Assembly (NCBI RefSeq): GCF_030161595.1
Contig: NZ_BSUM01000001.1
Span: 3,596,001 to 3,660,000, forward strand
DNA: 64,000 nucleotides
Reading direction: 5' to 3'
Origin: Litorihabitans aurantiacus
Lineage (GTDB): Bacteria; Actinomycetota; Actinomycetes; Actinomycetales; Beutenbergiaceae
Shown here: one piece after another, positions 1 to 64,000 of the stretch
How the letters are laid out: each line of letters starts with the position of its first letter
Position numbering within the stretch: position 1 is the first letter of the stretch
Program-made: the position numbers and the translations under genes
Notes under the pieces: generated by a model
What the model was told of the DNA's origin: nothing
Databases searched by the model: none
Seen by the model: the letters and a program-made list of their open reading frames with translations, nothing else

Positions 1-2
1 CA

Positions 3-1205
3 CGGACGCAGAAGGGCGCTCGCGACAAGATGGACGCCGCCCGCGAGGAGATCGCGGAGTACGGCGCACCGATCGACAAGAAGGTGACGGTCGAGCAGTG
101 GGCCCCACGCTGGCTAGCCCTGGCGCAGCGCGACATCGACCCGAAGACGTATTCGACCTACGCCAGCCTCGTGCGCCGACACGTGCTCCCCGCAATCGGC
201 TCGATCAAGGTCGCGGCCCTCAAGCCTTCCGACGTCGCCGCGGTGCGCACGGCGATCATGGATAAGGGGCTCGCGACCTCTACCGCGCGGCAATCGCACG
301 TCGTCATTCGCCTCATGCTCGACGCCGCGCGGAAGGATCGCCTCTGCCGGACGAACGTCGCCGATGACGCTCCCGCGCCCAAGGCTCGACGGTCGACCGC
401 CGTCGCTGCGAAGCGCGGCGCGTTCACGACCGCCCAAGCGATCCGCCTCCTCGAGGTCGCCGCCGAGCTGCCCGACGGTAGAGGTGCCCGCTGGTGGTTC
501 AAGATGCTCACCGGGGCGCGCCAGACCGAGGTGCTCGGAGCCTCGATCGCCGACCTCGACCTCGGGGTTGCGGGCGACGAGGCGTTGATGGGCTACTACG
601 CGGTCAACTGGAAGCTCGAGGAACTCTCCCGCCGTCACGGCTGCGGCGGGATGTGCGGGCGCGTGCGAGCAGCCCTCTGCCCGAGCGCACAGTGGGTCAT
701 CCCCGACGACTTCGAGATGCGCCAGGTCGACGGGCGCTGGCACCTGACGCGACCGAAGTCGAAGACCGGACGCGTGACGCCCCTGATCCCGCAGCTCGCC
801 GAGATGATCCGGGCACACCTCGCGCTTACCGCCGACCAGCCGAACCCCCACGGCCTCGTGTGGCACGACGGCAACGGTCGGCCGATCAGCCCAAAGGTCG
901 ATGGTCAGGAGTGGCGCGAACTGCTGGTCGCGGCGGGCCTCATCTCCGCGGAGCACGCCGTGCCCGGCGGGACCACCATGACGGGCCACTGGGCCCGGCA
1001 CACCGCCGTCACGGTCCTCATGGAGGCGACCCACGGCGACGCGCAACTCGTGGGTGAGATCGTCGGGCACTCGTCCGCCGAGGTCACCGCGATCTACCGC
1101 CACGTGCGCGAGGAGGAGCGCGCGGCTGCGGCGAACGCTGTCGCCAAGGCGTGGGGTGCCGCGCTTCCTACTCGGACGGCCGCGATCGCTGGGAACGCCG
1201 GTTGA
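3..1205 (+). CDS. int: Phage tyrosine integrase (5' end cut by window)
   Basis: Site-specific tyrosine recombinase that would integrate and excise the prophage. Counting from the first in-window ATG (position 30), the catalytic set is visible: Arg164 in LTGARQTEVLG, Lys243/245 in RPKSKTGR, His320-x-x-Arg323 in GHWARH, His347 in VGHSSAEV and the nucleophile Tyr356. A core-binding SAM-like domain occupies roughly residues 20-110. A Cys-containing insert (C205, C209, C217) before the Lys motif resembles the small Cys insert common in actinophage integrases. The frame is open to the window edge with integrase-like residues upstream of the ATG, so the true start is probably outside. It converges with the HTH gene, overlapping it by 38 nt. 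Confidence 0.93.
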   Translation, partial: RTQKGARDKMDAAREEIAEYGAPIDKKVTVEQWAPRWLALAQRDIDPKTYSTYASLVRRHVLPAIGSIKVAALKPSDVAAVRTAIMDKGLATSTARQSHVVIRLMLDAARKDRLCRTNVADDAPAPKARRSTAVAAKRGAFTTAQAIRLLEVAAELPDGRGARWWFKMLTGARQTEVLGASIADLDLGVAGDEALMGYYAVNWKLEELSRRHGCGGMCGRVRAALCPSAQWVIPDDFEMRQVDGRWHLTRPKSKTGRVTPLIPQLAEMIRAHLALTADQPNPHGLVWHDGNGRPISPKVDGQEWRELLVAAGLISAEHAVPGGTTMTGHWARHTAVTVLMEATHGDAQLVGEIVGHSSAEVTAIYRHVREEERAAAANAVAKAWGAALPTRTAAIAGNAG

Positions 1206-1800
1206 CCCACCGAATCGGGGGTCCACCGCCGCGTCGGTGACTCTCGGGGGTGAGGTGCAGGAAGCCGTTGCGGCGGTCGAGCATCTCGCTCTCGAGGCAG
1301 TCGCGGGCCCATCCCGTGCGCGCGCCGCCAACTGCTAGTAGGGCAAGCCGTTCTCCGTCGCGCAGGATCTCGACCATCTCGTCGTACACCGCTGGCGCTA
1401 CGAACCACTTGCGGCTGACGTGGTATCCGGGCAGGAGACCGGACTGGATCCATCCGCGCACTGCGCCGACCGGGACGCGGATGGCGTCGGCGACCTGGTC
1501 CGATGTGAGGTGGTCTCGCAGGTCGATCGATGCTGGTGGGTCGAGGTCGACCGGCCTCATGGGGTAGTCGGCGAAGCGCCGACGCATGGGCGGGGCTTCG
1601 GGGACGAGACGGTTCTGCCGCGCAACCAGCCAGTCGGCGATCTCGATCGGATCGAACCGCCAGCGCTTGCCCAGCCGGAACCCCGGCAGGAGCCCGTCGG
1701 ATGCCTGCCTGGTGACCCAGGTCGTCTCGACCTGGAGACGATCGGCGACCTCCTTCGCACTCAGCATGCGAGGTTCGTCGTTGATCGGGACGCGGACCAT
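1168..1800 (-). CDS. Tandem excisionase-type HTH DNA-binding protein
   Basis: Predicted 210-residue DNA-binding protein with two MerR/excisionase-like helix-turn-helix modules. The first is near residues 12-60 (LSAKEVADRLQV ... GFRLGKRWRFDPIEIADWL), the second near 90-140 (LTSDQVADAIRVPVGAVRGWI ... YHVSRKWFV). The ATG at 1800 was chosen because a GAGGTG Shine-Dalgarno sits just upstream; the frame is open further but without such a site. Its place beside the integrase suggests a recombination directionality factor or a regulator of integration, but two HTH units in one chain are unusual for Xis and the role is an inference. The last codons overlap the convergent integrase end. Confidence 0.7.
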   Translation of the reverse strand: MVRVPINDEPRMLSAKEVADRLQVETTWVTRQASDGLLPGFRLGKRWRFDPIEIADWLVARQNRLVPEAPPMRRRFADYPMRPVDLDPPASIDLRDHLTSDQVADAIRVPVGAVRGWIQSGLLPGYHVSRKWFVAPAVYDEMVEILRDGERLALLAVGGARTGWARDCLESEMLDRRNGFLHLTPESHRRGGGPPIRWVNRRSQRSRPSE

Positions 1801-1914
1801 GGTCACCTCGTTGCTGCGTCGCTCACCGCTCGGGGAGTAGGTGTGGCGCTCCAGTGCGATCGCCAAGGGTGCCGGCTCATGACGCCGACGGTAGAGACCG
1901 CCGGGGCCAGTCGG

Positions 1915-2196
1915 CTAGTCGTACTCGCGGGCGTAGATCGATGTAGGACGGTGCCGAGACGACTCCGTCGGCAGATGAGCGACGAACGAGTAGAGCTCGT
2001 CAGCGAGAATCAGCGGCTTCGTGTTGTAGTAGCGAGCAACGAGATCGCCTCGCTGGATCGCGGTCTGGAGGGTGGTCCTCGACAGCCCGCTCGCCTCGCT
2101 CGCTCCTTGAAGGTCGTACGCCACGACAGGGAGGCGGAAGACTGTGTTCGGCTCCGCTTCATGCAAGAACTGGGTCGGTTTGCGTGCTCTCACCAT
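1915..2196 (-). CDS. Small HTH DNA-binding protein
   Basis: About 93 residues from an ATG at 2196. The middle reads as a helix-turn-helix of the MerR/excisionase kind: VVAYDLQGASEASGLSRTTLQTAIQRGDL followed by a beta-wing-like RYYNTKPLILADELYSFV, the usual 'recognition helix then wing' layout. The frame stays open upstream to 2316, but that part is Ser/Pro-rich and does not look like protein. No strong ribosome site precedes 2196, so the start is tentative. Sitting between the integrase-proximal HTH gene and the HigBA module, it could be an excisionase or a local regulator. Confidence 0.6.
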   Translation of the reverse strand: MVRARKPTQFLHEAEPNTVFRLPVVAYDLQGASEASGLSRTTLQTAIQRGDLVARYYNTKPLILADELYSFVAHLPTESSRHRPTSIYAREYD

Positions 2197-2331
2197 GAAC
2201 CCAGTGTGCCCGCGAAGGGCGGCCCCGGTTGCGGAGGCGCTGCCGCTCGTGGTCCCAGGTGGGGACGTCCATGAAGATGCCGGGCATGAGGTGAGGCTGT
2301 CACGCGAGTACGACATCGTTCGAGATAACCC

Positions 2332-3425
2332 TCAGGAGAAGGTGCCTTCCAGATTCACGGTCAGGTCGTTGCAGTAGGTGTAGTGAAGAAGTCGCTTGCG
2401 GTGAAGCTGGTGCACTGCCGTACCAGGCGAAACTCCTACCTGCTTTGCCACGCGCGCAATCTGGCTGCTGTACGTGAGCCCCTTGAAGGGGGCAAGGCCT
2501 TCGTCTCCAAAGAGAGTCTCGAAGGCGAACGCATTGGCGCGCTTCTCGGCCGCGCTGTTTCGCTGAGACTCCTTCTGAAACTCTAGATGCAATTCACCTC
2601 GCGGGTCGTGCAAGAGGTGGCCGATTTCGTGGAAGAAAGTCCAGATTACGAATCCGTCACCGCATCTACGACCGGTTTGCTGAATGACCGGGATCCGCCC
2701 ATTGATCCAGCGCGTTACACCATAAAGGGGAAGCGCTGCGGTGGCTTCACCATCAGATAGATGACGCCGGCTTGCAAGAGCATCGAGTTCAAGTCTTTGA
2801 GTAATGTGTCGTCAGGACGCGCCGCTCGTTCCCGAAGTTCCGGGAGCATGGATTCCAGCTTTTCGGAGTCGTACGTGCAAGTCTGACCGAGCTCGAATGC
2901 TTCGGTCATCTCACCGGCGCGCAGCCAGGTAGTGAGTAGTGTCTGGTCGACCAGGGACTTGCTCTCCTTCAGGGCGGCCAGGGCCCACTCACCCGTGGTC
3001 TCGACCTCGTGTGACTCCTGATACGCCTCCCACGTGCCGAATCGGTGAAAAGCGAGAAAATCGGAGACCAGATTGCCAGGGCTGCGCTTTGTAGCTTGCG
3101 TGAAACCAATTTCACGCAAGTATGCTGCAGCGTTGGCGTGAATCTCGCCCGCATGCTCCGCTAGGCGCTCTTCATCGAGAATTCGGGCTCGATCGGAGCG
3201 ATACTTCGCCTCGTGGAGAAGCCAGGACTCGGCCGGGATTGGAGTTACACGTCCGAGTCGAGTTGCCGCGTCAGGGGTAATCGGGGCACGACCATTCACA
3301 ATTTCGTTGACCTGCTTGCGGCTGTACCCAAGCATTGCGGCAGCCTGGCCCTGCGAGAGGCCCTCGTCTTCGAGCCATTCTTCGAGGTAAGCGCCAGGGG
3401 CAACGGCGTAGTTAGTAGTACTCAT
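2332..3425 (-). pseudogene. HigA-like antitoxin with ImmA/IrrE peptidase domain, frameshifted
   Basis: The N-terminal 236 residues (3425 to about 2730) hold a HigA/VapI-type XRE helix-turn-helix at residues 23-45 (LSQGQAAAMLGYSRKQVNEIV) and an extended linker. The reading frame then ends, but the -1 frame continues into a typical ImmA/IrrE metallopeptidase tail: GVTRWINGRIPVIQ, FVIWTFFHEIGHLLH with the HExxH zinc motif, and AEKRANAFAFETLF. The break is at a CCCC run (plus-strand GGGG 2727-2730); one extra C restores a single protein of about 364 residues. It follows a RelE/HigB-like toxin by 14 nt, so this is the antitoxin of a type II module. Either the module is dead or the base call is wrong; the latter is likelier because the same error type recurs across the window. 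Confidence 0.8.
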
Positions 3426-3439
3426 CGCTAGGCCCTCCC

Positions 3440-3757
3440 TTAATGATAGTCATAGCCGGCTTCGACGACGGTTACAAACACTGCTTCCCCGAGTGCGTCG
3501 CGTGCGACACCCTCGGGGCGAATGATGATTCGATGGTTTTTGGACACACTCCCTGCCCAGTGCCCTTCCCAGTCCCCGGTTAGCTGATGCCAGTGCCCGA
3601 GCGGGTCGTGTTCCTTCAGGTGGGAGACTGACTGCGCCTCCTCCAGCGCCTTGATGCGTAGCGGCAGCTTCTTAACTAGGTCTGAGCGCTCGCGCTTCAT
3701 CTCCTTCTCGTCGGTACACAGACGCTCGAGATCGTTGCTGTCGTACTCCACGTGCAT
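3440..3757 (-). CDS. higB: HigB/RelE-family toxin of type II TA module
   Basis: A 105-residue protein with the compact RelE/ParE fold signature of 'plasmid maintenance killer' proteins. It has basic N-terminal helices (DLVKKLPLRIKALEEA), the strand-turn HWHQLTGDWEGHWAGSVSKNHRIIIRP, and a terminal strand VFVTVVEAGYDYH. Members cleave mRNA at the ribosome. It is first in a toxin-first operon with the HigA/ImmA-type gene 14 nt downstream, the HigBA order. A palindromic operator candidate lies 21 bp ahead of the ATG. If the antitoxin is really frameshifted, the retained N-terminal HTH part might still neutralise this toxin. Confidence 0.85.
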   Translation of the reverse strand: MHVEYDSNDLERLCTDEKEMKRERSDLVKKLPLRIKALEEAQSVSHLKEHDPLGHWHQLTGDWEGHWAGSVSKNHRIIIRPEGVARDALGEAVFVTVVEAGYDYH

Positions 3758-3777
3758 CTGGGCGCTGTCACCGATCT

Positions 3778-3792
3778 CGTTACAGGGTAACG
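3778..3792. promoter_or_regulatory. Palindrome, candidate HigBA operator
   Basis: The sequence CGTTAC-AGG-GTAACG is a perfect inverted repeat with 6-bp arms and a 3-bp spacer, lying 21 bp upstream of the HigB-like ATG. Type II TA operons are commonly autoregulated by the antitoxin HTH binding such a palindrome over the promoter. Binding is inferred; only the repeat and its position are seen. Confidence 0.5.
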
Positions 3793-3905
3793 TACTCGAA
3801 CCTCGTTGTCTTCCACGTCAGTGAACAATCTAAACGTTGCCCGAGTCACATGCCGACCTGGAGGCCCGCCCAGGTGCGAGCGACGCCCCAGCGACGCTGC
3901 ACGGT

Positions 3906-4081
3906 CTATCGCGTGCCGAAGTACGCGCGGACGGCGTCGGCCTGCTCGCGGCTGAGGTGCTAGGGCTGCTGGTGGTAGTCCCCGCTGCGGGGATAGGTGG
4001 CGCGGAGCCAGGCCCGGATCGTCTTCGGCCAGCGGTGGAGCTCGGTGCCGAACTCGCGCGTGTGATCGTCTCGTCAGTCAT
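3906..4081 (-). pseudogene. Remnant of a small HTH-like phage gene
   Basis: An ATG at 4081 opens a frame (MTDETITRA) that, after a one-base shift, continues as EFGTELHRWPKTIRAWLRATYPRSG, then meets an in-frame TAG, and resumes as HLSREQADAVRAYFGTR before a final stop at 3906. The pieces look like one small protein of the 'PKTIRAWLR ... HL..EQADAVR' kind seen in actinobacterial phages and nucleoid-associated protein tails. With both a shift and a nonsense codon it is probably decayed. It is too short to name with assurance. Confidence 0.4.
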
Positions 4082-4198
4082 GGTTCGAAGGTCGATGTCG
4101 GGGCTCGCCCCTGGTCCAGAGCATCCACCACCCGTCGGGCACCGAGCTTGCGGAGCGATTCCGGTGGCGCGCGGGTAAGAGCGGACCTACGCTCGCAA

Positions 4199-4240
4199 GT
4201 GCCGTCGTAGGCATTGTCCCCCCTAGGCCTGCGACGGCAC
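4199..4240. terminator. Hairpin, 14-bp stem
   Basis: Arms at 4199-4212 and 4227-4240 pair over 14 bp with one G-T wobble around a 14-nt loop containing six C. It stands beside a second, stronger hairpin at 4251-4289 in the 359-nt stretch 4082-4440, which has no convincing gene. The pair probably ends late phage transcription arriving from the M23 gene and insulates it from the HTH/TA region. No U-tract follows, which is common in high-GC actinobacteria. Confidence 0.5.
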
Positions 4241-4250
4241 CTAGACGCCA

Positions 4251-4289
4251 AAGCGCCCCGCCCACCCGTGAAGGGTGAGCGGGGCGCTT
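4251..4289. terminator. Strong hairpin after the lysis cassette
   Basis: AAGCGCCCCGC (4251-4261) pairs perfectly with GCGGGGCGCTT (4279-4289), and the loop contains a further CACCC/GGGTG pairing. The reverse direction leaves a short AT edge. It lies 150 nt beyond the stop of the M23 peptidase gene, the last gene of the leftward late operon, so it most likely terminates late transcription. Confidence 0.75.
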
Positions 4290-4440
4290 CGGGCTCTATC
4301 GCCGTCGTACCGAGGGGACGGACTTGCGGCGACACGGATGAGCGTAGGGGAGCGCGACCTGACCGGGTAGAGGAGCGACGGGCCCAGTGGCCCGGGCGGT
4401 TGAACCGGCTGGCCGCGTGCTGACCTGCTAGGTGGCTCCG

Positions 4441-5481
4441 CTAGGAGCCGAGCGTGACCCCGCGGTTGAGGAGGAAGGTCCTCGGGTTGGTGGGCGAGTT
4501 GCCGTCCTGGCGGAGATGGATCTCGAAGTGCAGGTGGGGCCCGGTCGAGTTGCCGGTGTTGCCGGACGTCGCGATCTGCTGGTTGGCGGTGACGCGCTGA
4601 CCGATGCTGACGTTCACGTTCTGCAGGTGGCCGTAGTAGCTGGCCGTGCCGTCGTCGTGGTGGACCATGATCGCGTTACCGGTGCGCCCGGAGAGCACGC
4701 CGTTGGAAGCGGTGCTGCCTTCGGCGACGCCCGTCTTGGTCCTCACGACTGTGCCGGATCCGGTAGCGCGGACGGCGGTCCCTCGCGGGGCCGCGATGTC
4801 TTCGCCGTAGTGCGTGTAACTGCCACGGTCCTGCCCGTAGTTGCCTTGGACCCTCCCGGTGATCGGGTTCGCCCACTGCGCGGCGATGACCCGAGGAGCA
4901 GGGGATCCAGCTGCCTGCCACTCCGCGAAGGTAATGACGCGGTTGACCGTGGGGCCGGCGTACCAGATGTCGTCGGAGCCCTCGTACTTGTAGAACTGGT
5001 CGCCCGTGAAGCGGTTGGCCACCCGGGGCTCAGGGGAGTTCTCGGCGCGCCATGTGGCGAGGTTGATGGGGTAGCCCTGACCGGCGTTCAGGTCGGTCAT
5101 GCGGGCGATGTTGCTGTCCCAGGACAGCTTGACGAAGCCCTCGTTGCTCCGGTTGGCGTATCCGGGGGTGCCGAGGGCGTTCCATTCAGCGCTGGAGAGC
5201 CAGTGGTAGGCACCGGTGGGGTCGATGAGGCCGATGTTCTGATGCGTGCCCCACTTGTAGAGGTAGGAGCCCGGGATGACGCTGTTGGTGGTGGGGGTGG
5301 GGCGGCCGGCTGCGACCCAGGTGTTGTAGTCGATGGCTTGGGCCTGGCCGTCGGTGACTCGGTAGACGGTGTCAGACCAGGTGTACTTCGCGTAGGTCAC
5401 CGTCGCCGCGTTGGCGGGAGCGACGAGGGAGGAGAGGACGAGGACTAGTGGGATCAGCGCCCACCGGAGTTTCTTGATCAC
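4441..5481 (-). CDS. Secreted M23 (LytM) peptidase with tandem wall-binding-like repeats
   Basis: A 346-residue exported zinc endopeptidase predicted to cut peptidoglycan cross-bridges. The GTG at 5481 gives a textbook signal peptide (VIKKLRW, then hydrophobic ALIPLVLVLSSLV, cleavage after APANA). A TTG 11 codons upstream is also possible. Residues 28-210 contain about four imperfect 40-residue modules with conserved Trp and a '[TS]..W.AAG.P' ending (TWVAAGRP, EWNALGTP, TWRAENSP, EWQAAGSP). The M23 domain follows, with His224/Asp228 (HYGEDIAAP) and HLHFEIH at 316-322. It is the last gene of the leftward late operon. A second lytic enzyme, or a gene modifying host walls in the lysogen, are both possible. 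Confidence 0.85.
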   Translation of the reverse strand: MIKKLRWALIPLVLVLSSLVAPANAATVTYAKYTWSDTVYRVTDGQAQAIDYNTWVAAGRPTPTTNSVIPGSYLYKWGTHQNIGLIDPTGAYHWLSSAEWNALGTPGYANRSNEGFVKLSWDSNIARMTDLNAGQGYPINLATWRAENSPEPRVANRFTGDQFYKYEGSDDIWYAGPTVNRVITFAEWQAAGSPAPRVIAAQWANPITGRVQGNYGQDRGSYTHYGEDIAAPRGTAVRATGSGTVVRTKTGVAEGSTASNGVLSGRTGNAIMVHHDDGTASYYGHLQNVNVSIGQRVTANQQIATSGNTGNSTGPHLHFEIHLRQDGNSPTNPRTFLLNRGVTLGS

Positions 5482-5583
5482 AGGAGCAGGCTGCCAGATT
5501 CTCAGGAGACCCAAAGGTAAGTTAGGAAAGAGTTACGCAACTGTGATCCGCGCGACTGCCATCGCCTCTTGAGTACGGCGCTT

Positions 5584-5915
5584 TTAGCGACCGTGCTGCT
5601 GCGCGCGGTACTCGCGCCTCGTCCGGTCATCGGGGTTCGCAGGGCCGGCGACGACCGCGCCACTGTCCGGGTCGACCTTCGCGACCACCGCGGCAGCCGG
5701 GGTGACGCCCTGTCGGACCCACAGCGGCGTCAGCAGCAGGACCAGCGTCCCTACGACATCAGCCGTCTGCGTGAGGCGGTCACCCCACGGGGTCAGGTCG
5801 ACGCCCCAGATCAGGCCGAGCGCGACCACCGCACCGATCACACCGCGCACCACGGCGGGCTCGAGAGCGAGGACACGCCGCCACAGCGGCAGAGAATGGA
5901 TGGGGGAGTGGTCAT
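5584..5915 (-). CDS. Putative holin (5' frameshift)
   Basis: A small membrane protein of the phage lysis cassette. The frame ending at 5584 encodes LWRRVLALEPAVVRGVIGAV with a hydrophobic run (VIGAVVALGLIWGV), a second one (DVVGTLVLLLTPLWV) and a charged tail ending REYRAQQHGR, the layout of class II holins. That frame has no good start: the coupled ATG at 5915 (ATGA overlap with the collagen-like gene) runs into a TGA after 25 codons in another frame. One extra C in the CCCCC run (plus 5902-5906) joins the ATG to the holin frame, giving a protein of about 110 residues. Otherwise translation would have to begin at GTG 5853. Confidence 0.65.
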
Positions 5916-6679
5916 GGTGTCTCCTCGATAGGGGGCGGCTCAGGAGCCGGAGGTGGGGGAAGGTCAGGGACGCGGCACGGGCCAGCCGTGGTCGACGTCG
6001 CACCGTCCGTGTACGTGATGAGCCAGGACCCGTCGTCCTGGCACGTGAGGGAAGCGAGGCCGCGGCCATCCACACCGGGAGAGCCAGGAGCGCCGGGAGA
6101 GCCATCAGCACCAGCCGGGCCAGCAGGTCCAGCAGCACCGGTCGATCCCGCCGCACCGGTCGCGCCCGCAGGACCAGCAGCACCCGTCGCGCCGTCCTGA
6201 CCTGCCACACCAGTAGGACCTGGGCCGCCCTCGACGCCCGCCTCACCGGCAGGACCAGGCAGACCCGGCACCCCGTTCGCGCCAGCAGGACCAGGCGGGC
6301 CGACGCCGCCAGCAGGACCCGTCGACCCGTTCAGGCCATCCACGCCCCGCTCACCCGGCGAACCATCCGCACCGGCCTCACCAGGCACACCGCGCGCACC
6401 GGGGGAACCCTGCGCGCCCTGAGGCCCCGGCGGACCCTGCGTCCCCGGCAACCCGGCAGGCGACGTCGACTCCACCTCGTTCGGCTCCGGGGCCACCGGC
6501 TCCACACCACTCCGGACAGCCTCGTCGTACAGCTCCGTGTACCGGACCATGAGGTCGTCGTACAGGGCACGGTTGCGCTGCACCGTCGCTGCCTGTTCCG
6601 CGATCACGAACACCACCGCGGCCACCGTCAGGACACCGATCGCGATCGTCGCCCACGTCCATCCCGAGATGCGCCTCAT
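5912..6679 (-). CDS. Collagen-like single-pass membrane protein
   Basis: 255 residues. An N-terminal transmembrane segment (about 9-27, WATIAIGVLTVAAVVFVIA) is followed by a coiled/linker part (28-75), about 135 residues of uninterrupted Gly-X-Y triplets rich in GPP, GPA, GSP and GAD (about 76-205), and a small globular tail with one Cys pair (C216, C235) ending in a Pro/Glu stretch. The topology suggests an anchored collagen-like rod projecting outside the membrane. It is coupled by ATGA overlaps to the membrane protein upstream and the holin downstream, so it belongs to the lysis cassette. A spanin-like or surface role is possible; the function is unknown. Confidence 0.85.
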   Translation of the reverse strand: MRRISGWTWATIAIGVLTVAAVVFVIAEQAATVQRNRALYDDLMVRYTELYDEAVRSGVEPVAPEPNEVESTSPAGLPGTQGPPGPQGAQGSPGARGVPGEAGADGSPGERGVDGLNGSTGPAGGVGPPGPAGANGVPGLPGPAGEAGVEGGPGPTGVAGQDGATGAAGPAGATGAAGSTGAAGPAGPAGADGSPGAPGSPGVDGRGLASLTCQDDGSWLITYTDGATSTTAGPCRVPDLPPPPAPEPPPIEETP

Positions 6680-6978
6680 CGGATCAGCCCCCCACCCACG
6701 ATGAACGCGACCACCGTCGCCACGATCGGACCAGCGATCATCAGCGCCACCTGCATCCCCCTCTGCGCCCGGGCCGCGGCCCGTTCCTTGCGCTCGGTCT
6801 CCACGTCCGCCTCGAGCGCGATCACCTTCGCCTCGACCGTCGTCAGGCGCAGGTTCGTGCCCCGCTGGGACTCCTCGTACTCACGGCGGCCGACGACCTC
6901 TTTCCGCAGCTCCTTGACGTCACCGCCGACATCGTTGATCCGCCTCCCGAGCTCGCCGAGAGTGACGTCGTCAGCCAC
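6676..6978 (-). CDS. Small coiled-coil membrane protein of the lysis cassette
   Basis: 100 residues: a long charged helix (about 5-72; LGELGRRINDVGGDVKELRKEV, then LTTVEAKVIALEADVETERKE), then one C-terminal transmembrane segment (about 75-97, VALMIAGPIVATVVAFIVGGG). This is the layout of XhlA-like haemolysin/holin-associated proteins. It begins just after the endolysin stop and its end overlaps the collagen-like gene by 4 nt. It may act as a second holin, antiholin or lysis regulator; I cannot tell which. Confidence 0.7.
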   Translation of the reverse strand: MADDVTLGELGRRINDVGGDVKELRKEVVGRREYEESQRGTNLRLTTVEAKVIALEADVETERKERAAARAQRGMQVALMIAGPIVATVVAFIVGGGLIR

Positions 6979-6984
6979 TGCGGC

Positions 6985-7788
6985 TCAGCCCTTGATGCGG
7001 GCGGCGAGGAGGTCCACGACCTGCTTGGCGAGGTCGGCCGGGATGAGCGCCGCGATCGCCGCCGGGTCCTTGGACGCGGTCGCCTTCTCCCACGCGTGGA
7101 TCTGCTCCTGCCGGCGGTAGAAGCGCTCCACCTGGGCGTGCGAGTCGTTGCCCTGACGCCACAGGACGCTCTGCGATTCCCGTAGGCCCGTCAGCGTGGC
7201 CGGGTTGCCGTCCTTGTCTACGAGCGGCTTACCCGTGTCGACGCCGGTCAGGAACCGGGCCATGCGCTCGGTCTGCTCGGTCTGGTGATCCTTGAGCTCG
7301 GCCATCTGTGCAGGGGTCATCGTGTCCTCCTCGGACGGGGTGGGAGTGGTGGTGCTCGAGCCGGGCATGGGCCACGGGCGCGTGTCGGAGTCCCACTGGC
7401 GACCACGGCGCACGGACACGTGCACGTGGGACAGGTGGGCGTTGACGCCCGAGTACCTGCGCCAGCCGCCGTTGCTGAACACGGCGGGGTTCTGCCAGAT
7501 GCGGCCCTCGTAGATCACGTAGGCCACGCGCGGGTCGGTGATGATCGCCGCGACGAGCGCCGCCGCGGGGCCGTCGGTCGGGCCGCCGGGTCCGGTGAGG
7601 TCCTCGTCGATGTCGATCGCTCGGACCATGCCCGGCGGTGTCGAGTCCCGGGCGGGGTTGTGGTCGGACGGGCGGGCCTGGTGGGAGGTGTCACCCACCG
7701 CGCCGTCGGACCGCCGGTCACGTCCCGGACACAGCGCGTTGATCTGCGCGCGCAGTTGCTGCAGCGCCGGGGACAGGTACCAGGCCAT
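6985..7788 (-). CDS. Endolysin, M15/VanY-like peptidase
   Basis: A 267-residue lysis enzyme without signal peptide. The N-terminal half has the M15-type metallopeptidase arrangement: a His in PSDHNP (H43), Asp in RAIDIDED (D59/D61) and the final HLSHVHVSV (H118, H121, H123), with an R.Y.G.NAHLSHVH context common in actinophage lysins. A Thr/Pro linker (about 140-156) leads to a helical C-terminal part (157-267) that probably binds the wall. The ATG overlaps the tail-fibre stop by 4 nt. A strong GAGGAGG site precedes an in-frame ATG at 7320, so the C-terminal part may also be made alone. Confidence 0.85.
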   Translation of the reverse strand: MAWYLSPALQQLRAQINALCPGRDRRSDGAVGDTSHQARPSDHNPARDSTPPGMVRAIDIDEDLTGPGGPTDGPAAALVAAIITDPRVAYVIYEGRIWQNPAVFSNGGWRRYSGVNAHLSHVHVSVRRGRQWDSDTRPWPMPGSSTTTPTPSEEDTMTPAQMAELKDHQTEQTERMARFLTGVDTGKPLVDKDGNPATLTGLRESQSVLWRQGNDSHAQVERFYRRQEQIHAWEKATASKDPAAIAALIPADLAKQVVDLLAARIKG

Positions 7789-10583
7789 CAGGGGGTCTCC
7801 TGTTCTTCGTTGCGTGGGCGCTGGGGGCCGGCGAACTCGCCGCCCATCGCGGGGACTTCCTTCGCCGGTGCGGCTGGCGGTGGCGGCGGCTCCGTGATGG
7901 AGGACGGCGTCGGGGTGGGGGTGCCCTGGTACTCGACCTCGAACGCGAGACGGTCGCGGCCTCGGCTGTCGAACTGCACGCGGCGGGCCTTGACCAGCCA
8001 CGAAAACCGGGTCCCGGGCGTGCCGTGCACGACGAACCCGGCCGACTCGACCTCCTCCGACCACAGGCCACCGTCGGGCCCGTGCGGGGTGAGGAAGACG
8101 GCGCGGCCGACGATCGAAGTCAGCGGCCCGAAGTAGTCCGGCAGCTCCACCGTCACGGTCCCGTCGGGGCCGACGACGGCGGGCTCGTCCGACCAGTACT
8201 CCACGCCGTTGTGCGGCGACTCCGTCGATGCGTGCTTGAGCGACCATCCCTTCTTGACGGGGTGGTCCATGACGAAGTTCTTCGACCCGTTCACCGTGAA
8301 CGCGCCGGACACGTTCGCGTTGCCGCGCAGGTAGGTCCACCCGTTCGCGTCGAGGTGGATGAAGTGGCCGCCGTCCTTGCGGATCACGACCGAGCCGTAC
8401 CCGGAGTTGCCGGAGTTCGCCTCGTAGGTGATCCGGCCGTTCCCGGTGCCGCCGAAGTTCCACGAGCCGTCCGCGTTCACGTAGGTGTTCGTGAGCGCGA
8501 GGCCGTTGTTGTTCCAGGTGGAGATGTCCCAGGAGGAGTTCTGGCGCACCCGCATCCGGGCGTTGTGGAAGTTCGAGGCGGGACGGTTCGCGGCGATGTC
8601 CGCGCCGTCCTCGGTGATCCCGACCGACCCGTGGTTGAAGCCCTGGTTGTAGCCAGCGAGGGCCATGCGCATCTCGCGCTGGCCGGAGGAGGACTGCGAC
8701 CCGCGCTGGGCGTAGATGTGCGCCCAGTTCAGGTCGTAGTTCGCTGCGCCGACGGGGTCGGTGTAGAAGCGGATGTAGCCGCCCCACTCGCCGTTGTAGG
8801 CCCGCAGCCGCGGCCCGTCGTTCGCGGTCCGGAAGCCGCCGACCATCTCGGTGAACCCGGTCGCGGAGTCGAGCCAGAACATCCGGTCGCCGTTGGCGTT
8901 GTAGGCGAGGATGCCGTTGTCGTTGACCTTGACGCCACGGTTCCAGGTGGCCGAGGACTGGATGGTCGCGCCGGTCACCGTCTTGCCGTCGACAGCGGTC
9001 CCCGAGAGCACCGAGGCCGTCACCGAGTTCGCCGCCAGCGCCCGCGTCGTGATCGCGTCAGCAGCGATCTTCGACGCCGTCACGGCGTCCGCGGCAATCT
9101 TCCCTGCGGTGATCGCCTCCGCCGCGATCTTCACCGTGGTGATGGCGTTCGCCGCGATCTTGTCGGCAGTGACCGACGACGCGAGGATGTGGCGAGCGGT
9201 GATCCCGCCGTCGACGATCAGCGAGGGAATGTCCTCGACGACCTCGTAGGAGATGACACGGAGGGTCCCGTTCTGCGCGGCAGGGATGGTCAGCTCGACG
9301 GAGGTCCGGCCCGGCTGCAGGGTGATGACGCCCTCGAGGTAGCCGGTCGCGTTCGCGGCGATCGCTGCGTGGGTGACGTCCGTCTGCTCGTTCCCCAACT
9401 CGATCGTCGGGTTCCCACTCGGGGGCGGGGTCGCGGGCCCTGTCCACGTCACGACCTTCAGCCGGTTCGCGGGGGTCGCGACCGACGGCACGACGCCGAT
9501 GCGGACCCGCACGCGCGTAGAGGTGTCGAGGTAGAACCGGTTCCGCGGCGAAATGCCTCGGGCCCCGGAGGAGTTCGGGATGGTGACTGTTCCCGGGGAC
9601 CCCCAGGTCGAGCCCGCGGGGACGTTCCACTTCGACGGGTCCTGGAGCGAGCTGTCCTCGACAAGGTTGAGCCCGCCTCCGACCAGCAGCATGTCGGTCG
9701 TGATCTTCCGCGCGCGCACGACCTGCACCCACAGCGCGTCGACGACAGCCTGTGCCAGTACCGCCTGGCCGGCGACCGTGAGGGAACCGACGTCGACCGA
9801 CGCGATCGCCGGATGACCGAGCGCCATCTGAGTCCAGGCAGCCCCCGACCACACCCACTGGCCGATCACCACGCGGAACGTGTCGTCGGCGTACTGCCAC
9901 CACAGGTCGCCCACCTGGCCGCCCACACCGGACGGCTCGAACAACGACCGCTGGATACGGTTCTTCCCGTTCGCCGCGAACAGTGCGTCACCGGCAGCGG
10001 TCATCGCCTCCGCGAACCGCTGGTCGAGCTCGCGACCGGTCTCCTCGATCTCGCCACGCACCGCGGTCAGGACCCGGCCCACCTCGGCGGCATCGACTCC
10101 CTCGAGGGTCCGGGCCGTCACCGTCGCCGACGGCAGCGACCGGTTCGGTGCCGGGAAGCCGCGCTGGTCACGAGCGGAGTCGACGGACACCAGTGCGACC
10201 GCCACGACGACGTCGAGGCCCAGGCCGGCCACCACGGCCGCCTCGCCAGGCCCCGCGAGGCGACCCTGGGTGGCCCCGTCGACCAGAACCTCGACGTGAG
10301 AGAAGTCCGACGGCGTCACCTCACCGGGACCGGCCCACAGCCCATCCCACGTGACCGTCACCGACCCCAGCCCCGCCGTCACCGAGGGCGCGGACGGGAC
10401 CGGGGGCGGGGTCGTGTCCCCGACCCACTGCGCCACCCCGTCCGCGCCGATCACGGTCCGGGTACCGTCGTCGCCCCGCGCCACGATCGTGCCCGCGGGA
10501 CGGGTCAGGGACGCCGTCGCGGCGCGCTGCAGGCCGCGCAGGGTCTCCGGGAGGGTGCGGGTCAGGTCGAGTCTGCGAACCAC
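7788..10583 (-). CDS. Tail fibre / minor tail protein with host-binding C-terminus
   Basis: 931 residues. The N-terminal third has a fibronectin-like segment (PSAPSVTAGLGSVTVTWDG) and a helical 'VDAAEVGRVLTAV' region. Residues about 475-530 form heptad-like repeats of the type 'ITADKIAANAITTVKIAAEA', typical of trimeric phage fibres. A Gly/Asn-rich beta region with GNSGYGS and GNG motifs follows. Near residue 775 comes a 'KNFVMDHPVKKGWSLKHASTE' module like the DHP-type C-terminal domain of many tail and surface proteins. The last 40 residues are Pro-rich. Just upstream is the Gp37-like minor tail gene and just downstream the endolysin, so this is the adsorption protein. Confidence 0.85.
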   Translation of the reverse strand: MVRRLDLTRTLPETLRGLQRAATASLTRPAGTIVARGDDGTRTVIGADGVAQWVGDTTPPPVPSAPSVTAGLGSVTVTWDGLWAGPGEVTPSDFSHVEVLVDGATQGRLAGPGEAAVVAGLGLDVVVAVALVSVDSARDQRGFPAPNRSLPSATVTARTLEGVDAAEVGRVLTAVRGEIEETGRELDQRFAEAMTAAGDALFAANGKNRIQRSLFEPSGVGGQVGDLWWQYADDTFRVVIGQWVWSGAAWTQMALGHPAIASVDVGSLTVAGQAVLAQAVVDALWVQVVRARKITTDMLLVGGGLNLVEDSSLQDPSKWNVPAGSTWGSPGTVTIPNSSGARGISPRNRFYLDTSTRVRVRIGVVPSVATPANRLKVVTWTGPATPPPSGNPTIELGNEQTDVTHAAIAANATGYLEGVITLQPGRTSVELTIPAAQNGTLRVISYEVVEDIPSLIVDGGITARHILASSVTADKIAANAITTVKIAAEAITAGKIAADAVTASKIAADAITTRALAANSVTASVLSGTAVDGKTVTGATIQSSATWNRGVKVNDNGILAYNANGDRMFWLDSATGFTEMVGGFRTANDGPRLRAYNGEWGGYIRFYTDPVGAANYDLNWAHIYAQRGSQSSSGQREMRMALAGYNQGFNHGSVGITEDGADIAANRPASNFHNARMRVRQNSSWDISTWNNNGLALTNTYVNADGSWNFGGTGNGRITYEANSGNSGYGSVVIRKDGGHFIHLDANGWTYLRGNANVSGAFTVNGSKNFVMDHPVKKGWSLKHASTESPHNGVEYWSDEPAVVGPDGTVTVELPDYFGPLTSIVGRAVFLTPHGPDGGLWSEEVESAGFVVHGTPGTRFSWLVKARRVQFDSRGRDRLAFEVEYQGTPTPTPSSITEPPPPPAAPAKEVPAMGGEFAGPQRPRNEEQETP

Positions 10584-10599
10584 CGGGGACCGCCCTTCG

Positions 10600-12216
10600 T
10601 CAGTAGCGTGCGTCGACGACGTCGAACTTCAACGTCACGCCCAGCCCTTCCGAGCCGCTCATCGACAGGATGCGGACGGGGTAGGTCCCGTCCGGGATGG
10701 TGGGGAAGTCGCTGATCGCGACCTCGGCTAGGTCGCCGGGCCAGAACGTCCCCAGGGGCGGGTCGCCGTCCGCGCGGACCGTGAGCTCCCACTGCGCCAT
10801 CGGCTCGGGTGCCACGGCGGCGTTCACGTGCGCTTGCACGATCGCCTTGCCCTCCCGGGCCGCGACGGCGTCCTCGTGCGCCTCGGCGTTCGCGACGGCG
10901 GTCTCGGCCGGGCCGACGTCGGCCTGACGGGCCGCGAGGGTGTCCACGCCGTTCTGGATGACGGCGAGCGAGCCCATGAGCGTGGCGACGAGGTCGGCGA
11001 TCCCCTCGGCCTCGGACGCGCGCCAGGCCCCGTCCTTCCAGACCTTCGCGACGGCTGGCGAGGTGGAGGTGTCCACCCACGTGACGCCGTCGTTCTGGTC
11101 CTTCACCGGGGGCGGGGAGGACTGGACCATGACCCAGTCCGCGCCGCCGGTCGTCTTCGTGGCCGAGGCGACCTTCTGCGCGGCCGAGCGGCTCTGCGAC
11201 CGGGCAGTCGCCAGGAACCGCTCAGCCTGCGAGACCGCAGCCTTGGCCCGCTCGAGCGCGCCCTTGGCCGCCTTCGTCGCGTCGACCGCGGCAGCGAACG
11301 CGGGGGTGCGCTCACCGTCCCACGACCCGTTCGCGATGACCCGCTCCACCAGCGGCCACCCGCGCGCCGTCAGCGACAGGTTCTCCGCCTTCGCGGTCAC
11401 GGTGCCCTCGTCCTGGCCCGCGCCGGCCCCGTAGACCCGGTCGGCGCGGAAGTCGGCCGAGACGAGCTGCCGGAACCCGGAGGCGTGACCACCCGGAGCG
11501 GTCGTGGCCCAGGAGTGGTCGCGGTCCTGCCCGATGTAGGGGTCGGCCAGGGTCCCTACGCTCATGCGCCACACCATCCGGTCCGGGCTGACCAGCTCGG
11601 GGCGGAAGGCGATGTCGGGTCCGCCCTCGACGTTCGCGAGCTCGTCCAGCAGGTCGCTGATGGCGAGGTTGGCCAGGTCGAACCCGCGGTAGGTGCGACG
11701 GAAGGACGGGTCATCGACCATCATCGGCAGCGGCTCCTCCGGCGGCAGGAGGATCGGGAGCGCGCCGCCGGGCTTGCTCATCGCGTGCTCGACCAGCCGC
11801 TTGGCGTAGGTCCCCAGCGAGTGGCGCGAGTACCCGAACCACGACGTCGACAGGCTGTCGGTCTCGGCGACCGCGAACCGGCGCTCGAGCAGCGAGGACA
11901 GGGGGCGCAGCGGGAACGTCGTGCCGGCGTAGGTGTCGGCGCGGGGGCCGATGATCCCGGCCACGACGGCACGTTCCTGGAATGCGGCGAGGATGCCGCG
12001 CTTGCCGGGCATGAGGAGGTCGTTGACGTCCTCGACCCGGGTCGGGAGCGCGGCCCACGGGAAGGACAGCGAGGAGAACTCCCCGTCCCCGGTCCCGGTC
12101 TCGCGGCCCTCGGCCGAGGAGTCGCGGACCTTGTGCGACCACGTGAACGGCACGAGCGGGAGCTGCTGCAGGATCGCGCCCGTGGTGACGTCGAAGACGT
12201 GGAGCGACCACGTCAT
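10600..12216 (-). CDS. Minor tail protein (Gp37-like, tail tip)
   Basis: 538 residues, a structural tail-tip component in siphoviruses of actinobacteria. The N-terminal part resembles the ReqiPepy6 Gp37-like / baseplate-hub family (WSHKVRDSSAEGRETGTG, then RPLSSLLERRFAV). A helical insertion (about 300-440) rich in Ala and charged residues includes a coiled-coil-like stretch. The C-terminal part (WPGDLAEVAISDFPTIPDGTYPVRIL) fits a beta-sandwich. It overlaps the gene before it by 4 nt and precedes the fibre gene, the conserved position for such proteins. Confidence 0.8.
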   Translation of the reverse strand: MTWSLHVFDVTTGAILQQLPLVPFTWSHKVRDSSAEGRETGTGDGEFSSLSFPWAALPTRVEDVNDLLMPGKRGILAAFQERAVVAGIIGPRADTYAGTTFPLRPLSSLLERRFAVAETDSLSTSWFGYSRHSLGTYAKRLVEHAMSKPGGALPILLPPEEPLPMMVDDPSFRRTYRGFDLANLAISDLLDELANVEGGPDIAFRPELVSPDRMVWRMSVGTLADPYIGQDRDHSWATTAPGGHASGFRQLVSADFRADRVYGAGAGQDEGTVTAKAENLSLTARGWPLVERVIANGSWDGERTPAFAAAVDATKAAKGALERAKAAVSQAERFLATARSQSRSAAQKVASATKTTGGADWVMVQSSPPPVKDQNDGVTWVDTSTSPAVAKVWKDGAWRASEAEGIADLVATLMGSLAVIQNGVDTLAARQADVGPAETAVANAEAHEDAVAAREGKAIVQAHVNAAVAPEPMAQWELTVRADGDPPLGTFWPGDLAEVAISDFPTIPDGTYPVRILSMSGSEGLGVTLKFDVVDARY

Positions 12217-13127
12217 CCCGCGACCCCGAGATCACGCACCATGAGGACGATGCCGGGGTAACGGCCACCGTCGGAGGCACGGACGCCATATCGCTGGTAG
12301 AACGGGTCACCGTTCACGCGTGCGCGACCGAAGGAGACAGTGTGGCGGCCGGCGCTGACGGCTTGGACGTGGGGCATGTGGTGCGCGGTCCAGTCCTGGT
12401 CGTAGGCCCGCTCGAAGGACGTGATCACGTTCCCCGCGCCGTTGCCGTCCAGGTTGATGTTGAACCGCATCGTGCCGCGGCGGGACGCTCCGACGTCGGT
12501 GCTGACGCACGTGAGGAGCGAGAACTCCAGCAGCCGGTTCGTGGGGACGAAGAACTCCCCGTTGCCCCACGTCTGCCAGTCCTGCCGCGCTGCGAGACCG
12601 TTGTGGGTGTCGACGGCGCGGTGCAGGATGCCGAGCGTCCCGCCGTAGGGGATGGAGTACGGGCGGTCGTTGATCCGGTACGCCGACGAGGTCCGGGTGC
12701 TGTTCGCCGGGACGTGGATGCGCTCGAGCAGCAGCGCACCGGCCGGCAGCGCCGGGTCGGTCGGGGTGCTGTTCGGGGTGCCCTGGACGACGCCGTAGAA
12801 CGCCTGGTTGTTCGGGTCGCCCTTGGTCGGGTCGTTCTGCTTCGCGTAGATCAGGTCCCGCCGAGGCAGGCCCGTGGTCGCTGCGACCGTGAGCGTGGTC
12901 GTCGGCACGGGCGCCAGGACCGCGCCGTCGTCACCGCCACGGGTCATCTGGATCACGCCGAGGTAGACCCGGTAGGTCATCGCCGTCGTGCTCGTCTCCA
13001 CGACCGCGCCCTGCAGGATGCCGGGCGTGCGCAGGGCGTTGTTGATGTGGCGGTCGTCCTGCGGGGTCCGACCGACCGGCTGGCCGTCCTCGTCGAGGAC
13101 GCCTGCGATTCCGATTCCAGTAGGCAC
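12213..13127 (-). CDS. Minor tail protein, putative
   Basis: 304 residues. The N-terminus (GIGIAGVLDEDGQPVGRTPQDDR) and the region 'TTGLPRRDLIYAKQNDPTKGDP' match the general pattern of siphoviral minor tail proteins that follow the distal tail protein. The C-terminal half (about 160-304) is a beta-rich domain that could bind a receptor or decorate the tail tip. It ends with the GTGA-like overlap into the Gp37-like gene. The exact role is unknown; the assignment rests on position and pattern. Confidence 0.65.
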   Translation of the reverse strand: MPTGIGIAGVLDEDGQPVGRTPQDDRHINNALRTPGILQGAVVETSTTAMTYRVYLGVIQMTRGGDDGAVLAPVPTTTLTVAATTGLPRRDLIYAKQNDPTKGDPNNQAFYGVVQGTPNSTPTDPALPAGALLLERIHVPANSTRTSSAYRINDRPYSIPYGGTLGILHRAVDTHNGLAARQDWQTWGNGEFFVPTNRLLEFSLLTCVSTDVGASRRGTMRFNINLDGNGAGNVITSFERAYDQDWTAHHMPHVQAVSAGRHTVSFGRARVNGDPFYQRYGVRASDGGRYPGIVLMVRDLGVAG

Positions 13128-13137
13128 GCGCGTCTCC

Positions 13138-13968
13138 TCAGAGGTAGGTGTCGGTCACGACGGCCTCAGCCCAGCCGTAACCCGCAGAGATGGGGATGAG
13201 GGTGATCGAGGCAGACCCGCCCGCCGGGACCTCCCAGAAGTCCCGGCGGGTCAGGTGCACCGTGCGCAGCCCGCCCGACTGCGTCACCGTCCGGGACAGG
13301 AAGTCCACGACGACCGGGGTGCCGGCGAACACCGGCGCGGAGTAGGTGAGCTCCGAGTCCCCGCTCGTGAGCCGGAACCCCGAGGGAAAGTCGCCACGGA
13401 CCGACACGACCGGGTGGGCCGCCTCGTTCCCGTCGTTGACCAGCACTGCGGTGTTCTGTGCGATCTCGGCCGTCCCGTAGGTGATCGGGTACATCACCGG
13501 GTACTCGAACGCGCCCGCCGCGCCGCCCGTCTGCAGGAAGTGACGACGCTCCTGCCCGAAGATCCGGGGGTCGTGCGCGATCATCTGCAGCGACACCGTG
13601 ACCTGCCGCTCGGAGTGCCAAGTCGTCAGGACCTGCCCGTCGCGACGCACGACGGCGCGCTTCGCACCGGCCGGGGTCTCGACCTCGAGGACCGTGTCGA
13701 CCGTCCGGACCATCCCCTTGAGGGCGTCCAGGCCCGCGACCGCTGCGGCGTGCGACGTCCCGGTCAGGAGGCCGGCCACGACGACCACGCGGGGCGACAG
13801 GCTCGTCACCCCCGGCCACGACCCGTGCGCTCCCGGACGCCGCTCAGCGTCATCCTCAGCGGTAGGGGACCCCCACCAGCCCTCGATGTTCGGGCGGACC
13901 CGGAGAGCCGCGCCCGGGCCGGGGGCGGCGATGTCGACGCCGTCCAGGCGTACTAGCTGAGCCGTCAC
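13138..13968 (-). CDS. Distal tail protein (Dit-like)
   Basis: 276 residues encoded directly after the tape-measure gene (4-nt overlap), the standard place for the siphovirus distal tail protein that joins tube to baseplate. The pattern supports this: an N-terminal beta domain with DALKGMVRTVDTVLEVE and a Q..VSLQMIAHDPRIFGQ segment, the usual 'disk' domain, then a galectin-like C-terminal half (about 150-276). No catalytic motif is present. Confidence 0.75.
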   Translation of the reverse strand: MTAQLVRLDGVDIAAPGPGAALRVRPNIEGWWGSPTAEDDAERRPGAHGSWPGVTSLSPRVVVVAGLLTGTSHAAAVAGLDALKGMVRTVDTVLEVETPAGAKRAVVRRDGQVLTTWHSERQVTVSLQMIAHDPRIFGQERRHFLQTGGAAGAFEYPVMYPITYGTAEIAQNTAVLVNDGNEAAHPVVSVRGDFPSGFRLTSGDSELTYSAPVFAGTPVVVDFLSRTVTQSGGLRTVHLTRRDFWEVPAGGSASITLIPISAGYGWAEAVVTDTYL

Positions 13969-16790
13969 AGCGTCACACCTCCCGGGTCGGCGTCGGTCGC
14001 CTGCTCGAGCAGGCCCTTCACGGCGTATGCCGTCGAAAGGGCGTGCTTGGAGTCGGACACCGTCATGTGGACCACAACGCCGCCGAAGCCGCGCGCGCCG
14101 CCGCCGGGCGAGAGCGCGCCGCCGGCTGCCATCGCCTGCATCCCGAAGGACCGCATGGCCTCAGCGAGGATCGCGCGCGAGCGAGGCGAGCCGTCGTCGG
14201 GGATGTAGAACTCCCGGTGCGTCATCCGGTCGCCCACGATCCGCCAGGTGTTCGGGTCGACCGTCTGCGCGATGGGAGCCATCGGCGTCAGGGTGCCGCC
14301 GCCGGCCATCGGCATCAGGACCGAGCCGTCGTGCTGCATCGACGCGTACCCTGCGCCGCCACCGCCCGCGTTCACGGCGAGGTTCATCCGGATCGTTCGC
14401 CGCGACTGCTCGCTCACGAACCGATCGATGACCTCCTTCGCGTCCGCGGTGTTCGCGTCGATCTCGACCGTCCCGTCCGGCAGCAGCCGCACCTTGGTCG
14501 CGAGACCGTCCACCTCCACTGAACGCTCGTTCGCGTTCGACGAGATGTCCGTCGACTCCGTCTCCGGGATCGCCGAGTACGTGTCGATCAGCGCTCGCGC
14601 CTGGTCCTCAGTGAGGCCCATCGCGGTGAGCTGCTCCTGCAGCGCCTGACGACTCGACTGGTAGCGCTGCGTGAGGGCGTCCTGCCCCTCGCCCGCCGCA
14701 GCCGCCGCGGCGACCTCGTCACCCATCGCCGAGATCGCGCTGCGAATCTGCGACTCGAGCTCCGCACCCGAGGCGGCCGTCGACAGGTTCGCCCCGTCAT
14801 ACCCCTCGAGCGAGAGCTTCGCGCCGTCGGCCGAGTACCCCACCTCGTCGACCGCCGTCGCGAGTCGGAGCGTCGCATCGTGCAGGTAGCCCGAGGTGAT
14901 CTCGGGGTCGATGAAGCCGTTGAACCGCTCCCGGGCGGAGTCGAGCGCGCCCCCGAGGTTGGTGCGCATCTCGTCGGCGGCCTGCTCGGTGCTGGTCTCG
15001 AAGCCGCGCATCCCGTCGGCCATGTCGCGGAAGACCTGCGGGTCGGGTAGGTCCGGTCCCAGGACGCCCAGGAGCGGGCCGAGCAGCGACGCGGACTCAA
15101 GGGTGTCGGCGAACCCCTCCACTAGGTCCGCCAGCGGGCCGGAGACGAAGACGCCGATCGACTCGGTGCCGGCGGCCATGCCCTCGATGACGGCGTCACC
15201 GAAGTCGAACGCGCCGTTGGCGAGACCCTTGAAGAACTCCAGCAGCGGGCCCCGGTTCTGCGAGATCCACTCCGCGCCCTCGGCAAGAGGGTCAGCGAAC
15301 GCTCCCGCGAGAGCGCCCTTGATGCCCTCCGCGGCGACCTCGATGTTCCGCTTCGCGGTCTCGATCTGGGAGGCGTCGTTGGACGCGATGGTGTCGAACA
15401 TCTTCTGCGCGGCACCCTGGACGCCGTTCAGGCCCTCGACCGCGGTGGAGACGTCCATGGCGAACAGGGCGTCGCCGAGGTCCTCCGCCTGGGTTCCGAA
15501 CAGGGCCACGGCGGCGGCGTTGCGCTTGACCGGGTCCTCGATCTCGCGCAGCTTGTCCAGGACGGTGTCGAGTCCCTCGCGTGCGCCGTCACCGCCCTCG
15601 GCGATCTGCTTCGTCATCTTCTCGGCGTTCAGGCCGAGGGTCTTGAACCCCTCCGCGCTGGCCTCCGACCCGTCGGTCGCCCGGATCTGGAACTCCTTGA
15701 GGGCGTCCGCGGCCAGGTCACTGTTGCGCGCACCCGCCCTCAGGCCCTGGTTCACGAGTCCGAGTGCCTGATCACCCGATAGGCCGAGGCGAGAGAACAG
15801 CGCGGGGTACTCGATGAAGGTGTCGAGCAGGTCCTCCTGGGCGTTCACGCCCTCGCGTGCGCCAGCGGCGAGGATGTCGAAGCCCTCCTGGGACGACTTG
15901 ATCAGGCCGGCCCGAAGCATCGTCGTGACGGCCGTCGAGACCGGGGCGACGTCTTCGCCGAGGACGTCGGCGATGCCCGCGAGCGACTCGATGACGCGCT
16001 GCGAGTCGCGGCGCGTGCCGTCGACGTCGAGTAGCCCGCCCTGCAGGGCGACGCGAGCGGTGTCCATGTTCTCGGCTGCCGACTCGCCGTACCCCTGGGT
16101 GTAGGCCTCGGACGCGATCCGGCCGAAGCGGGCGGCGTCCTCCTCGCTGATCCCGGTCAGCGCCTGCAGGCGGTCCTGGCGCACCTCGACCTGCAGCCCG
16201 TCCTGGAACGCCCCGATCAGGCCCTCGACGGCGGCCTCACCGATCTTGGCGACCGCGCCCACGATCGGGATCGTCGCGAGGCCCGCGATGATCCCCTTGC
16301 CGAAGGCGGCACCGCCGGAGGAGCCGCCCTCGTCGAGGGTGTCCTCGGCGTCGTCGGCGAGGTTCTCGACCTCCGACTCGGCGTCGGAGGTGTCGGCGTC
16401 GACCGTCATCGTGGCCCGGGCGCTGCGCAGGCCGTCGAGCGTGCGCTCGGTGCGCTGCAGCTTGTCCTCGGCCTTGGCGATGTCGGCGTCGACCTGTACG
16501 TCCGTGGAGAGCGCGCGGAGGTAGTCGAGCTCCTCGCGGATCTTCTCGGCTCCGGCCTCGGCGTCCTCGATGTCGGACTCGATGCGCGCGACGGTCTTGG
16601 CCGAGACGATCCGCTTCGCGGCCTCCTCGACCTCCTCCATCCCCTCGAGCGCGGGCTTCGCGTTCGCGTTGACCTTCGCCTCGATGGGCTTGCCCTCGAT
16701 GCGCTGACCGGTGGCCTTGATCTCCCGCTCGGCCTTCGCCACCTGCTGGGTGTTGGCCGTGAGGAGGACTTCCAGCTCGGCTGCGCGCAT
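13965..16790 (-). CDS. Tail tape measure protein
   Basis: 941 residues, the longest helical protein of the phage. The N-terminus is a long charged coiled coil (about 1-150: KAEREIKATGQRIEGKP, AKRIVSAKTVARIESDIEDA). A Gly/Ala-rich hydrophobic stretch near 160-180 (FGKGIIAGLATIPIVGAVAKI) and TP901-type central helices follow (ALTGISEEDAARFGRIA; VFGTQAEDLGDALF). The C-terminus is Gly-rich (GGGGAGYASMQHDG) with 'REFYIPDDGSPRSRAILAEAM', frequent at tape-measure ends. The family sets tail length, which 941 residues would put at very roughly 140 nm. It comes right after the frameshifted chaperone pair, as expected. Confidence 0.92.
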   Translation of the reverse strand: MRAAELEVLLTANTQQVAKAEREIKATGQRIEGKPIEAKVNANAKPALEGMEEVEEAAKRIVSAKTVARIESDIEDAEAGAEKIREELDYLRALSTDVQVDADIAKAEDKLQRTERTLDGLRSARATMTVDADTSDAESEVENLADDAEDTLDEGGSSGGAAFGKGIIAGLATIPIVGAVAKIGEAAVEGLIGAFQDGLQVEVRQDRLQALTGISEEDAARFGRIASEAYTQGYGESAAENMDTARVALQGGLLDVDGTRRDSQRVIESLAGIADVLGEDVAPVSTAVTTMLRAGLIKSSQEGFDILAAGAREGVNAQEDLLDTFIEYPALFSRLGLSGDQALGLVNQGLRAGARNSDLAADALKEFQIRATDGSEASAEGFKTLGLNAEKMTKQIAEGGDGAREGLDTVLDKLREIEDPVKRNAAAVALFGTQAEDLGDALFAMDVSTAVEGLNGVQGAAQKMFDTIASNDASQIETAKRNIEVAAEGIKGALAGAFADPLAEGAEWISQNRGPLLEFFKGLANGAFDFGDAVIEGMAAGTESIGVFVSGPLADLVEGFADTLESASLLGPLLGVLGPDLPDPQVFRDMADGMRGFETSTEQAADEMRTNLGGALDSARERFNGFIDPEITSGYLHDATLRLATAVDEVGYSADGAKLSLEGYDGANLSTAASGAELESQIRSAISAMGDEVAAAAAAGEGQDALTQRYQSSRQALQEQLTAMGLTEDQARALIDTYSAIPETESTDISSNANERSVEVDGLATKVRLLPDGTVEIDANTADAKEVIDRFVSEQSRRTIRMNLAVNAGGGGAGYASMQHDGSVLMPMAGGGTLTPMAPIAQTVDPNTWRIVGDRMTHREFYIPDDGSPRSRAILAEAMRSFGMQAMAAGGALSPGGGARGFGGVVVHMTVSDSKHALSTAYAVKGLLEQATDADPGGVTL

Positions 16791-16793
16791 CGT

Positions 16794-17521
16794 CTACCTC
16801 CGCGTCAGGGCTCGCCGCAGGAGCGAGTCGGGGTGGGTGAACAGCGCGAAGATCGCGGTGCGGACCCCGAGCCACGGCCGCGTGAGCACGGCGGGGTCGT
16901 ACAGGTCCAGGTGGTAGATCGCCAGGAGGTCAGCCACGACGAGCCGCCAGTGGGTGACGATCGCGACGAGTGAGTCGTCGACCGCCGGCGGCTGACCTAC
17001 CGGCTGGGCTTCCCCTTGGGCTTCGCGCGGGATCGGCCGGTACTTGCGGTAGAGCGGGACGCCGTTGACGTCGTGGTCGTAGGGGTCGCCGATCCCGAGG
17101 TCGGCGAAGTCCTGCGCCGTCCACTCCGCGATCGGCTTGACGCTTTTCCCGGAGCATCGGCCGCCGCGGCGTCGCGCTCGGGACCCCAGATGATCTCGGC
17201 GGCGGCATCGGCGTACTCCCGGCCGCGCGCCCACACGAGCGTCGCGTACACGCCGACCCGGGACAGGGTGACGGGGTCAATCCCGGCCTCGACGATCTCG
17301 GTGTAGGTCTCGCCGAGCGCAGGGTGGCCGTCGTCGGGGAGGCCGTCGAGGATCTCCATGACCTCGGGCGGCGTGCGCTCCTCGCCGACCTCGAAGCGAA
17401 CCGCCAGCGCCAGGACCAGGCGGGCCTGGGCCACCGAGGGCGGACGCACCACGAAGGTGCGTCCGCCCAGCAGCAGCTCGAGGTTCGGCCTGGCCCACGC
17501 GGCGAAGTCGACCGCGCTCAC
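16794..17521 (-). CDS. Tail assembly chaperone GT (programmed -1 frameshift product)
   Basis: Fusion product formed when ribosomes shift from the upstream G frame into the -1 frame at the heptamer at 17144-17150. The first ~125 residues are those of the G protein; the rest (GKSVKPIAEWTAQDFADLGIGDPYDHDV ... LTRPWLGVRTAIFALF) comes from the downstream frame and ends just before the tape-measure start. Siphoviruses need both G and GT to load the tape measure and recruit tail-tube subunits. The continuity of chaperone-like sequence across the shift and the canonical slip site make this a confident call. Confidence 0.85.
16997..17521 (-). CDS. Tail assembly chaperone G
   Basis: Unshifted product, about 174 residues from a GTG at 17521 that overlaps the major tail protein stop (GTGA). 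The conserved part is SAVDFAAWARPNLELLLGGRTFVV ... PPSVAQARLVLALAVRF, with a short Arg/Ser-rich tail after the slip site. It binds tape-measure protein during assembly in related phages. The tail after the slip site is low complexity, as expected when only the shifted frame is selected for function. Confidence 0.82.
   Translation of the reverse strand: MSAVDFAAWARPNLELLLGGRTFVVRPPSVAQARLVLALAVRFEVGEERTPPEVMEILDGLPDDGHPALGETYTEIVEAGIDPVTLSRVGVYATLVWARGREYADAAAEIIWGPERDAAAADAPGKASSRSRSGRRRTSPTSGSATPTTTTSTASRSTASTGRSRAKPKGKPSR
17144..17150 (-). other. Programmed -1 ribosomal frameshift site G-GGA-AAA
   Basis: In the G reading frame the codons are CCG GGA AAA GCG, so the heptamer G-GGA-AAA fits the X-XXY-YYZ rule exactly. 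Slipping back one base gives GGG AAA AGC and enters the frame that carries the T segment. Position, spacing to the tape measure and conserved biology of siphovirus tail chaperones all agree. Confidence 0.88.
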
Positions 17522-18054
17522 GAACCCTCGGTCGTGAGCGGGTTGACGATCTCGGTGTAGGCACCGACGCCCGTGAGCGTCCACGACAGACGCTCGGGCG
17601 CACCGTCGGAGCCGGTGTTCGCGCGCGAGTAGGACACGGTCGCGATGCCCTGGCCGGCGTCTTCCGGGTTGGGGACCGCGCCGCTGGCGGAGTCGGGCTG
17701 GTGGTACCAGCGCACCCCGATCTGAGCCTGCGAGCCCTTCGCCGACGGCTTCGTGCGCCGGATGAGGGCCTCGATCTCCGGGGCGTACTCGCCGGTCGTG
17801 CCCGAGCGGGCGATGATCGTCGCGAACGCGAGCGCCCAGCCCCACCCGGTCGTGGCGCTGTTGGGCGCGCCCTCGTCGTCATAGGTCTGCGCGTCGGTCG
17901 TCTGCGGCGTCGGGGTGAGCTGGAAGTCGCTCATGAGCGACACCGTCTCCCACACCGGTGCGAGCGCCGTGCCGGTGTTGACGTCGACGCCGTACTCGTA
18001 GGACTTGCCAAGCAGGAAGCCCTCGGGCAGGGCGTTGTCCTGTGCGCGGGTCAT
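17518..18054 (-). CDS. Major tail tube protein
   Basis: 178 residues, placed directly ahead of the tail-assembly chaperones as in nearly all siphoviruses. The sequence has the short beta-rich character of tube subunits (EYGVDVNTGTALAPVWETVSLMSDFQL, QTYDDEGAPNSATTGWGWALAFATI, and ERLSWTLTGVGAYTEIVNP). It would be the most abundant tail protein. It starts with ATG four nucleotides inside the end of the tail-terminator gene and ends inside the GTGA of the chaperone gene. Confidence 0.85.
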   Translation of the reverse strand: MTRAQDNALPEGFLLGKSYEYGVDVNTGTALAPVWETVSLMSDFQLTPTPQTTDAQTYDDEGAPNSATTGWGWALAFATIIARSGTTGEYAPEIEALIRRTKPSAKGSQAQIGVRWYHQPDSASGAVPNPEDAGQGIATVSYSRANTGSDGAPERLSWTLTGVGAYTEIVNPLTTEGS

Positions 18055-18473
18055 GGTGATACCTCCGGGGTGAGTTCGAGCAGCAGCTCGTAGTTGTCGG
18101 TCCGCTCCTCGCGGCCGTTGGCGTCGGCACCGATCGGTGCCATCGAGAGGCGGCGGATGCCGCTGATCCCCTCCCGGCGGGAGAGGCCCTGCAGGTGCCG
18201 AAACGCGACCGAGGCCAACTTGTCTGCGCTGTCGACGGCGTTTCTAGCGCCCCGGAACCGCAGTTGCGCGGATCGTGTAGCCAGCCCGGTCTGCAACTCG
18301 TCGACGGATGAATAGACGCGCACGGCAACACCGCGGTCGGGGCTGGCTTGCAGCGATCCGTACTGCACTCCGACTTCGACCGTCGTGTAGGCCGGGCCGG
18401 CAGGCCGCCACTCCCAGCCCGGGATCTCTGCCAGCAGACGACAAATAGCCTGGGTGAGCTGCGAGTCATCCAC
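18051..18473 (-). CDS. Tail terminator / minor capsid-type connector protein
   Basis: About 140 residues from a GTG at 18473 (DDSQLTQAICRLLAEIPGWEWR). The middle has TVEVGVQYGSLQASPDRGVAVRVYSS and the end NYELLLELTPEVSP, fitting the small alpha/beta tail-terminator (minor-capsid-3-like) family that caps the tail tube. It lies between the HK97-gp10-like gene and the major tail gene, the canonical place. The frame is open further upstream to 18560, but that part is Arg/Ser-rich shadow sequence. Confidence 0.75.
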   Translation of the reverse strand: MDDSQLTQAICRLLAEIPGWEWRPAGPAYTTVEVGVQYGSLQASPDRGVAVRVYSSVDELQTGLATRSAQLRFRGARNAVDSADKLASVAFRHLQGLSRREGISGIRRLSMAPIGADANGREERTDNYELLLELTPEVSP

Positions 18474-18801
18474 CGAGCGCCCCCTTGATATGCCTCGCGA
18501 TGATCGCCGGCACCTCGTCGCGAGTCTCGGCTTCGGCCTTCTCGAGGAACTTCGCCTCACCGGTGTCGTGCTGGTAGTCGAGGTCCTCGTGCTGGCGGCG
18601 GAAGTAGGGATAGCCGCCCGTCGGCTCGTAGCCGACCTTGACCGCGAGGTCCGCCGTGTCGACGAACCCCGCGGCGCGCAGGTCTCCGGAGTCCACCGGT
18701 GCCCGGTCGTTGGACCGGGCCAGGATGGTCTCGCCCGCTTCCGTCATGCCCTCCTGCGCCGCCTTCTCGACGACGGAGAGGATCGGGATCAGGAACTTCA
18801 G
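18466..18801 (-). CDS. HK97 gp10-like head-tail connector
   Basis: About 111 residues. The diagnostic stretch is VVEKAAQEGMTEAGETILARSNDRAPVDSGDLRAAG, matching the 'A.....A..DTG.LR.S' motif of the gp10 neck family. The start is uncertain. A CTG at 18801 has a good AAGG-type ribosome site in front and gives the usual family length. A GTG at 18852 gives a 128-residue protein overlapping the previous gene. The end overlaps the tail-terminator start. Confidence 0.78.
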   Translation of the reverse strand: MKFLIPILSVVEKAAQEGMTEAGETILARSNDRAPVDSGDLRAAGFVDTADLAVKVGYEPTGGYPYFRRQHEDLDYQHDTGEAKFLEKAEAETRDEVPAIIARHIKGALGG

Positions 18802-18818
18802 GGCGGGCCGCCTTTCGG

Positions 18819-19193
18819 CTAGGACAGCGAAATGGTCTGGAAAGCGGGCCACCCGGGCGCATGGTGGCGGCTGACCGCGACCACTTGGGCGTCACGCTGA
18901 CCGGGGGTGCCGGGCCAGACCGTCACGAGCGACCCAATCGGGATCTGCTCGTCGAAGTCGACCGTCACCGCGCCGGAGGAGATGACCTCGACGCCCGTCG
19001 CCGTCTTGACCACCTTCTGCTCGTCGCTGGCAAAGCCTCGAACGTCCCGCCTTGCGAGGTACTGCGATCCCATCCCGCCTCGAGAGAGGAGGTCTCGAAC
19101 CCAGACGACGTGGGGCGTCATCCACGATTCGAGGCGTTGGACGTTGAGCTCGGGGTAGAGCGGCTGTCCAGAGGCGACGATGACGTCGAGCAT
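18819..19193 (-). CDS. Head closure / head-tail connector protein
   Basis: 124 residues. The pattern (QYLARRDVRGFASDEQKVVKTATGVEVISSGAVTVDF, then IPIGSLVTVWPGTPGQRDAQVVAVSRHHAPGWPAF) fits the small beta-barrel 'stopper' proteins that sit between the portal adaptor and the tail terminator. The ATG has a GGGGAG site at good spacing. If the upstream adaptor is corrected by one base, its TGA overlaps this ATG as TGATG. Confidence 0.72.
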   Translation of the reverse strand: MLDVIVASGQPLYPELNVQRLESWMTPHVVWVRDLLSRGGMGSQYLARRDVRGFASDEQKVVKTATGVEVISSGAVTVDFDEQIPIGSLVTVWPGTPGQRDAQVVAVSRHHAPGWPAFQTISLS

Positions 19194-19638
19194 CAGGGTC
19201 TCCCCGCCTGTTCACCGGTCGGGGGTAGAGACTGACGGAGTACGCGCGCTGACGTCGGGGGCGGAGGAGTCGTTTGTGCTCCCTCGTCAGAGTGAGCGTC
19301 CGCCCAGGGGCGTCGAACGTGAACGTCCGCGACTCGCTGAACGGCCCAAGAGACCGACTTGAGGTCTCGTTCGTGACGCCGGGGGTGCCGTCGTTCGCCA
19401 GGACGTTCAAGACCATCTCGCGACAGATCATCCGCCGGATCGCGAGATCGGCCTCGCTCCGGGTCGAGGTAGCAACGCCGGGACCTGTTGGAACGAGTCG
19501 CTCAGCGGGGCCGTAGGCGTCGATCCTCGCGGTTGCGTCCCGGAGGAGCGCCTGCGCCCGAGTCACCTGTGCAGCGTCTGACGAGAGCGCCGGCCAAACG
19601 TCGCGAAGGTCTTCGACGGTCGCGTAGGGAGTCGTCAT
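19193..19638 (-). CDS. Head-tail adaptor (Gp15/Gp19-like), 3' end frameshifted
   Basis: Roughly 148 residues (MTTPYATVEDLRDVWPALSSDAAQVTRAQALLRDATARID). The family profile is an N-terminal helical bundle that docks on the portal ring and a C-terminal 'FTFDAPGRTLTLTREHKRLL' part. As sequenced, the frame runs another 100 residues into the next gene as Arg-rich nonsense and stops only at 18892. One extra C in the CCCCC run (plus 19221-19225) would stop it at 19193 with a TGATG overlap, which I regard as the true end. Confidence 0.78.
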
Positions 19639-19720
19639 CAGTGGCCTCCGGTTCCGCTCATGAGTGTGCTGCGGGCCTGCGAGACCCGACTCGCGGGGTG
19701 GCGAGTCGGGCCTCGAGAGG

Positions 19721-20032
19721 TCACTTCTCGGCAGTCGACGTCTCGCCCGTGTCGATGTCGTGCGTGACGGTCACGACCGTCCCGTCGGGGCGGACCGCGT
19801 CGTAGGTCTCGACGCGACTCTTCGACTTGTCGACACGCGGTCGCGTGACCTTCGGGCCGGGCTTGACCGCGTTGACGGTCCCGACCTTCATCGCCTCGTC
19901 GTTCGGCTGCGGAGTGACAGACACGGCCGTCTCGGTCGGGTCGGTCGTGTCGGCCGGGCCGTCACCGGGGGCCGTGTTCGACGGCTTGGTGACGTCCGCG
20001 TCCAGCGTGGTCTTGCTCGTGGTGGTAGCCAT
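19721..20032 (-). CDS. Hypothetical phage protein between capsid and connectors
   Basis: 103 residues, low complexity, rich in Thr, Asp, Pro and Lys (TTSKTTLDADVTKPSNTAPGDG; KPGPKVTRPRVDKSKSRVETYDAV). No catalytic or membrane feature is visible. It begins with the GAAGGGAACC start-associated sequence shared by several genes of this phage. Its place right after the major capsid gene suits a small head decoration, head-fibre or linker protein, but this is inferred from position only. Confidence 0.6.
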   Translation of the reverse strand: MATTTSKTTLDADVTKPSNTAPGDGPADTTDPTETAVSVTPQPNDEAMKVGTVNAVKPGPKVTRPRVDKSKSRVETYDAVRPDGTVVTVTHDIDTGETSTAEK

Positions 20033-20047
20033 GAGGGTTCCCTTCGA

Positions 20048-20992
20048 TCAGGAGGCGGTGATGCCACGGAGGCGAGCGGCGGCTCGGCCCCCGAACGTCG
20101 CGAGCCCGCAGTAGAACTCGATGCGGGTGCGGTAGGCCGGCTTCTCCTGCAGCTGGCCCAGGTCGTCGACCTGGACGCCGCCGTTGGTGAGGCCAGTGAC
20201 GCCCTGGTCGGTCTCGTCCTCGCCGAAGCGGACGGCGTAGATCGAGGACGAGGCGGTCGAGGTGCCCTGCGTCTCGGTCAGCGGCAGGACAGCCGCACCC
20301 GCGGCGGTGAGGCCGGGGTCGAGGACGGGGATGCCGTTGTAGGTGAGGACGCGCTTGTTCGTGAGCGACTCGTTCACGAAGTCGGCACCGCCGAGACGGC
20401 GCAGGCTCGAGATGATGCGGGCCTGGACGGCGCGGTTGGCGTAGATCGCGCCGTTGCTGCCCTCGAGGCCGGGGACCGCTCCGATGAGCGCGTCGAGCGC
20501 GTCGAAGAAGTCGTGGCCGCCGGCGACCGGACCGAGGCCGTTGGTGGCGGCGTCGATGACCTGGGCACCGGTGAGGCGCTTCTTGAGTCCGTCGAAGCCC
20601 TTCGGGTCGACCGCGACGTCGCCGTTGAAGAACGCGTCCTGGAACTTGTAGGACGCGGCCTTGACCTTGAGACGGGTCTGGATCGCCCGCTGGTCGTTGA
20701 GGTCGCCACGGGTCTGGACGATGAAGCGGTCCACGTCGGCGTCGCCACCGAGGATGACGAGCGACTCGGTCGCCTGCACGACGGTGCCGGTCGACTCGGT
20801 GTACGCCTCGTTGACCGACCGGAACGCGACGCCGGGAAGCGTCGCCTCACGGTTGTAGGCGTAGGCGTTGCCCTCGATGTTCATGAGGGGCAGCCGGTCG
20901 AGGATGGACGACTCCTGGACGAACGTCTCGACGACGCCGCGCTGGAGCTGGGTCTCCGACAGCAGCGCTGCCTGAGCGAGAGTGACAGCCAT
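20048..20992 (-). CDS. Major capsid protein
   Basis: 314 residues (MAVTLAQAALLSETQLQRGVVETFVQESSILDRLPLM). The body reads as an HK97-fold capsid subunit: E-loop-like RSVNEAYTESTGTVVQATESLVILGGDADVDRF, spine-helix FDALDALIGAVPGLEGSNGAIYANRAVQARI, and P-domain strands ending RIEFYCGLATFGGRAAARLRGI. An AGGAG ribosome site lies 7 nt before the ATG. The gene follows the scaffold gene directly, the usual order. There is no sign of a fused protease domain. Confidence 0.9.
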   Translation of the reverse strand: MAVTLAQAALLSETQLQRGVVETFVQESSILDRLPLMNIEGNAYAYNREATLPGVAFRSVNEAYTESTGTVVQATESLVILGGDADVDRFIVQTRGDLNDQRAIQTRLKVKAASYKFQDAFFNGDVAVDPKGFDGLKKRLTGAQVIDAATNGLGPVAGGHDFFDALDALIGAVPGLEGSNGAIYANRAVQARIISSLRRLGGADFVNESLTNKRVLTYNGIPVLDPGLTAAGAAVLPLTETQGTSTASSSIYAVRFGEDETDQGVTGLTNGGVQVDDLGQLQEKPAYRTRIEFYCGLATFGGRAAARLRGITAS

Positions 20993-21000
20993 GATGGCTC

Positions 21001-21630
21001 CTAACGGGAGGTGTCGGCGTAGGCAGCCCGCAGGGTGCCGAGGCCGGGGGAAGTGGTGGGGGTGATGCCCTCGCCTCCGTTCGCCCGCGAGAGTGCGGGG
21101 GAGCGGGGCGGCTCGGGCTTCGTCTTGATGAGCGGCTTGACGAGCTCGGCGTGCGCCTTGATCGTCTCCTCGGTGGTGCCCGACAGCACCTCGACGGGGA
21201 CGCCGGTGTCCTTCGACACGGCGGCCTTCCACGTCGCGATCTGCCTCTCGCTGGCGAGGGAATCGCGCTCGGCCTTGAGGTCGTCGCGCTCCTTCTCCGC
21301 CGCGGCGAGACGGTCAGCGACCTTCTGCGCCTCGGTCTTGCCGGCCTCCTCGAACTCAGCCAGCCGTGCAGCTGCCGTGGAGTTCTCCTTGGCCCGCGCC
21401 TCCCACTTGCGCGCCTCCGCCTTCCAGTCCGTCTCTGCGGGGGCGGCGGGCTCGGCGGGAGCTGCGGGGTCACCGGGGGCGGCAGGGTCCGCTGGGGCCG
21501 CGGGGTCGGCCGGCGCAGCGCCGCCCTCGCCCTCGGCGAAGCGGATGCCGCGCAGGTCGTGCAGCGTGCGACCGATGACGGCCAGGCCGTCGCGGTCGGT
21601 GCGCGTCTGGGTGATCGTGGTGCGGCTCAT
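21001..21630 (-). CDS. Capsid scaffolding protein
   Basis: 209 residues ending just ahead of the major capsid start. After an Ala/Pro-rich spacer with four or five repeated 'ADPAAP' units (about 38-65), a long continuous charged helix follows (about 68-150: WKAEARKWEARAKENSTAAARLAEFEE, LAAAEKERDDLKAERDSLASER). The C-terminus (about 185-209) probably binds the capsid subunit. This is the standard phage scaffold architecture. The ATG has a GGAGG site nine nt upstream inside the GGAACC start-associated element. Confidence 0.88.
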   Translation of the reverse strand: MSRTTITQTRTDRDGLAVIGRTLHDLRGIRFAEGEGGAAPADPAAPADPAAPGDPAAPAEPAAPAETDWKAEARKWEARAKENSTAAARLAEFEEAGKTEAQKVADRLAAAEKERDDLKAERDSLASERQIATWKAAVSKDTGVPVEVLSGTTEETIKAHAELVKPLIKTKPEPPRSPALSRANGGEGITPTTSPGLGTLRAAYADTSR

Positions 21631-21734
21631 CTGGTGGTTCCTCCCGTGCGGGATCGCCACGGCGGCCCATGCGGGCCGACGCGGTAGGCGGATCAGTGGT
21701 CCCCTGCCGTGCGGCAGGAAGCGTGTGGTTCGAC

Positions 21735-22442
21735 CTACGTACGGTCGGCGGGGTCGTCCATCTGGGCGACGTAGCGGCGCACGCGCGCGTCGTGCGCGGC
21801 CCTCTGGGTAGGCGTCATGCCCGCGGTGCGCGCCGACGCTGAGTAGGCGCGGACGTCGACCTCGGGGGCGTCCTGGTCCCACGACGGGATCGCGGCGCAG
21901 CCGCAGAAGCCGTGCGCCGCGAAGTCGACCGTGCGCTCCCGGTACACCGCGCCCCGCGAGGCGAGCATCCGGCAGAACTTGCACGACCCAGCACGCGTCA
22001 CGCGCTGCCAGCCAACTGCTCGGCGGTCGTCCTCGGACGACCGCACGACCGTCTCCCGAGCCGGCGCAAGCACCAGCTTCGAGACCTCCTTGAGCATCGA
22101 CGGCAGCATGAGCTCAGGCGTCGGCGACCACAGGTGGCCAGCCGAGTAGCGCACGGCCGACTCGACGTCGTCCTCAAGCGCGAGGTCGGCAGGCCCGGCA
22201 CGGTACGTGCCCGGCACCCGCTCCGCCTCCCGCGCCTCCTCGAACCAGTCCGCCGCTGCAGCAGCACCCGCCAGACCGTTCTGCGCGACGAGCAGCGCGA
22301 CGAACTCGATCAGCAGATCGCGGGTCTGCTCCGGTCGGCGCAGGTCCATTGACCGAAAGAACTCGGTGATGTCCGCGTCCGTCAGCCGAACCAGGCCCTG
22401 CTGAGCGGCCCGCAGCTCCGCAACCAGAGGAGCGGGAACCAC
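21735..22442 (-). CDS. MuF-like minor head protein
   Basis: 235 residues, downstream of the portal gene as usual for phage head-morphogenesis proteins. The C-terminal half has the MuF cluster of Cys and His: GSCKFCRMLASRGAVYRERTVDFAAHGFCGCAAIPSW (C-x2-C, then a His and C-x-C). The N-terminal half is helical (VAELRAAQQGLVRLTDADITEFF). Such proteins enter the virion in small numbers and take part in DNA packaging or ejection. A 104-nt gap without a gene separates it from the scaffold. Confidence 0.85.
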   Translation of the reverse strand: MVPAPLVAELRAAQQGLVRLTDADITEFFRSMDLRRPEQTRDLLIEFVALLVAQNGLAGAAAAADWFEEAREAERVPGTYRAGPADLALEDDVESAVRYSAGHLWSPTPELMLPSMLKEVSKLVLAPARETVVRSSEDDRRAVGWQRVTRAGSCKFCRMLASRGAVYRERTVDFAAHGFCGCAAIPSWDQDAPEVDVRAYSASARTAGMTPTQRAAHDARVRRYVAQMDDPADRT

Positions 22443-22445
22443 GGG

Positions 22446-23852
22446 CTACTCCGCCGCGCCTGGCGAGCCCGCGGCGACGGGGAGCAAACCTCGTCCCGCC
22501 GCCGCGAGCGCTCCGATACGGGCACCACCCTGAGCGCGACGCCGGTCGGCGAGCATCCGCTTCCGCGTAGCCCGGTCGTGACCGAACATCCGAAGCGCCT
22601 CCTCCGTCTCAGCCACCCACGGGATTGCCCCGATCTCCTTCGTCGCCGCGTCCGCCATCGCGGCACGAGTCGGCATGGACGCCGGACGCCACTTCGACTC
22701 CAGCTCGTCGAGTTCCTCCGGCGGATCGTCAAGACCGTCGCGGATCATCACGGCCTTCTGCAGCGTCTCTACCCATCCCGCTCCGAACGACACGTGCGCC
22801 CGCTCCGCGACCTTGTTCAGCGCGTCCCAGCGGACCTCCATCGCCTCGGCCGAGTCCGGGTTGTCCTGGACCACGCCGAGCACGCTCACCGGCACGTTCA
22901 CCAGCGACGAGAAGATCGCCGCGTCGTGCCGGCTCATGTCCGTGTGCGGCTGCATCGACACCTGAGGGGCCGTGTAGACCGACGGGACCTGGCCCTCCTC
23001 GTCGCGACCGATCGCACTGATGCGCCCGATCAGCGCGTCCCACGTCGGGATCGGCTTGCCGTCCTCGTCCGTGAAGATGTCCTCGTCAGCGCCCAGCAGG
23101 TACCGCTGCGGGGCCGAGAAGAACTCGGCCGTGATCTCCGACCGGAGCAGCGTCCGCTGTGCCCGGTCGATCGCACGCATCACCGGGTGCGAGAGCCGTG
23201 AGCGACCGAACGGGTTGTCCAGATCGGGCCGAAACGGGAGCAGCGTGCCAGGGCACATCGGAACGCCGGCCGAGTGGACCACCGTGAGTCCGCCGCGGTC
23301 GCCCTCTGCGATCGTGTAGACCATCTCGTCGTCGGCGTAGATCATCTCCGTCACGCGACCCCACTTGGCACCGGTCACGGTCAGGATCTTCGTCAGCCGC
23401 CGCGAGTTCGGGTTCCACTCGCCCGTCGTCACGCGAGCCGACAGCGACCGCACGACCACGTCAGGCTCACCCGCATACCCCGCCAGCGCCATTGTGAACG
23501 CCGGCCCGTACTTCTGCGCCTCGAGGTGCGCCATCGTGGACTCGGCCAGCAGCTTGTTCTGCCGGATGATCCGCGACAGGTTCAGCGGCAGGACGTCCGA
23601 GTCCGGGATCTCGAAGCCCTCGAGGTTGATCCGGTCGTTCAGGTGAGTACACGCGCCCTCGCCCCACGACAGCGTCGTCTCGAACTCCACCATGTGCGGC
23701 GGAACCGCGATCCCGAAGTGCTTCGTCTTCTGCGCAGCCTCGAAATAGTTCTGCCGCGTCTTGTTGATCGAACGCTTCTCCGCGAGCTGCCCAAGCAGCA
23801 GCGAGACCGCCTCCTGCGCCTCGTCCGAGAGTCCCTCAATGGGCAGCCTCAT
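22446..23852 (-). CDS. Portal protein
   Basis: 468 residues from an ATG at 23852 that overlaps the terminase stop (ATGA) and has a GAGGG site. The sequence (RLPIEGLSDEAQEAVSLLLGQLAEKR; NYFEAAQKTKHFGIAVPP) matches the SPP1/HK97-type portal family of actinophages. The stem and crown regions include the 'PFGRSRLSHPVMRAIDRAQRTLLR' and 'FFSAPQRYLLGADED' landmarks. The dodecameric ring would form the DNA channel at the capsid vertex. A 20-codon upstream extension of the frame is possible but has no start support. Confidence 0.93.
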   Translation of the reverse strand: MRLPIEGLSDEAQEAVSLLLGQLAEKRSINKTRQNYFEAAQKTKHFGIAVPPHMVEFETTLSWGEGACTHLNDRINLEGFEIPDSDVLPLNLSRIIRQNKLLAESTMAHLEAQKYGPAFTMALAGYAGEPDVVVRSLSARVTTGEWNPNSRRLTKILTVTGAKWGRVTEMIYADDEMVYTIAEGDRGGLTVVHSAGVPMCPGTLLPFRPDLDNPFGRSRLSHPVMRAIDRAQRTLLRSEITAEFFSAPQRYLLGADEDIFTDEDGKPIPTWDALIGRISAIGRDEEGQVPSVYTAPQVSMQPHTDMSRHDAAIFSSLVNVPVSVLGVVQDNPDSAEAMEVRWDALNKVAERAHVSFGAGWVETLQKAVMIRDGLDDPPEELDELESKWRPASMPTRAAMADAATKEIGAIPWVAETEEALRMFGHDRATRKRMLADRRRAQGGARIGALAAAGRGLLPVAAGSPGAAE

Positions 23853-25384
23853 CTGCGAATCACCGCCCTCTGCTTCTGTCCGGGCTTCCGCCTCGTCGTC
23901 TTCGCACCCCACACCGCGAGGCTGACTGCCTCGAGCGGGGTCTCGTCACCGTCAGGAATGGTGGCCTCCCAGCCCCACGCCCCCGACGTCCCCCGCCGCT
24001 TCATGTCACTCACCGCGACCGAGTCATCGAGCACGGCCTGGCCCTCGTGCGCCAGGTGCGTGAACGTCTCGTCCCTGATGGCGTCGTGCAGCATCGCGCA
24101 GGAGGCCGTGTAGTCGCCCGTCGACGCGATGCGCAGCACCTTCTCCGGCACGCCCCGCTCCCGCAGCGCCTGCTTCAGCGTCGCCGCACCAGCAGCGCCC
24201 GAGATCACGATCTGCGCCGTGTCCCGCCAGCAGCCGGCCAGCCAGTCAGCCAGCGCCGCGATTCCCGCCTCGAGCGGGCCGGTCATCGCGTCGATGAGCT
24301 CGCCGTGCACACCGCCGTCGTGCTTCCGAGCGCCAGCGAGTGAGACCCGGGTGCCGTCCATGCTGAACGCCACGCCGTACGAGATCGTCCCGACCGGCGC
24401 GGCCCCGACCTCACGGTCTCGCCACAGGTCAGCGCTGATGGCACGCGTCCCGCCACCGGTGGCGGACCAGATCCCCAGGCGGTCCTGAGCGAAGCGCTCT
24501 GGGGCGTAGGTCTCGCACTCACCGGTCACGACATCGACGTTCATGCGCGCGTTCCACGCCGGGTTCGCCGACCAGCACAGGTACTCCACCGCCGACGACC
24601 AGCGCCGTGCCGCGAGATCCGCCCGCGCAGCCGCGTACTCGGGCGACGTGACGTCCGCGCCCCACTCGCACCAGGCGGCAGACGACGACTTCCCCTCGAT
24701 CGCCGCCGCACGGACCGACTCGAACACCGTCGAGTCGTCCTCGTCCTGTGGAGCCGTCCCAAGGAGCCACACCTGCGGGTTTGGCATCGCCGACATCGTC
24801 GAGTTGATTGACGTCCAGGCGCGCGACCCGAGGATCTGCGCCTCGTCGAGCATGAGGCAGTCGGACGAGAAGCCCTTGCCCCCAGCGCCTGAGCGAGCCT
24901 TGAACTGGATCGTCGCGCCGTTCGTGAACTTGATCGACTCGCGGTTTAGCGCGTTCATGACCGACTTCACGCGCTCGCGCAGCCACCCGTTCGCGTCGGC
25001 CTCGACGATCTCCATGAGCTTCGAGAACGCCTCACGCGCCGTGTCCTGCTGGTGCGCAGAGATGACGATTTTCTTCTCACCGAACAGCAGAGCGCCTGCG
25101 AGCGCCCTCGAGACGAGCAGCTGCGACTTGCCGTTCTGGCGAGGGACCGTCACACCGACGCGCTTGGCCGCCCATGTCGCGTCCCGACGCTCACCCATCG
25201 AGGCCCGCAGGATGGTCTCCTGCCAGCCGTCCAGGACGATGCCCGCCGTAGCCGACAGGTCAGCAACGTCCTCCCACGAGTTAGCCCTGGCCCCCTGTGG
25301 CTCGACCAAGACGCGCGGTCGCGCCTCCCCGAGCAGCGCGACGGGCTGCGAGCTCGTCAACCGGATCACCCGCCTTGCCCTCAT
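23849..25384 (-). CDS. terL: Terminase large subunit
   Basis: 511 residues. The ATPase has Walker A at residues 81-88 (PRQNGKSQ, preceded by VGVTV) and Walker B with the catalytic Glu at 177-182 (LMLDEAQ), followed by a coupling motif (WLLGTAPQ). The C-terminal nuclease half has acidic residues in an RNase-H-like context (AFSMDGTRVSLAG; HDAIRDETF). It pumps DNA into proheads and cuts the concatemer. The ATG at 25384 was chosen because it gives the family length; it overlaps the preceding small gene by about 100 nt, so a slightly later start (TTG or GTG) is also possible. Confidence 0.93.
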   Translation of the reverse strand: MRARRVIRLTSSQPVALLGEARPRVLVEPQGARANSWEDVADLSATAGIVLDGWQETILRASMGERRDATWAAKRVGVTVPRQNGKSQLLVSRALAGALLFGEKKIVISAHQQDTAREAFSKLMEIVEADANGWLRERVKSVMNALNRESIKFTNGATIQFKARSGAGGKGFSSDCLMLDEAQILGSRAWTSINSTMSAMPNPQVWLLGTAPQDEDDSTVFESVRAAAIEGKSSSAAWCEWGADVTSPEYAAARADLAARRWSSAVEYLCWSANPAWNARMNVDVVTGECETYAPERFAQDRLGIWSATGGGTRAISADLWRDREVGAAPVGTISYGVAFSMDGTRVSLAGARKHDGGVHGELIDAMTGPLEAGIAALADWLAGCWRDTAQIVISGAAGAATLKQALRERGVPEKVLRIASTGDYTASCAMLHDAIRDETFTHLAHEGQAVLDDSVAVSDMKRRGTSGAWGWEATIPDGDETPLEAVSLAVWGAKTTRRKPGQKQRAVIRR

Positions 25385-25523
25385 CGGCCGACAAGGCGGC
25401 AAGGTCAGCGGACACAGCGCGGATTTGAGCAGCGAGAGGAGCCCGTGCAGGCCCCTTCGCCTCGTCTCGCAGCCCGCTCATGAGCAGGTCCAGCGTCTCC
25501 TCGAGCACGGCCTTGCGGTCCAT
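25281..25523 (-). CDS. Small protein upstream of TerL (possible terminase small subunit)
   Basis: 80 residues (MDRKAVLEETLDLLMSGLRDEAKGPARAPLAAQIRAVSADLAAL). It is almost entirely helical and charged, with an ATG at 25523 and a GGAGG site nine nt upstream. It sits directly ahead of and partly overlapping the large terminase, where a small subunit is normally found, and its size and helices fit a minimal one. It lacks an obvious helix-turn-helix, so the function is only inferred. Confidence 0.6.
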   Translation of the reverse strand: MDRKAVLEETLDLLMSGLRDEAKGPARAPLAAQIRAVSADLAALSADEGKAGDPVDELAARRAARGGATARLGRATGGQG

Positions 25524-25978
25524 CGGCAGGACCTCCGAGCTCTGTGTGTGAAAGGCGCTATCCCCCGGGGTCGCCGTCCCCTTGGGGGAGGGGGTGGGGG
25601 TGGGGGTGTGTCCGTGGTGGCGGATGGCCCCCACCCTGGGGACGCAATGATGGTTGGTCGAGGTGCGTTGCGAGTTGGGGTCCGCCCGGCCCCGCGCTGC
25701 TGGTTGCACCATCGTCTTCGGTGCAGCAGACGGGTGTTGTCTGCTGCGACCGGATCACCGCCTCGGCTGACGGGGATGATCTCGTCGACTTCGGGGTAGT
25801 GCGGGTCGTGTTGTGGTTTGACTGGAACGCGTTGCCGGATGTCTTCGACGAGACCGGCCCCTAGGTATTCGTGTGGCCAGGGGCAGTCGGGCCAGGGGCA
25901 GTAGCCGCCGGCCGCGAGTTTGCGGGCTCGGAGTTCGCGGCGTCGGTGACCGTTGGCGTAGCGCACGTTGCTCGGCAT
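25478..25978 (-). CDS. HNH endonuclease
   Basis: 166 residues as sequenced. The HNH core is clear: Cys pair CPWPDCPWP (CxxxxC, zinc-binding), then 'EVDEIIPVSRGGDP' with Asp/Glu and the first 'H'-position context (VDEIIPVSRGG), 'DNTRLLHRRRWCNQQRG' (N, H, C). Phage HNH enzymes next to terminase nick DNA during cos-type packaging. Residues past about 125 run through a plus-strand G-tract (about 25586-25607) and become Pro- then Arg-rich, so the C-terminal end may be misread by a base; the HNH fold itself is intact. Confidence 0.8.
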   Translation of the reverse strand: MPSNVRYANGHRRRELRARKLAAGGYCPWPDCPWPHEYLGAGLVEDIRQRVPVKPQHDPHYPEVDEIIPVSRGGDPVAADNTRLLHRRRWCNQQRGAGRTPTRNAPRPTIIASPGWGPSATTDTPPPPPPPPRGRRPRGIAPFTHRARRSCRWTARPCSRRRWTCS

Positions 25979-26234
25979 CGGGTCCTCGGGTGGGTCGACG
26001 GTGGGGCGCGCAGGACGCGCTGCTGCAGGGAGCGAAAGGACCCGGCGTGAAACTCCCCAAGCGGCCTTCACGGCGTTCGCCGATGCGTGGTGTGCCGGGA
26101 CCGTGTTGACGCGCCCCACCGAAGTAGGTGGCACCCTGCGCTCGCCCGGGGGCGCGCGCTGCGGAGGGGTGCCGGCTCCGGCGACGTCGTCGTGTGCGCT
26201 GGGCTCCGGCAAGCCGCCCGACGTCGCGCTCGGG

Positions 26235-26316
26235 TGTCCCGCCCGGGAGTCGAACCCGGACGCCCGTGGGCACTGGTTCCTGAGACCAGCGCGTCTGCCA
26301 GTTTCGCCAGCGGGAC
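26235..26316 (-). tRNA. tRNA-Leu(CAG), phage-encoded
   Basis: An 82-nt cloverleaf folds on the minus strand: acceptor GTCCCGC/GCGGGAC, D-stem GCG/CGC with loop AAACTGGCAGA, anticodon stem CTGGT/ACCAG with loop CTCAGGA (anticodon CAG), a long variable arm (class II, as in Leu), and T-stem CCGGG/CCCGG with TTCGACT. Discriminator A; CCA is not encoded. It lies between the HTH genes and HNH nuclease of the prophage. It reads CUG, the most used Leu codon in high-GC genomes. Confidence 0.92.
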
Positions 26317-26426
26317 AGGTTCGCCGTTCGGCGAGTGTCGTCCGGAGACGACGATGGGAGCCCTGCTGCCAGTTGAGGGCATAGGACTCCCGGGGATGAG
26401 CATACGACAGTTTCTGGCAGTTGTTG

Positions 26427-26663
26427 CTACGACTCGCGGCCAGAGTTGCTGCCGAGGCGTCCTCGCCGGCCTGTGATCTTGCCTCGGGTGCGCCATTCGT
26501 GTTCGGCTGCGGCGACGTCGTCGGTGTGGACGGCGACGCGTCCACGGTGTCGGTGGGAGCGGACGACGCCTCGTCGGGCCCAGGTGCGGATGGTGTCGGG
26601 GAGGATGCGGAACTGGCGGGCGGCGTCAGCTATCGGGAGCCACTTGTCGCGGTCGTCGGTCAC
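26427..26663 (-). CDS. Small MerR-like HTH protein
   Basis: 78 residues from a GTG at 26663 that overlaps the preceding stop as GTGA. The core 'WLPIADAARQFRILPDTIRTWARRGVV' is a MerR/helix-turn-helix-17 DNA-binding unit, and 'HRHRGRVAVHTDDVAAAE' the wing. The tail is basic. It is the last gene of the early operon before the phage tRNA, and may regulate early-to-late transition; this is inferred from fold and position. Confidence 0.7.
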   Translation of the reverse strand: MTDDRDKWLPIADAARQFRILPDTIRTWARRGVVRSHRHRGRVAVHTDDVAAAEHEWRTRGKITGRRGRLGSNSGRES

Positions 26664-26848
26664 CGAAAAGCCTCGCGCTGCTCGCGTTGCTGCTGGAGCC
26701 ACGCCTCCTCGCAACCGGAGCAGTAGGGGTACTCGGCCGCGATGGCGTTCGCCTCAACCTCGCTGGAGCAGTCGTCTCCGTACTTCGTGCCGCAGGCGAG
26801 GCAGAACGTGGACCAGGACGAGGCGCGAACCGTTGCGCGCTTGCTCAT
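26660..26848 (-). CDS. Small Cys-rich (zinc-ribbon-like) protein
   Basis: 62 residues with two CxxC pairs, FCLACGTKYGDDC and YPYCSGCEEAWL, a plausible zinc-ribbon/treble-clef. The N-terminus is basic (SKRATVRASSW). The ATG at 26848 overlaps the upstream stop (ATGA) and the gene ends in the GTGA of the HTH gene. It may bind nucleic acid; no family is recognised. Confidence 0.62.
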   Translation of the reverse strand: MSKRATVRASSWSTFCLACGTKYGDDCSSEVEANAIAAEYPYCSGCEEAWLQQQREQREAFR

Positions 26849-27567
26849 GCTGCCTCCGTGGGGGCGTTGTAGTGGATGAGGGTGACCTCGTCGTCGTTGA
26901 GGACGGCGGCGCAGTCGTCGTTGGTGCACTCGATGCGTGTCTCGTCGCCCTGGTAGCGGATGGGCTGGTGGACGAGGGTGAGGTGCTCGCACCGGGGGCA
27001 CGGCTTGTTGACGGGACGTGCGGGTGCCGCGCTGTCGGGCTCGGGGTAGCGGTGTCGCAGGGTGGCGACGTGACCGACGATCTGCCCTCGGAAGTCAGCG
27101 GCGTGGTCGGTCATGGCGAGGTAGATCCAGTGGGTGTCGATCCACAGGTTGGCGCTGCCGGGGAAGGTGTCGGTGTTGGGGCCGGCCATGTTGCGCCGGT
27201 TGGGGTGCTCGGCTCGGATGACGCTGATCCAGGAGTCGATGACGGACTCGAGCTCGTCGGCGTCGAGCCAGGCGGGGTGCAGCACGGTGGAGTGCGAGGG
27301 GTCGGTGGTGGCGACGATGTCGTCGCTGAGGCGGGCAGAGGAGGGCGGCTTTGCTAGGTCGGCGACGTGGCGCAGCCAGGACACGACGCCGGGGACAGCC
27401 GCGAGCGCGTTGCGCGTCTTGTTGACGCAGGCGAAGCAGAGCCGCAGGTCGCGCTCGGCGGGGCGCGGGAGGCATCCGCGGCACTCGCGGATCTCGTCTC
27501 TGCCGTCGCAGTCGGAGTAGTGCTGGCCGTAGATGGTGCAGCCGTAGTCGCACGTGGTCGTGGTCAT
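26845..27567 (-). CDS. Phage zinc-finger protein with multiple Cys pairs
   Basis: 240 residues. The N-terminus (about 6-55) is Cys-rich (CDYGCTIYGQHYSDC, ECRGCLPRPAERDLRLCFAC), a treble-clef-like array also present in early genes of actinophages. The middle (about 60-190) is helical with conserved Trp/His (HPAWLDADELESVIDSWI; LWIDTHWIYLAM). The C-terminal part holds a second ribbon (CPRCEHLTLVHQP ... IECTNDDCAAVL). It is coupled by overlap to the next gene. It resembles DNA-binding early proteins, but the substrate is unknown. Confidence 0.65.
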   Translation of the reverse strand: MTTTTCDYGCTIYGQHYSDCDGRDEIRECRGCLPRPAERDLRLCFACVNKTRNALAAVPGVVSWLRHVADLAKPPSSARLSDDIVATTDPSHSTVLHPAWLDADELESVIDSWISVIRAEHPNRRNMAGPNTDTFPGSANLWIDTHWIYLAMTDHAADFRGQIVGHVATLRHRYPEPDSAAPARPVNKPCPRCEHLTLVHQPIRYQGDETRIECTNDDCAAVLNDDEVTLIHYNAPTEAA

Positions 27568-27589
27568 GTGTGTCTCCGGGGATGACGAA

Positions 27590-27620
27590 GCCCCCGCCGA
27601 CCGGGGTGGTCGACGGGGGC
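27590..27620. terminator. Intergenic hairpin within the early operon
   Basis: GCCCCCG(C)CGACC pairs with GGTCG(A)CGGGGGC around a 5-nt loop. It lies 16 nt past the stop of the gene at 27636-27875 and just before the start of the zinc-finger gene, so it should reduce read-through of the leftward early transcript. Confidence 0.7.
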
Positions 27621-27635
27621 GTGCGGGGAACGGGG

Positions 27636-27875
27636 TCAGTCCTGGGCGTGCGTGGCCCAGTCGAGCTTCTTGCCCTCGGTGAGGCGGATCTCGAGGTGGC
27701 TCCCTCGGAAGGTGGTGCCGTGGGCCTGCAGGAGACGGTCGACGACGTCGCCGACGGTCTCGTCACGGCCGATGGCCGCGGCCGTGCGGGTGGTCTCGAC
27801 GTCGGGCCGGCCGCTGATGTGGACGACGAGGGCGTTGATCTGCTGGACGGGCTCGGGGCTGGTCTGCTCGGTCAC
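27636..27875 (-). CDS. Hypothetical phage protein
   Basis: 79 residues (GTG start at 27875) with a GAAGGGAAG ribosome site. Alternating strand/helix pattern: LVVHISGRPDVETTRTAAAIGRDE, then GDVVDRLLQAHGTTFRGSHLEIRL. No motif is recognised. It lies just downstream of the helicase gene and before an intergenic terminator, so it is transcribed with the replication genes. Confidence 0.55.
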   Translation of the reverse strand: MTEQTSPEPVQQINALVVHISGRPDVETTRTAAAIGRDETVGDVVDRLLQAHGTTFRGSHLEIRLTEGKKLDWATHAQD

Positions 27876-27936
27876 TGCGCTTCCCTTCTCGGTGGTTGAC
27901 GCCCGGAGTCCCGGGTCGCCTGGTGGTGCTGGTGGG

Positions 27937-29271
27937 TCATCCCCACCCGTCGTTCGGCATGGCGTGGCGTTCGGCGAACTCGGCTGTCTCGCCGCGCTTG
28001 GTGAACTCGACTCGTCCGAGGACGCCCTGCCGGTTCTTCGCGATCCCCATGTCGACGTTACGGTCCGCGGGGTCCTCGGCGTGAAGGAGCATGACGACGT
28101 CAGCGTCCTGCTCCACAGATCCCGAGTCGCGCAGGTCGGAGAGTTGGGGGCGGCCGTCGGCGCGCTGGGTGGAGCCTCGGTTGAGCTGCGCGAGGACGAT
28201 CACGGGGACCTGCATCTCCATGGCGAGCGTCTTGAGGTGGCGCGACCACTCCGTGACCATCTCGTACCGGGAGCGGCGATCGCCCGGGGTCGCCGACAGT
28301 AGGCCGAGGTAGTCGACGACGACGGCCGAGAGCTTGCCCAGGCGGGAGACGCTTCGGGCGTGCGAGCGGATCGAGTTGACCGTCGCGCCGGGGGAGTCGT
28401 TCACGGCGAGCCGGAGGGCTTTCATGGTGTCGGTGTTCTCGGCGATCCGTTCGCGATCGACCACCGTGAGTTCGGGGTTCCAGGGCGAGCGTCCCTTGAG
28501 CGCGCCGAGCTGCACCTGCGCGATGTAGGCCGTCGCTCGCTGCTGCAACTCCCTCCTGGTCATCTCGAGCGAGGTGAACGAGACGTACCCGTGACGGGTC
28601 AGCCAGAGGGCGACCTGCAGCCCGACGATCGTCTTGCCGATCGAGGGTCGGGCCGCGATGACGTACAGGCCACCGGGTGCCCATCCGCTAATGATCTTCG
28701 TGAGGCCCGGCCATGGCGTCGGGACTGTGCGGGTCTCGCGATCGAGCCCTGCGACGAACTCGTCGTAGTCGTCGCCGAGGAGCACGATGTCGGAGACGAT
28801 GCTGCTGCGCGTCCCGTCGATGAGGCCCCGCGCCATCTCGACCAGTTCACCGACCTCGCCTTCGCCGCGAGCGAGCTGGGAGATCTTGACGGCCGCGGTG
28901 GAGAGGTGCCGGCGTGTGGCGTAGTCCGCCACGAGGCGGGAGTAGTAGGCCACAGACCCGTCGGCACCGAGGGCTACCTCCTCGCACTCGATGAGCAGCG
29001 GTGCGGTGATTAGTCCGCGGTGGATCTGGTCGACGCTCGCCAGGTTGGCGTTGATCGTCGCGAGGTCGGTCGGCTTGCCCTCTCCGGCGAGGCGCTGGAT
29101 GAGCCCGTAGAGCTGCTCGTGTGCCGGGGTGTAGAAGTCGGCGGGGTTTAGCGTGAGGTCGTGGGCGACGCGACGCCCACGGGTCATGCACAGCCCCAGC
29201 AGCACCTTCTCCGCGTGCGGGTCGTGGATCACGGCCCGGTCGAGGGCGCTCGGGTCGAGCAGGTCGGTCAC
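27937..29271 (-). CDS. Replicative DNA helicase, DnaB-type
   Basis: 444 residues from a GTG at 29271 that overlaps the replication-initiation gene stop. Walker A is at 207-214 (ARPSIGKT), the DnaB-specific LEMTRREL at 235-242, Walker B at 316-320 (AVVVD) with YLGLL, and the arginine-finger/sensor region near 'DLRDSGSVEQDADVVMLL'. The N-terminal helical domain (1-150) is also present. It would unwind phage DNA, loaded by the upstream protein. Chromosomal dnaB is normally not in this context, so this is the phage copy. Confidence 0.93.
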   Translation of the reverse strand: MTDLLDPSALDRAVIHDPHAEKVLLGLCMTRGRRVAHDLTLNPADFYTPAHEQLYGLIQRLAGEGKPTDLATINANLASVDQIHRGLITAPLLIECEEVALGADGSVAYYSRLVADYATRRHLSTAAVKISQLARGEGEVGELVEMARGLIDGTRSSIVSDIVLLGDDYDEFVAGLDRETRTVPTPWPGLTKIISGWAPGGLYVIAARPSIGKTIVGLQVALWLTRHGYVSFTSLEMTRRELQQRATAYIAQVQLGALKGRSPWNPELTVVDRERIAENTDTMKALRLAVNDSPGATVNSIRSHARSVSRLGKLSAVVVDYLGLLSATPGDRRSRYEMVTEWSRHLKTLAMEMQVPVIVLAQLNRGSTQRADGRPQLSDLRDSGSVEQDADVVMLLHAEDPADRNVDMGIAKNRQGVLGRVEFTKRGETAEFAERHAMPNDGWG

Positions 29272-30194
29272 GGCTGTCCTCTCGTTGGTGCGGCGTCCCA
29301 GACGGAGCTGGTCGCCTTCTGGGTGGCGGTGGGCTTGGACTTGTTGAGCCAGGTGCGGAATGTGGCGTCCCAATCGCGCATCCGCCGGTCGTTGGCTTCC
29401 GCGTGGTTACGGAATGCGACGACCTGCTCGTCGATATCGGTGCGCTTTTCGAGCGCGAGCTTGTAGTGCGCCGCGTTCGGGGCCCAGGACTTCGGCAGCG
29501 GCCTCTCCGGCTTCCTCCTCGACGGCGTCTCGTCGTCGTGCTCCTCACCGTCCGACTCGGTCCGGATGCCATCGGGACGAACGCTCGGAGACGGAGTTGG
29601 AGTAGGAGAGGGAGTAGGAGTAGGTGCCACCGAAACGAGACCCAAAGGTGAAGTTGCGCTAGGCCCAAACGGGACCGAAACGGGACCGAAGCCAGTACCG
29701 AAAGGGTCCTCGGGGAGAGTGCGCGACCGAGGGTCGATGACGGGTCGCTCGAGCACCTCCGCCACTGCCGGGTTGTTCCACCCGGCGAGGTGCGGTTCTC
29801 GCGTCCGGATCTTGTTCGCCTCATGAACGAGCACGCCGCGGATCGTGGCGGAATCGACGGCGGCGTATGCCTTCGTGAAGGAGACGGCCATTCTGGGCTG
29901 ACGCATGAGGCCGTCGAACCGTGCCCAGGACCGCACGAGGCATTCCTCCGTGTCCTCGTCGATGACGATGAACAGTCGAGCCTCGAGGCAGGCGGCAAGG
30001 GTCCGGACGGAGTCGGCGTCCAGCCCCGCCGCCGCCGCCGCGAGGCGTCCCGGCCGCCAGTCCACGACCCCGCAGTAGGACAGGCGGGGGTGGTCCCAGA
30101 GCGTCTTGTAGAGCCACTGGGCTGGGTAGGGGAGCGCGCGCCAGTCGTCGTCCGTGCTGGCGCTCACGTTCCAGCGGGCGAAATCACGGGGCAT
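29268..30194 (-). CDS. Phage replication initiation protein (DnaD/helix-turn-helix-type)
   Basis: 308 residues. The N-terminal 120 residues (DWRALPYPAQWLYKTLWDHPRLSYCGVVDWRP ... LEARLFIVIDEDTEECLVRSWARFD) match winged-helix replication initiators of actinophages. A Thr/Pro/Ser linker (about 185-220, TPTPSPTPTPSP) leads to a C-terminal helical domain (about 235-300) that probably loads the helicase encoded next. The ATG at 30194 is two nt after the preceding stop. The gene ends in the GTGA of dnaB. Confidence 0.78.
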   Translation of the reverse strand: MPRDFARWNVSASTDDDWRALPYPAQWLYKTLWDHPRLSYCGVVDWRPGRLAAAAAGLDADSVRTLAACLEARLFIVIDEDTEECLVRSWARFDGLMRQPRMAVSFTKAYAAVDSATIRGVLVHEANKIRTREPHLAGWNNPAVAEVLERPVIDPRSRTLPEDPFGTGFGPVSVPFGPSATSPLGLVSVAPTPTPSPTPTPSPSVRPDGIRTESDGEEHDDETPSRRKPERPLPKSWAPNAAHYKLALEKRTDIDEQVVAFRNHAEANDRRMRDWDATFRTWLNKSKPTATQKATSSVWDAAPTRGQP

Positions 30195-30196
30195 CC

Positions 30197-30673
30197 CTAG
30201 GACGCCTCCTCGAGGATGCTGCGGGGCGCGGTGACGCCGGCCTCGGCGAGTCCACGGATGAGGTCTCTGTCGACGTCGCGGCCGAGCTTCTCGAACAAGG
30301 CGGCGAGGATGAACTCGTTCCCGCCGATGCGGGTCTCCTCGGCGTGCCGGTGCATCATCACGGCCAGGGCCGCTAGCGCGAGGTCGTAAGCCGACTGCTC
30401 GTCTCCCACGCGGAAGGGCAACTCGTGCCCGTCCGGGAAGGTCGCGGTCGCGACGGAGCCCGTGACGGCGACCTCGGGGAGCTTGTCGTGGGCCACGATG
30501 ATGTGCGTGTTCAGGTCGACCGTGATCGGGCAGGCCATGGCGGTTCCTTCCTGGGTGCTGGTCGGCGTCGGGATGGTCGAGGTGTCGATGTCCTCGCCGT
30601 TGTCGATGCGTCGGCGCTGCTCGACGAGCCACGCCTTGGCGGTCTGGCGGTAGTTCTCTCGCTCGCGACTCAC
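30197..30673 (-). CDS. Hypothetical early protein with two possible starts
   Basis: The frame spans 158 residues from a GTG at 30673, overlapping the upstream stop as GTGA. A second ATG at 30538, preceded by the start-associated sequence AGGAAGGAACCGCC, would give 113 residues (MACPITVDLNTHIIVAHDKLPEVAVTGSVATATFPDG). The short form has an alternating strand pattern followed by helices (YDLALAALAVMMHRHAEE, FILAALFEKLGRDVDRDLI). The first 45 residues are charged and helical and may be a separate translated segment. No function is recognised. It precedes the replication initiator. Confidence 0.6.
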   Translation of the reverse strand: MSRERENYRQTAKAWLVEQRRRIDNGEDIDTSTIPTPTSTQEGTAMACPITVDLNTHIIVAHDKLPEVAVTGSVATATFPDGHELPFRVGDEQSAYDLALAALAVMMHRHAEETRIGGNEFILAALFEKLGRDVDRDLIRGLAEAGVTAPRSILEEAS

Positions 30674-31107
30674 GGGGCGTCCTCGTAGAGGTCGCCCGAG
30701 AGCACGTCGGTGACGATCCGCCGGATCATGTCGTCTCGCTGCGTGATGGTGCCGGGGTAGCGCGCGGGCAGGCCGTCCTTCACCTCGCGGATGACGTCGT
30801 CGTGGCGGAGGTCGCGATCCCCGGCCGCGACAGCGGCTCTAGCCACCTTCCCGGCGGCCTCCTCGGACCGTCGGATCAGGTCGCGTACGACGAACTCGCC
30901 CTCGGTCATCTCGACCGTCTTGGCGTAGTCGATGGTGGCCTCGTTAATGACGGCTTCGGCGTTCTCCTCGGGCGTCTGGCAGTCAGGGCACAGGACGCCG
31001 ACTTCGCGGCCGAGGTCGTACTGGAGGTTCCACTCGCCGTGGCCCCGGTACCGACGACGGCAACGCATGCACTTCTCGACCTTGCGGTCACTGGGGTGGA
31101 TCTTCAT
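30670..31107 (-). CDS. Small zinc-ribbon early protein
   Basis: 145 residues from an ATG at 31107 (ATGA overlap). The N-terminal 45 residues have a CxxC pair (KCMRCRRRYRGHG) and a second one in LCPDCQTPEEN, a zinc ribbon. The rest is helical (AEAVINEATIDYAKTVEMTEG; VVRDLIRRSEEAAGKVARAAV; HDDVIREVKDGLPARYPGTI). It may bind DNA; no family is recognised. It sits in the same overlapping operon as the winged-helix gene. Confidence 0.58.
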   Translation of the reverse strand: MKIHPSDRKVEKCMRCRRRYRGHGEWNLQYDLGREVGVLCPDCQTPEENAEAVINEATIDYAKTVEMTEGEFVVRDLIRRSEEAAGKVARAAVAAGDRDLRHDDVIREVKDGLPARYPGTITQRDDMIRRIVTDVLSGDLYEDAP

Positions 31108-31415
31108 CGGGCCACGGCCTTCCAGTAGTGAGCGGCGTTCCCCATGGAGGAGCGACCGAGACGGTCCGCGACGCGTTCGACCTCGCCGGCGCGCTCGAGC
31201 TCGGAGCATCGGGAACGGATGGACTGCGGCGAGGCGGGCTTCCACCCGTGCTCGCGCTGGCGGCGCTGGTGGGCGGCGACGAGCTCCTCGTGGGTGAGGG
31301 CTCCGCCCTGGGTCAGGATCGCGAGCACCTGGCCGCGGTGGGTGGTGACGTCGACCTTGTCGCCCGCGAGGTGCGAGGTGGTCGGGTCGGAGTTGCGTGC
31401 GAGTGCGGTGTTCAC
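31104..31415 (-). CDS. Winged-helix protein, putative
   Basis: 103 residues from a GTG at 31415. The sequence RGQVLAILTQGGALTHEELVAAHQRRQREHGWKPASPQSIRSRCSELERAGEVERV is a winged-helix DNA-binding unit, with 'ALTHEEL' as helix 2 and 'SPQSIRSRCSEL' as recognition helix. Phage proteins of this type are often early transcription factors. The gene overlaps both neighbours by 4 nt. Confidence 0.7.
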   Translation of the reverse strand: MNTALARNSDPTTSHLAGDKVDVTTHRGQVLAILTQGGALTHEELVAAHQRRQREHGWKPASPQSIRSRCSELERAGEVERVADRLGRSSMGNAAHYWKAVAR

Positions 31416-31810
31416 TGCGGTGCCTCCTGCTCGAGCGCCGTGATCCCGGCGTAGGTCATGCGGATGATGGATTCGGCGGATGCCGTGTCGATGAGGAGGA
31501 CGGGACCGATGCCTTCCCGCCTGCCTTGTGCGCCGGTTCGCCACCGCGAGTAGGTGCCGGTTCGCACGGCGACGCCCCTGTCCCGCAGGACCGTCATCGC
31601 GTGGTCGACCAGGGTCGAGGCGAGGAGGACGTTGATCCCGGTGAGGGCGCTCAGCACGTCCGCGAGGCGGCTCCGGTCGGTCATGCCGTCGCAGTCCTCG
31701 TCGAGGAGGGTGGTGCTGACGACGTAGGTGTCGGAGTAGGTGGAGAAGGGGGTCGTGTAGTCGTCGACGCACGCCGAGGGGAAGGTGAGGTCGGGGATCG
31801 TGGCGCTCAT
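31412..31810 (-). CDS. Hypothetical early protein
   Basis: 132 residues from an ATG at 31810. After an N-terminal 'DLTFPSACVDDYTTPFST' segment, 'DVLSALTGINVLLASTLVDHAMTVLRDRGVAVRTGTYSRW' and 'GPVLLIDTASAESIIRMTYAGITALE' have alternating strand/helix character. No motif or domain is recognised. It overlaps the upstream gene by 4 nt and the downstream winged-helix start by 4 nt. Confidence 0.5.
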   Translation of the reverse strand: MSATIPDLTFPSACVDDYTTPFSTYSDTYVVSTTLLDEDCDGMTDRSRLADVLSALTGINVLLASTLVDHAMTVLRDRGVAVRTGTYSRWRTGAQGRREGIGPVLLIDTASAESIIRMTYAGITALEQEAPQ

Positions 31811-32310
31811 CGGACCCGCCCCCCGACGCTGCGGTGACCGAGGGAGGCGCGGCCGTCGGCGGAGAGCCACTCGTACTGCTTCCGCCAGGTCTTGCCGATG
31901 ACGCCCCGATGGAGGCGCACACGCTTCTGGACGAACCCGGTGTAGTCCCACTGGTGGTCGGGGTCGTCCTGGGTGGTGCAGAAGTCCGGGCAGGCCGTCT
32001 CCGGCGGGGCGGGGAACGTCTCCTCCGTGAGGTCCATGCAGGTCAGGTAGAGCCAGTGTCCGAACTGCGCGGCGACGTTGACGGCCATCGATTCGGGAGC
32101 TTCGATCCGGACCTCGGTCGGCCCCTCGGCCTCAGTCCAGTCCTCCCGGAAGCGGACAGCCCACGCGCTGCCCGCGTTGCCGTCGTCGTCCGCCCACACC
32201 CGGGCCTTGGAGACGTGCACCCATCCCTCGCTCCCGTCGGACAGCACTACGCGGTGGCACGAGTCCGAGCACCAGTCGTAGTGCACGGTTCCGGTCGCGA
32301 CGGCAGTCAC
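31807..32310 (-). CDS. DUF6907-like Cys-rich protein
   Basis: 167 residues if started at the GTG at 32310, which has a GGGGGA site and overlaps the corrected upstream stop; a GTG at 32337 gives 176. It has two Cys pairs, DWCSDSCHRV near the N-terminus and 'TACPDFCTTQDDPDHQWDYT' later, the second a Cys-x3-Cys with acidic/His residues that marks DUF6907-like proteins of actinobacteria and their phages. Four neighbours share related Cys patterns, suggesting a family expansion. The function is unknown. Confidence 0.62.
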   Translation of the reverse strand: MTAVATGTVHYDWCSDSCHRVVLSDGSEGWVHVSKARVWADDDGNAGSAWAVRFREDWTEAEGPTEVRIEAPESMAVNVAAQFGHWLYLTCMDLTEETFPAPPETACPDFCTTQDDPDHQWDYTGFVQKRVRLHRGVIGKTWRKQYEWLSADGRASLGHRSVGGRVR

Positions 32311-32683
32311 TGAACGTCCCCCGTCCAGCGCCGACACCCTCTACGGCGTCGGCGGCAGCGACGATCTGAGCGGCGAAGGCTCGCGCCTCGGACGGAGTCA
32401 TGTAGTCGTTGCCCTCGAAGCCGGCGTTCCCGCCCACGACGACGGAGACTGCCGGGACCCCGATGTTCAGCGGGAAGGCGAGAGTCGGGCCGTCGGCAGG
32501 CATCCGCCAGCGGTCGCCCACCGGGTCCTCGTCCGAGCCGAACTCGATAGGCGTCGCCACCCCGTAGTGCCCGATGGAGTCACCGTCGTCGTAGCAGAGG
32601 GTCGTGTCGCACCACGGCTTGTGGGGGCGGAGGCTGTCGAGGAACCTGTTGAACTGCTCCTCCGAGACGTCGGGGGCGGTCAT
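32307..32683 (-). CDS. DUF6907-like small protein (3' frameshift suspected)
   Basis: About 125 residues. The N-terminus has 'KPWCDTTLCYDDGDSIGHYGV', a Cys pair followed by Asp/His as in the neighbouring gene. The central 'PLNIGVPAVSVVVGGNAGFEGNDY' is strand-rich and the end 'MTPSEARAFAAQIVAAADAVEG' is a helix. As sequenced, the frame runs on through the next gene. A single extra G in the GGG run (plus 32337-32339) would end it with a GTGA overlap at 32307-32310, which fits the rest of the operon. It may be a duplicate of the gene at 32680. Confidence 0.6.
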
Positions 32684-33021
32684 CGACGCGCCTCCTCGAT
32701 GAGGCGGGCGGCGGCGACGAGCTCGTCAGCCAAGGCGCGTGCGTCCTCCGCGGAGAGCCACAGTTCGATGTCACGATCCTCGGCCCAGATCTGGACGACC
32801 GGCCGGCCACGGTAGACGTGAGTGCGACGGGTGGCCGTGACCGCGAGGCGCTCGCGCCCGGAGAGCAGCTCGCTCGGGTAGCCCTCGAAGGTGTTCGCGG
32901 GCGCGAGGTTGATCCAGACGTCAGGGGACATGCACCACTGGTCGTCAACGTGGGCCTCGCCCGTGTGCCCCTGGCCATCACGGCACCAGGGCTGGCAGGC
33001 GACGGGGGCGATCTTGCTCAT
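32680..33021 (-). CDS. DUF6907-like small protein
   Basis: 113 residues. 'ACQPWCRDGQGHTGEAHVDDQWCMSP' at the N-terminus is the Cys-x3-Cys/His pattern, and 'LSAEDARALADELVAAARLIEE' a terminal helix that aligns in style with the end of the preceding gene (MTPSEARAFAAQI). These look like paralogues. The ATG overlaps the upstream stop by 4 nt. The function is unknown. Confidence 0.62.
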   Translation of the reverse strand: MSKIAPVACQPWCRDGQGHTGEAHVDDQWCMSPDVWINLAPANTFEGYPSELLSGRERLAVTATRRTHVYRGRPVVQIWAEDRDIELWLSAEDARALADELVAAARLIEEARR

Positions 33022-33353
33022 CGCGACACCTCCGCCGCGTGAGCGCGGACCGCGGCTACGGCGGCCAGGATCGCGCGAGCGAAACTCTCCGCCTCGGTCA
33101 AGGTGAGGGGAGCGTCGTCATCCTCCTGCTCGCTGAAAGTCAGGAGCGTGAGGTGGTCAGGCGAGGTCTCGATAGCGAGCCGATCGACGTGCGCGTCCTT
33201 GGTCCGGATCGACGACGGCAGTCCGTCCTTCTCGAGGTCCACGAAGAACATGGGCCCGACGACGCGTAGGCCCTGCTGCTTCCACTCGCCGTCCGAGTAG
33301 AACGAGGTAGGCGTCGGGATGACGTCGGCGGGGTTTGCTGGCACTATGGCCAT
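33018..33353 (-). CDS. Hypothetical early protein, paralogue-like helix
   Basis: 111 residues from an ATG at 33353 preceded by the AGAAGGAACCGCA start-associated sequence. 'GLRVVGPMFFVDLEKDGLPSSIRTKDAHVDRLAIETS' is beta-rich. The end 'LTLTEAESFARAILAAVAAVRAH' repeats the 'T..EA..FA..I..AA.AV' helix seen in two downstream genes, so the last 25 residues of several proteins here are related. There is no Cys pair. It is the first gene after the terminator at 33418-33463. Confidence 0.55.
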   Translation of the reverse strand: MAIVPANPADVIPTPTSFYSDGEWKQQGLRVVGPMFFVDLEKDGLPSSIRTKDAHVDRLAIETSPDHLTLLTFSEQEDDDAPLTLTEAESFARAILAAVAAVRAHAAEVSR

Positions 33354-33392
33354 TGCGGTTCCTTCTCTCAGGTCGGCACTGCTGTTGTTCGT

Positions 33393-33463
33393 CGAGTCGT
33401 TGGCGCGACTCGTGATGACGCCCCCAGCCCGGTCGTTGGCGCGATCGGTCAAGCTGGGGGCGT
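33393..33463. terminator. Double hairpin between two early operons
   Basis: Two hairpins occur in a row. The first is CGAGTCG/CGACTCG at 33393-33412, the second ACGCCCCCAGC (33418-33428) with GCTGGGGGCGT (33453-33463). They lie directly past the stop of the HTH gene at 33479-33679 in its direction and just ahead of a gene with its own strong ribosome site, so one transcript probably ends here and another begins. The words GTCGTTGGCGCGA also recur in both loops. Confidence 0.65.
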
Positions 33464-33478
33464 TCGTCTTGCCCGGGG

Positions 33479-33679
33479 TCATCGGGACCACTCGGGGCGG
33501 GCGTCGAGGAACCGGTCGAGCTCGGCCTTGGTGAACCGCTTCCCGAACCCGGTGTCGATGGGGATGAGGTCGCCCTTCTCCTGCAGGCCCTCGACGGTGC
33601 GCGAGGAGCAGTCGAGGTAAAGCGCGGCGGTCTGCACGGTCATCGCTCCGGGCCAGCCGTCGATGCGCGTGACGCTCAT
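33479..33679 (-). CDS. Excisionase-like small HTH protein
   Basis: 66 residues. 'MTVQTAALYLDCSSRTVEGLQEKGDLIPIDTGFGKRFTKAELDRFLD' is a complete MerR/excisionase-type helix-turn-helix with wing, as in phage directionality factors and Cro-like small regulators. It is followed by the double terminator. It is coupled by overlap to the tiny membrane protein upstream. Xis is possible; regulator of early genes is equally possible. Confidence 0.68.
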   Translation of the reverse strand: MSVTRIDGWPGAMTVQTAALYLDCSSRTVEGLQEKGDLIPIDTGFGKRFTKAELDRFLDARPEWSR

Positions 33680-33798
33680 GCGAGCCACACCGCGACGACG
33701 AAGCCGAGGAGCGCACCGAGGGCGGCGAGGGCGGCCCAGCCAGCGGCGTTGGCGAGGCGGTGCGCTCGGGGCGTCCACCGGATCGCGGGGGCGCTCAC
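33676..33798 (-). CDS. Tiny single-pass membrane protein
   Basis: 40 residues from a GTG at 33798, overlapping both neighbours by 4 nt. It has a basic N-terminus (RWTPRAHRLAN) and then a continuous hydrophobic segment (AAGWAALAALGALLGFVVAVWLA). This fits a phage small membrane protein such as a superinfection-exclusion or toxin/holin-like factor. Its reality rests on the clean overlaps on both sides. Confidence 0.5.
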   Translation of the reverse strand: MSAPAIRWTPRAHRLANAAGWAALAALGALLGFVVAVWLA

Positions 33799-34280
33799 TT
33801 CTCGGCCTCGAGAGCGGCGAGCTCGTCGCGGAGCTTGGCGGCGCGGGCGTCGCGCTTCGCCTTGTCGCGGCGCTCGCGGCGGGTCTCGTCCGTCTCCCAC
33901 ACGACCTCGGTCGTCAGGACCTCGGCGACCGCGCCGTAGGACTCGAGCAGCCGTGCCAGACGAACCGCTGAGGAGCGCGACTTGAACAGGTGGCCGGTCT
34001 TGGGCCAGAAGAACTTGTCGTCGCCGAAGCGCTCGATCCACGCCGCTCGCTCCTCCGGGTCGGCGAGCCAGCCCTCGGGCTTCCAGGTGTGGTCGTAGTG
34101 CGCGAGAAGGTCGAGGCCGTCGGGCTGGTCGACCGCGTCGATCACGGCCTCGGCCGTCCAGATCTCCCAGTCCTGCAGGGAGTCGCGGGTGCGCCAGATC
34201 AGGGACGACGGCGGCAGCTCGGTCATCGCGACCGTGTAGGCCTTCTCGGCGAGAAGGGTGTGTCCGTACTCACGGGACAT
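33795..34280 (-). CDS. Hypothetical early protein
   Basis: 161 residues. It has an ATG at 34280 preceded by AAAGGAACCACCG, the phage's start-associated element, and lies directly after the terminator at 34306-34334. It contains 'WRTRDSLQDWEIWTAEAVIDAVDQPDGLDLLAHYDHTWKPEGW' and a long, highly charged C-terminal helix (about 118-161: RRERRDKAKRDARAAKLRDEL). The helix suggests a nucleic-acid- or protein-binding role; no family is recognised. Confidence 0.55.
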   Translation of the reverse strand: MSREYGHTLLAEKAYTVAMTELPPSSLIWRTRDSLQDWEIWTAEAVIDAVDQPDGLDLLAHYDHTWKPEGWLADPEERAAWIERFGDDKFFWPKTGHLFKSRSSAVRLARLLESYGAVAEVLTTEVVWETDETRRERRDKAKRDARAAKLRDELAALEAEK

Positions 34281-34305
34281 CGGTGGTTCCTTTCTGGGAC
34301 GCGAA

Positions 34306-34334
34306 AGCCCCGACCGCCAGGTGGCGTCGGGGCT
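34306..34334. terminator. Hairpin before an early operon
   Basis: AGCCCCGAC (34306-34314) pairs with GTCGGGGCT (34326-34334) in a 9-bp perfect stem with an 11-nt loop. It lies 15 nt past the stop of the small gene upstream (ending 34349) and about 26 nt before the next gene's ATG, so it separates the immunity transcript from the main early operon. Confidence 0.75.
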
Positions 34335-34348
34335 CAGGAAGACGGGGT

Positions 34349-34683
34349 CTAGCGGTGGTCGGCGTTGTGGACGGCTCGGCGGGCGACTGCGTCGGCGTGC
34401 CCGGATGGTTCGCGCCCACGGAAGGGGGTGTCGCTGATCGCGGCCGGCAGGAGCTTGTACAGGTCAGCCCGGACGGCGTCATCGCCGCGGCGGTTCCAGA
34501 TCGAACGCCCGTAGCGGGCGCAGCGCGAGGGGTCCAGTCCGGCAGCGCGTTGGCGAGGATCGTGATGACCTCGTTGACGCTGTCGGCTTGCATGACCGCG
34601 GCCACGCAGACGTGTGCGACGTCGTCCGGCTGAGACTTCCAGAACCGGTCCTGCTGGGGGATGGGCGTAGGGGCGGCTGTCAC
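34349..34683 (-). pseudogene. Small early gene, frameshifted
   Basis: A GTG at 34683 overlaps the Cro-like gene stop and starts a helical segment (RFWKSQPDDVAHVCVAAVMQADSVNEVITILANALPDW). The expected continuation RCARYGRSIWNRRGDDAVRADLYKLLPAAISDTPF is in the shifted frame, stopping at 34349. The switch is at a CCCC run (plus GGGG 34529-34532): one extra C joins both parts into a protein of about 111 residues. As written the frame would instead stop at 34270, past the terminator. It is probably a regulator-associated protein of the immunity operon. Confidence 0.55.
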
Positions 34684-34994
34684 TGCGGCTCGCCGTCCCC
34701 TCTGACCCTGGGGGAGTAGTCCGTGGTGAGGGAGTCCTCCGGGAGCCCGTATGCACGCTCAAGCGCTCGCAGCATCAGGTCAGATGCGCCGCGCGCTCCT
34801 GACTCGATCGCCGAGAGCGAGCCGCGGCTGACGACCATCTCCGGGAAGTGCTCGGTGATCCGGAGGCTGACCTGCTCGAGCGTCAGGTCGAGAGCAGACC
34901 GCAGTGCGCGGAGGGAGAGGTGGGGTGGCGTTCGGTCCTGCCGGGCGGACCTCGCCGGGGTGAAGGTGCTCGACTGAGCAAGCATTGCTGGCAT
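34680..34994 (-). CDS. Cro-like XRE regulator
   Basis: About 104 residues from ATG 34994 (upstream TTG at 35012 and ATG 34985 also possible). The XRE helix-turn-helix is at residues about 31-60 (LTLEQVSLRITEHFPEMVVSRGSLSAIESG). It is short, as Cro proteins are, and transcribed away from the divergently encoded C1-like gene at 35150 with a ~155-bp intergenic region full of repeated half-sites. It is expected to start the lytic programme by shutting off the opposing repressor. A TTGCAT ... TACGGT promoter pair (16-nt spacer) ends almost at the ATG, allowing a leaderless mRNA. Confidence 0.75.
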   Translation of the reverse strand: MPAMLAQSSTFTPARSARQDRTPPHLSLRALRSALDLTLEQVSLRITEHFPEMVVSRGSLSAIESGARGASDLMLRALERAYGLPEDSLTTDYSPRVRGDGEPQ

Positions 34995-35008
34995 GGCTTC
35001 ACCGTACA

Positions 35009-35123
35009 GCAAACATCGCGTGATGCAACGATCCGAACGGGCAAACGTTGGTAGTTGGCCAAAGGCGGGGGCCAGAGCGGGACGGCATAACGGCGATGTT
35101 CGCCGAGCCTCACCAATGTTTGC
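35009..35123. promoter_or_regulatory. Operator cluster of the immunity switch
   Basis: Four near-identical 10-mers lie between the divergent Cro-like and C1-like genes: GCAAACATCG at 35009-35018, GCAAACGTTG at 35041-35050, and on the other strand GCGAACATCG (35094-35103) and GCAAACATTG (35114-35123). Consensus GCRAACRTYG. Two face each way, 32 and 20 bp apart within each pair. A fifth weaker copy (one mismatch) is at 34978-34987 inside the Cro gene. The arrangement fits repressor/Cro operators controlling both promoters. Confidence 0.7.
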
Positions 35124-35149
35124 CGAGCAAATCTGGCAGGCTGGCGGCC

Positions 35150-35809
35150 ATGGAACAGAACATCGCCAGGCTGGGTCGCTACCTCCGTAGCCGCCGCGCC
35201 GAGCTGGGTTTCTCGCAGGACGAGGTGGCCGCTCTCGGTGGGCCGTCCACCACGACGCAGTCGAAGATCGAGCACGGTCTAACCCGACGGATACAGCGCC
35301 GAACGATGGAGGACATCGACCGGTCGCTCGGGTGGAAGGTTGGGAGTACCGAGGCGCTGCTCGAGGCCACAGATGACGACGTTGAGCCGGTGGCGGTGCG
35401 CCGGCCGGCGACCAACAGGGATGGGAAGCGCCCGCACGTTGCGGCGCGACCCGAACCGTCCGGCGGAACCTGGACGACCTTGCGGCGCGAGGTAGACGCG
35501 AAGGGGCGCTCGCTCGTCGTGGGCGTGAGTGTCGACACGGACGTCGAGGGCGTCGAGACGCGCGTCGAAGTGCGGTACTGGCCCGGGCCCGATCGAGATG
35601 TTGACGCCTTCGACTTCAACGGGGTGGTCGGCGAGGCGCATCGTTCTGCGATCCGCGTCACCAGCGTCTACCGGCAGCCGACGGAGGAGGACCCCATCTT
35701 GGCGGCAGGCCCAGCACCCGTGCCGATGTCGGAGCCGGATGGTTACGTGATGGCTGCGCGGGATGTCGACGACGACGCGGAGGCCGAAGCGCAGCAGGTC
35801 GACCCCTGA
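35150..35809 (+). CDS. C1-like repressor, XRE family
   Basis: 219 residues, one of the few rightward phage genes. An XRE helix-turn-helix spans about residues 8-40 (LGRYLRSRRAELGFSQDEVAALGGPSTTTQSKIEHGL). The remaining 150 residues are acidic and beta-rich, without the Ser/Lys S24 protease pair of lambda CI, so the repressor is unlikely to be self-cleaving. The next gene, 11 nt downstream, encodes an ImmA-type metallopeptidase, which in ICEBs1-like systems cleaves the repressor. A GC-rich leader precedes the ATG without a clear ribosome site. Confidence 0.78.
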   Translation: MEQNIARLGRYLRSRRAELGFSQDEVAALGGPSTTTQSKIEHGLTRRIQRRTMEDIDRSLGWKVGSTEALLEATDDDVEPVAVRRPATNRDGKRPHVAARPEPSGGTWTTLRREVDAKGRSLVVGVSVDTDVEGVETRVEVRYWPGPDRDVDAFDFNGVVGEAHRSAIRVTSVYRQPTEEDPILAAGPAPVPMSEPDGYVMAARDVDDDAEAEAQQVDP

Positions 35810-35820
35810 CAGGAGGCACC

Positions 35821-36228
35821 TTGGACCCCGAGCTCGTAGCCCTGGCCGAGGAGATGGGCTGGCACGTCGTCTACCGCGACCTCGGTCGCCGATCAGGCGA
35901 GGTCCGCTCCGGCGGCGTGATCGTGATCAACCCGAGGAAGGGCTACCTGACGCAGCGCATGACGCTCGCGCACGAGCTCGGCCACGTTGCCCTTGGTCAC
36001 GACTGGGGCACCCGCCACGACGCCGCGGCGGACGAGCGCGCCGCCGATATCTGGGCGGCCGGCGTCCTCATCAAGCCCGACGACTACCGCATGGCCGAGG
36101 AGATCGTCGGGTCACACCCGGGGGCGCTCGCGAAGGAGCTGGGCGTGACGGCGGGCCTCGTCGTCTACTGGCAGCAGCACCACCAGCGCCGCGGCACCTT
36201 CCTTCGCGTCGTGCGACCGGCAAGTTAG
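35821..36228 (+). CDS. ImmA/IrrE-type metallopeptidase (anti-repressor)
   Basis: 135 residues from a TTG at 35821 with a strong AGGAGG site. The zinc motif is HELGH at residues 51-55 (LAHELGHVALGHD), followed by the family's third-ligand context (DERAADIWAAGVLI). ImmA enzymes relieve repression by cutting an XRE repressor, here presumably the one just upstream (11 nt apart, same strand). This couples prophage induction to proteolysis rather than RecA. The C-terminal 45 residues are helical. It converges with the HTH gene at 36225 with a 4-nt overlap. Confidence 0.85.
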   Translation: MDPELVALAEEMGWHVVYRDLGRRSGEVRSGGVIVINPRKGYLTQRMTLAHELGHVALGHDWGTRHDAAADERAADIWAAGVLIKPDDYRMAEEIVGSHPGALAKELGVTAGLVVYWQQHHQRRGTFLRVVRPAS

Positions 36229-36503
36229 GGGGCGCGGTACGGCTTACGGTTCGACGCGCGCGAACGAGGCGTCTGCTGCAGCGGCCCACGAGATCGTCCG
36301 AAGTCGGACTGATCCTGGTGGTTTACCTCAATGAAGCGGTCCACGTCCTGCTGCGTGAATCGGCGTTGGCGGCCGATCTTCACCGACCCGATTTTCCCTG
36401 CGCGAGCCCACCCGACGATCGTCTCGGGCTTGAGGTCGCCGCCCAACAGGGCGACGACCTCGTCTGCTGTGAGCAAGCGAGTCGACTCGTTCACATGTTC
36501 CAT
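36225..36503 (-). CDS. Excisionase-like HTH protein
   Basis: 92 residues. 'RLLTADEVVALLGGDLKPETIVGWARAGKIGSVKIGRQRRFTQQDVDRFIE' is a canonical helix-turn-helix-17 excisionase domain, and the tail is short and basic. It overlaps the end of the Abi gene by 13 nt and is probably co-transcribed with it. A directionality factor or a regulator of the cargo gene are both possible. Confidence 0.75.
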   Translation of the reverse strand: MEHVNESTRLLTADEVVALLGGDLKPETIVGWARAGKIGSVKIGRQRRFTQQDVDRFIEVNHQDQSDFGRSRGPLQQTPRSRASNRKPYRAP

Positions 36504-37489
36504 AGGTCGAGGTCCTCCCAGTTGTCCGGGAAGCCCATGGACGACTCAGGCGTGAACAGTGGCGACGCCCCCTTGGACAGCTCTACCGTGGGCAGCTTCC
36601 GGACCTGAGTCTTCGCCGTCATGTGCCAATTCGTTCCGTCTCGGTGGCTCCGTAGCATGTAGGCCAAGGACGCCATCACCGGGTAGACCCTCCTGGAGCC
36701 ATCCTCGCGGTCAAGGAGGTGGGTCATCAGCGGCCCAACTCCACTCTGCCGCCGGATCTTGATGTCGCGCTTCATCGACCGGTTGAAGAGGCGCGAGCCG
36801 TGTGCGCACACGTTCCGCAGATCGCTGATGCTCCGCGCAAAGGTGATGAACTGAGCTGGCTTGTTGACCCCGAAGGCACTGGCGACCGCGCGCTTGTCCT
36901 CGATGAGCATCAGGTCGAGGAGGAACGGGAGGGAGCCGCAGTTGACAACCTCGACGAACGACCAGATCGGGGTATCGGCGAGGGGTTCGACCTTCTGTAG
37001 ATGGATGAGGTAGTCGTCGGCAGGTCGCGCGTCCTCGACGGCCTTGCGCGCCTTGTCCTGCCACGCGCGGAGCTTGGTCGAGCTGCCTCCGTGAGCCGGC
37101 CGGTCACATGCGGTCGGGTCGAGGTGGTCTCGGCGTAGGTGCGCCACTGGGGATCGCTCTGCCAGGACATGAGCCATCGTTGCGCGTAAGCGAACCTCGA
37201 AATCGAGCACTCCGCCAAGGCACACGAGTCGCAGCTTGTCATCGAAGGAATAGAGCTCCATAACGTGATCGAGAGACGCACCAGGCATGTAGTCATCCAG
37301 GCGGAACGATCTGGCGTCTCGATCTACGAGGTGAGGCGGAAGCAACTGGCGGAATGGGTACCGGTACCCGCCGAGACGGTGATACCCGTACCTACGAAGG
37401 GCTGCGTCGGCTGCTTCGTCATCGTAGATAGCCAGTCCGCGATCCTTCATGATGTCGATCAACTCGGCATAGGTACGGAAGTTCTTCAC
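36491..37489 (-). CDS. Abi-family HEPN protein (abortive infection)
   Basis: 332 residues from a GTG at 37489 (an ATG at 37537 adds 16). The sequence is typical of AbiD/AbiF (Abi_2): N-terminal 'ELIDIMKDRGLAIYDDEAADAALRRYGYHRLGGYRYPFRQ', the 'YSFDDKLRLVCLGGVLDFEVRLRATMAHVLAE' helix pair, and a C-terminal HEPN signature R-N-x3-H as 'LRNVCAHGSRLFNR'. HEPN Abi proteins are RNases that stop phage growth. It lies in the lysogeny end with an intrinsic terminator ahead of it, the arrangement of a lysogenic-conversion moron. Confidence 0.87.
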   Translation of the reverse strand: MKNFRTYAELIDIMKDRGLAIYDDEAADAALRRYGYHRLGGYRYPFRQLLPPHLVDRDARSFRLDDYMPGASLDHVMELYSFDDKLRLVCLGGVLDFEVRLRATMAHVLAERSPVAHLRRDHLDPTACDRPAHGGSSTKLRAWQDKARKAVEDARPADDYLIHLQKVEPLADTPIWSFVEVVNCGSLPFLLDLMLIEDKRAVASAFGVNKPAQFITFARSISDLRNVCAHGSRLFNRSMKRDIKIRRQSGVGPLMTHLLDREDGSRRVYPVMASLAYMLRSHRDGTNWHMTAKTQVRKLPTVELSKGASPLFTPESSMGFPDNWEDLDLWNM

Positions 37490-37510
37490 GACGTAGAGGC
37501 TACAAAGAAA

Positions 37511-37551
37511 ACCAGCCCCTTGACGACGCGAAGTCATCAGAGGGGGCTGGT
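37511..37551 (-). terminator. Intrinsic terminator / leader hairpin ahead of the Abi gene
   Basis: In the minus direction ACCAGCCCC (37551-37543) pairs with GGGGCTGGT (37519-37511), and the 3' side runs directly into TTTTCTTTG, a Rho-independent terminator. It lies 22 nt before the GTG of the leftward Abi gene, so it would act as an attenuator in its leader or as an insulator from upstream transcription. With U-rich tail, it is the clearest canonical terminator in the window. Confidence 0.75.
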
Positions 37552-37680
37552 GTCTAGTGCGTCAACTCTACCGCACAACTGGGGATGGTGGGGGACATGC
37601 TGAGGAGATCCGAACATCCGATCGCCCCGCCAAGCCCACCACTGGGGACCGTGTCAGTGGGTGGTCGTAGCGTGCCCGCC

Positions 37681-38100
37681 ATGACCACGACACACGAGAG
37701 CGAGGCGCAGCGCCGCTACCTCGCCGCGCCGCTGCCGACCAACGACGACGAGCAGGCCGCCTACGACGAGCTCGAGGCCGCGGTGCTCGCCAAGGTCGGC
37801 CTCACGCCGGACGACGGACGACGGATCACCGAGATCAAGATGGAGACCGGGAAGTGCTGGCGGTGCGTCCCCGATCGTCTCGCGCGGATCGACTACGAGA
37901 TCCTCGACCACGCCCGCGACATCATGCAGTCGGGCGTGCCCTTCTCGGCCGAGCACCTCGGGATGAGCGAGGACGCGAGTGGACGACGCCTCATGGTCTT
38001 GCTCGACTCGGCCGCGGCGCACGAGTACGACGACAACCTGATCGACGTGCTTCGTGCCGCACGTGATGCGAGCACTCCGCGCCCCCCGGAGGTGGCATGA
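37681..38100 (+). CDS. Hypothetical protein
   Basis: 139 residues (MTTTHESEAQRRYLAAPLPTNDDEQAAYDELEAAVLAKVGLTPDD). Mostly helical, with one Cys pair (KCWRCVPDRLARIDYE). The ATG at 37681 was chosen as the start because the frame above it looks like shadow sequence; no clear ribosome site is seen. It is convergent with the membrane-protein gene at 38101 and both stops almost touch. It is the only rightward gene in this corner of the prophage; function unknown. Confidence 0.55.
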   Translation: MTTTHESEAQRRYLAAPLPTNDDEQAAYDELEAAVLAKVGLTPDDGRRITEIKMETGKCWRCVPDRLARIDYEILDHARDIMQSGVPFSAEHLGMSEDASGRRLMVLLDSAAAHEYDDNLIDVLRAARDASTPRPPEVA

Positions 38101-38499
38101 CTACTCGGGCGCGATCGTCGCGCTCGGTGCCGAGTCGCCCTTCTGACTGTCCTTCGGGAACAGGTAGTTCGCGATGATGTAGGCAAGCCCGATCGTCTCG
38201 ACCACCGTGGCAGAGAGCCAGGCGATCATCACCTGTATCTGCACGTCGCCGAACTCGGACCAGATGTAGGCACCCATGACCAGGACTGACGACACCAACG
38301 CGAAGGACATGGCACCGGTCACGGACCAGAAGAAGCGCTCCCGCAACTTGTTGGCTTGATCTTGACGATCCGCCTCAGCGTTGAGGATGCGGTTCGCGGT
38401 CTTGTCGTTGACCTCGGCGGCAGAAGGCTTGTCGAGCTGATCGACGGTCGCGCCTTGCGCCGCAGCGAGTTCCTTGGCGGACGGTTCGCCTGCGCTCAC
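38101..38499 (-). CDS. Two-pass membrane protein beside an ImmA-type gene
   Basis: 132 residues from a GTG at 38499. The N-terminal 55 residues are charged and helical (KELAAAQGATVDQLDKP; RILNAEADRQDQANKLRERF). Two transmembrane segments follow (about 58-78, VTGAMSFALVSSVLVMGAY; 92-112, MIAWLSATVVETIGLAYII), then a short acidic tail. It overlaps the ImmA/IrrE-type gene by 4 nt, so the two proteins probably act together, in the manner of membrane-linked peptidase pairs; the role is unknown. Confidence 0.65.
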   Translation of the reverse strand: MSAGEPSAKELAAAQGATVDQLDKPSAAEVNDKTANRILNAEADRQDQANKLRERFFWSVTGAMSFALVSSVLVMGAYIWSEFGDVQIQVMIAWLSATVVETIGLAYIIANYLFPKDSQKGDSAPSATIAPE

Positions 38500-38987
38500 A
38501 GCTTGATGGCGAGGTTGTCGAGCCGCTTGCGTACGGCCGGGACAGAGAGGTCGAACTCCCTGACAAGCCTCGCTAGACCCGCACCTCCGTTCACGAGGTC
38601 TCGGACCTGGTGCTCGGGCATCAGGAGTGCGCCCGCGAACTCGTCAGCGTAGAACTCGTGCAGGTCGTACTTCCCGCCGCGACGCTCGACGATGTTGAAG
38701 TCGGTGTCGCCACGGCTGGTTCGCTCCCAGTAGTGACCAAGCTCGTGGGCGATCGTGAACCGCTGGCGCTGCTCGGTGTCGGTTGCGCTGACGAAGATCT
38801 CGGCGTCTCGCCCAGGCTCGACCCGGAGGAGGCCGGAGACTCCGTCTTCGAGGTAGGTCCGACGCACGATGATGCCGAGGTGGGTAGCGATGCGCTCAGG
38901 GTCGACCGGGTACCCCGCGCTCCAGGTCTCATCGAGAACCTCGCGGGCGTCCTGTCGCGCCTTGTCCTTCACCAGCATCTTGCTCAC
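38496..38987 (-). CDS. ImmA/IrrE-type metallopeptidase
   Basis: 163 residues from an ATG with a strong GGAGG site. The zinc site is HELGH at residues 81-85 (FTIAHELGHYWER), and the third ligand region 'HEFYADEFAGALLMP' matches COG2856 proteins. This is the second (third, with the HigA-linked one) such enzyme in the prophage. It could cleave a regulator in the host or in a competing phage, or form a toxin-like unit with the membrane protein downstream, to which it is translationally coupled. Confidence 0.85.
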   Translation of the reverse strand: MSKMLVKDKARQDAREVLDETWSAGYPVDPERIATHLGIIVRRTYLEDGVSGLLRVEPGRDAEIFVSATDTEQRQRFTIAHELGHYWERTSRGDTDFNIVERRGGKYDLHEFYADEFAGALLMPEHQVRDLVNGGAGLARLVREFDLSVPAVRKRLDNLAIKL

Positions 38988-39064
38988 CTCCGGCCACGTG
39001 TCGTTCTTGCCTCAATCGTACCGATCTTGCGCCCCGCGGGTGTCGACGACGCTCCGGGCGCGAT

Positions 39065-39086
39065 GTGTGCACCACCGTGTGCACCA
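39065..39086. repeat. Direct repeat GTGTGCACCA x2, candidate integrase arm site
   Basis: GTGTGCACCA occurs at 39065-39074 and again at 39077-39086, 12 bp apart, about 85 bp inside the right prophage end. Tandem 10-bp direct repeats near att sites are a hallmark of arm-type binding sites of tyrosine integrases. Binding by the integrase is inferred. Confidence 0.5.
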
Positions 39087-39110
39087 ACGCCTGTCAGACC
39101 TGAGATGCAG

Positions 39111-39150
39111 ATCGGCCCCAGTGCCTGGTTTCCCTAGCACTGGGGCCGAT
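39111..39150. terminator. Perfect 14-bp hairpin at the prophage right end
   Basis: ATCGGCCCCAGTGC (39111-39124) and GCACTGGGGCCGAT (39137-39150) form a perfect 14-bp stem with a 12-nt loop. It lies between the tRNA-Arg 3' end and the ImmA-type gene, so it can end tRNA transcription or block entry of host transcripts into the prophage. Confidence 0.75.
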
Positions 39151-39170
39151 CTACTCGCTGTCTCAACGAG

Positions 39171-39243
39171 CGCGCCCGGAGGGACTCGAACCCCCAACCT
39201 TCTGATCCGTAGTCAGATGCTCTATCCATTGAGCTACGGGCGC
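39171..39243 (-). tRNA. tRNA-Arg(ACG), prophage attachment gene
   Basis: A 73-nt cloverleaf on the minus strand: acceptor GCGCCCG/CGGGCGC, D-stem GCTC/GAGC, anticodon stem TCTGA/TCAGA with loop CTACGGA (anticodon ACG), variable AGGTT, T-stem GGGGG/CCCTC with TTCGAGT, discriminator G, CCA not encoded. Prophage sequence starts at its 3' end. Tyrosine integrases of actinophages frequently use the 3' part of tRNA genes and keep them functional. Confidence 0.95.
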
Positions 39244-39334
39244 GTGGCCCTGAGGCCGGAAAAGAGCATACCCCGCGACGGCGCGCGTGGGAAATCGGCT
39301 GGGTCCCGGGCCTCAGGGCGGGTCTCGAGACCCG

Positions 39335-39883
39335 TCAGGCCTCGCGCTGCGGGTGCACGCCCTCGGCGATCTCCTCCACCAGCTTGTCGTTGAACGCGGG
39401 CAGGTCCTTCGGCGTCCGGCTGGAGACGAGCCCCTGGTCGCAGACCACCTCCTCGTCGACCCAGGTCGCACCGGCGTTCGTCAGATCAGTGCGCAGGGTC
39501 GGGAAGGAGGTGATCGTGCGGCCGCGCAGGACGTCGGCGTCGGCCAGGATCCACGCGCCGTGGCAGATGACCCCGACCGGCTTCGCGGCGGTCACGAGCG
39601 CCTTCACGAGCGCGACGGCGTCGGCGTCGAGCCGGATGTCGTCGCTGTTCACCACGCCGCCCGGCAGCACCAGGGCGTCGTAGTCGCCGGCGTCGGCCTC
39701 CGCCGTCGTGACCCCCACCTCGGCCTCGCCGCCGTTCTTGCCGGTGATCGTGCCCGCCTCGGTCGAGACGAGCACCGCCGTCGCGCCGCTGGAGGTGACG
39801 GCGGTCCAGGGGTCGAAGAGCTCGGAGTCCTCGAAGCCGTTCGTGGCGACGAACGCCACGCGCTTGCCGGTGAGATCAGTCAT
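39335..39883 (-). CDS. DJ-1/PfpI family protein (type 1 glutamine amidotransferase-like)
   Basis: 182 residues, complete. The nucleophile-elbow Cys107-His108 (VGVICHGAWIL) and 'YDALVLPGGVVNSDD' are the PfpI/YhbO-type signatures. Proteins of the clan act as proteases, glyoxalase/deglycase-like enzymes or chaperones. The N-terminus 'GKRVAFVATNGFEDSELFDPWTAV' supports the fold. It is the first chromosomal gene past the tRNA, transcribed leftwards, followed upstream by an SDR enzyme with similar stress associations and by csbD. Confidence 0.87.
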   Translation of the reverse strand: MTDLTGKRVAFVATNGFEDSELFDPWTAVTSSGATAVLVSTEAGTITGKNGGEAEVGVTTAEADAGDYDALVLPGGVVNSDDIRLDADAVALVKALVTAAKPVGVICHGAWILADADVLRGRTITSFPTLRTDLTNAGATWVDEEVVCDQGLVSSRTPKDLPAFNDKLVEEIAEGVHPQREA

Positions 39884-39924
39884 GTTCTTCTCCTTCTCGT
39901 GTGTGCGTGCGTGTGTCGGTGCGC

Positions 39925-40794
39925 TCAGAAGACCGGTCGGCCGCCGGTCACGCCGAGCACCGTCCCGCTCACGTAGGACGCCTCGTCGCTCGCGAGGTAC
40001 ACGAACGCGGAGGCGACCTCGACGGGCTGCCCGGGGCGGCCGAGCGGGGTGTCGGCGCCGAAGCCGTCGACCTTCTCGGCGTCGAACGTCGCGGGGATGA
40101 GCGGGGTCCAGATCGGACCGGGGGCGACGGCGTTGACGCGGATGCCCCGCGGCCCCAGCTCCTCGGCCAGGTTCACCACGAGGTTGTTCAGCGCGGCCTT
40201 GGTGGAGGCGTAGTCGAGCAGCGGGCCCGAGGGCTGGTAGGCCTGGATCGACGTCGTGACGATGATCGACGAGCCGGCGCCGAGGTGCGGCGAGGCGGCC
40301 TTGACCAGCCAGAACGTCGCGAACACGTTGGTCTCGTAGACCTGACGCAGCTGGTCGTCGGGGAAGTCCTCGATCCCGCCGGGCCGCGCCATCTGGTAGG
40401 CGGCGTTGGAGATCACGACGTCGAGCCCGCCGAGCGCCTCGACGGTCGTGGCGACGAGGTCGATGTTGGCCTGCTCGGTGCGCTGATCGGTGGGCACGAG
40501 CACGCAGGTGCCGCCGGCGGCCTCGACCGCGGCGCGGGTGGCCTCGGCGTCGTCGGACTCCTGCGGCAGGTAGGCGATGGCGACGGCGGCCCCCTCGTGG
40601 GCGAAGGTGATCGCGACGGCGCGGCCGATGCCGGAGTCGCCCCCGGTCACGAGGACACGCTTGCCGGTCAGGCGGTCGCGACCCTTCCAGCCGGTCTCAC
40701 CGTGGTCGGGCGCCGGCGTCATGTCGGCGACGGTGCCGGGCCACTCCTGGGTCTGGCCGGGCAGGTGGGTGGGGCGGTCGGGGGTCGTGGTCAC
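39925..40794 (-). CDS. Short-chain dehydrogenase/reductase (glucose/ribitol DH-like)
   Basis: 289 residues. It has the NAD(P)-binding GGDSGIGRA at about residues 51-59, the conserved 'NAAY' (ISNAAYQMA) around 150, and the catalytic Tyr-x3-Lys in LLDYASTKAAL with a Ser in TTSIQAYQP. The N-terminal 40-residue extension with GQTQEWPG is characteristic of the YghA/YhdF-type SDRs linked to general stress. It would reduce aldehydes/ketones in the cytosol. It starts at a GTG/ATG near 40794 and lies upstream of the DJ-1 gene in the same direction with 41 nt between. Confidence 0.88.
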   Translation of the reverse strand: MTTTPDRPTHLPGQTQEWPGTVADMTPAPDHGETGWKGRDRLTGKRVLVTGGDSGIGRAVAITFAHEGAAVAIAYLPQESDDAEATRAAVEAAGGTCVLVPTDQRTEQANIDLVATTVEALGGLDVVISNAAYQMARPGGIEDFPDDQLRQVYETNVFATFWLVKAASPHLGAGSSIIVTTSIQAYQPSGPLLDYASTKAALNNLVVNLAEELGPRGIRVNAVAPGPIWTPLIPATFDAEKVDGFGADTPLGRPGQPVEVASAFVYLASDEASYVSGTVLGVTGGRPVF

Positions 40795-40805
40795 GTGTGC
40801 TCCCG

Positions 40806-40838
40806 GTGGTTCGGCAGTGGTTCGGCAGTGGTTCGGCG
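40806..40838. repeat. Three tandem 11-bp repeats
   Basis: GTGGTTCGGCA is repeated at 40806-40816 and 40817-40827, and once more with a final G at 40828-40838. It lies just upstream of the SDR start in the 118-nt gap before csbD. It could be a regulatory repeat or mere slippage. Confidence 0.6.
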
Positions 40839-40912
40839 GCGGAACGGGGCCGGAACGGCGACGGCGCCGGTCGCGACGGGTGTCGCGGCCGGCGCCGTGC
40901 GCTCGGGTGGAT

Positions 40913-41116
40913 CTACTTGAAGGCGTCCTTGACGCTGTCCGCGGCCTTGCCGAGGGCGTCCTTGGCCTTCTCGGCCGCGCCCTGCGCGCCGCCCTTGGCC
41001 TGGTCGGCGCGACCCTCGGCCTCGAGCTGCTCGTTGCCGGTGGCCTGACCTGCGGTCTTCTTCAGCGCGCCGCCGGTCTCGGTGGCCTTCGCGTCCAGCT
41101 TGTCGTCGAGTCCCAT
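40913..41116 (-). CDS. CsbD-family stress protein
   Basis: 67 residues. 'GLDDKLDAKATETGGALKKTAGQATGNEQLEAEGRADQAKGGAQ' is the CsbD core, an extended amphipathic helical protein abundant under general stress. The rest repeats the 11-residue 'A.E.A.DA.GKAADS.KDA' pattern. Function is unresolved; it is thought to be stress-protective. It shares direction with the SDR and DJ-1 genes downstream, which fits one stress-linked neighbourhood. Confidence 0.9.
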   Translation of the reverse strand: MGLDDKLDAKATETGGALKKTAGQATGNEQLEAEGRADQAKGGAQGAAEKAKDALGKAADSVKDAFK

Positions 41117-41193
41117 GGGTCTCTCCTTCGGTCGGGTAGGACTACGGTAGGCACGTCACCGCCACCCTGACCAGGATCTTGTCGACGGCCGGC

Positions 41194-41619
41194 TCAGGGG
41201 TCGTTGCGCGTCACGGGGATGCCGAGGATCGTGAACGGCTTCGGGGCGATGGCGTCGTCGGGCGGGCCGGCGTCGCGCGGGCGCGGCCGCGGGCCGACCC
41301 AGACCCGCCAGCTGCCCTCGAGGCGGAACACCTCGCCGTCGGCCTCGACCCGCGCCCCGCGCGCCGCGACGATCTGCTCGCTGATCGAGGTGTGGTGCGA
41401 GGCGGGCACGAATCCGACGTTGCGGTTGTGCCAGGCGATCACGACGGCGCCGCCCGTCTCGGCGTGCAGCGTGAACCGGGCGGGCAGCTCCTGCGCGGCG
41501 CCGCGGGCCCGCCCCGACCCGGCGCTCGTCTCCAGGGCGGGCTGGTGCGCCGTCGTCTCGATCGCGAGGAAGCCCTCGCCGACGTCGGCGAGGACGGGGC
41601 TGCGCCGCCACCGGACCAC
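41194..41619 (-). CDS. Hypothetical protein
   Basis: 141 residues from a GTG at 41619, directly after the GDSL lipoprotein stop (one nt between). Alternating strand character: 'GEGFLAIETTAHQPALETS', 'ELPARFTLHAETGGAVVIAWHNRNVGFVPASH', 'GEVFRLEGSWRVWVGP'. No catalytic residues or membrane segment are visible. It may be a small beta-barrel; the family is not recognised. It is transcribed with the lipoprotein. Confidence 0.65.
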   Translation of the reverse strand: MVRWRRSPVLADVGEGFLAIETTAHQPALETSAGSGRARGAAQELPARFTLHAETGGAVVIAWHNRNVGFVPASHHTSISEQIVAARGARVEADGEVFRLEGSWRVWVGPRPRPRDAGPPDDAIAPKPFTILGIPVTRNDP

Positions 41620-41620
41620 G

Positions 41621-42598
41621 TCACTCGCCCCGCTGCGCGAGCGCCTCGTCGACGGCGGGCCACACGGCCTCCGCGAGCGCCGCCTGCCCCAGGGGCGAGG
41701 GGTGGAAGTGGTCGACGTCGGAGAGCCACGCCGGCGTCAGGGCGACGGCGGCCACCGCGCCGTCGTCGGTGCGGCACGCGGGGTGCTGCTGGCACGTGGC
41801 GGTGGCGGCCTCGTCGAGCTCGACCAGGCGCTGGGCGGCAGCGGCGCGGGCGGTGTCGTCACCGCCCAGGACGGTCGCGCACAGCCCGTTGTCCCAGACC
41901 GCGCGCGCCTCGGGGTCGTCGTTCGCGGCGTCCCACACCGACGTGACGGCCGGGATGCTCGCGAGCACGACGGCGGCGTCCGGCGCGCGGGTGGCGAGGT
42001 CGCTCAGCAGGGCGTCGAGCTGGGCGGTGTAGTCCGCCGTGCTCGTCATGGCCGCGACGTCGGGAGCACACACATCGTTGGCGCCGAGCAGCACGGTGAC
42101 GAGGTCGACGTCGGCGGCTCCGGGGGCACCCGGTGCCTCGAACGCGGCGTCGACGAGCGGCCGCGCGTCGGCCATGCGTGCACCCTCGCGCGCGGCGGGG
42201 ACGGCCGTGACGGCCCAGCCCGCCTCGCCCAGCCGGGTGTCGAGCGAGTCGATCGCGGGGTCGGTCCCGATCGCCCACGAGGCACCCTGGCACACGAACA
42301 CCGCGGCGCAGGAGGCGAAGCCGGTGGTCAGGCTGTCACCGACGGCGAGGTGGACGAGCGGTTCGCCCGTGGCGGTCGCGGCGGTCGCAGGTCCACCGGG
42401 CTCCGCCGCGCCGCCGGTGGTCGTCGGGTCGCTCGAGGTCGGTGAGGTCGGTGAGGTCTCCGGGGTGGCGGTCCCGGGCGTCGACGGACCCGGCGCGGGG
42501 GCCTCACCGCCGCAGCCGGCGACGAGGGCGAGGAGGGCCGCAGCGGTGCCGGCGGCGAGGGGGCGGCCGACTCGTGCGGGGCGGCGTCGGAGGGTCAC
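41621..42598 (-). CDS. GDSL/SGNH-family lipoprotein hydrolase
   Basis: 325 residues from a GTG at 42598. The signal peptide ends in a lipobox LVAGC (Cys29), followed by a Thr/Pro/Ser-rich linker (about 30-72). The SGNH blocks are visible: 'VHLAVGDSLTTG' (block I Ser), 'VTVLLGANDVC' (block III, GxND) and 'LSDVDHFHPSPLGQAAL' (block V, DxxH). It is an esterase/lipase-like enzyme held on the outer face of the membrane. Substrate unknown. It is encoded divergently from the three-gene exported cluster. Confidence 0.88.
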   Translation of the reverse strand: MTLRRRPARVGRPLAAGTAAALLALVAGCGGEAPAPGPSTPGTATPETSPTSPTSSDPTTTGGAAEPGGPATAATATGEPLVHLAVGDSLTTGFASCAAVFVCQGASWAIGTDPAIDSLDTRLGEAGWAVTAVPAAREGARMADARPLVDAAFEAPGAPGAADVDLVTVLLGANDVCAPDVAAMTSTADYTAQLDALLSDLATRAPDAAVVLASIPAVTSVWDAANDDPEARAVWDNGLCATVLGGDDTARAAAAQRLVELDEAATATCQQHPACRTDDGAVAAVALTPAWLSDVDHFHPSPLGQAALAEAVWPAVDEALAQRGE

Positions 42599-42866
42599 GG
42601 GGTCACGGTAGTGCGCGAGGGGTTCTTCCGCACCGGATCGTCGTCGACCCGCGTGACCGGAGATGAGATGGAGGCTGGCCCGTCGGCAGGGGGCGGTCGA
42701 CGGGCCAGCTGTGCACAACTGTAGCGCCCCGGAGCCGGGGTGGTAGACCGATCGGGGTGGTTTCGGCCCTCGGGACCGCTTTCTTGATCGAATCGTGATG
42801 AACGTTCACATGCATGGACCGCCGCGGGCCCGCGCACCCGGGTCCCCGGTCGCTACGATCGGCCCC

Positions 42867-43520
42867 ATGACGACCCCTCCGCCCGCACCGCCGCCCGCGG
42901 GCGGTCCGTCGCACCTCGTGCGGCGCGGGCTGCGCTCGGTGTGGACGTGGGCCGCGGTGGCGGGTCTCGTGGCCGTGACGTCCGGGGCCTGGGCCGCCGG
43001 AGGGTTCGCCCAGGTGCCCGAGGAGGGTCTGCCCCGCGTCCCGGCCGACGCCCGCGTCGCGCTCGGCCCCTACGACGTCGCCATCGAGGGCTGGTCGATC
43101 TCGCGCGAGTACGACCCGAGTCTGCTCGAGATCGTCGACGGCGACGCCTGGCTCGTCATCGGTGCGGACCTCACCGGGGCCCCGCCGCGATCGACCACCT
43201 ACAAGTCGGACTCGATCGAGGTGAGCAGCCTCGAGCCGACCGCCTACCCCCGTGCGGTCTCTCCCGTGGACGGGAGCTACGTCTCCTACATCCACCCCGG
43301 TGTGACGACGCCGGCGCTCATCCTCATCCCGGTCACGGAGGAGGACGCGCGCACGCTGGAGAGCCTCAGCACCCTGCCCGTGCTCCTGACGTCCTACACC
43401 TACACGCAGCACGTCCTGTCGGGCGAGGAGACCTGGTTGCGGCCGCAGCCCCGCGCCACCGCGCAGGTCCCGCGCGTCGACTCGATCGTCCCCGAGGTCG
43501 AGCCCGAGGACGACCGGTGA
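42867..43520 (+). CDS. Exported/membrane-anchored protein, gene 1 of 3
   Basis: 217 residues with an N-terminal Pro-rich cytosolic stretch, one transmembrane/signal helix (about 29-48, VWTWAAVAGLVAVTSGAWAA) and a beta-rich extracytoplasmic part (ARVALGPYDVAIEGWSIS ... DAWLVIGADLTG ... YVSYIHPGVTTPALILIPV). The next two genes share the layout: one N-terminal hydrophobic helix then a short beta domain. All three overlap by GTGA/ATGA, so the proteins probably form one envelope complex. No family is recognised. Confidence 0.72.
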   Translation: MTTPPPAPPPAGGPSHLVRRGLRSVWTWAAVAGLVAVTSGAWAAGGFAQVPEEGLPRVPADARVALGPYDVAIEGWSISREYDPSLLEIVDGDAWLVIGADLTGAPPRSTTYKSDSIEVSSLEPTAYPRAVSPVDGSYVSYIHPGVTTPALILIPVTEEDARTLESLSTLPVLLTSYTYTQHVLSGEETWLRPQPRATAQVPRVDSIVPEVEPEDDR

Positions 43521-44086
43521 GCCGCTACAGCCTCGGTGCGACGGCGACCGGCGGGGTCCTCCTGGTCGCCGCGCTCGGCCTCGGGGTGCACGAGGCGAAC
43601 CGCCCGGTCGTCCCCACGGTCGCGACGACGGTGCGCGGCGACGTCGGCGAGGAGGTCGCCGTCGGGGGCACCGTGGTCGAGGTGGGGCGGGCGCGGTCCG
43701 CGCCGCTCATCGAGGTGCCCGAGTCCTACGGCGACGAGGTGCTCGAGTACGAGAGCGCGGGGCGCTTCCTCGTGGTGCGCGTCGCCTACTCGGGCAAGCG
43801 CGAGCCCGACCTCGTCCGAACCCTCGCCTGGCGCGGTGCCAACGGCGCGGAGTACGCCCCGAGCGACGTCTTCGACGCGGGCTACACCGAGGCGCAGCCG
43901 GGCGAGTGGTGGCACCTCGACGTCATCTTCGAGATGCCGGCGGACGCGGCCGAGAGCGGCACGCTGCGCGTGCTCCCCGAGGGTTCCGACTGGGCGCTGC
44001 CCATGGAGATCGGCGAGGTGCGGGTGGACGAGGTCGAGCAGGTCGAGGAGATCGCCGCCGTGCTGCTGACGGCGGGGCGGGGATGA
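43517..44086 (+). CDS. Exported/membrane-anchored protein, gene 2 of 3
   Basis: 189 residues from a GTG that overlaps the previous stop. A single hydrophobic segment (about 5-25, LGATATGGVLLVAALGLGV) is followed by a beta-rich domain containing 'VRGDVGEEVAVGGTVVEVGRARSA' and a DUF4352-like context 'RFLVVRVAYSGKREPDLVRTLAW' and 'WWHLDVIFEMPADAAE'. This looks like a telokin/DUF4352-type immunoglobulin fold. It would lie outside the membrane. It ends in the ATGA of gene 3. Confidence 0.72.
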   Translation: MSRYSLGATATGGVLLVAALGLGVHEANRPVVPTVATTVRGDVGEEVAVGGTVVEVGRARSAPLIEVPESYGDEVLEYESAGRFLVVRVAYSGKREPDLVRTLAWRGANGAEYAPSDVFDAGYTEAQPGEWWHLDVIFEMPADAAESGTLRVLPEGSDWALPMEIGEVRVDEVEQVEEIAAVLLTAGRG

Positions 44087-44607
44087 CCCTCTCGGTGCGC
44101 GGCGCGATCGCCGGAGCGGTGTCCGTGCTGGCGGTGGCCGGCATGCTCGCGAGCGTCGGCTACCGCGAGGCCTCGCGCTGGAGCGGGTCGCACCCGGTCG
44201 CGCCGGCCTCCGCCGAGGTCGGCGGTGAGGCGAGGACGCGCGGTGTGACGATCGGGTTCCGCGGCATCGAGGAGGTCGATCGTCTGAACGGCAGCTACGG
44301 CGACCCGTTCCTGCCGCCGGACGGCTGGCAGCTCTGGGAGGCGGACTTCACCGTGGACGGTGCTCCGCCGTCGGACGACGGCGGCTTCGGCGTCGACCTC
44401 GTGGTGCTCGCCGACGACGGCGCGACCTACACCCGGTCGCGGCTGATCAGCACGAGCGTCGAGCCCGAGGGCGGGTGGCTCGGGTCCATCTTCCTCGTGG
44501 ACGGTTCGCGCTCGGACGTCGTGCTGCTGCCCGACGGTGTCGAGCCGCGGTCGGTGCGCGTGGTGCCGACCGACACCCCTCGCCGCTACTGGTCCTTCGA
44601 CTTGTGA
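44083..44607 (+). CDS. Exported/membrane-anchored protein, gene 3 of 3
   Basis: 174 residues with one N-terminal hydrophobic helix (about 8-26, IAGAVSVLAVAGMLASVGY) and a DUF4352-like beta domain (VTIGFRGIEEVDRLN ... GWQLWEADFTVDG ... GVDLVVLADDGATYTRSRLI). It looks like a paralogue of gene 2 in fold, with the same 'W-x-L/V-x-E/D-x-x-F' core. The last 22 nt overlap the convergent membrane-protein gene. Confidence 0.7.
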   Translation: MTLSVRGAIAGAVSVLAVAGMLASVGYREASRWSGSHPVAPASAEVGGEARTRGVTIGFRGIEEVDRLNGSYGDPFLPPDGWQLWEADFTVDGAPPSDDGGFGVDLVVLADDGATYTRSRLISTSVEPEGGWLGSIFLVDGSRSDVVLLPDGVEPRSVRVVPTDTPRRYWSFDL

Positions 44608-46016
44608 GGTAGCCGCAGGATGCTCGGCAGGCCGAGCCGCCGCATCGTCAGCTCGGTGCCGGCGGCCACCAGCGCGAGCGTCAGCACCTGGACGAGCACC
44701 GTCCCGACGGCGGCGACGAGCGGGTAGATCGCCCGCCAGTCGTTGGCGGCGACGGTCGGCAGGAGCAGGTCGGCCAGCCACCACACGAGGTAGTCCGCCT
44801 GCGCGAGGATCGTGAACAGGATGCAGAACACGCCGATCGGGAGCCACCCGCGGGCGAGCACGAGACCGGCGGCGCCGCCGAGCGGACCCCACCGGCTCGT
44901 GGGCCGCACGAGCGATGACCAGGAGCGCTGCAGGCGCGCGACGTCGGTGAGGGCGTCGGCGGCGCGGGGTACCGCCACCCGGCTGCCCAGGCTCGCCGTG
45001 ACCTCCGCCGCGCGGGAGGCGAGCGCCGCCGTCGCCCCGCGGCGCGTGCCGTAGAGGACCGTGCCGAACGCGAGCCACCCGGCCGGCACGAGCACACCGG
45101 CGACGGCGAACTCCACCAGGGTTCCGACGACGCCGCCGACGGCGCCGATCGCCGGCGCGACCTGCGGCCAGTCGAGCCTGGCCCAGGCGTCGCTGACGGC
45201 GTGCACCGCGCTGCGGCTGCTCCACCAGTTCCGCAGCGCGTTGCCGACGGCGACGGCGGCGAGCACCGACAGCACGAGCCACACGAGCTCGGAGTAGGTC
45301 ACGACGACGCGCAGCGCCCCGGTGCCGATCGTGGCGCCGCGGCCGCGCGTGCGGTGCTGCTCGCGCGCGATCTCGTCGCGGCGCTCCTGGCGGTCGAGGA
45401 AGGCGGCGCCGAGGCTGCGCAGCACGAGCGCCACGACGAGGATGCCGAGCACAGAAACCGACAGCACCTCGGGGATGCGGTCGAGGGCGGAAGGGGCGTC
45501 GTCGTTGAACGCCGACTCGTAGACCGCCTCCATCGTCGTCTCGTAGAGGTAGACCCGGCGGTCCTCGGTCAGCTGCCCGTTCTGCTCGTACAGCACGAGG
45601 TAGAGCAGCAGGGCGCTCGCGAACGTCGCCAGCGCGCTCGCGGCGCTGCGCTGCGTGGCGTCGGTGAGGCGGCCCATGAGCACGAGCATCCCGACGGCGG
45701 TGACGAACGCGGCGCCCGGCACGAGCGCGAACACGAGGATGCCCGCCGTCGCGCTGCCGCGGGAGGCGATGACCGCGAGCACCGAGATCCAGTGCGCGGC
45801 GATGATGCCGAGCGCCGCGATCCCGGTGAGCACGAGCGAGTACCGGCGCAGGAGCCGCCCCGTGATCGTCAGGAGGCTGAGGGCCTCCTGCCCGACGGCG
45901 CGCCAGGCGACCGACGCCGTGATGCGCGGGCCGGGGGACGAGGACGGCGACGTGGTGGGCTCCGTCGTGCGCGCCGTCGTGCTGGTCGGCACCGGCCGGG
46001 CGGGCGGCGTCGTCAC
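44586..46016 (-). CDS. Polytopic membrane protein
   Basis: 476 residues from a GTG at 46016. The N-terminal 40 residues are Thr/Pro/Ser-rich. Hydrophobic stretches are visible near 60-85, 90-112, 130-148, 180-202, 240-262, 285-310, 318-335, 382-415 and 430-455, so roughly eight or nine transmembrane segments. No transporter or enzyme motif is clear. It overlaps the alpha/beta hydrolase gene by 4 nt (GTGA) and converges with the exported trio, so it may be part of the same envelope function. Confidence 0.72.
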   Translation of the reverse strand: MTTPPARPVPTSTTARTTEPTTSPSSSPGPRITASVAWRAVGQEALSLLTITGRLLRRYSLVLTGIAALGIIAAHWISVLAVIASRGSATAGILVFALVPGAAFVTAVGMLVLMGRLTDATQRSAASALATFASALLLYLVLYEQNGQLTEDRRVYLYETTMEAVYESAFNDDAPSALDRIPEVLSVSVLGILVVALVLRSLGAAFLDRQERRDEIAREQHRTRGRGATIGTGALRVVVTYSELVWLVLSVLAAVAVGNALRNWWSSRSAVHAVSDAWARLDWPQVAPAIGAVGGVVGTLVEFAVAGVLVPAGWLAFGTVLYGTRRGATAALASRAAEVTASLGSRVAVPRAADALTDVARLQRSWSSLVRPTSRWGPLGGAAGLVLARGWLPIGVFCILFTILAQADYLVWWLADLLLPTVAANDWRAIYPLVAAVGTVLVQVLTLALVAAGTELTMRRLGLPSILRLPHKSKDQ

Positions 46017-46966
46017 AGCCGGTCGCTGATCCAGGAGGTCACCGCGCGCTCGTAGTCGGTGCGCGCGGCCGGGGCCGACAGGGCGAGGTCGTGCAGACCG
46101 CCGGGCACGGTGCGCAGCGTGACGTCGTCACCCAGGCGCGCGACGGCGTCCCACATGTGCTTCACGTCGAGCAGGACGTCGCTGGAGCGCACCTGGGCCG
46201 GGGTGACGGCGGTCCCGCCGGCGCCGCCCGAGCGGCTCGAGGTGCACATGAGGACGGGGACGCGGATGTCGAGACCCTCGGCCACGCGACGCTGCGCGCG
46301 GCGGATCGCGCTGAGCCAGGAGGCGCGCACGGGGAAGCCCTCGATCGGCTTCCACGCGAGGTCGAAGTCCCACTCGCCGCCGGTGCTGGCGTGGATGGAC
46401 GAGCCGTAGGTCCCCGAGAGGCGGGAGATGACGGCGTCGGGATCGCGCCAGGCGGCGACGGCGGCGACCGTGCCGCTGAGGCTGCGGCGCAGCGGGGTGT
46501 CGTTGATGTCGTACCAGGGGCTGTTGAGCACCACGGCCTGCAGCGCGCGCGGGTGGTGGTGCGCGAACAGCGTGGCGATCAGGCCGCCCGTCGAGTGGCC
46601 GAGCAGCACGACCTGGCGGTGGCCCTCGGCGCGGACGACGGCGAGCGCCGCGAGGATCTCCTCGTCGTACTCCGCGAGGTCGCGCACGAGGCCGGGGACC
46701 TGACCCTCGCGCAGCGAGCGCCCGTAGCGACGCAGGTCGAGCGCGTAGACGTCCTGGCCGCCCGCGGCCAGCGTGCGCGCGTGCTCGGCCTGGAAGAAGT
46801 AGTCGGAGAAGCCGTGGACGTAGAGGATCGCGCGCTCGTGCGTCGGCTCGCCGAGCCGGACGAGGGTCGCGACGGCGCCGTCGCCGTCGTCGCCCAGCTC
46901 GATGGTGCGCGCCACGAAGTCGCCGCCCAGCACGTCCGGCGCCCACGCCGTCGTCACCTCATGCAT
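46013..46966 (-). CDS. Alpha/beta hydrolase (monoacylglycerol lipase/serine aminopeptidase-like)
   Basis: 317 residues. The nucleophile elbow GHSTGGL (Ser in VVLLGHSTGGLIATL), the oxyanion 'YVHGFSDYFFQAEHA' and 'YGRSLREGQVPG' match the monoglyceride-lipase type (HxGxS). Asp and His of the triad are probably in 'DVLLDVKHMW' and 'VPGGLHDLAL'. It could cleave lipids or peptides inside the cell. The ATG at 46966 lacks a strong site; the 262-nt upstream gap has paired direct repeats that may be regulatory. Confidence 0.88.
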   Translation of the reverse strand: MHEVTTAWAPDVLGGDFVARTIELGDDGDGAVATLVRLGEPTHERAILYVHGFSDYFFQAEHARTLAAGGQDVYALDLRRYGRSLREGQVPGLVRDLAEYDEEILAALAVVRAEGHRQVVLLGHSTGGLIATLFAHHHPRALQAVVLNSPWYDINDTPLRRSLSGTVAAVAAWRDPDAVISRLSGTYGSSIHASTGGEWDFDLAWKPIEGFPVRASWLSAIRRAQRRVAEGLDIRVPVLMCTSSRSGGAGGTAVTPAQVRSSDVLLDVKHMWDAVARLGDDVTLRTVPGGLHDLALSAPAARTDYERAVTSWISDRL

Positions 46967-46990
46967 GACCCGGAGCCTAGTGCGTCCCCT

Positions 46991-47030
46991 CCCGCGAGGG
47001 GTTTGTGGGAGCCCGCGAGGTACTTGTGGG
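46991..47030. repeat. Two 19-bp direct repeats upstream of the hydrolase
   Basis: CCCGCGAGG-nnn-TTGTGGG is present at 46991-47009 and 47012-47030 (three central bases differ), giving a 21-bp period, about two helical turns. They lie 25 bp ahead of the hydrolase start, in the gap shared with the DUF1540 gene, and look like operators for a dimeric regulator. Confidence 0.5.
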
Positions 47031-47112
47031 GGAGCGGCTCGCGGTCGCCGCCGGACCGGTGAGCCGCTTTTCATCACACCGACTTCCCGTAAATCGGGCT
47101 CGGTGAGGCATT

Positions 47113-47157
47113 CCTGAATTCAGGTGAGGCGACCCTCAATAAGTGCACCCTGAATTC
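47113..47157. promoter_or_regulatory. Palindrome CCTGAATTCAGG and a partial copy
   Basis: CCTGAATTCAGG at 47113-47124 is a 12-bp perfect palindrome. CCTGAATTC recurs at 47149-47157, 36 bp away. Both are upstream of the DUF1540 start (47229), in a locally AT-richer stretch with a TAGCAT -10-like element (47198-47203). A regulator-binding role is inferred. Confidence 0.4.
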
Positions 47158-47228
47158 TTCTCGAAAGTGGCGAGAACGCTATTTCGGGTTTATCGTTCTA
47201 GCATCAGGTCGCCCCCGAGGAGGAACTC

Positions 47229-47519
47229 ATGTCGTCTCTCGCCGAGATGCCCCAGGTCGTCGAGTGTGCCGTCGCCGGCTGCTCCTACAACCACGACGGC
47301 TGCCACGCCTTCGCCGTCACGGTCGACGACGACGCGGACTGCGCGACGTTCATCGACGTCGGCACGCGCGGCGGTCTCGACCGCGTGGTCGCCCAGGTCG
47401 GCGCGTGCCAACGCAGCGCCTGCCGCTTCAACAGCAACCTCGAGTGCACGGCGACGGCCGTGCGCATCGGCCCGGGCGGCGGTGGCACGGCCAACTGCCT
47501 GACGTACGCCGAGGCCTGA
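47229..47519 (+). CDS. DUF1540 domain protein (two copies)
   Basis: 96 residues carrying two Cys-rich DUF1540 units: first 'VECAVAGCSYNHDGCHAFAV ... DCATF', second 'ACQRSACRFNSNLECTATAV ... NCLTY'. Each unit has the family's 'C..[SA]C.[FY]N' and 'C.A' metal-binding-like Cys spacing. The ATG has a GAGGAGG site at good spacing. Members are small proteins linked to sporulation or stress; role unknown. Confidence 0.92.
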   Translation: MSSLAEMPQVVECAVAGCSYNHDGCHAFAVTVDDDADCATFIDVGTRGGLDRVVAQVGACQRSACRFNSNLECTATAVRIGPGGGGTANCLTYAEA

Positions 47520-47703
47520 GCCCCGCGGCCGCCCGGCCCCACGAACCCAGTACCGCCCGTCGGCCCGAGCCGGCGGGCGCTGCTGTGCCCGGTCTCGACA
47601 TGTGAGAAGGATCGTGGCGCGACGACGAGGAGCGCCGCGGGTTCCTAGAGTGGCGCCATCCGCACCGGAGCTCCGGTGCTCACCGCGAGGAGAGGAGCAG
47701 GCC

Positions 47704-48640
47704 ATGACGACGACCGTCCCGCCGCTCCTGGTCCCCGCCCGCGGGTGTCGGTCCCTGTGTATGCACGGGCCCGACTCCGCCGTCGCCATCTGACGCCGGA
47801 CGAGTCGGGCCTTCCCGCCCACACACGACTCGACCCGGAGCTCCCCGTGACCACCACCCTTCTCGCTCGTCCCGCCCGTCCGCTCGGCACGGTCCGCCTG
47901 ACCCTGCCGGCGGGGGCGCGCCCCGTGCGGAGTCCCTCGGTCGCCGTCGGCGGCGCCCGGGGAGTCCCCTCCTCGTCGCCCGCGGTCGAGGTCCGCGCCG
48001 ACCTCCCGTTCCCGGTTCTCGTGGCCCGCGCGCAGCAGGCCGAGCGCGACGGCACCCCGCTGCTGTGGCTCACGGGTGCCGGCGCTGCGGCCGTCGCGTC
48101 ACGGCTGCTGCGCCTGACGCGGGTCCTCGCCGTCGGGGCAGAGCTCGACCTCGGCCAGGGCGCCCGCGGTGCGGCGCTCGACGCCGTCGCCCTCACCCAG
48201 ATCGGTGGCGCGCGGGCGCACGTGCGGGTCGCCGACGCCAGGCTGCTGGGCGCCCTCGCGCGTGAGCTGGGGCTGCGTCCCCGGGCCCGTGCCACGCGGT
48301 TCGGCGGCGACGCGTTCACCGCCACGCTGCCGCCGGCGGGTCACCAGGAGGTGCAGGTGACCGCCGTCGTGACGCACCAGGGCGACCTGGTCGCGGCGTT
48401 CCCGGTCGCGAGCACGGTGGTCGTGACCGCGCCGTCCGGGGTCGACGCTCACGTGCTGGTGCGCCGCGCGCGCGCCGCGGGGAGGGGTGGCCCGACGTCG
48501 CCGTCCACGTCGCGGTGCCCGCGGGTCAGCGTCCGGCCGCCTGGCCGCACGCGGACGGCCTGGTGCTGGCGGACGCGCCGGTAGCGGTGCCGGCGGCGTC
48601 GGCTGCTGCGGCGGGCGCTCCCGCCCGCCCCGCAGCCTGA
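47704..48640 (+). pseudogene. Unknown protein gene, two frameshifts
   Basis: The ATG at 47704 has a GAGGAG site, but the frame stops after 29 codons; the sense continues in the next frame as VSVPVYARARLRRRHLTPDE, runs to RARAAG, and then shifts again to WPDVAVHVAVPAGQRPAAW before TGA at 48640. One extra G in each of two G-runs (47742-47744 and 48479-48482) gives a single protein of about 312 residues. Its middle (VRADLPFPVLVARAQQAERDGTPLLWLTGAGAAAVASRLL ... GDAFTATLPPAGHQEVQV) resembles no family I can name. Both shifts are of the error type seen elsewhere in the window. Confidence 0.6.
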
Positions 48641-48780
48641 CCCGGCTGGAGATCGACCAGGCACGAGGATCCTCGCTCACCAGCTCGAGAATGCGTCTGG
48701 CTGCTCTACCGGCGCGATACAGCTCGCGTGCACATGGTCGCGGTCGGTTCGATCGCGAGGGGCCGCGCGAGCAGGCGGAT

Positions 48781-48901
48781 GACTGCTGAATCGGTGGGAC
48801 AGAGCAGTCGTACGCATGGTGGCGGCCCCGGGTGTCGCTCGAACGCACGCGTGCCTGCGTGAGCATGCAGGTAACTGCTCTGTCGCCGCGATTCAGCAGT
48901 C
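48781..48901. repeat. 121-bp imperfect palindrome in a 334-bp gene-free gap
   Basis: Arms of 28 nt at 48781-48808 and 48874-48901 are inverted copies with only five central mismatches (matching blocks of 11 and 12 bp), and the pairing continues imperfectly inwards (GCATG, CG). The span 48641-48974 has no convincing ORF. The element starts 140 nt past the preceding gene and ends 74 nt before the oxidoreductase start, so it is an unlikely terminator. A MITE-like element or a structured RNA are the better ideas. Confidence 0.7.
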
Positions 48902-48974
48902 CTGCGCATTCTCGGCCCCGAGGGATCGTCACCCGGGCCCGGCCGATCGGCGGGCCGCGCGGCATCATGGGGGC

Positions 48975-50018
48975 ATGAGCGAGCAGCGCAGCCTCCGCTG
49001 GGGAGTCCTGGGCCCCGGACGCATCGCCGCGGAGATCGCCCGGGACCTCGACCACGTCGCGCACGCCGAGATCGTCGCCGTCGGATCGCGGGACGAGGGC
49101 CGCGCCCGCGCGTTCGCCGCCGAGCACGCCCCGCGCGCCCGCGCCCACGGCTCCTACGCCGCGCTGCTCGCCGACGACGAGGTCGACGTCGTCCACATCG
49201 CCACCCCGCACGCCCAGCACGCCCGCCACGCCTGCGCGGCGATCGCGGCGGGCCGCGGCGTCCTCGTCGAGAAGGCCTTCGCCGCGACCGCCGCCGGCGC
49301 GCACCGCGTGGCGGACGAGGCGCGCGCGGCCGGGACCTTCGCGATGGAGGCGATGTGGACGAGGTTCCTCCCCGCCGTCGTGCGCCTGCGCGACCTCGTG
49401 GCGGACGGCGCGATCGGCGAGGTCCGCGCCGTCACGAGCGAGATGGGCTGGCCGCTGCCGGGCTCGAGCGTCGACGACGAGCCGGCCGCCGGCCGAGGCG
49501 CGCTCCTCGACCTCGCGGTCTACGGCATCTCCCTCGCGCAGATGCTGCTCGGTGCGCCCACGCAGGTGCGTGCGACGGGGACGCTGACCGCGGGTGGCAC
49601 GGACTCCCACGTGGGTGCGGTCGTCGGATTCGCGGGCGGGTCGACGGCGTCCGTGCTCGCCTCGCGCACGACACCGATGCCCGGGGTGGCGAGGGTCTAC
49701 GGCAGCCGCGGCTGGATCGACCTCGACGCGCCCTTCCACGGCACCGACGGTTTCGTGCTGCACCGCGACGGCGCAGACCCGGTCCGCGAGCACCACCCCG
49801 CACGCGGGCGCGGGTACGCCCACGAGCTCGAGGAGGTCGCCGCGTGCGTGCGCGCCGGTCGCACCGAGTCGAGCGTGATGCCGCTCGCCGACACCCTCGC
49901 CGTGCAGGGTGTCCTGCAGGACGTCGCCGACCAGATCGGTCTGGTCCTCCGCGACGAGGACGACGACGGCGTCGCCTCCGCCCCCGACCATCCCGCCGAC
50001 GCCCAGGAGACGCGATGA
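48975..50018 (+). CDS. Gfo/Idh/MocA family oxidoreductase
   Basis: 347 residues. The Rossmann N-terminus (LRWGVLGPGRIAAEIARDL) and the 'VHIATPHAQHARHACAAIAAGRGVLVEKAFAATAAGAHRVADEA' region with the catalytic EKAFA (Lys) are diagnostic; 'MEAMWTRFLPAVVRLRDLVADGAIGEVRAV' is the dimerisation/substrate domain. NAD(P)-dependent sugar- or inositol-type dehydrogenases share this fold. It overlaps the DNA ligase gene by 4 nt, a puzzling pairing that suggests co-transcription for convenience. Confidence 0.9.
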   Translation: MSEQRSLRWGVLGPGRIAAEIARDLDHVAHAEIVAVGSRDEGRARAFAAEHAPRARAHGSYAALLADDEVDVVHIATPHAQHARHACAAIAAGRGVLVEKAFAATAAGAHRVADEARAAGTFAMEAMWTRFLPAVVRLRDLVADGAIGEVRAVTSEMGWPLPGSSVDDEPAAGRGALLDLAVYGISLAQMLLGAPTQVRATGTLTAGGTDSHVGAVVGFAGGSTASVLASRTTPMPGVARVYGSRGWIDLDAPFHGTDGFVLHRDGADPVREHHPARGRGYAHELEEVAACVRAGRTESSVMPLADTLAVQGVLQDVADQIGLVLRDEDDDGVASAPDHPADAQETR

Positions 50019-51172
50019 CCCTCCCGCTCACACCCCCGATCGCGCCGATGCTCGCGAAGAGCGTCGCGGCAATCCCCGGCCCCGACGCCGCGGGCGGCCC
50101 GTTCGCCTACGAGCCCAAGTGGGACGGGTTCCGCGCGATCGTGCTGGTCGACGACGGCGACGTCGAGATCCTCTCCCGCAGCGGCAAGTCGATGACGCGA
50201 TACTTCCCCGACGTCGTCGAGGCGGCGCGTGCGGAGCTGCCGGACCGCGTCGTGGTCGACGGCGAGATCGTGCTCGCGCGCGGGTCGCGCCTCGACTTCG
50301 AGCTGCTCGGTCAGCGGATCCACCCGGCCGCCTCGCGCGTGGCGATGCTCGCCGAGCACGCGCCCGCGAACCTCGTCGTCTTCGACGTGCTGGCCCTGGG
50401 CGACGACGTCGTGATGGACCGGCCGCTCGCCGAGCGGATCGAGGTGCTCGACGGACTGGGCCTGTCCGGCCCGCGCGTCCACCCGACGCCTCGCACGCGC
50501 GACGCCGCGCTCGCTCAGGAGTGGCTCGGGATCTTCGAGGGCGCCGGGCTCGACGGCGTGATGGCCAAACCGCTCGCGGACCCCTACGCGCCGGGGAGGC
50601 GCACGATGCTGAAGATCAAGCACGCGCGCACGGCCGACGTCGTGCTCGCCGGGTACCGCGAGCACAAGGCGTCGACGCCGGAGCAGCCGCTGGTCGGTTC
50701 GCTCCTGCTCGGCCTCTACGACGGCGACGGCGAGAGTGCGGCCCTGCAGTTCGTCGGCGTCTCCGCCTCGTTCCCGATGGCGCGGCGCGCGGAGCTCGTG
50801 GGCGAGCTGGCGCCGCTCGTCGTCGACGTCTCCGACGAGGCCGCCGCCGAGGCGCACCCGTGGGCGACCTGGTCCGACCCCGCCGCCGGTGACGACGCGA
50901 AGCGGCAGCCGGGGGCGCAGTCGCGCTGGTCGGCGGGCAAGGACCTGAGCTTCACGCCGCTGCGCCCCGAGCGCGTGCTCGAGGTCGGCTACGACCACAT
51001 GGAGGGCACCCGGTTCCGGCACACCACGCAGCTGAAGCGCTGGCGGCCCGACCGCGAGCCGCGCTCGTGCACGTACGACCAGCTCGAGGAGCCGGTCGGC
51101 TACGACCTGGCGCAGCTGCTGCCGGGCGCGCCCGCCGCGCCGGAGTCGTTCACCGGGTCGGTGGCGCAGTGA
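50015..51172 (+). CDS. ATP-dependent DNA ligase (LigC-type)
   Basis: 385 residues. The adenylated Lys35 is in the KxDG motif 'YEPKWDGFRAIV', with motif III 'LVVFDVLAL', IV 'GLDGVMAKPL' and V 'TMLKIKHARTADVVLAGYR'. The OB-fold follows (about 250-330). It has neither the LigB DNA-binding domain nor a fused polymerase or nuclease, matching stand-alone LigC-type enzymes of actinobacteria, which join nicks in repair or NHEJ. A separate LigD-polymerase gene is at 55236. No ku gene is in the window. Confidence 0.92.
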   Translation: MTLPLTPPIAPMLAKSVAAIPGPDAAGGPFAYEPKWDGFRAIVLVDDGDVEILSRSGKSMTRYFPDVVEAARAELPDRVVVDGEIVLARGSRLDFELLGQRIHPAASRVAMLAEHAPANLVVFDVLALGDDVVMDRPLAERIEVLDGLGLSGPRVHPTPRTRDAALAQEWLGIFEGAGLDGVMAKPLADPYAPGRRTMLKIKHARTADVVLAGYREHKASTPEQPLVGSLLLGLYDGDGESAALQFVGVSASFPMARRAELVGELAPLVVDVSDEAAAEAHPWATWSDPAAGDDAKRQPGAQSRWSAGKDLSFTPLRPERVLEVGYDHMEGTRFRHTTQLKRWRPDREPRSCTYDQLEEPVGYDLAQLLPGAPAAPESFTGSVAQ

Positions 51173-51540
51173 GGCGGGTCGCGACGACCGCCGCCGAGCT
51201 CGCGGAGATCGACGAGTCCGGTCTCGCGCTCTGCTGGGAGGGACTGCCCGAGGGTGAGGAGAGCGCGTTCCTCGAGGGGCTCGCCGTCATGCTCGACGTG
51301 CCGGCCCTGCGCGAGGCCGAGGTGCTGATCGTGCCGGGTGCGCTGATGAACGCGACCTACGGGCTGACCGGTGACAACGCCTACCCCGGCGACCTGCGCA
51401 TCGCCGCGGTGACCGTGCCGCCCGAGGTTCGATCGCTCGTGCCGGTCCTGACGCCGCGCGGGCTGCGCTTCTTCGACAACCTCGTCACGAACAACGCGCG
51501 CGAGCAGCACCGGCTCGACGGCGAGCCGCCGTCGGTCTGA
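51169..51540 (+). CDS. Hypothetical protein downstream of ligase
   Basis: 123 residues from a GTG overlapping the ligase stop (GTGA). 'VATTAAELAEIDESGLALCWEGLPEGEESAFLEGLAVMLDVPALREAEVLIVPGALMNATYGL' and 'PPEVRSLVPVLTPRGLRFFDNLVTNNARE' look like one compact alpha/beta domain. No motif is recognised. Its coupling to the ligase hints at a repair-related role. A strong bidirectional terminator follows 15 nt on. Confidence 0.65.
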   Translation: MRRVATTAAELAEIDESGLALCWEGLPEGEESAFLEGLAVMLDVPALREAEVLIVPGALMNATYGLTGDNAYPGDLRIAAVTVPPEVRSLVPVLTPRGLRFFDNLVTNNAREQHRLDGEPPSV

Positions 51541-51554
51541 GGTCCGGCCGCTCT

Positions 51555-51593
51555 GCGGAAGATCGGCGGCGTGTGGCGCCGCCGATCTTCCGC
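51555..51593. terminator. Bidirectional 17-bp terminator
   Basis: GCGGAAGATCGGCGGCG (51555-51571) pairs perfectly with its inverted copy at 51577-51593, leaving a 5-nt loop. It is between the convergent hypothetical gene (stop 51540) and rocD (stop 51596), so it can end both. Confidence 0.85.
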
Positions 51594-51595
51594 GA

Positions 51596-52822
51596 TCAGC
51601 CCTCGAGCGCCTCGCGCAGCTGCTCCAGCAGCCACTTGACCTCGTCGGCCGAGACCACGAGCGGCGGCGCGAGCCGCAGCGTGCGGGTGTGGGTGTCCTT
51701 CGCGAGCACGCCTCGAGCCATGAGCCGCAGCGCGACGTCGCGCGCCGTGCCCACCGCCGGGTCGATGTCGACGCCGGCCCACAGCCCGCGGCCGCGCACC
51801 GCGCTCACGCCGTGCCCGACCAGCGCGTGCAGCCCCGTGTGCAGCTGCTCGCCGAGCACGCGCGAGCGCTCCTGGTACTCACCGGTGCGCAGGAGGCGCA
51901 CGACGGCGGTCGCCACGGCCGCGGCCAGCGGGTTGCCACCGAAGGTGGACCCGTGGGTCCCGGGTGTGAGGACGCCCAGCACGTCGGCGTCGCCCACGAC
52001 GGCGGAGACCGGCACGATGCCCCCACCCAGCGCCTTGCCGAGGAGGTACATGTCCGGTTCGACGCCGTCGTGAGAGATCGCGAACGTCTCGCCCGTGCGC
52101 GCGAGGCCCGACTGGATCTCGTCCGCGATCAGCAGCACGCCGCGCTCGGCGGTCACCGCGCGCACGCGCGCGAAGTAGTCCGGGGGCGGCACGACGACGC
52201 CCGCCTCGCCCTGGATCGACTCCAGCAGCACCGCGGCGGTGTTCTCGGTCAGTGCGGCTGCCAGCGCATCGGCGTCGCCGTAGGGCACGGTCACGAACCC
52301 GGGGGTGAAGGGGCCGTACCCCTCGCGCGCCAGGGCGTCGTCGGAGAAGCTGACGATCGTCGTCGTGCGCCCGTGGAAGTTGCCGCTCGCGACGACGATC
52401 TCCGGCACCGCGATGCCCCGGACCTGCGACGCGTGCTTGCGCGCGACCTTGATCGCGGTCTCGACAGCCTCCGCCCCGGTGTTCATCGGTACCACGACGT
52501 CCTTGCCCGCGAGCGCGGCGAGCTCGGTCACGAACTCCGCCATCCGGTCGTGGTGGAACGCGCGCGAGGTGAGCGTGAGCCGGTCGAGCTGCTCGTGCGC
52601 CGCGGCGAGGAGCGCCGGGTGGCCGTGGCCGAAGTTCACCGCCGAGTAGGCGGCGAGGCAGTCGAGGTACCGGCGCCCGTCGACGTCCGTCACCCACGCG
52701 CCCTCGCCACGCGCGATCACCACCTCGAGCGGGTGGTAGTTGTGCGCGGCGTGGGCCTCGATCGCGGCGATCTGCTCGGCGGCGCTCGCGGTGCCCGTGG
52801 TGGGAGCGGTCACGGTGCTCAC
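51596..52822 (-). CDS. rocD: Ornithine--oxo-acid transaminase
   Basis: 408 residues, full length for class III transaminases. The PLP Lys263 is in LLGKALGGGIV, the Asp234 that contacts the ring nitrogen in LIADEIQSGLARTG, and the substrate loop 'MNTGAEAVETAIKVARKHA' is present, with the ornithine-type 'SRAFHHDRM' and 'NFHGRTTTIVSFS'. It converts ornithine to glutamate semialdehyde in arginine/ornithine catabolism. It lies 7 nt after the dimethylargininase-like gene with the same direction, forming an operon whose likely regulator is divergent. Confidence 0.93.
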   Translation of the reverse strand: MSTVTAPTTGTASAAEQIAAIEAHAAHNYHPLEVVIARGEGAWVTDVDGRRYLDCLAAYSAVNFGHGHPALLAAAHEQLDRLTLTSRAFHHDRMAEFVTELAALAGKDVVVPMNTGAEAVETAIKVARKHASQVRGIAVPEIVVASGNFHGRTTTIVSFSDDALAREGYGPFTPGFVTVPYGDADALAAALTENTAAVLLESIQGEAGVVVPPPDYFARVRAVTAERGVLLIADEIQSGLARTGETFAISHDGVEPDMYLLGKALGGGIVPVSAVVGDADVLGVLTPGTHGSTFGGNPLAAAVATAVVRLLRTGEYQERSRVLGEQLHTGLHALVGHGVSAVRGRGLWAGVDIDPAVGTARDVALRLMARGVLAKDTHTRTLRLAPPLVVSADEVKWLLEQLREALEG

Positions 52823-52829
52823 GGGTGCC

Positions 52830-53722
52830 TCAGCCGGCGTCGGGCGCGGGGCGCAGCTCGAGCGTGCAGCACTTGATGCCGCCGCCGCCCTTGAGCAGCT
52901 CGGACAGGTCGACCGGGACGGGCTGGTAGCCGGCGGCCTCGAGCGCGGCGATGAAGCCGGTGGCCTGGGCGGCGACGACGACGTTGCGGCCGTCCGAGAC
53001 GGCGTTCAGCCCGAAGACCTGCGCGTCGGCGAGGCTGACGTGGATCGCGTCCGGGAACAGCTCCTGCAGGCGCTCGCGGCTCGCGGGGGAGAAGGCCTCG
53101 GGCAGGTAGGCGACCGTGCGCTCGTCGAGCACGGTCAGCGCCGTGTCGACGTGGTAGAACCGCGGGTCCACGAGCTCGAGCGAGACGACCTCGAGGCCCG
53201 TGACGGCGGCGAGCTCGGCGTGCGAGGCGGGGTCCGAGCGGAAGCCGGTCGCCGCGATCATCCGGCGGCCGACCGTGAGGAAGTCGCCCTCACCCTCGTT
53301 GATGGCGACGGCGTCGGTCACCTCGAAGCCGTCGGCGCGCAGCCAGTCGGCGTACAGCTGAGCCTCGCCGCGGCGCTGCGGGTAGTGGAAGCTGACCGCG
53401 AGCGCCTTCCCGTCCACGACCGTGGCGCCGTTGGCCGCGAACACCATGTCCGGCAGGCCGGGGCGCCCTCGATGACCTCGACCTCGTGGCCGAGCTCGAG
53501 GTAGGTGCGGCGCAGCGTCTCCCACTGGCTCATGACGAGCTCGTGGTCGACCGGCACCTCGGGGTGCATCCACGGGTTGATCGTGTAGACGACGTCGAAG
53601 TGGGTCGGGCGGCACATCAGGTAGCGGCGGGTCGTGGCCGTGCGGCCGTCGGCCGGGGCGGCGGGGACGGTGCCGGTGGCGGGTGCGGGTGCGGCGGTGG
53701 TCGCTGCGACGTCGGTGGTCAT
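52830..53722 (-). pseudogene. Dimethylargininase-like amidinohydrolase, frameshifted
   Basis: Two frames together make a protein of about 297 residues. The N-terminal frame (53722 onward: RYLMCRPTHFDVVYTINPWMHP, LVMSQWETLRRTYLELGHEVEVI) ends in a shift, and the C-terminal frame continues as LPDMVFAANGATVVDGK, the amidinotransferase Asp loop. Further on it has FYHVDTALTVLD (catalytic His) and the Cys in GGGGIKCCTLELRP. This is the DDAH/arginine-deiminase-like clan, degrading methylarginines or related guanidines to citrulline or ornithine for RocD. The shift is at plus-strand GGGG 53460-53463; one extra G restores the frame. Confidence 0.82.
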
Positions 53723-53882
53723 GCGGTGGGGGCTCCCTCGGGGCGAACGCCGGATGTCTCTCTACGGTGGCACCTCGGGGGCGGGTGCGGCAACGGCCGG
53801 GGGTTGCGTGTCGGCGCAACGATTCGACGATAAGGGGCGTCCGTACGGCGATTCGTTGTGCGACCGCCGCTAGTCTCGACGG

Positions 53883-54313
53883 ATGGACGCACTCGACGCG
53901 CAGATCCTCACCGAGCTCACGGCCGACGGCCGCGCCACGTACGCGGCGGTGGGCGACGTCGTCGGGCTCTCCGCGCCGGCCGTGAAGCGGCGGGTGGACC
54001 GGATGCTCGACGACGGCGTTATCGGGCATTTCACCGCCGTCGTCGACCCCGCCGCGCTCGGGTGGGGGATCGAGGCGATGATCGACGTCTGGTGCGCCGG
54101 GCGCATCTCCCCGGGGAGCTGCGCGCCGCGTGGGAGCCGATCAGCGAGGTGGTGCAGGCGAGCACGGTCGCGGGCGGGGCGGACGCGGTGCTGCGCGTGC
54201 GGGCGCGCGACGTCGCGCACCTCGAGGAGACGCTCGAGCGGATCCGGGAGTCGGCCGACATCGAGCGGACCGAGTCCACGATCGTCCTCTCGCGCCTCAT
54301 CGAGCGCGGCTGA
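53883..54313 (+). pseudogene. Lrp/AsnC-type regulator, frameshifted
   Basis: The first 74 residues are an AsnC winged helix (MDALDAQILTELTADGRATYAAVGDVVGLSAPAVKRRVDRM ... VDPAALGWGIEAMIDVW). The RAM-type effector domain then continues in another frame (SPGELRAAWEPISEVVQASTVAGGADAVLRVRARDVAHLEETLERI ... STIVLSRLIERG). One extra G at GGGG 54113-54116 joins them to about 144 residues, the normal size. It is divergent from the amidinohydrolase/rocD operon, the usual place for an Lrp regulator that senses ornithine, arginine or proline. Confidence 0.82.
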
Positions 54314-54356
54314 CCCGCCGCACCGCTTTGCTCCGCCCCGCACGTTCCCCGCCCCG

Positions 54357-54427
54357 CCGTCGAGATGCGACATCTGCGCCGAGACATCCCGTCACGGTTC
54401 GCATCTCGACGCGAATGTCGCATCTCG
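54357..54427. repeat. Interlocked inverted repeats of GAGATGCGACAT
   Basis: CGAGATGCGACAT at 54361-54373 has an inverted copy at 54415-54427. A third site, TCGCATCTCGACG at 54399-54411, can also pair with CGTCGAGATGCGA (54357-54369). Two competing hairpins are therefore possible in the 214-nt gap between the Lrp gene and DUF4342 (convergent). It may be a terminator pair or a riboregulatory/DNA-binding element. Confidence 0.55.
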
Positions 54428-54527
54428 GCGGCTGCTGGGGGCGGTGCGCGGTGCGGGCGCGCCCGGGACGCACGACGACGCCCGACCAGTCTCCCGGTCG
54501 GGCGCCGTGGCGGTGGTGCGGGTCGGC

Positions 54528-54992
54528 TCAGATGCTGTAGCCGATGGTGCTGGTGCCGTGGTTGCTGTCGCTGGCCTCCGGGTTCACGGGGTCCACCGGG
54601 GTCACGGGGACTTCGGGCTCGGCGGCGTGCTTGCCCTCGCCCCTGGTCTCGCCGCGCTCGACGGCGACGGTCACCGACGTCACGAGCGCCGCGATCGCGC
54701 CGACGGCCACGAGGACCGGGGCGAACACCGCGGCCGCGGCCGTCACGGCCAGGCCCGCGTTCAGCGGGACCTCGAGCAGCGTGCGGTTCTCGTTCTTGAT
54801 GATGATGCGGCGGACGTTGCCCTCGCCGATGAGCTGCTTGACCTTCGCCAGCAGGTTCTCGCCCGAGACCTTGAACTCCTCGGTCCAGGTGCGGCCGTCG
54901 GCCTTGGTCTTCTCGCTGCCGGCCGTGCTGCCGGTCTCGGTGCCGGCGGGCTGCTCGGAGGTGGGCTCGCTGGTTCCGTACTCGTTCGTCAT
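54528..54992 (-). CDS. DUF4342 protein with a hydrophobic segment
   Basis: 154 residues from an ATG at 54992. The Ser/Thr/Glu-rich N-terminus is followed by the family core 'TWTEEFKVSGENLLAKVKQLIGEGNVRRIIIKNENRTLLEVPLN' (UBA-like helices), then a hydrophobic region (about 85-115, AVTAAAAVFAPVLVAVGAIAALV) and an acidic/Pro-rich tail. DUF4342 proteins are small membrane-associated proteins of unknown role; the hydrophobic part marks membrane attachment. A low-complexity region lies upstream. Confidence 0.85.
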   Translation of the reverse strand: MTNEYGTSEPTSEQPAGTETGSTAGSEKTKADGRTWTEEFKVSGENLLAKVKQLIGEGNVRRIIIKNENRTLLEVPLNAGLAVTAAAAVFAPVLVAVGAIAALVTSVTVAVERGETRGEGKHAAEPEVPVTPVDPVNPEASDSNHGTSTIGYSI

Positions 54993-55154
54993 GTCGTCTC
55001 TCCCTCTCCTCGGCACGACCCCCGCGCCGATCTGGGTTCCATCCTGCGCTCCCGTACCGCGGCGTGGGTATCCGGATCTCCCCCGAGACGACCCTGATCT
55101 TGGGCCCGCCGCACGACGTCCGCGCGATGCCCGCACGACGCCCGCTCCTCACCC

Positions 55155-55215
55155 GCACGGCCGAGCCGGGTGCGCCGGGCCGAGCCGGCCGAGCCGGCCG
55201 AGCCGGGTGCGCCGG
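55155..55215. repeat. GC-rich tandem repeat (GCCGAGCCG)
   Basis: The words GAGCCGG and GTGCGCCGG recur several times (GAGCCGGGTGCGCC, CGAGCCGGCCGAGCCGG), a slippage-type run. It lies in the 243-nt gap between the DUF4342 ATG and the LigD-polymerase stop, which otherwise holds nothing recognisable. Confidence 0.6.
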
Positions 55216-55235
55216 GTGCGCCTCCCCGGGTCGAC

Positions 55236-56315
55236 TCAGCCCTCGTCGTCGTGACGCGCCCGGCTCGGCTGCACCCGCTTGGGCTCGCCCGGCATCTTGG
55301 GGTACTCCGGCGGGTAGGGCGCCTCACCGAGGCCGTGGTCGCGCTCGTCGCGCGCGGCCCACTCCAGCAGCGTCTCCAGTCCGCCGACGCTGCCGTCGGC
55401 CAGCCCCTGCGGCGAGGTGTTGGCGCCCGCGAACAGGTCGCCCACCTCGGTGAACCGCGCCGGCATGGTGCGCACGGTGAAGTCGTCCGGCGTCACGTCG
55501 GGGATCTCCTCCCACCGCAGCGGCGCCGACACGGTGGCCCGGACGTTGGCGCGCACCGAGTAGGCCGAGGCGATCGTGCGGTCCCGCGCCATCTGGTTGT
55601 AGTCGATGAACACTCGTCTGCCGCGCTCCTCCTTCCACCACTTCGTGGTGACGGCGCCGGGCGCGCGCCGCTCGATCTCGCGGGCGAGTGCGATGGTGGC
55701 GCGGCGCGCGGGGCTGAACTCCCACTCGGGCCGGATGGGCGCGAACAGGTGCAGGCCGCGGCCGCCGGAGGTCTTGGGGTACAGCGTCAGGCCGGCCTCG
55801 GCGGCGACCTCGCGCACGAGCGGGGCGATCGCCGCGGCGTCGTGGTAGTCCGTCCCGGGCTGGGGGTCGAGGTCGATCCGCAGCTGGTCGGGGCGGTCGA
55901 CGTCGTCGCGCCGCACCGGCCACGGGTGGAACGTCAGGGTGTTCTGCTGCACCGCCCAGACCACGACGGCGAGCTCGGTCGGGCACACCTCGTCCGCGTA
56001 CCGCCCGCTCGGGAACCCGATGCGCACGCTCTCGACCCAGTCGGGCGCACCCTTCGGCACCCGCTTGGAGTAGAAGCCGTCGCCCTGCGCGCCGGTGCGC
56101 TGCGTCAGCACCATGCCCTCGCGGTAGCCGCTCGGCCAGCGCTCCAGCGCGGTGGGCCGGTCGGCGAGCGCGGCGAGGATCCCGTCACCCACCGCGATCA
56201 CGTACTCGGCGACGTCCCGCTTCGTGATGCCCGAGGCGAAGAGCACCTTGTCGGGCGAGCTCAGGCGCACCTGACGACCGCGGACATCGAGCTGGACTGC
56301 CTCCGAGGCTGGCAT
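55236..56315 (-). CDS. LigD polymerase/primase domain protein
   Basis: 359 residues, a stand-alone PolDom of bacterial NHEJ. It has the metal Asp pair in LRIDLDPQPG (D148/D150), the nucleotide-binding SGGRGLHLF (about 183-191), and the third Asp in VFIDYNQMARDRT (about 243). 'WPSGYREGMVLTQRTGAQGDGFYSKRVPKGAPDW' is the 5'-phosphate-recognising region. It fills gaps with ribonucleotides at ends held by Ku and then ligated. Neither a fused ligase nor nuclease domain is present; the LigC-type ligase at 50015 could complement it. ku was not seen. Confidence 0.92.
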   Translation of the reverse strand: MPASEAVQLDVRGRQVRLSSPDKVLFASGITKRDVAEYVIAVGDGILAALADRPTALERWPSGYREGMVLTQRTGAQGDGFYSKRVPKGAPDWVESVRIGFPSGRYADEVCPTELAVVVWAVQQNTLTFHPWPVRRDDVDRPDQLRIDLDPQPGTDYHDAAAIAPLVREVAAEAGLTLYPKTSGGRGLHLFAPIRPEWEFSPARRATIALAREIERRAPGAVTTKWWKEERGRRVFIDYNQMARDRTIASAYSVRANVRATVSAPLRWEEIPDVTPDDFTVRTMPARFTEVGDLFAGANTSPQGLADGSVGGLETLLEWAARDERDHGLGEAPYPPEYPKMPGEPKRVQPSRARHDDEG

Positions 56316-56381
56316 GCCGTCACCCTAGTGCGGCGGTGCGACATCGCAGCGGACCGGTACCGGGGGCGGTGCCCGCCGTGC

Positions 56382-57041
56382 CTACGCCTCGAGGTCGGCC
56401 GACACCGTCACGGTGAGCTCGACGTCCTGCGGCTGCAGCTCGAGCCCGCCCCCGCCGTCGTGAGCGACGGCGCGCATCGCCATCATCGGTACCGGGCCGC
56501 CGCCGGGTCCGCCCGGCCGCAGGCCGTCCTCGTAGACGGCGGTCAGACGCGGCGTCGTGAGGCCGAGCGCACCCGCGTAGGTCGCGGCGCGCGCGACGGC
56601 GTCGCGCACCGCCCGCACGCGCAGGTTCTCGACGGCGGCGGTGCGCGTGACCTCGGTCAGGTCCCAGGAGACGTGGTCGACGGCGACGTCCTCCTGCGCG
56701 CCGACCTCCAGCAGCCAGGATCCCAGGACGGCGACGTCGACGACGTGGACGCGCACGTTCGCGGTCGCTCGGAAGAGGCGCTGCCGGTGGCGGTCGCCGT
56801 CGCCCTCCACCCACTCGTGCACGGTGCCGGTGGTGACGTCCTGCGCCTCCCAGCCCGTCGCGGCGCCCGAGGCGACGTGGGTGCGGGCCTGGTCGAGCAG
56901 CTCGGCGTGGCGGTGGGCGGCCCGGGCGACGACGTCGGCACGGTCCGCCCCGGTCGCCTCGACCCTCAGGTGCGCGGTGGCGCGCTCGGCGGCGAGGCTG
57001 GTCGACGCCTCGCCGGTGACGGCTATCAGGACCACGGTGAC
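56382..57041 (-). CDS. SIMPL/DUF541 protein
   Basis: About 219 residues from a GTG at 57041. 'IAVTGEASTSLAAERATAHLRVEATGADRADVVARAAHRHAELLDQ' and 'FRATANVRVHVVDVAVLGSWLLEVGAQEDVAVDHVSWDLTEV' match the YggE/SIMPL fold (two-domain beta/alpha), then 'NLRVRAVRDAVARAATYAGALGLTTPRLTAVYEDG'. Members are mostly exported or periplasmic stress proteins, but no signal peptide is visible here. It is the single gene between the LigD polymerase and the lpdA-side gap. Confidence 0.85.
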   Translation of the reverse strand, partial: VTVVLIAVTGEASTSLAAERATAHLRVEATGADRADVVARAAHRHAELLDQARTHVASGAATGWEAQDVTTGTVHEWVEGDGDRHRQRLFRATANVRVHVVDVAVLGSWLLEVGAQEDVAVDHVSWDLTEVTRTAAVENLRVRAVRDAVARAATYAGALGLTTPRLTAVYEDGLRPGGPGGGPVPMMAMRAVAHDGGGGLELQPQDVELTVTVSADLEA

Positions 57042-57109
57042 CTCCGGTCGACGGCGGGGTGGAGGGCTCCAGCATCGCACCGCGCCCCACCTTCTTAACC
57101 GCGATCAAG

Positions 57110-57139
57110 TTCGTACGGGGTGGCCTGAACCCGGATCAA
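57110..57139 (-). promoter_or_regulatory. Promoter-like -35/-10 pair for the SIMPL gene
   Basis: On the minus strand TTGATC (57139-57134) and TACGAA (57115-57110) are 18 nt apart, close to the -35/-10 consensus of housekeeping sigma factors, about 70 nt ahead of the GTG. Predicted only from similarity; the -10 is poor. Confidence 0.3.
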
Positions 57140-57237
57140 GAGGCGGTTTGGTGGGTGTCAGAGGCGCTCCTTAAGTTCGTGATGATATTCGGCGGCCCCG
57201 CAGGGGGAGGCCGTCCGGATGTCGGGCGGTAACCGGC

Positions 57238-57270
57238 GGCCGGGTCCCTCACCTCCAGGGGCCCGGCCGT
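57238..57270. terminator. Hairpin in the lpdA-SIMPL gap
   Basis: CGGCCGGG (57238-57245) with CCCGGCCG (57263-57270), extended by inner CCCT/AGGG pairing. The 345-nt gap 57042-57386 has no gene; this hairpin and the next account for its right half. It may stop leftward transcripts after lpdA. Confidence 0.5.
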
Positions 57271-57319
57271 CTCGCTGCGCCCGGGGCGCGACCGGTCCAC
57301 ACCGCGACCGGTCCGCACG

Positions 57320-57359
57320 ACGACGGCGCCGCACCCCGGGAGGGGAGCGGCGCCGTCGT
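57320..57359. terminator. 13-bp hairpin after lpdA
   Basis: ACGACGGCGCCGC (57320-57332) pairs perfectly with GCGGCGCCGTCGT (57347-57359). It lies 28 nt past the lpdA stop on its transcript side, so it is the likely lpdA terminator. Confidence 0.75.
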
Positions 57360-57386
57360 GGTGCTGCTGCGCGGGACGCGCGTGTG

Positions 57387-58781
<1,395 letters not shown>

Positions 58782-58986
58782 GCCGCCAGCCTAGTTCGGC
58801 GGGGCCGTCGGGCGGGTCGGCGGGTGGCCGCACTCACATGCGCCTGCACATAGCGTGCAGTTAGGAATGTTCATTCCACCCTTGTATGTGTTCTTACTCA
58901 CGTTTAGCGTGAAGGAGCGGTCCGGACCGTTCGGGCTGCGTGTGCGTGACGGACTGATCAGTTCAACGAGGCCAGGAGCCGAGACG
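58782..58986. other. Divergent promoter region of lpdA and surface gene
   Basis: Gene-free 205 nt. Visible are a CTGCAC/GTGCAG hairpin, a GGAATG/CATTCC-type short palindrome, a CGGTCCGGACCG 12-bp palindrome at about 58918-58929, and a TTGTAT-type -35-like word (about 58880-58885). The palindrome lies some 60 nt before the surface-gene start and could be an operator. Nothing more definite can be said. Confidence 0.3.
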
Positions 58987-60295
58987 ATGACGACGCCGGA
59001 GCAGCAGCGGGTGCAGCGGGGATCCTCCGCGCGCCGCTGGCTCCTGCGCGGTCTGCTCGCCGGCGCCGGCGCGGCGGGGCTCTCGGCCTCGGTGCCGCGG
59101 GTGCGTCGGCGCTCGACCTGCTGGGCGGCGACGGTGCCGTGAGCGGGATCGTGTCCGAGGTGGGCGACCGTGTCGTCGCTCCCGTGGTGGACGGGGTGGT
59201 CGACGGTGTCGTGACCCCCGTCGTGGACGAGGTGGTTGCGCCGGCGGTCGAGACCGCGGTGGTGCCGGTGGTCGAGCCCGTGGCGCAGGACGTCGCAGCG
59301 CCGGTGGCGCAGGATCTCGCCGCACCCGTGGTCGAGGCGGCTGCCCTTCCGGTGGTGGACGACGTGGTCGCCCCCTCGTGGAGGAGGTCGCAGCACCGGT
59401 GGTCGACGACGTCGTCGCCCCCGTGCTGGACGAGGTGGCAGCTCCCGCGATCGAGGAGGTCGTGGCTCCCGTCGTCGACGGGGTCGTGGCGCCGGTGGTC
59501 GAGGAGGTCGCGGCTCCGGTGGTCGACGGCGTGGTCGCGCCGGTGGTGGACGAGGTCGTGACCCCCGTGGTCGACGACGTGGTCGCCCCCGTCGTCGAGC
59601 AGGTCGCGGACGGCGTCGTGACACCGGTCGTCGCTGCGATCGAGCCGGTTCTCACCCCCGTGGTCGACGCGGTCGAGCCGGTCCTGACCCCGGTGGTCGA
59701 GGGTGTCGGTGGCGTGGTCGACCCCGTGCTCGAGCCGCTCGTGCCCGCGCTGCCGGGTGGGCTCGAGGAGGAGGTCGCGCCCGTCGTGCCGGTGCCCGCT
59801 CCCGGCCTCCCCGGGATGCCCGGGACGCCCGCCGACTCCGGCGCACCGCTGCCCGCGCCTGTGCTCCCCTCCATCCCGGCGCAGCCGGACGCCGGCCAGG
59901 TGGCGCTCGCGGACGCCGGCGCCGCGTCGACGGCCGGCGACGCCTCGTCGTCGCGCGACTCCGCCACCGCGCCGCGTACCGCGATCTCGACGCCGGTCGC
60001 CGCGCCGTCGGGCCCCGGGGGTGTCGAAGCACTTCCGCAGGCGTCCACCGCCACGCAGGACGGCGGAAGCGGTGCCGACGAGCGCGAAGGCAGCCCCTGG
60101 GGTGGTGCCGCCACGGTCGCCGTGATCGGTGGTGCGGCCACCGCCGTCGGCTCCGCGGGACCGACCCTGCTGCGCGAGGCGGCCCCGGCCGGCGGCGTCG
60201 CCCTCTCCGCCCTTCTTCTCGTGGGCGTGGCCCGGCGTCACCAGGACGCGCTGCCGCCCGCCCCCGCCCTGCGCATCCCCGTCTCTCCCGCCTGA
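58987..60295 (+). pseudogene. Octapeptide-repeat membrane-anchored surface protein, two frameshifts
   Basis: Three frame segments join to a protein of about 436 residues. It has an ATG with AGGAG site, then 'SSARRWLLRGLLAGAGAAGLSA' (secretion signal), a region 'GLGAAGASALDLLGG', then some 20 repeats of eight residues on the pattern '[AT]P-V-V-[DE]-x-V-[VA]' (roughly residues 45-215). A Pro/Ala-rich stalk and a C-terminal hydrophobic anchor (GGVALSALLLVGVARR) follow, without LPXTG. The breaks are at 59076-59090 and at a CCCCC run 59371-59375; one extra base each restores the frame. It precedes the chaplin-like gene. Confidence 0.72.
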
Positions 60296-60375
60296 GGGTC
60301 GTCGCGACCGGACCACGTCCGGCAGACGACATCGCGCCACGTGGCGCACCCACCCTCAGTCAAGGAGAAGGATCG

Positions 60376-62529
60376 ATGCACGTAGTCATGCGTCGAGCAC
60401 TGCAGACGGTGCTCGTGTCAGGCGGCCTGGTGGCCGCAGCTGCGGGGGCGGCTCACGCCTCCGACGGGTTGCTGGGAGACGTCGGGATCGACGTCCCGGT
60501 GACCGTTCCGGTGGAGGTCAGCGACGTCGCCGTCGGCCTCCTCGGTGACGCCGCCGTGGTGTCGCCGCCGGCGGCCCCGGCCGAGGCCCCGCCCCAGGCG
60601 CCGGTCGGCGGCGGTGGTGAGGTCGAGCGTCCGGTGGAGGCGCCGCAGGCGGCGGTCGAGGGCGACGGGCTCGCCGGGGACGTCTCGGTCGAGGCGCCCG
60701 TGACCGTCCCCGTCGACGTCGAGTCGATCGCGGTCGGGGACGCGACGGTCGTCTCGCACGAGGAGCCCGCGGCTCCGGCGCCGGCAGCTCCCGCCGAGGC
60801 GGCTCCGGCCGCTGTGGCGGAGGAGTCGTCGCACTCGGACGACGGTCTGGTCGGTGACGTCTCGGTGGTGGCGCCGGTGACGGTGCCGGTGGAGGTGTCC
60901 GACGTGGCCGCGGGTGTCCTGGGTGATGCCGCGGTGGTCTCGCACGAGACTCCGGCTGCTGCTCCGGCTGCCCCGGTCGAGGCGGCTCCTGTCGCTGTGG
61001 CGGAGGACTCGTCGCACTCGGACGACGGTCTGGTCGGTGACGTCTCGGTGGTGGCGCCGGTGACGGTGCCGGTGGAGGTGTCCGACGTCGCAGCAGGTGT
61101 CCTGGGTGACGCTGCGGTGGTCTCGAACGAGACGCCCGCGGCTGCCTCGGCCGCTCCGGTGGCAGTGGCGCCGTTGGGCTCGGGCTCGGGCTCGGACTCG
61201 GACTCGGACGACGGTCTGATCGGTGATGTCTCGGTGGTGGCGCCGGTGACGGTGCCCGTGGAGGTGTCCGACGTCGCTGCTGGTGTCCTGGGTGACGCCG
61301 CGGTGGTGTCCAACGAGTCGCCCGCTGCTCCGGCCGCTCCGGTGGCGGCTGCGCCGTCGTCGTCGGGCTCGGGCTCGGACGACGGCCTCGTCGGTGACAT
61401 CTCGGTGGTGGCGCCGGTGACGGCGCCCGTGGACGTGTCCGACATCGCCGCAGGTGTCCTGGGTGACGCTGCGGTGGTCTCGAACGAGACCTCGGCTGCT
61501 GCTCCCGCGGCTCCGGTGGCGGCTGCGCCGTCGTCGTCGGGCTCGGGCTCGGACGACGGCCTCGTCGGTGACATCTCGGTGGTGGCGCCGGTGACGGCGC
61601 CCGTGGACGTGTCCGACATCGCCGCAGGTGTCCTGGGTGACGCCGCGGTGGTGTCCAACGAGTCGCCCGCTGCTCCGGCCGATCCGGTGGCGGCTGCGCC
61701 GTCGTCGTCGGGCTCGGGCTCGGACGACGGCCTCATCGGTGACATCTCGGTGCTGGCACCGGTCACGGTGCCCGTCGACGTGAGCTGCATCGCCGCCGGA
61801 GTCCTCGGCGACGCCGCGGTTGACTGCACCACGACGCCCGCGCAGCCGGTCGACACCACCCCGGGCGCCGAGGCTCCCGGCGGCGGTACGGGCGGTGGCG
61901 GTCTCATCGGCGACATCGGGATCGAGCTGCCGGTGACCGTCCCTGTCGACGTCGGCTGCATCGCGGTCGGTCTCCTGGGTGACGCCACGGCCGAGTGCAC
62001 GACGGCCGCCGTCGACCCGGTGGACCCGGTGGACCCGGTGGACCCGACCGACCCGGTGGACCCGACCGACCCGGTCGACCCGGTTGACCCGACGGATCCG
62101 ACGGACCCGGTCGACCCGACGGACCCGGTCGACCCGACGGACCCGGTGGACCCGGTTGACCCGACGGACCCGGTCGACCCGACGGACCCGGTCGACTCGA
62201 CGGACCCGGTCGACCCGACCGACCCGACCGACCCGACGGACCCGACGGACCCGACCACGCCCGTCACCCCGGTGACGCCGGTGACCCCGGTGACGCCGAT
62301 CGACGTCACGACCCCGGGGACCACCCCCGGCGGCTTCATCAGTGACGACGGCCGCGTGATCACCGCGACCGGCACCACCGGTGCCGGCACGACCATGCAG
62401 GTCGCGAGCCAGCAGTCCTCCCTCCCGACCACGGGCGTCACTCCGTTCGCGGCCGGGATCGCAGGGCTCCTGCTCCTCCTGGGGGCGGCTGCGCTGCGGT
62501 ACTCGCGTCGGTCGACCTCGGCGGTGTGA
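60376..62529 (+). CDS. LPXTG surface protein with nine chaplin-like repeats
   Basis: 717 residues. It has a signal peptide (about 1-28, ending AHA|SD), nine ~34-residue repeats of 'DGL[LVI]GD[VI]xVxxPVTVPV[ED]VSxxAxGVLGDAxVxx' at about 30-63, 97-127, 156-189, 217-250, 279-312, 336-369, 393-427, 451-484 and 509-541, a [12 protein letters not shown] spacer of about 75 residues (546-620), a TPVTPV segment, and a sortase signal LPTTG with hydrophobic helix and basic tail at the C-terminus. The last two repeats keep a Cys pair (C471/C484, C528/C541), as in Streptomyces chaplins. It is wall-anchored and likely forms a hydrophobic coat. GGAGAAGG site at the ATG. Confidence 0.88.
60826..61760. repeat. 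Near-identical ~180-nt DNA repeats in the chaplin-like gene
   Basis: Blocks beginning 'GACGACGGTCTGGTCGGTGACGTCTC' or close variants start near 60840, 61021, 61207, 61379, 61553 and 61724, with spacings of about 170-185 nt. Two of them (about 61379-61552 and 61553-61723) are almost identical. They invite recombination and copy-number change, and also assembly collapse. Confidence 0.75.
62007..62263. repeat. Asp-Pro-Val/Thr codon repeat
   Basis: GACCCG-GTG/ACG/ACC triads run for about 250 nt and encode the stalk (DPV)(DPT). Many copies differ only at third positions, so selection keeps the peptide while the DNA drifts. Length polymorphism between strains is expected. Confidence 0.8.
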
Positions 62530-62572
62530 GGCTGCGTCGACCACCGACGCGTCGCACCTGCTGACGCACGCC

Positions 62573-62616
62573 ACGACGTCTCCCGGGCGGGCCGCCCGCC
62601 CGGGAGGCGCCGTCGT
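62573..62616. terminator. Hairpin after the LPXTG gene
   Basis: TCCCGGGCGGGC (62581-62592) with its inverted copy (62594-62605), extended by flanking ACGACG/CGTCGT. It lies 44-87 nt past the surface-protein stop and about 60 nt before the SAM riboswitch, ending one transcript before the other begins. Confidence 0.75.
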
Positions 62617-62672
62617 GCGCCGGAGCGGGACGGGATGCGGACCGATGTCGGACCCTCGTGACACCTTCGCTA

Positions 62673-62769
62673 CCATCGGCGGGACCATCCAGAGCAGCTG
62701 AGAGACCTGGCTCGACGACGCTGCAGCAACCCCCGTCACGGGTGCGGGTGCTACCGCCAGGCCCGATGG
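62673..62769 (+). ncRNA. SAM riboswitch (S-box family)
   Basis: A 97-nt leader with closing helix CCATCGG/CCGATGG (62673-62679 with 62763-62769), the S-box core CTGAGAGACCTGGCTCG, then GACGACGCTGCAGCAACC and a GGTGCTACCGCCAGGC 3' part. These are the conserved blocks of S-adenosylmethionine riboswitches of actinobacterial methionine genes. It precedes the rhodanese-metZ pair, so high SAM would lower their expression. The helix overlaps the ribosome site (GGAGG at 62768), suggesting translational control. Confidence 0.93.
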
Positions 62770-62779
62770 AGGAGTGAGC

Positions 62780-63229
62780 ATGACCGATTCCGCATCGTCC
62801 GACTGTCGTCACGACGGCGGCACCCACGGCTACGCGGGCGATCTCACGCCCGCCGAGGCGTGGGAGGCGCTGGAGCAGGACGGCGAGGCCGTCCTCGTCG
62901 ACGTCCGCACCCCCCAGGAGTGGCAGCACACCGGGGTGCCGGACCTGACGTCGCTCCACCGTGACGCCGTCCTCGACCCGCTGCAGACGTTCCAGGGGCC
63001 GAACCCGGACTTCCTCGAGGCGCTGACGCGCGCCGGTCTCACCCCCGGCGACAACCGGACCGTCCTGTTCGTGTGCAAGTCGGGCGGTCGTTCGATCGCC
63101 GCGGCCCAGCTCGCGACGTCGGCCGGGTTCGGCCCGGCGTACAACGTGCTCGAGGGCGTCGAGGGTCACGCCGGCCCCGGCTGGGCGGGTCAGGGCCTGC
63201 CGCTGCGCGCGTGGGAGGGCGAGCGATGA
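62780..63229 (+). CDS. Rhodanese-domain protein under SAM riboswitch control
   Basis: 149 residues from ATG 62780 with GGAGG at good distance. The rhodanese core is clear: 'EAVLVDVRTPQEWQHTGVPD' and the active-site loop Cys in LFVCKSGGRSIAAAQLA, then 'GPAYNVLEGVEGHAG'. It may deliver sulfane sulfur. It is directly coupled to metZ (ATGA overlap) behind a SAM riboswitch, so a role in the direct sulfhydrylation branch of methionine synthesis is likely. Confidence 0.92.
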   Translation: MTDSASSDCRHDGGTHGYAGDLTPAEAWEALEQDGEAVLVDVRTPQEWQHTGVPDLTSLHRDAVLDPLQTFQGPNPDFLEALTRAGLTPGDNRTVLFVCKSGGRSIAAAQLATSAGFGPAYNVLEGVEGHAGPGWAGQGLPLRAWEGER

Positions 63230-64000
63230 CCGACCCGCAGCCGCGCTCGCACCTGCCCGAGGGACTCCGTCCGGCGACGCTCGCCGTCCGCGGCGGCCAG
63301 GAGCGCACCGGCTTCATGGAGATCTCGGAGCCGCTGTTCCTCACGCAGGGCTACGCCTACCCGCGTGCGGCCGACGCCGAGGCCGCCTTCCTCGGCGAGC
63401 TCGACCGCTTCACGTACACGCGCTACTCGAACCCGACCACCTCGGCGTTCGAGGAGCGGCTCCGGCTCATCGAGGGGGCGGAGGCGTGCTTCGCGACCGC
63501 GACCGGGATGGCCGCGGTCTTCGCATCGATGGCGTGCCTCGTGCGCCAGGGCTCGCGCATCGTGGCCGGGCGCGCGATGTTCGGATCCACGCTCCTCGTG
63601 CTGGACGAGCTGTTCACCGGGTGGGGCGTCGAGACCGTCTACGTCGACGCGCACGACACCGCGCAGTGGGCTGAGGCGCTGGCGAGGCCGACCGACGTCG
63701 TGTTCTTCGAGACGCCGTCGAACCCGATGCAGGACATCGTGGACGTGCCCGAGGTGAGCCGCCTCGCCCACGCGGCGGGCGCCGTCGTGATCGTCGACAA
63801 CGTCTTCGCGACGCCGGCGCTCCAGCGGCCGCTCGCGCTCGGCGCCGACGTCGTCGTCTACTCCGCCACGAAGCACATCGACGGCCAGGGGCGCGTGATG
63901 GGTGGGGCCGTGCTCGGTCCGCGCGACTACGTCACCGGGCCGCTGCAGACCTTCATCCGCAACACCGGCCCCACGATGAGCCCGTTCAACGCGTGGACGC
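63226..64000 (+). CDS. metZ: O-succinylhomoserine sulfhydrylase, 3' end cut
   Basis: 258 codons before the window ends. PLP enzyme of the Cys/Met gamma-synthase family, forming homocysteine from O-succinylhomoserine and sulfide. Visible are 'RPATLAVRGGQERTGFMEISEPLFLTQGY', 'FTYTRYSNPTTSAFEERLRLIEGAEACFATATGMAAV', the Asp 'VIVDNVFATPALQRPLALGADVVVYSATKHIDGQGR' with the PLP Lys in SATKH, and 'TFIRNTGPTMSPFNAW'. The SATKHIDGQGR context is that of MetZ rather than CGS or MetY. Likely SAM-regulated through the upstream riboswitch. Confidence 0.94.
   Translation, partial: MTDPQPRSHLPEGLRPATLAVRGGQERTGFMEISEPLFLTQGYAYPRAADAEAAFLGELDRFTYTRYSNPTTSAFEERLRLIEGAEACFATATGMAAVFASMACLVRQGSRIVAGRAMFGSTLLVLDELFTGWGVETVYVDAHDTAQWAEALARPTDVVFFETPSNPMQDIVDVPEVSRLAHAAGAVVIVDNVFATPALQRPLALGADVVVYSATKHIDGQGRVMGGAVLGPRDYVTGPLQTFIRNTGPTMSPFNAWT

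Follow-up and report, generated by a model that had tools for sequence, protein, structure and literature searches.

A predicted sortase-anchored, nine-repeat relative of the long chaplins and a conserved partner gene directly upstream

Chaplins form the coat that lets the hyphae of Streptomyces rise into the air. The long chaplins ChpA, ChpB and ChpC combine a signal peptide with two or more hydrophobic beta repeats built on a V-P-V-x-V-P-V core, a Pro-rich stalk and a sortase signal, and a class E sortase is encoded in the genome. The protein described here, encoded in a 64,000-nucleotide stretch of DNA (the window, meaning the whole of the stretch that was analysed), shares all of these features and the same domain order. 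It departs from the long chaplins in having nine repeats of about 33 residues where they have two domains, GD where they have GN, and a C-x12-C pair in its last two repeats only; in addition, searches of its own genome found no short chaplin, and searches of three Streptomyces-like genomes found no counterpart of the gene directly upstream of it. Units without Cys are known among chaplins as well, since ChpE and the second domain of ChpB lack Cys just as repeats 1-7 of the window protein do. The Cys-less domain of ChpB is C-terminal, however, whereas in the window protein it is the Cys-bearing repeats that are C-terminal, beside the stalk.

Two further systems come close. CwpA and CwpB of Actinoplanes missouriensis are hydrophobic proteins of the wall that depend on a class E sortase and are proposed to act as long chaplins do, and according to the accessible part of the report their authors find no chaplin domains in them (PMC13251363), whereas the family of the window protein does possess one by intermediate search. 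Nearer to the window organism, the available text of a review records, as a BLAST hit, a chaplin-like gene in Arthrobacter chlorophenolicus, a non-sporulating rod-coccus of the same order, and describes no repeats, anchor or partner for it (PMC4255298). This gene is the sole trace in Micrococcales that we found in the literature consulted, which lay mostly outside subscription journals and contained no multi-repeat chaplin-like proteins of Micrococcales, leaving their absence in print unproven. A chaplin-like gene had been noticed before in the order (PMC4255298).

Architecture of the repeat gene and its surroundings

The preliminary description had read the gene as encoding a multi-repeat protein with nine repeats, an Asp-Pro stalk and an LPTTG anchor for sortase, and at the level of sequence this architecture is borne out by the open reading frame, a repeat HMM and Tandem Repeats Finder (Table 1). 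The repeats start at residues 31, 98, 157, 218, 280, 337, 395, 452 and 509 and are separated by Ala/Pro/Ser-rich linkers; the Asp-Pro run begins at residue 546, and LPTTG occupies residues 683-687. The nine domains found by the repeat HMM attest to self-consistency only, the HMM having been made from the same repeats, and the array is independently supported because Tandem Repeats Finder picks it up in the DNA (periods 171 and 345, scores 1226 and 1335). The signal peptide and the sorting signal that characterize long chaplins are both present by eye. Scanning the window protein directly against Pfam and NCBIfam yielded no useful family, and a search of a plasmid collection gave no match to it.

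Table 1. Features of the repeat gene and the upstream partner gene, in window coordinates
Feature	Coordinates	Strand	Remarks
Partner: Val/Pro-rich secreted protein, end RIPVSPA	58987..60295	+	three frames in assembly
Sortase-anchored nine-repeat chaplin-related protein (predicted)	60376..62529	+	ATG to TGA ORF, 717 aa
Signal peptide, residues 1-28	60376..60459	+	cleavage site by eye; N-terminus of relatives similar
Repeat 1, without Cys	60466..60564	+	
Repeat 2, without Cys, 3 residues shorter	60667..60756	+	
Repeat 3, without Cys	60844..60942	+	
Repeat 4, without Cys	61027..61125	+	
Repeat 5, without Cys	61213..61311	+	
Repeat 6, without Cys	61384..61482	+	
Repeat 7, without Cys	61558..61656	+	
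Repeat 8, Cys pair C-x12-C	61729..61827	+	
Repeat 9, Cys pair C-x12-C	61900..61998	+	
Stalk: Asp-Pro (DPV/DPT), then TPV	62011..62298	+	
LPTTG sorting motif	62422..62436	+	
Sorting signal: hydrophobic segment and basic tail (RR)	62437..62526	+	NF041528 match below cut-off

The composition of the protein is both acidic and hydrophobic. Residues 29-680 contain 106 Asp and Glu residues and two Lys and Arg residues, with 4-7 net acidic charges per 33-residue repeat stretch, and mean hydropathy is 1.2-1.4 in eight of the nine repeats, compared with 0.7-0.8 in two chaplin stretches. Comparison of eight repeat units within the gene gave a mean pN of 0.152 and a mean pS of 0.366, and for five repeat units compared with the relative in Serinibacter arcticus dN/dS was about 0.31, 0.76, 0.81, 0.47 and 0.47. 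These values suggest that the repeat unit is under constraint, and unevenly so.

A candidate sortase for the predicted anchoring is encoded elsewhere in the genome. Six sortase matches were obtained, and the three frames scanned comprise one class E and two class C enzymes, the class E sortase lying at C1:3174596 (247.5 bits, where the cut-off is 160). Most relatives of the window protein bear LPxTG or LAxTG signals, the latter being the kind of signal that class E sortases use.

One sequence stretch, at least 36.5 kb long, occurs twice in the same contig, near its start and at its end (C1:35480-72000 and about C1:3635155-3671677, that is, window 39155-64000 and beyond), with 0 mismatches and 10 gaps, and it includes a second copy of the repeat gene at C1:56697. 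Because the copies differ by gaps but no mismatches, they are probably one sequence assembled twice, the alternative being a recent real duplication. A simple overlap of the contig ends, of about 73 kb, was rejected, as the first 20 kb of the contig do not match the window. Unrelated to the repeat gene, a SAM riboswitch (RF00162, 50.8 bits) at window positions 62682-62772 precedes a rhodanese-like ORF (62774-63229) and an ORF for a putative PLP-dependent sulfhydrylase, both recognized by eye.

Relationship to the chaplin domain

The likeness to chaplins asserted by the preliminary description fails in the direct HMM search against chaplin profiles that it had proposed as a check. With the E-value limit set at 10, where HMMER filters discard most weak matches, the Pfam family ChpA-C (PF03777) gave no hit to the window protein. 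A further HMM was built from 25 chaplin domains of three Streptomyces-like genomes, which belong to one genus, measure 7.9-9.7 Mb and contain 6-11 ChpA-C matches apiece. Over the full sequence of the window protein it scored -2.3 bits, with a best domain of 12.4 bits compared with 7.2 bits for the best of 430 controls. The direct profile test of the window protein for chaplin homology is negative or marginal.

Profile-to-profile alignment and a one-step intermediate search, on the other hand, support the homology. Alignment with hhalign of 72 distinct repeats from the window protein and its relatives against the 25 chaplin domains gave a probability of 87.75, an E value of 3.4e-6 and a score of 27.37, and none of 400 column permutations was as good (highest permuted score 21.49). 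Nine of ten relatives tested, which we chose from the 23 loci listed, pass the ChpA-C cut-off of 21 bits, the lowest score being 24.2 (Cellulomonas sp. B6) and the highest 136.5 (Microbacterium sp. Leaf320). They include a relative from Occultella gossypii, in the window organism's own family (36.8 bits); the tenth, from Serinibacter arcticus in the same genus as the window organism, gave no ChpA-C match. Once 32 domains from five Pfam-positive relatives were added to the chaplin HMM, the window protein scored 143 bits (E 3.8e-43, Z=4000), its best domain reaching 28.6 bits compared with 8.4 for the best of 402 controls, and further addition of Occultella raised the score to 229.5 bits. Judged by these profile comparisons, the window repeats are homologous to the chaplin domain through intermediates only, and the predicted gene product is a relative of the sortase-anchored long chaplins (ChpA-C type) that has diverged and expanded; it is not a canonical chaplin.

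The divergence is visible at the defining positions of the domain. In the accessible part of its description, the chaplin domain is defined by three GN motifs (PMC13251363); in the window repeats the first and last of these sites read GD, and the middle one has other residues. GN is present in some repeats of a second genome of the same genus (G005) and in relatives from Microbacterium, Arthrobacter and Actinomadura, and the repeats of Actinomadura meyerae have the form nearest to the classic chaplin domain (GGNQVFAPVTVPLSVCGNSLAIVGLSQAQC). The two Cys are spaced by x12 in the window protein, by x13 in Actinomadura and by x17 in the chaplin compared, so that the second half of the window repeat is shorter than that of the chaplin. 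In the window organism's own genome (95.28% complete), the ChpA-C profile had 0 matches, no other repeat protein of this type was found beyond the second assembled copy of the same gene, and searches with both the ChpA-C and the repeat profiles found no short chaplin, so the window protein has no short chaplin to partner it.

Relatives are scattered across the order. A repeat profile search of 297 genomes found matches in 40, spread over 16 of 95 genera, and at least 23 named loci come from Serinibacter, Occultella, Actinotalea, Cellulomonas, Oerskovia, Cellulosimicrobium, Microbacterium, Arthrobacter, Actinomadura and one Sporosarcina record. Several of the genera that bear relatives are unicellular, and the lineage of the window protein, its genus being that of Serinibacter arcticus, is likely non-filamentous. 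Repeats, stalk and anchor are kept in most relatives, with a stalk that varies, by eye, between DP, GDP, GTDP and TP. The record of Sporosarcina beigongshangi (L076) has a repeat protein and a partner much like those of Arthrobacter sp. HY1533 (L078), and its name or assembly may be wrong. In the same-genus genome G005 (L002/L049), a frame change inside the Asp-Pro stalk of the repeat gene removes the anchor, and the partner match is split over two separate open frames, through either sequence error or real loss.

As the preliminary description had observed, Cys pairs are confined to the last two repeats: all four Cys of the window protein lie in repeats 8 and 9, two in each. Across 13 open frames, the G108 protein among them, the 77 distinct repeats divide into 24 with both Cys and 53 without any, and 0 have a single one; a disulfide would require such a both-or-neither pattern. 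In 13 of 13 proteins that mix the two kinds of repeat, the last repeat, adjacent to the stalk, bears the Cys pair. This count is of 13 hand-entered patterns; it omits L084, in which one Cys falls within the domain boundary, the Occultella aeris gene, which is incomplete, and proteins without Cys repeats. Its chance under independent placement, about 2e-7, overstates the case, as the proteins are kin. The relatives examined from Microbacterium, Arthrobacter and Cellulomonas, which fall outside the 13-protein count, have repeats without Cys, so a Cys base cannot be generally required.

The further proposal that loss of Cys marks a change from disulfide-closed to stacked units, within a long fibre, is not established. 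Only two of the nine window repeats have the pair, and chaplins themselves include Cys-less domains, among them the second domain of ChpB, as given in the accessible part of its description (PMC13251363). ChpE forms fibrils without Cys, and reduced chaplins also still form them, according to the portion available of that study (PMC3079736). Cys-poor repeats are therefore no obstacle to amyloid-like assembly, and because Cys-less chaplin domains are already known, the absence of Cys alone marks no new mode of assembly.

A conserved gene directly upstream

The less expected part of the finding is a conserved partner gene, which was absent from the first reading of the window. Its sequence in the window is broken into the ORFs 58855-59142, 59139-59561 and 59378-60295. 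The second assembled copy of the gene differs in one single-base run, and since the copies differ there, at least part of the frame breaks is likely sequence error. Under a rule that asked for an end within 500 bases and at least 11% V and 10% P in the last 350 residues, a partner lies directly 5' of the repeat gene, on the same strand, in 21 of the 23 named loci among the matches listed. The distance from its end to the start of the repeat-gene match is 76-431 bases (21 loci); the two loci without a partner are L082, whose upstream DNA amounts to only 265 bases, and the locus of Actinomadura. All 21 partners end in (S/T)P(A/G/D), compared with 3 of the 966 remaining frames of these loci, a count that is descriptive, the tail having been known before the partner rule was written.

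A partner profile matched 37 of the 297 genomes of the order. Partner and repeats occur together in 24 genomes against 5 expected, where the genomes are related and adjacency was checked in part; at the threshold applied, the partner profile has no match in 16 of the 40 genomes with repeats, and the repeat profile none in 13 of the 37 genomes with a partner. A further partner-like match lies elsewhere in genomes G008, G010 and G013. The profile found no match in the three Streptomyces-like genomes or in the repeat-bearing genome G108, and Pfam and NCBIfam searches with five members, then with four, gave no family above the cut-off. For these two reasons, the absence of a family match and absence from those genomes, we rejected the candidate identities of rodlin and short chaplin for the partner.

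Three of the 13 partner-only genomes were inspected, and in each the next gene encodes a protein whose signal peptide is similar and whose ectodomain is acidic and repetitive, with a stalk and an LPxTG motif. These proteins (L109 2171-4096, L111 2699-4690 and L110 2176-3504) are sortase-anchored, have acidic repeats of the GEDGVVDDVLGADEP type or the GLLGDEQ type and stand directly after the partner gene, in the position of the chaplin repeats; in the L110 protein one Cys pair is retained, close to the stalk. Given that partner-only loci still carry an anchored acidic repeat gene, the constant arrangement may be a partner plus a sortase-anchored repeat protein, of which the chaplin repeats may represent one state.

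Predicted structure, proposed role and alternatives

AlphaFold2 prediction of the window protein, from an alignment of 14 sequences, gave a mean pLDDT of 64.6 and a pTM of 0.64, with strands in all nine repeats. Ten-residue blocks in repeats 2-8 mostly have pLDDT 79-87, falling off towards the ends of repeats 2 and 8; in repeats 1 and 9 confidence is lower throughout. Each predicted repeat shows the same register, namely GD, a short strand, xP, two residues, xP, a long strand, GD and a strand. A long chaplin of a Streptomyces-like genome, predicted with low confidence from 17 sequences (pLDDT 48.2, pTM 0.27), agrees with this register through the two prolines. From the pTM of the window model we infer that the repeats would stack side by side. 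The repeats of CsgA and FapC likewise stack as beta layers, and the likeness of these functional amyloids to the window repeats is by analogy only: a Foldseek search of the PDB with the predicted model returned 14 rows, none significant, with CsgA at the top (E 1.3) and FapC thirteenth (E 9.3). Many of the other rows are proteins that we take to be beta-helical, and the repeat profile had no match among the sequences of solved structures in the PDB.

By analogy with chaplins, we lean, with no great confidence, towards the repeat protein forming a wall-anchored, hydrophobic, amyloid-like attachment coat. Sortase would join the stalk to the wall, and the stalk would carry the repeats through it. 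The beta-rich repeats, with soluble Ala/Pro/Ser linkers between them, would pack against one another, both in a single chain and across different chains, into a hydrophobic, amyloid-like layer at the surface for attachment, as chaplin biology would suggest. The two wall-proximal Cys-paired repeats might be locked by disulfides as a base or nucleus, and the Val/Pro-rich partner might be made alongside the repeat protein and help or join its assembly, two steps without precedent. The partner would in that case stand in for the short chaplins and rodlins with which the long chaplins of Streptomyces work. Several points weigh against this reading: the 4-7 net acidic charges per repeat would oppose close packing unless they were neutralized, dN/dS relative to S. 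arcticus is about 0.8 in two of the five units, Foldseek gave no significant solved structure, and the genome searches found no short chaplin.

We consider it possible, if doubtful, that the protein is instead a chaplin-derived adhesin or spacer that does not assemble, its repeats forming a beta stack within one chain for surface display or ligand binding, with no amyloid. Consistent with such a protein, the pTM of 0.64 comes from a single-chain model, the repeats are strongly acidic and Cys-poor, the genome lacks short chaplins, and acidic-repeat genes stand 3' of the partner in three genomes without a repeat-profile match; the hydrophobic repeat core, which exceeds the chaplin stretches in hydropathy in eight of nine repeats (1.2-1.4 against 0.7-0.8), argues against it. 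A passive wall-spanning or S-layer-like spacer, in which the anionic Asp-Pro stalk would do the work, perhaps by binding cations, and the repeats would be filler, is improbable. It would account for the 106 acidic and two basic residues of the mature region and for the repetitive stalk visible, by eye, in most relatives, but the stalk sequence varies freely among relatives while the repeat cores are kept, and pN/pS is about 0.4 among the repeat cores of the window gene. That an unrelated V/P-rich beta repeat resembles chaplins by composition only, as the lack of a direct Pfam match and the short, low-complexity repeats would allow, is very unlikely and already disfavoured, since 0 of 400 column permutations reach the real score, graded relatives cross the ChpA-C cut-off within the same family and the best control domain reaches 8.4 bits against 28.6.

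We tentatively suggest that unicellular Micrococcales may possess an undescribed two-gene surface system, in which a wall-anchored chain of stacked chaplin repeats and a co-secreted, co-assembling or processing Val/Pro-rich partner would serve attachment and not aerial growth, and that the chaplins of filamentous actinomycetes may be one branch of an older family. In its available text, a review raises the possibility that attachment preceded the aerial role and notes chaplin-like hits in organisms for which aerial growth is not known (PMC4255298). The multi-repeat relatives described here, predicted to be wall-anchored, make up a distinct branch that occurs in 40 of 297 genomes of one order, and they come with a partner for which Pfam and NCBIfam gave no family above cut-off in the members tested. 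If these organisms are unicellular, chaplin function before aerial growth would be directly testable in simple rods.
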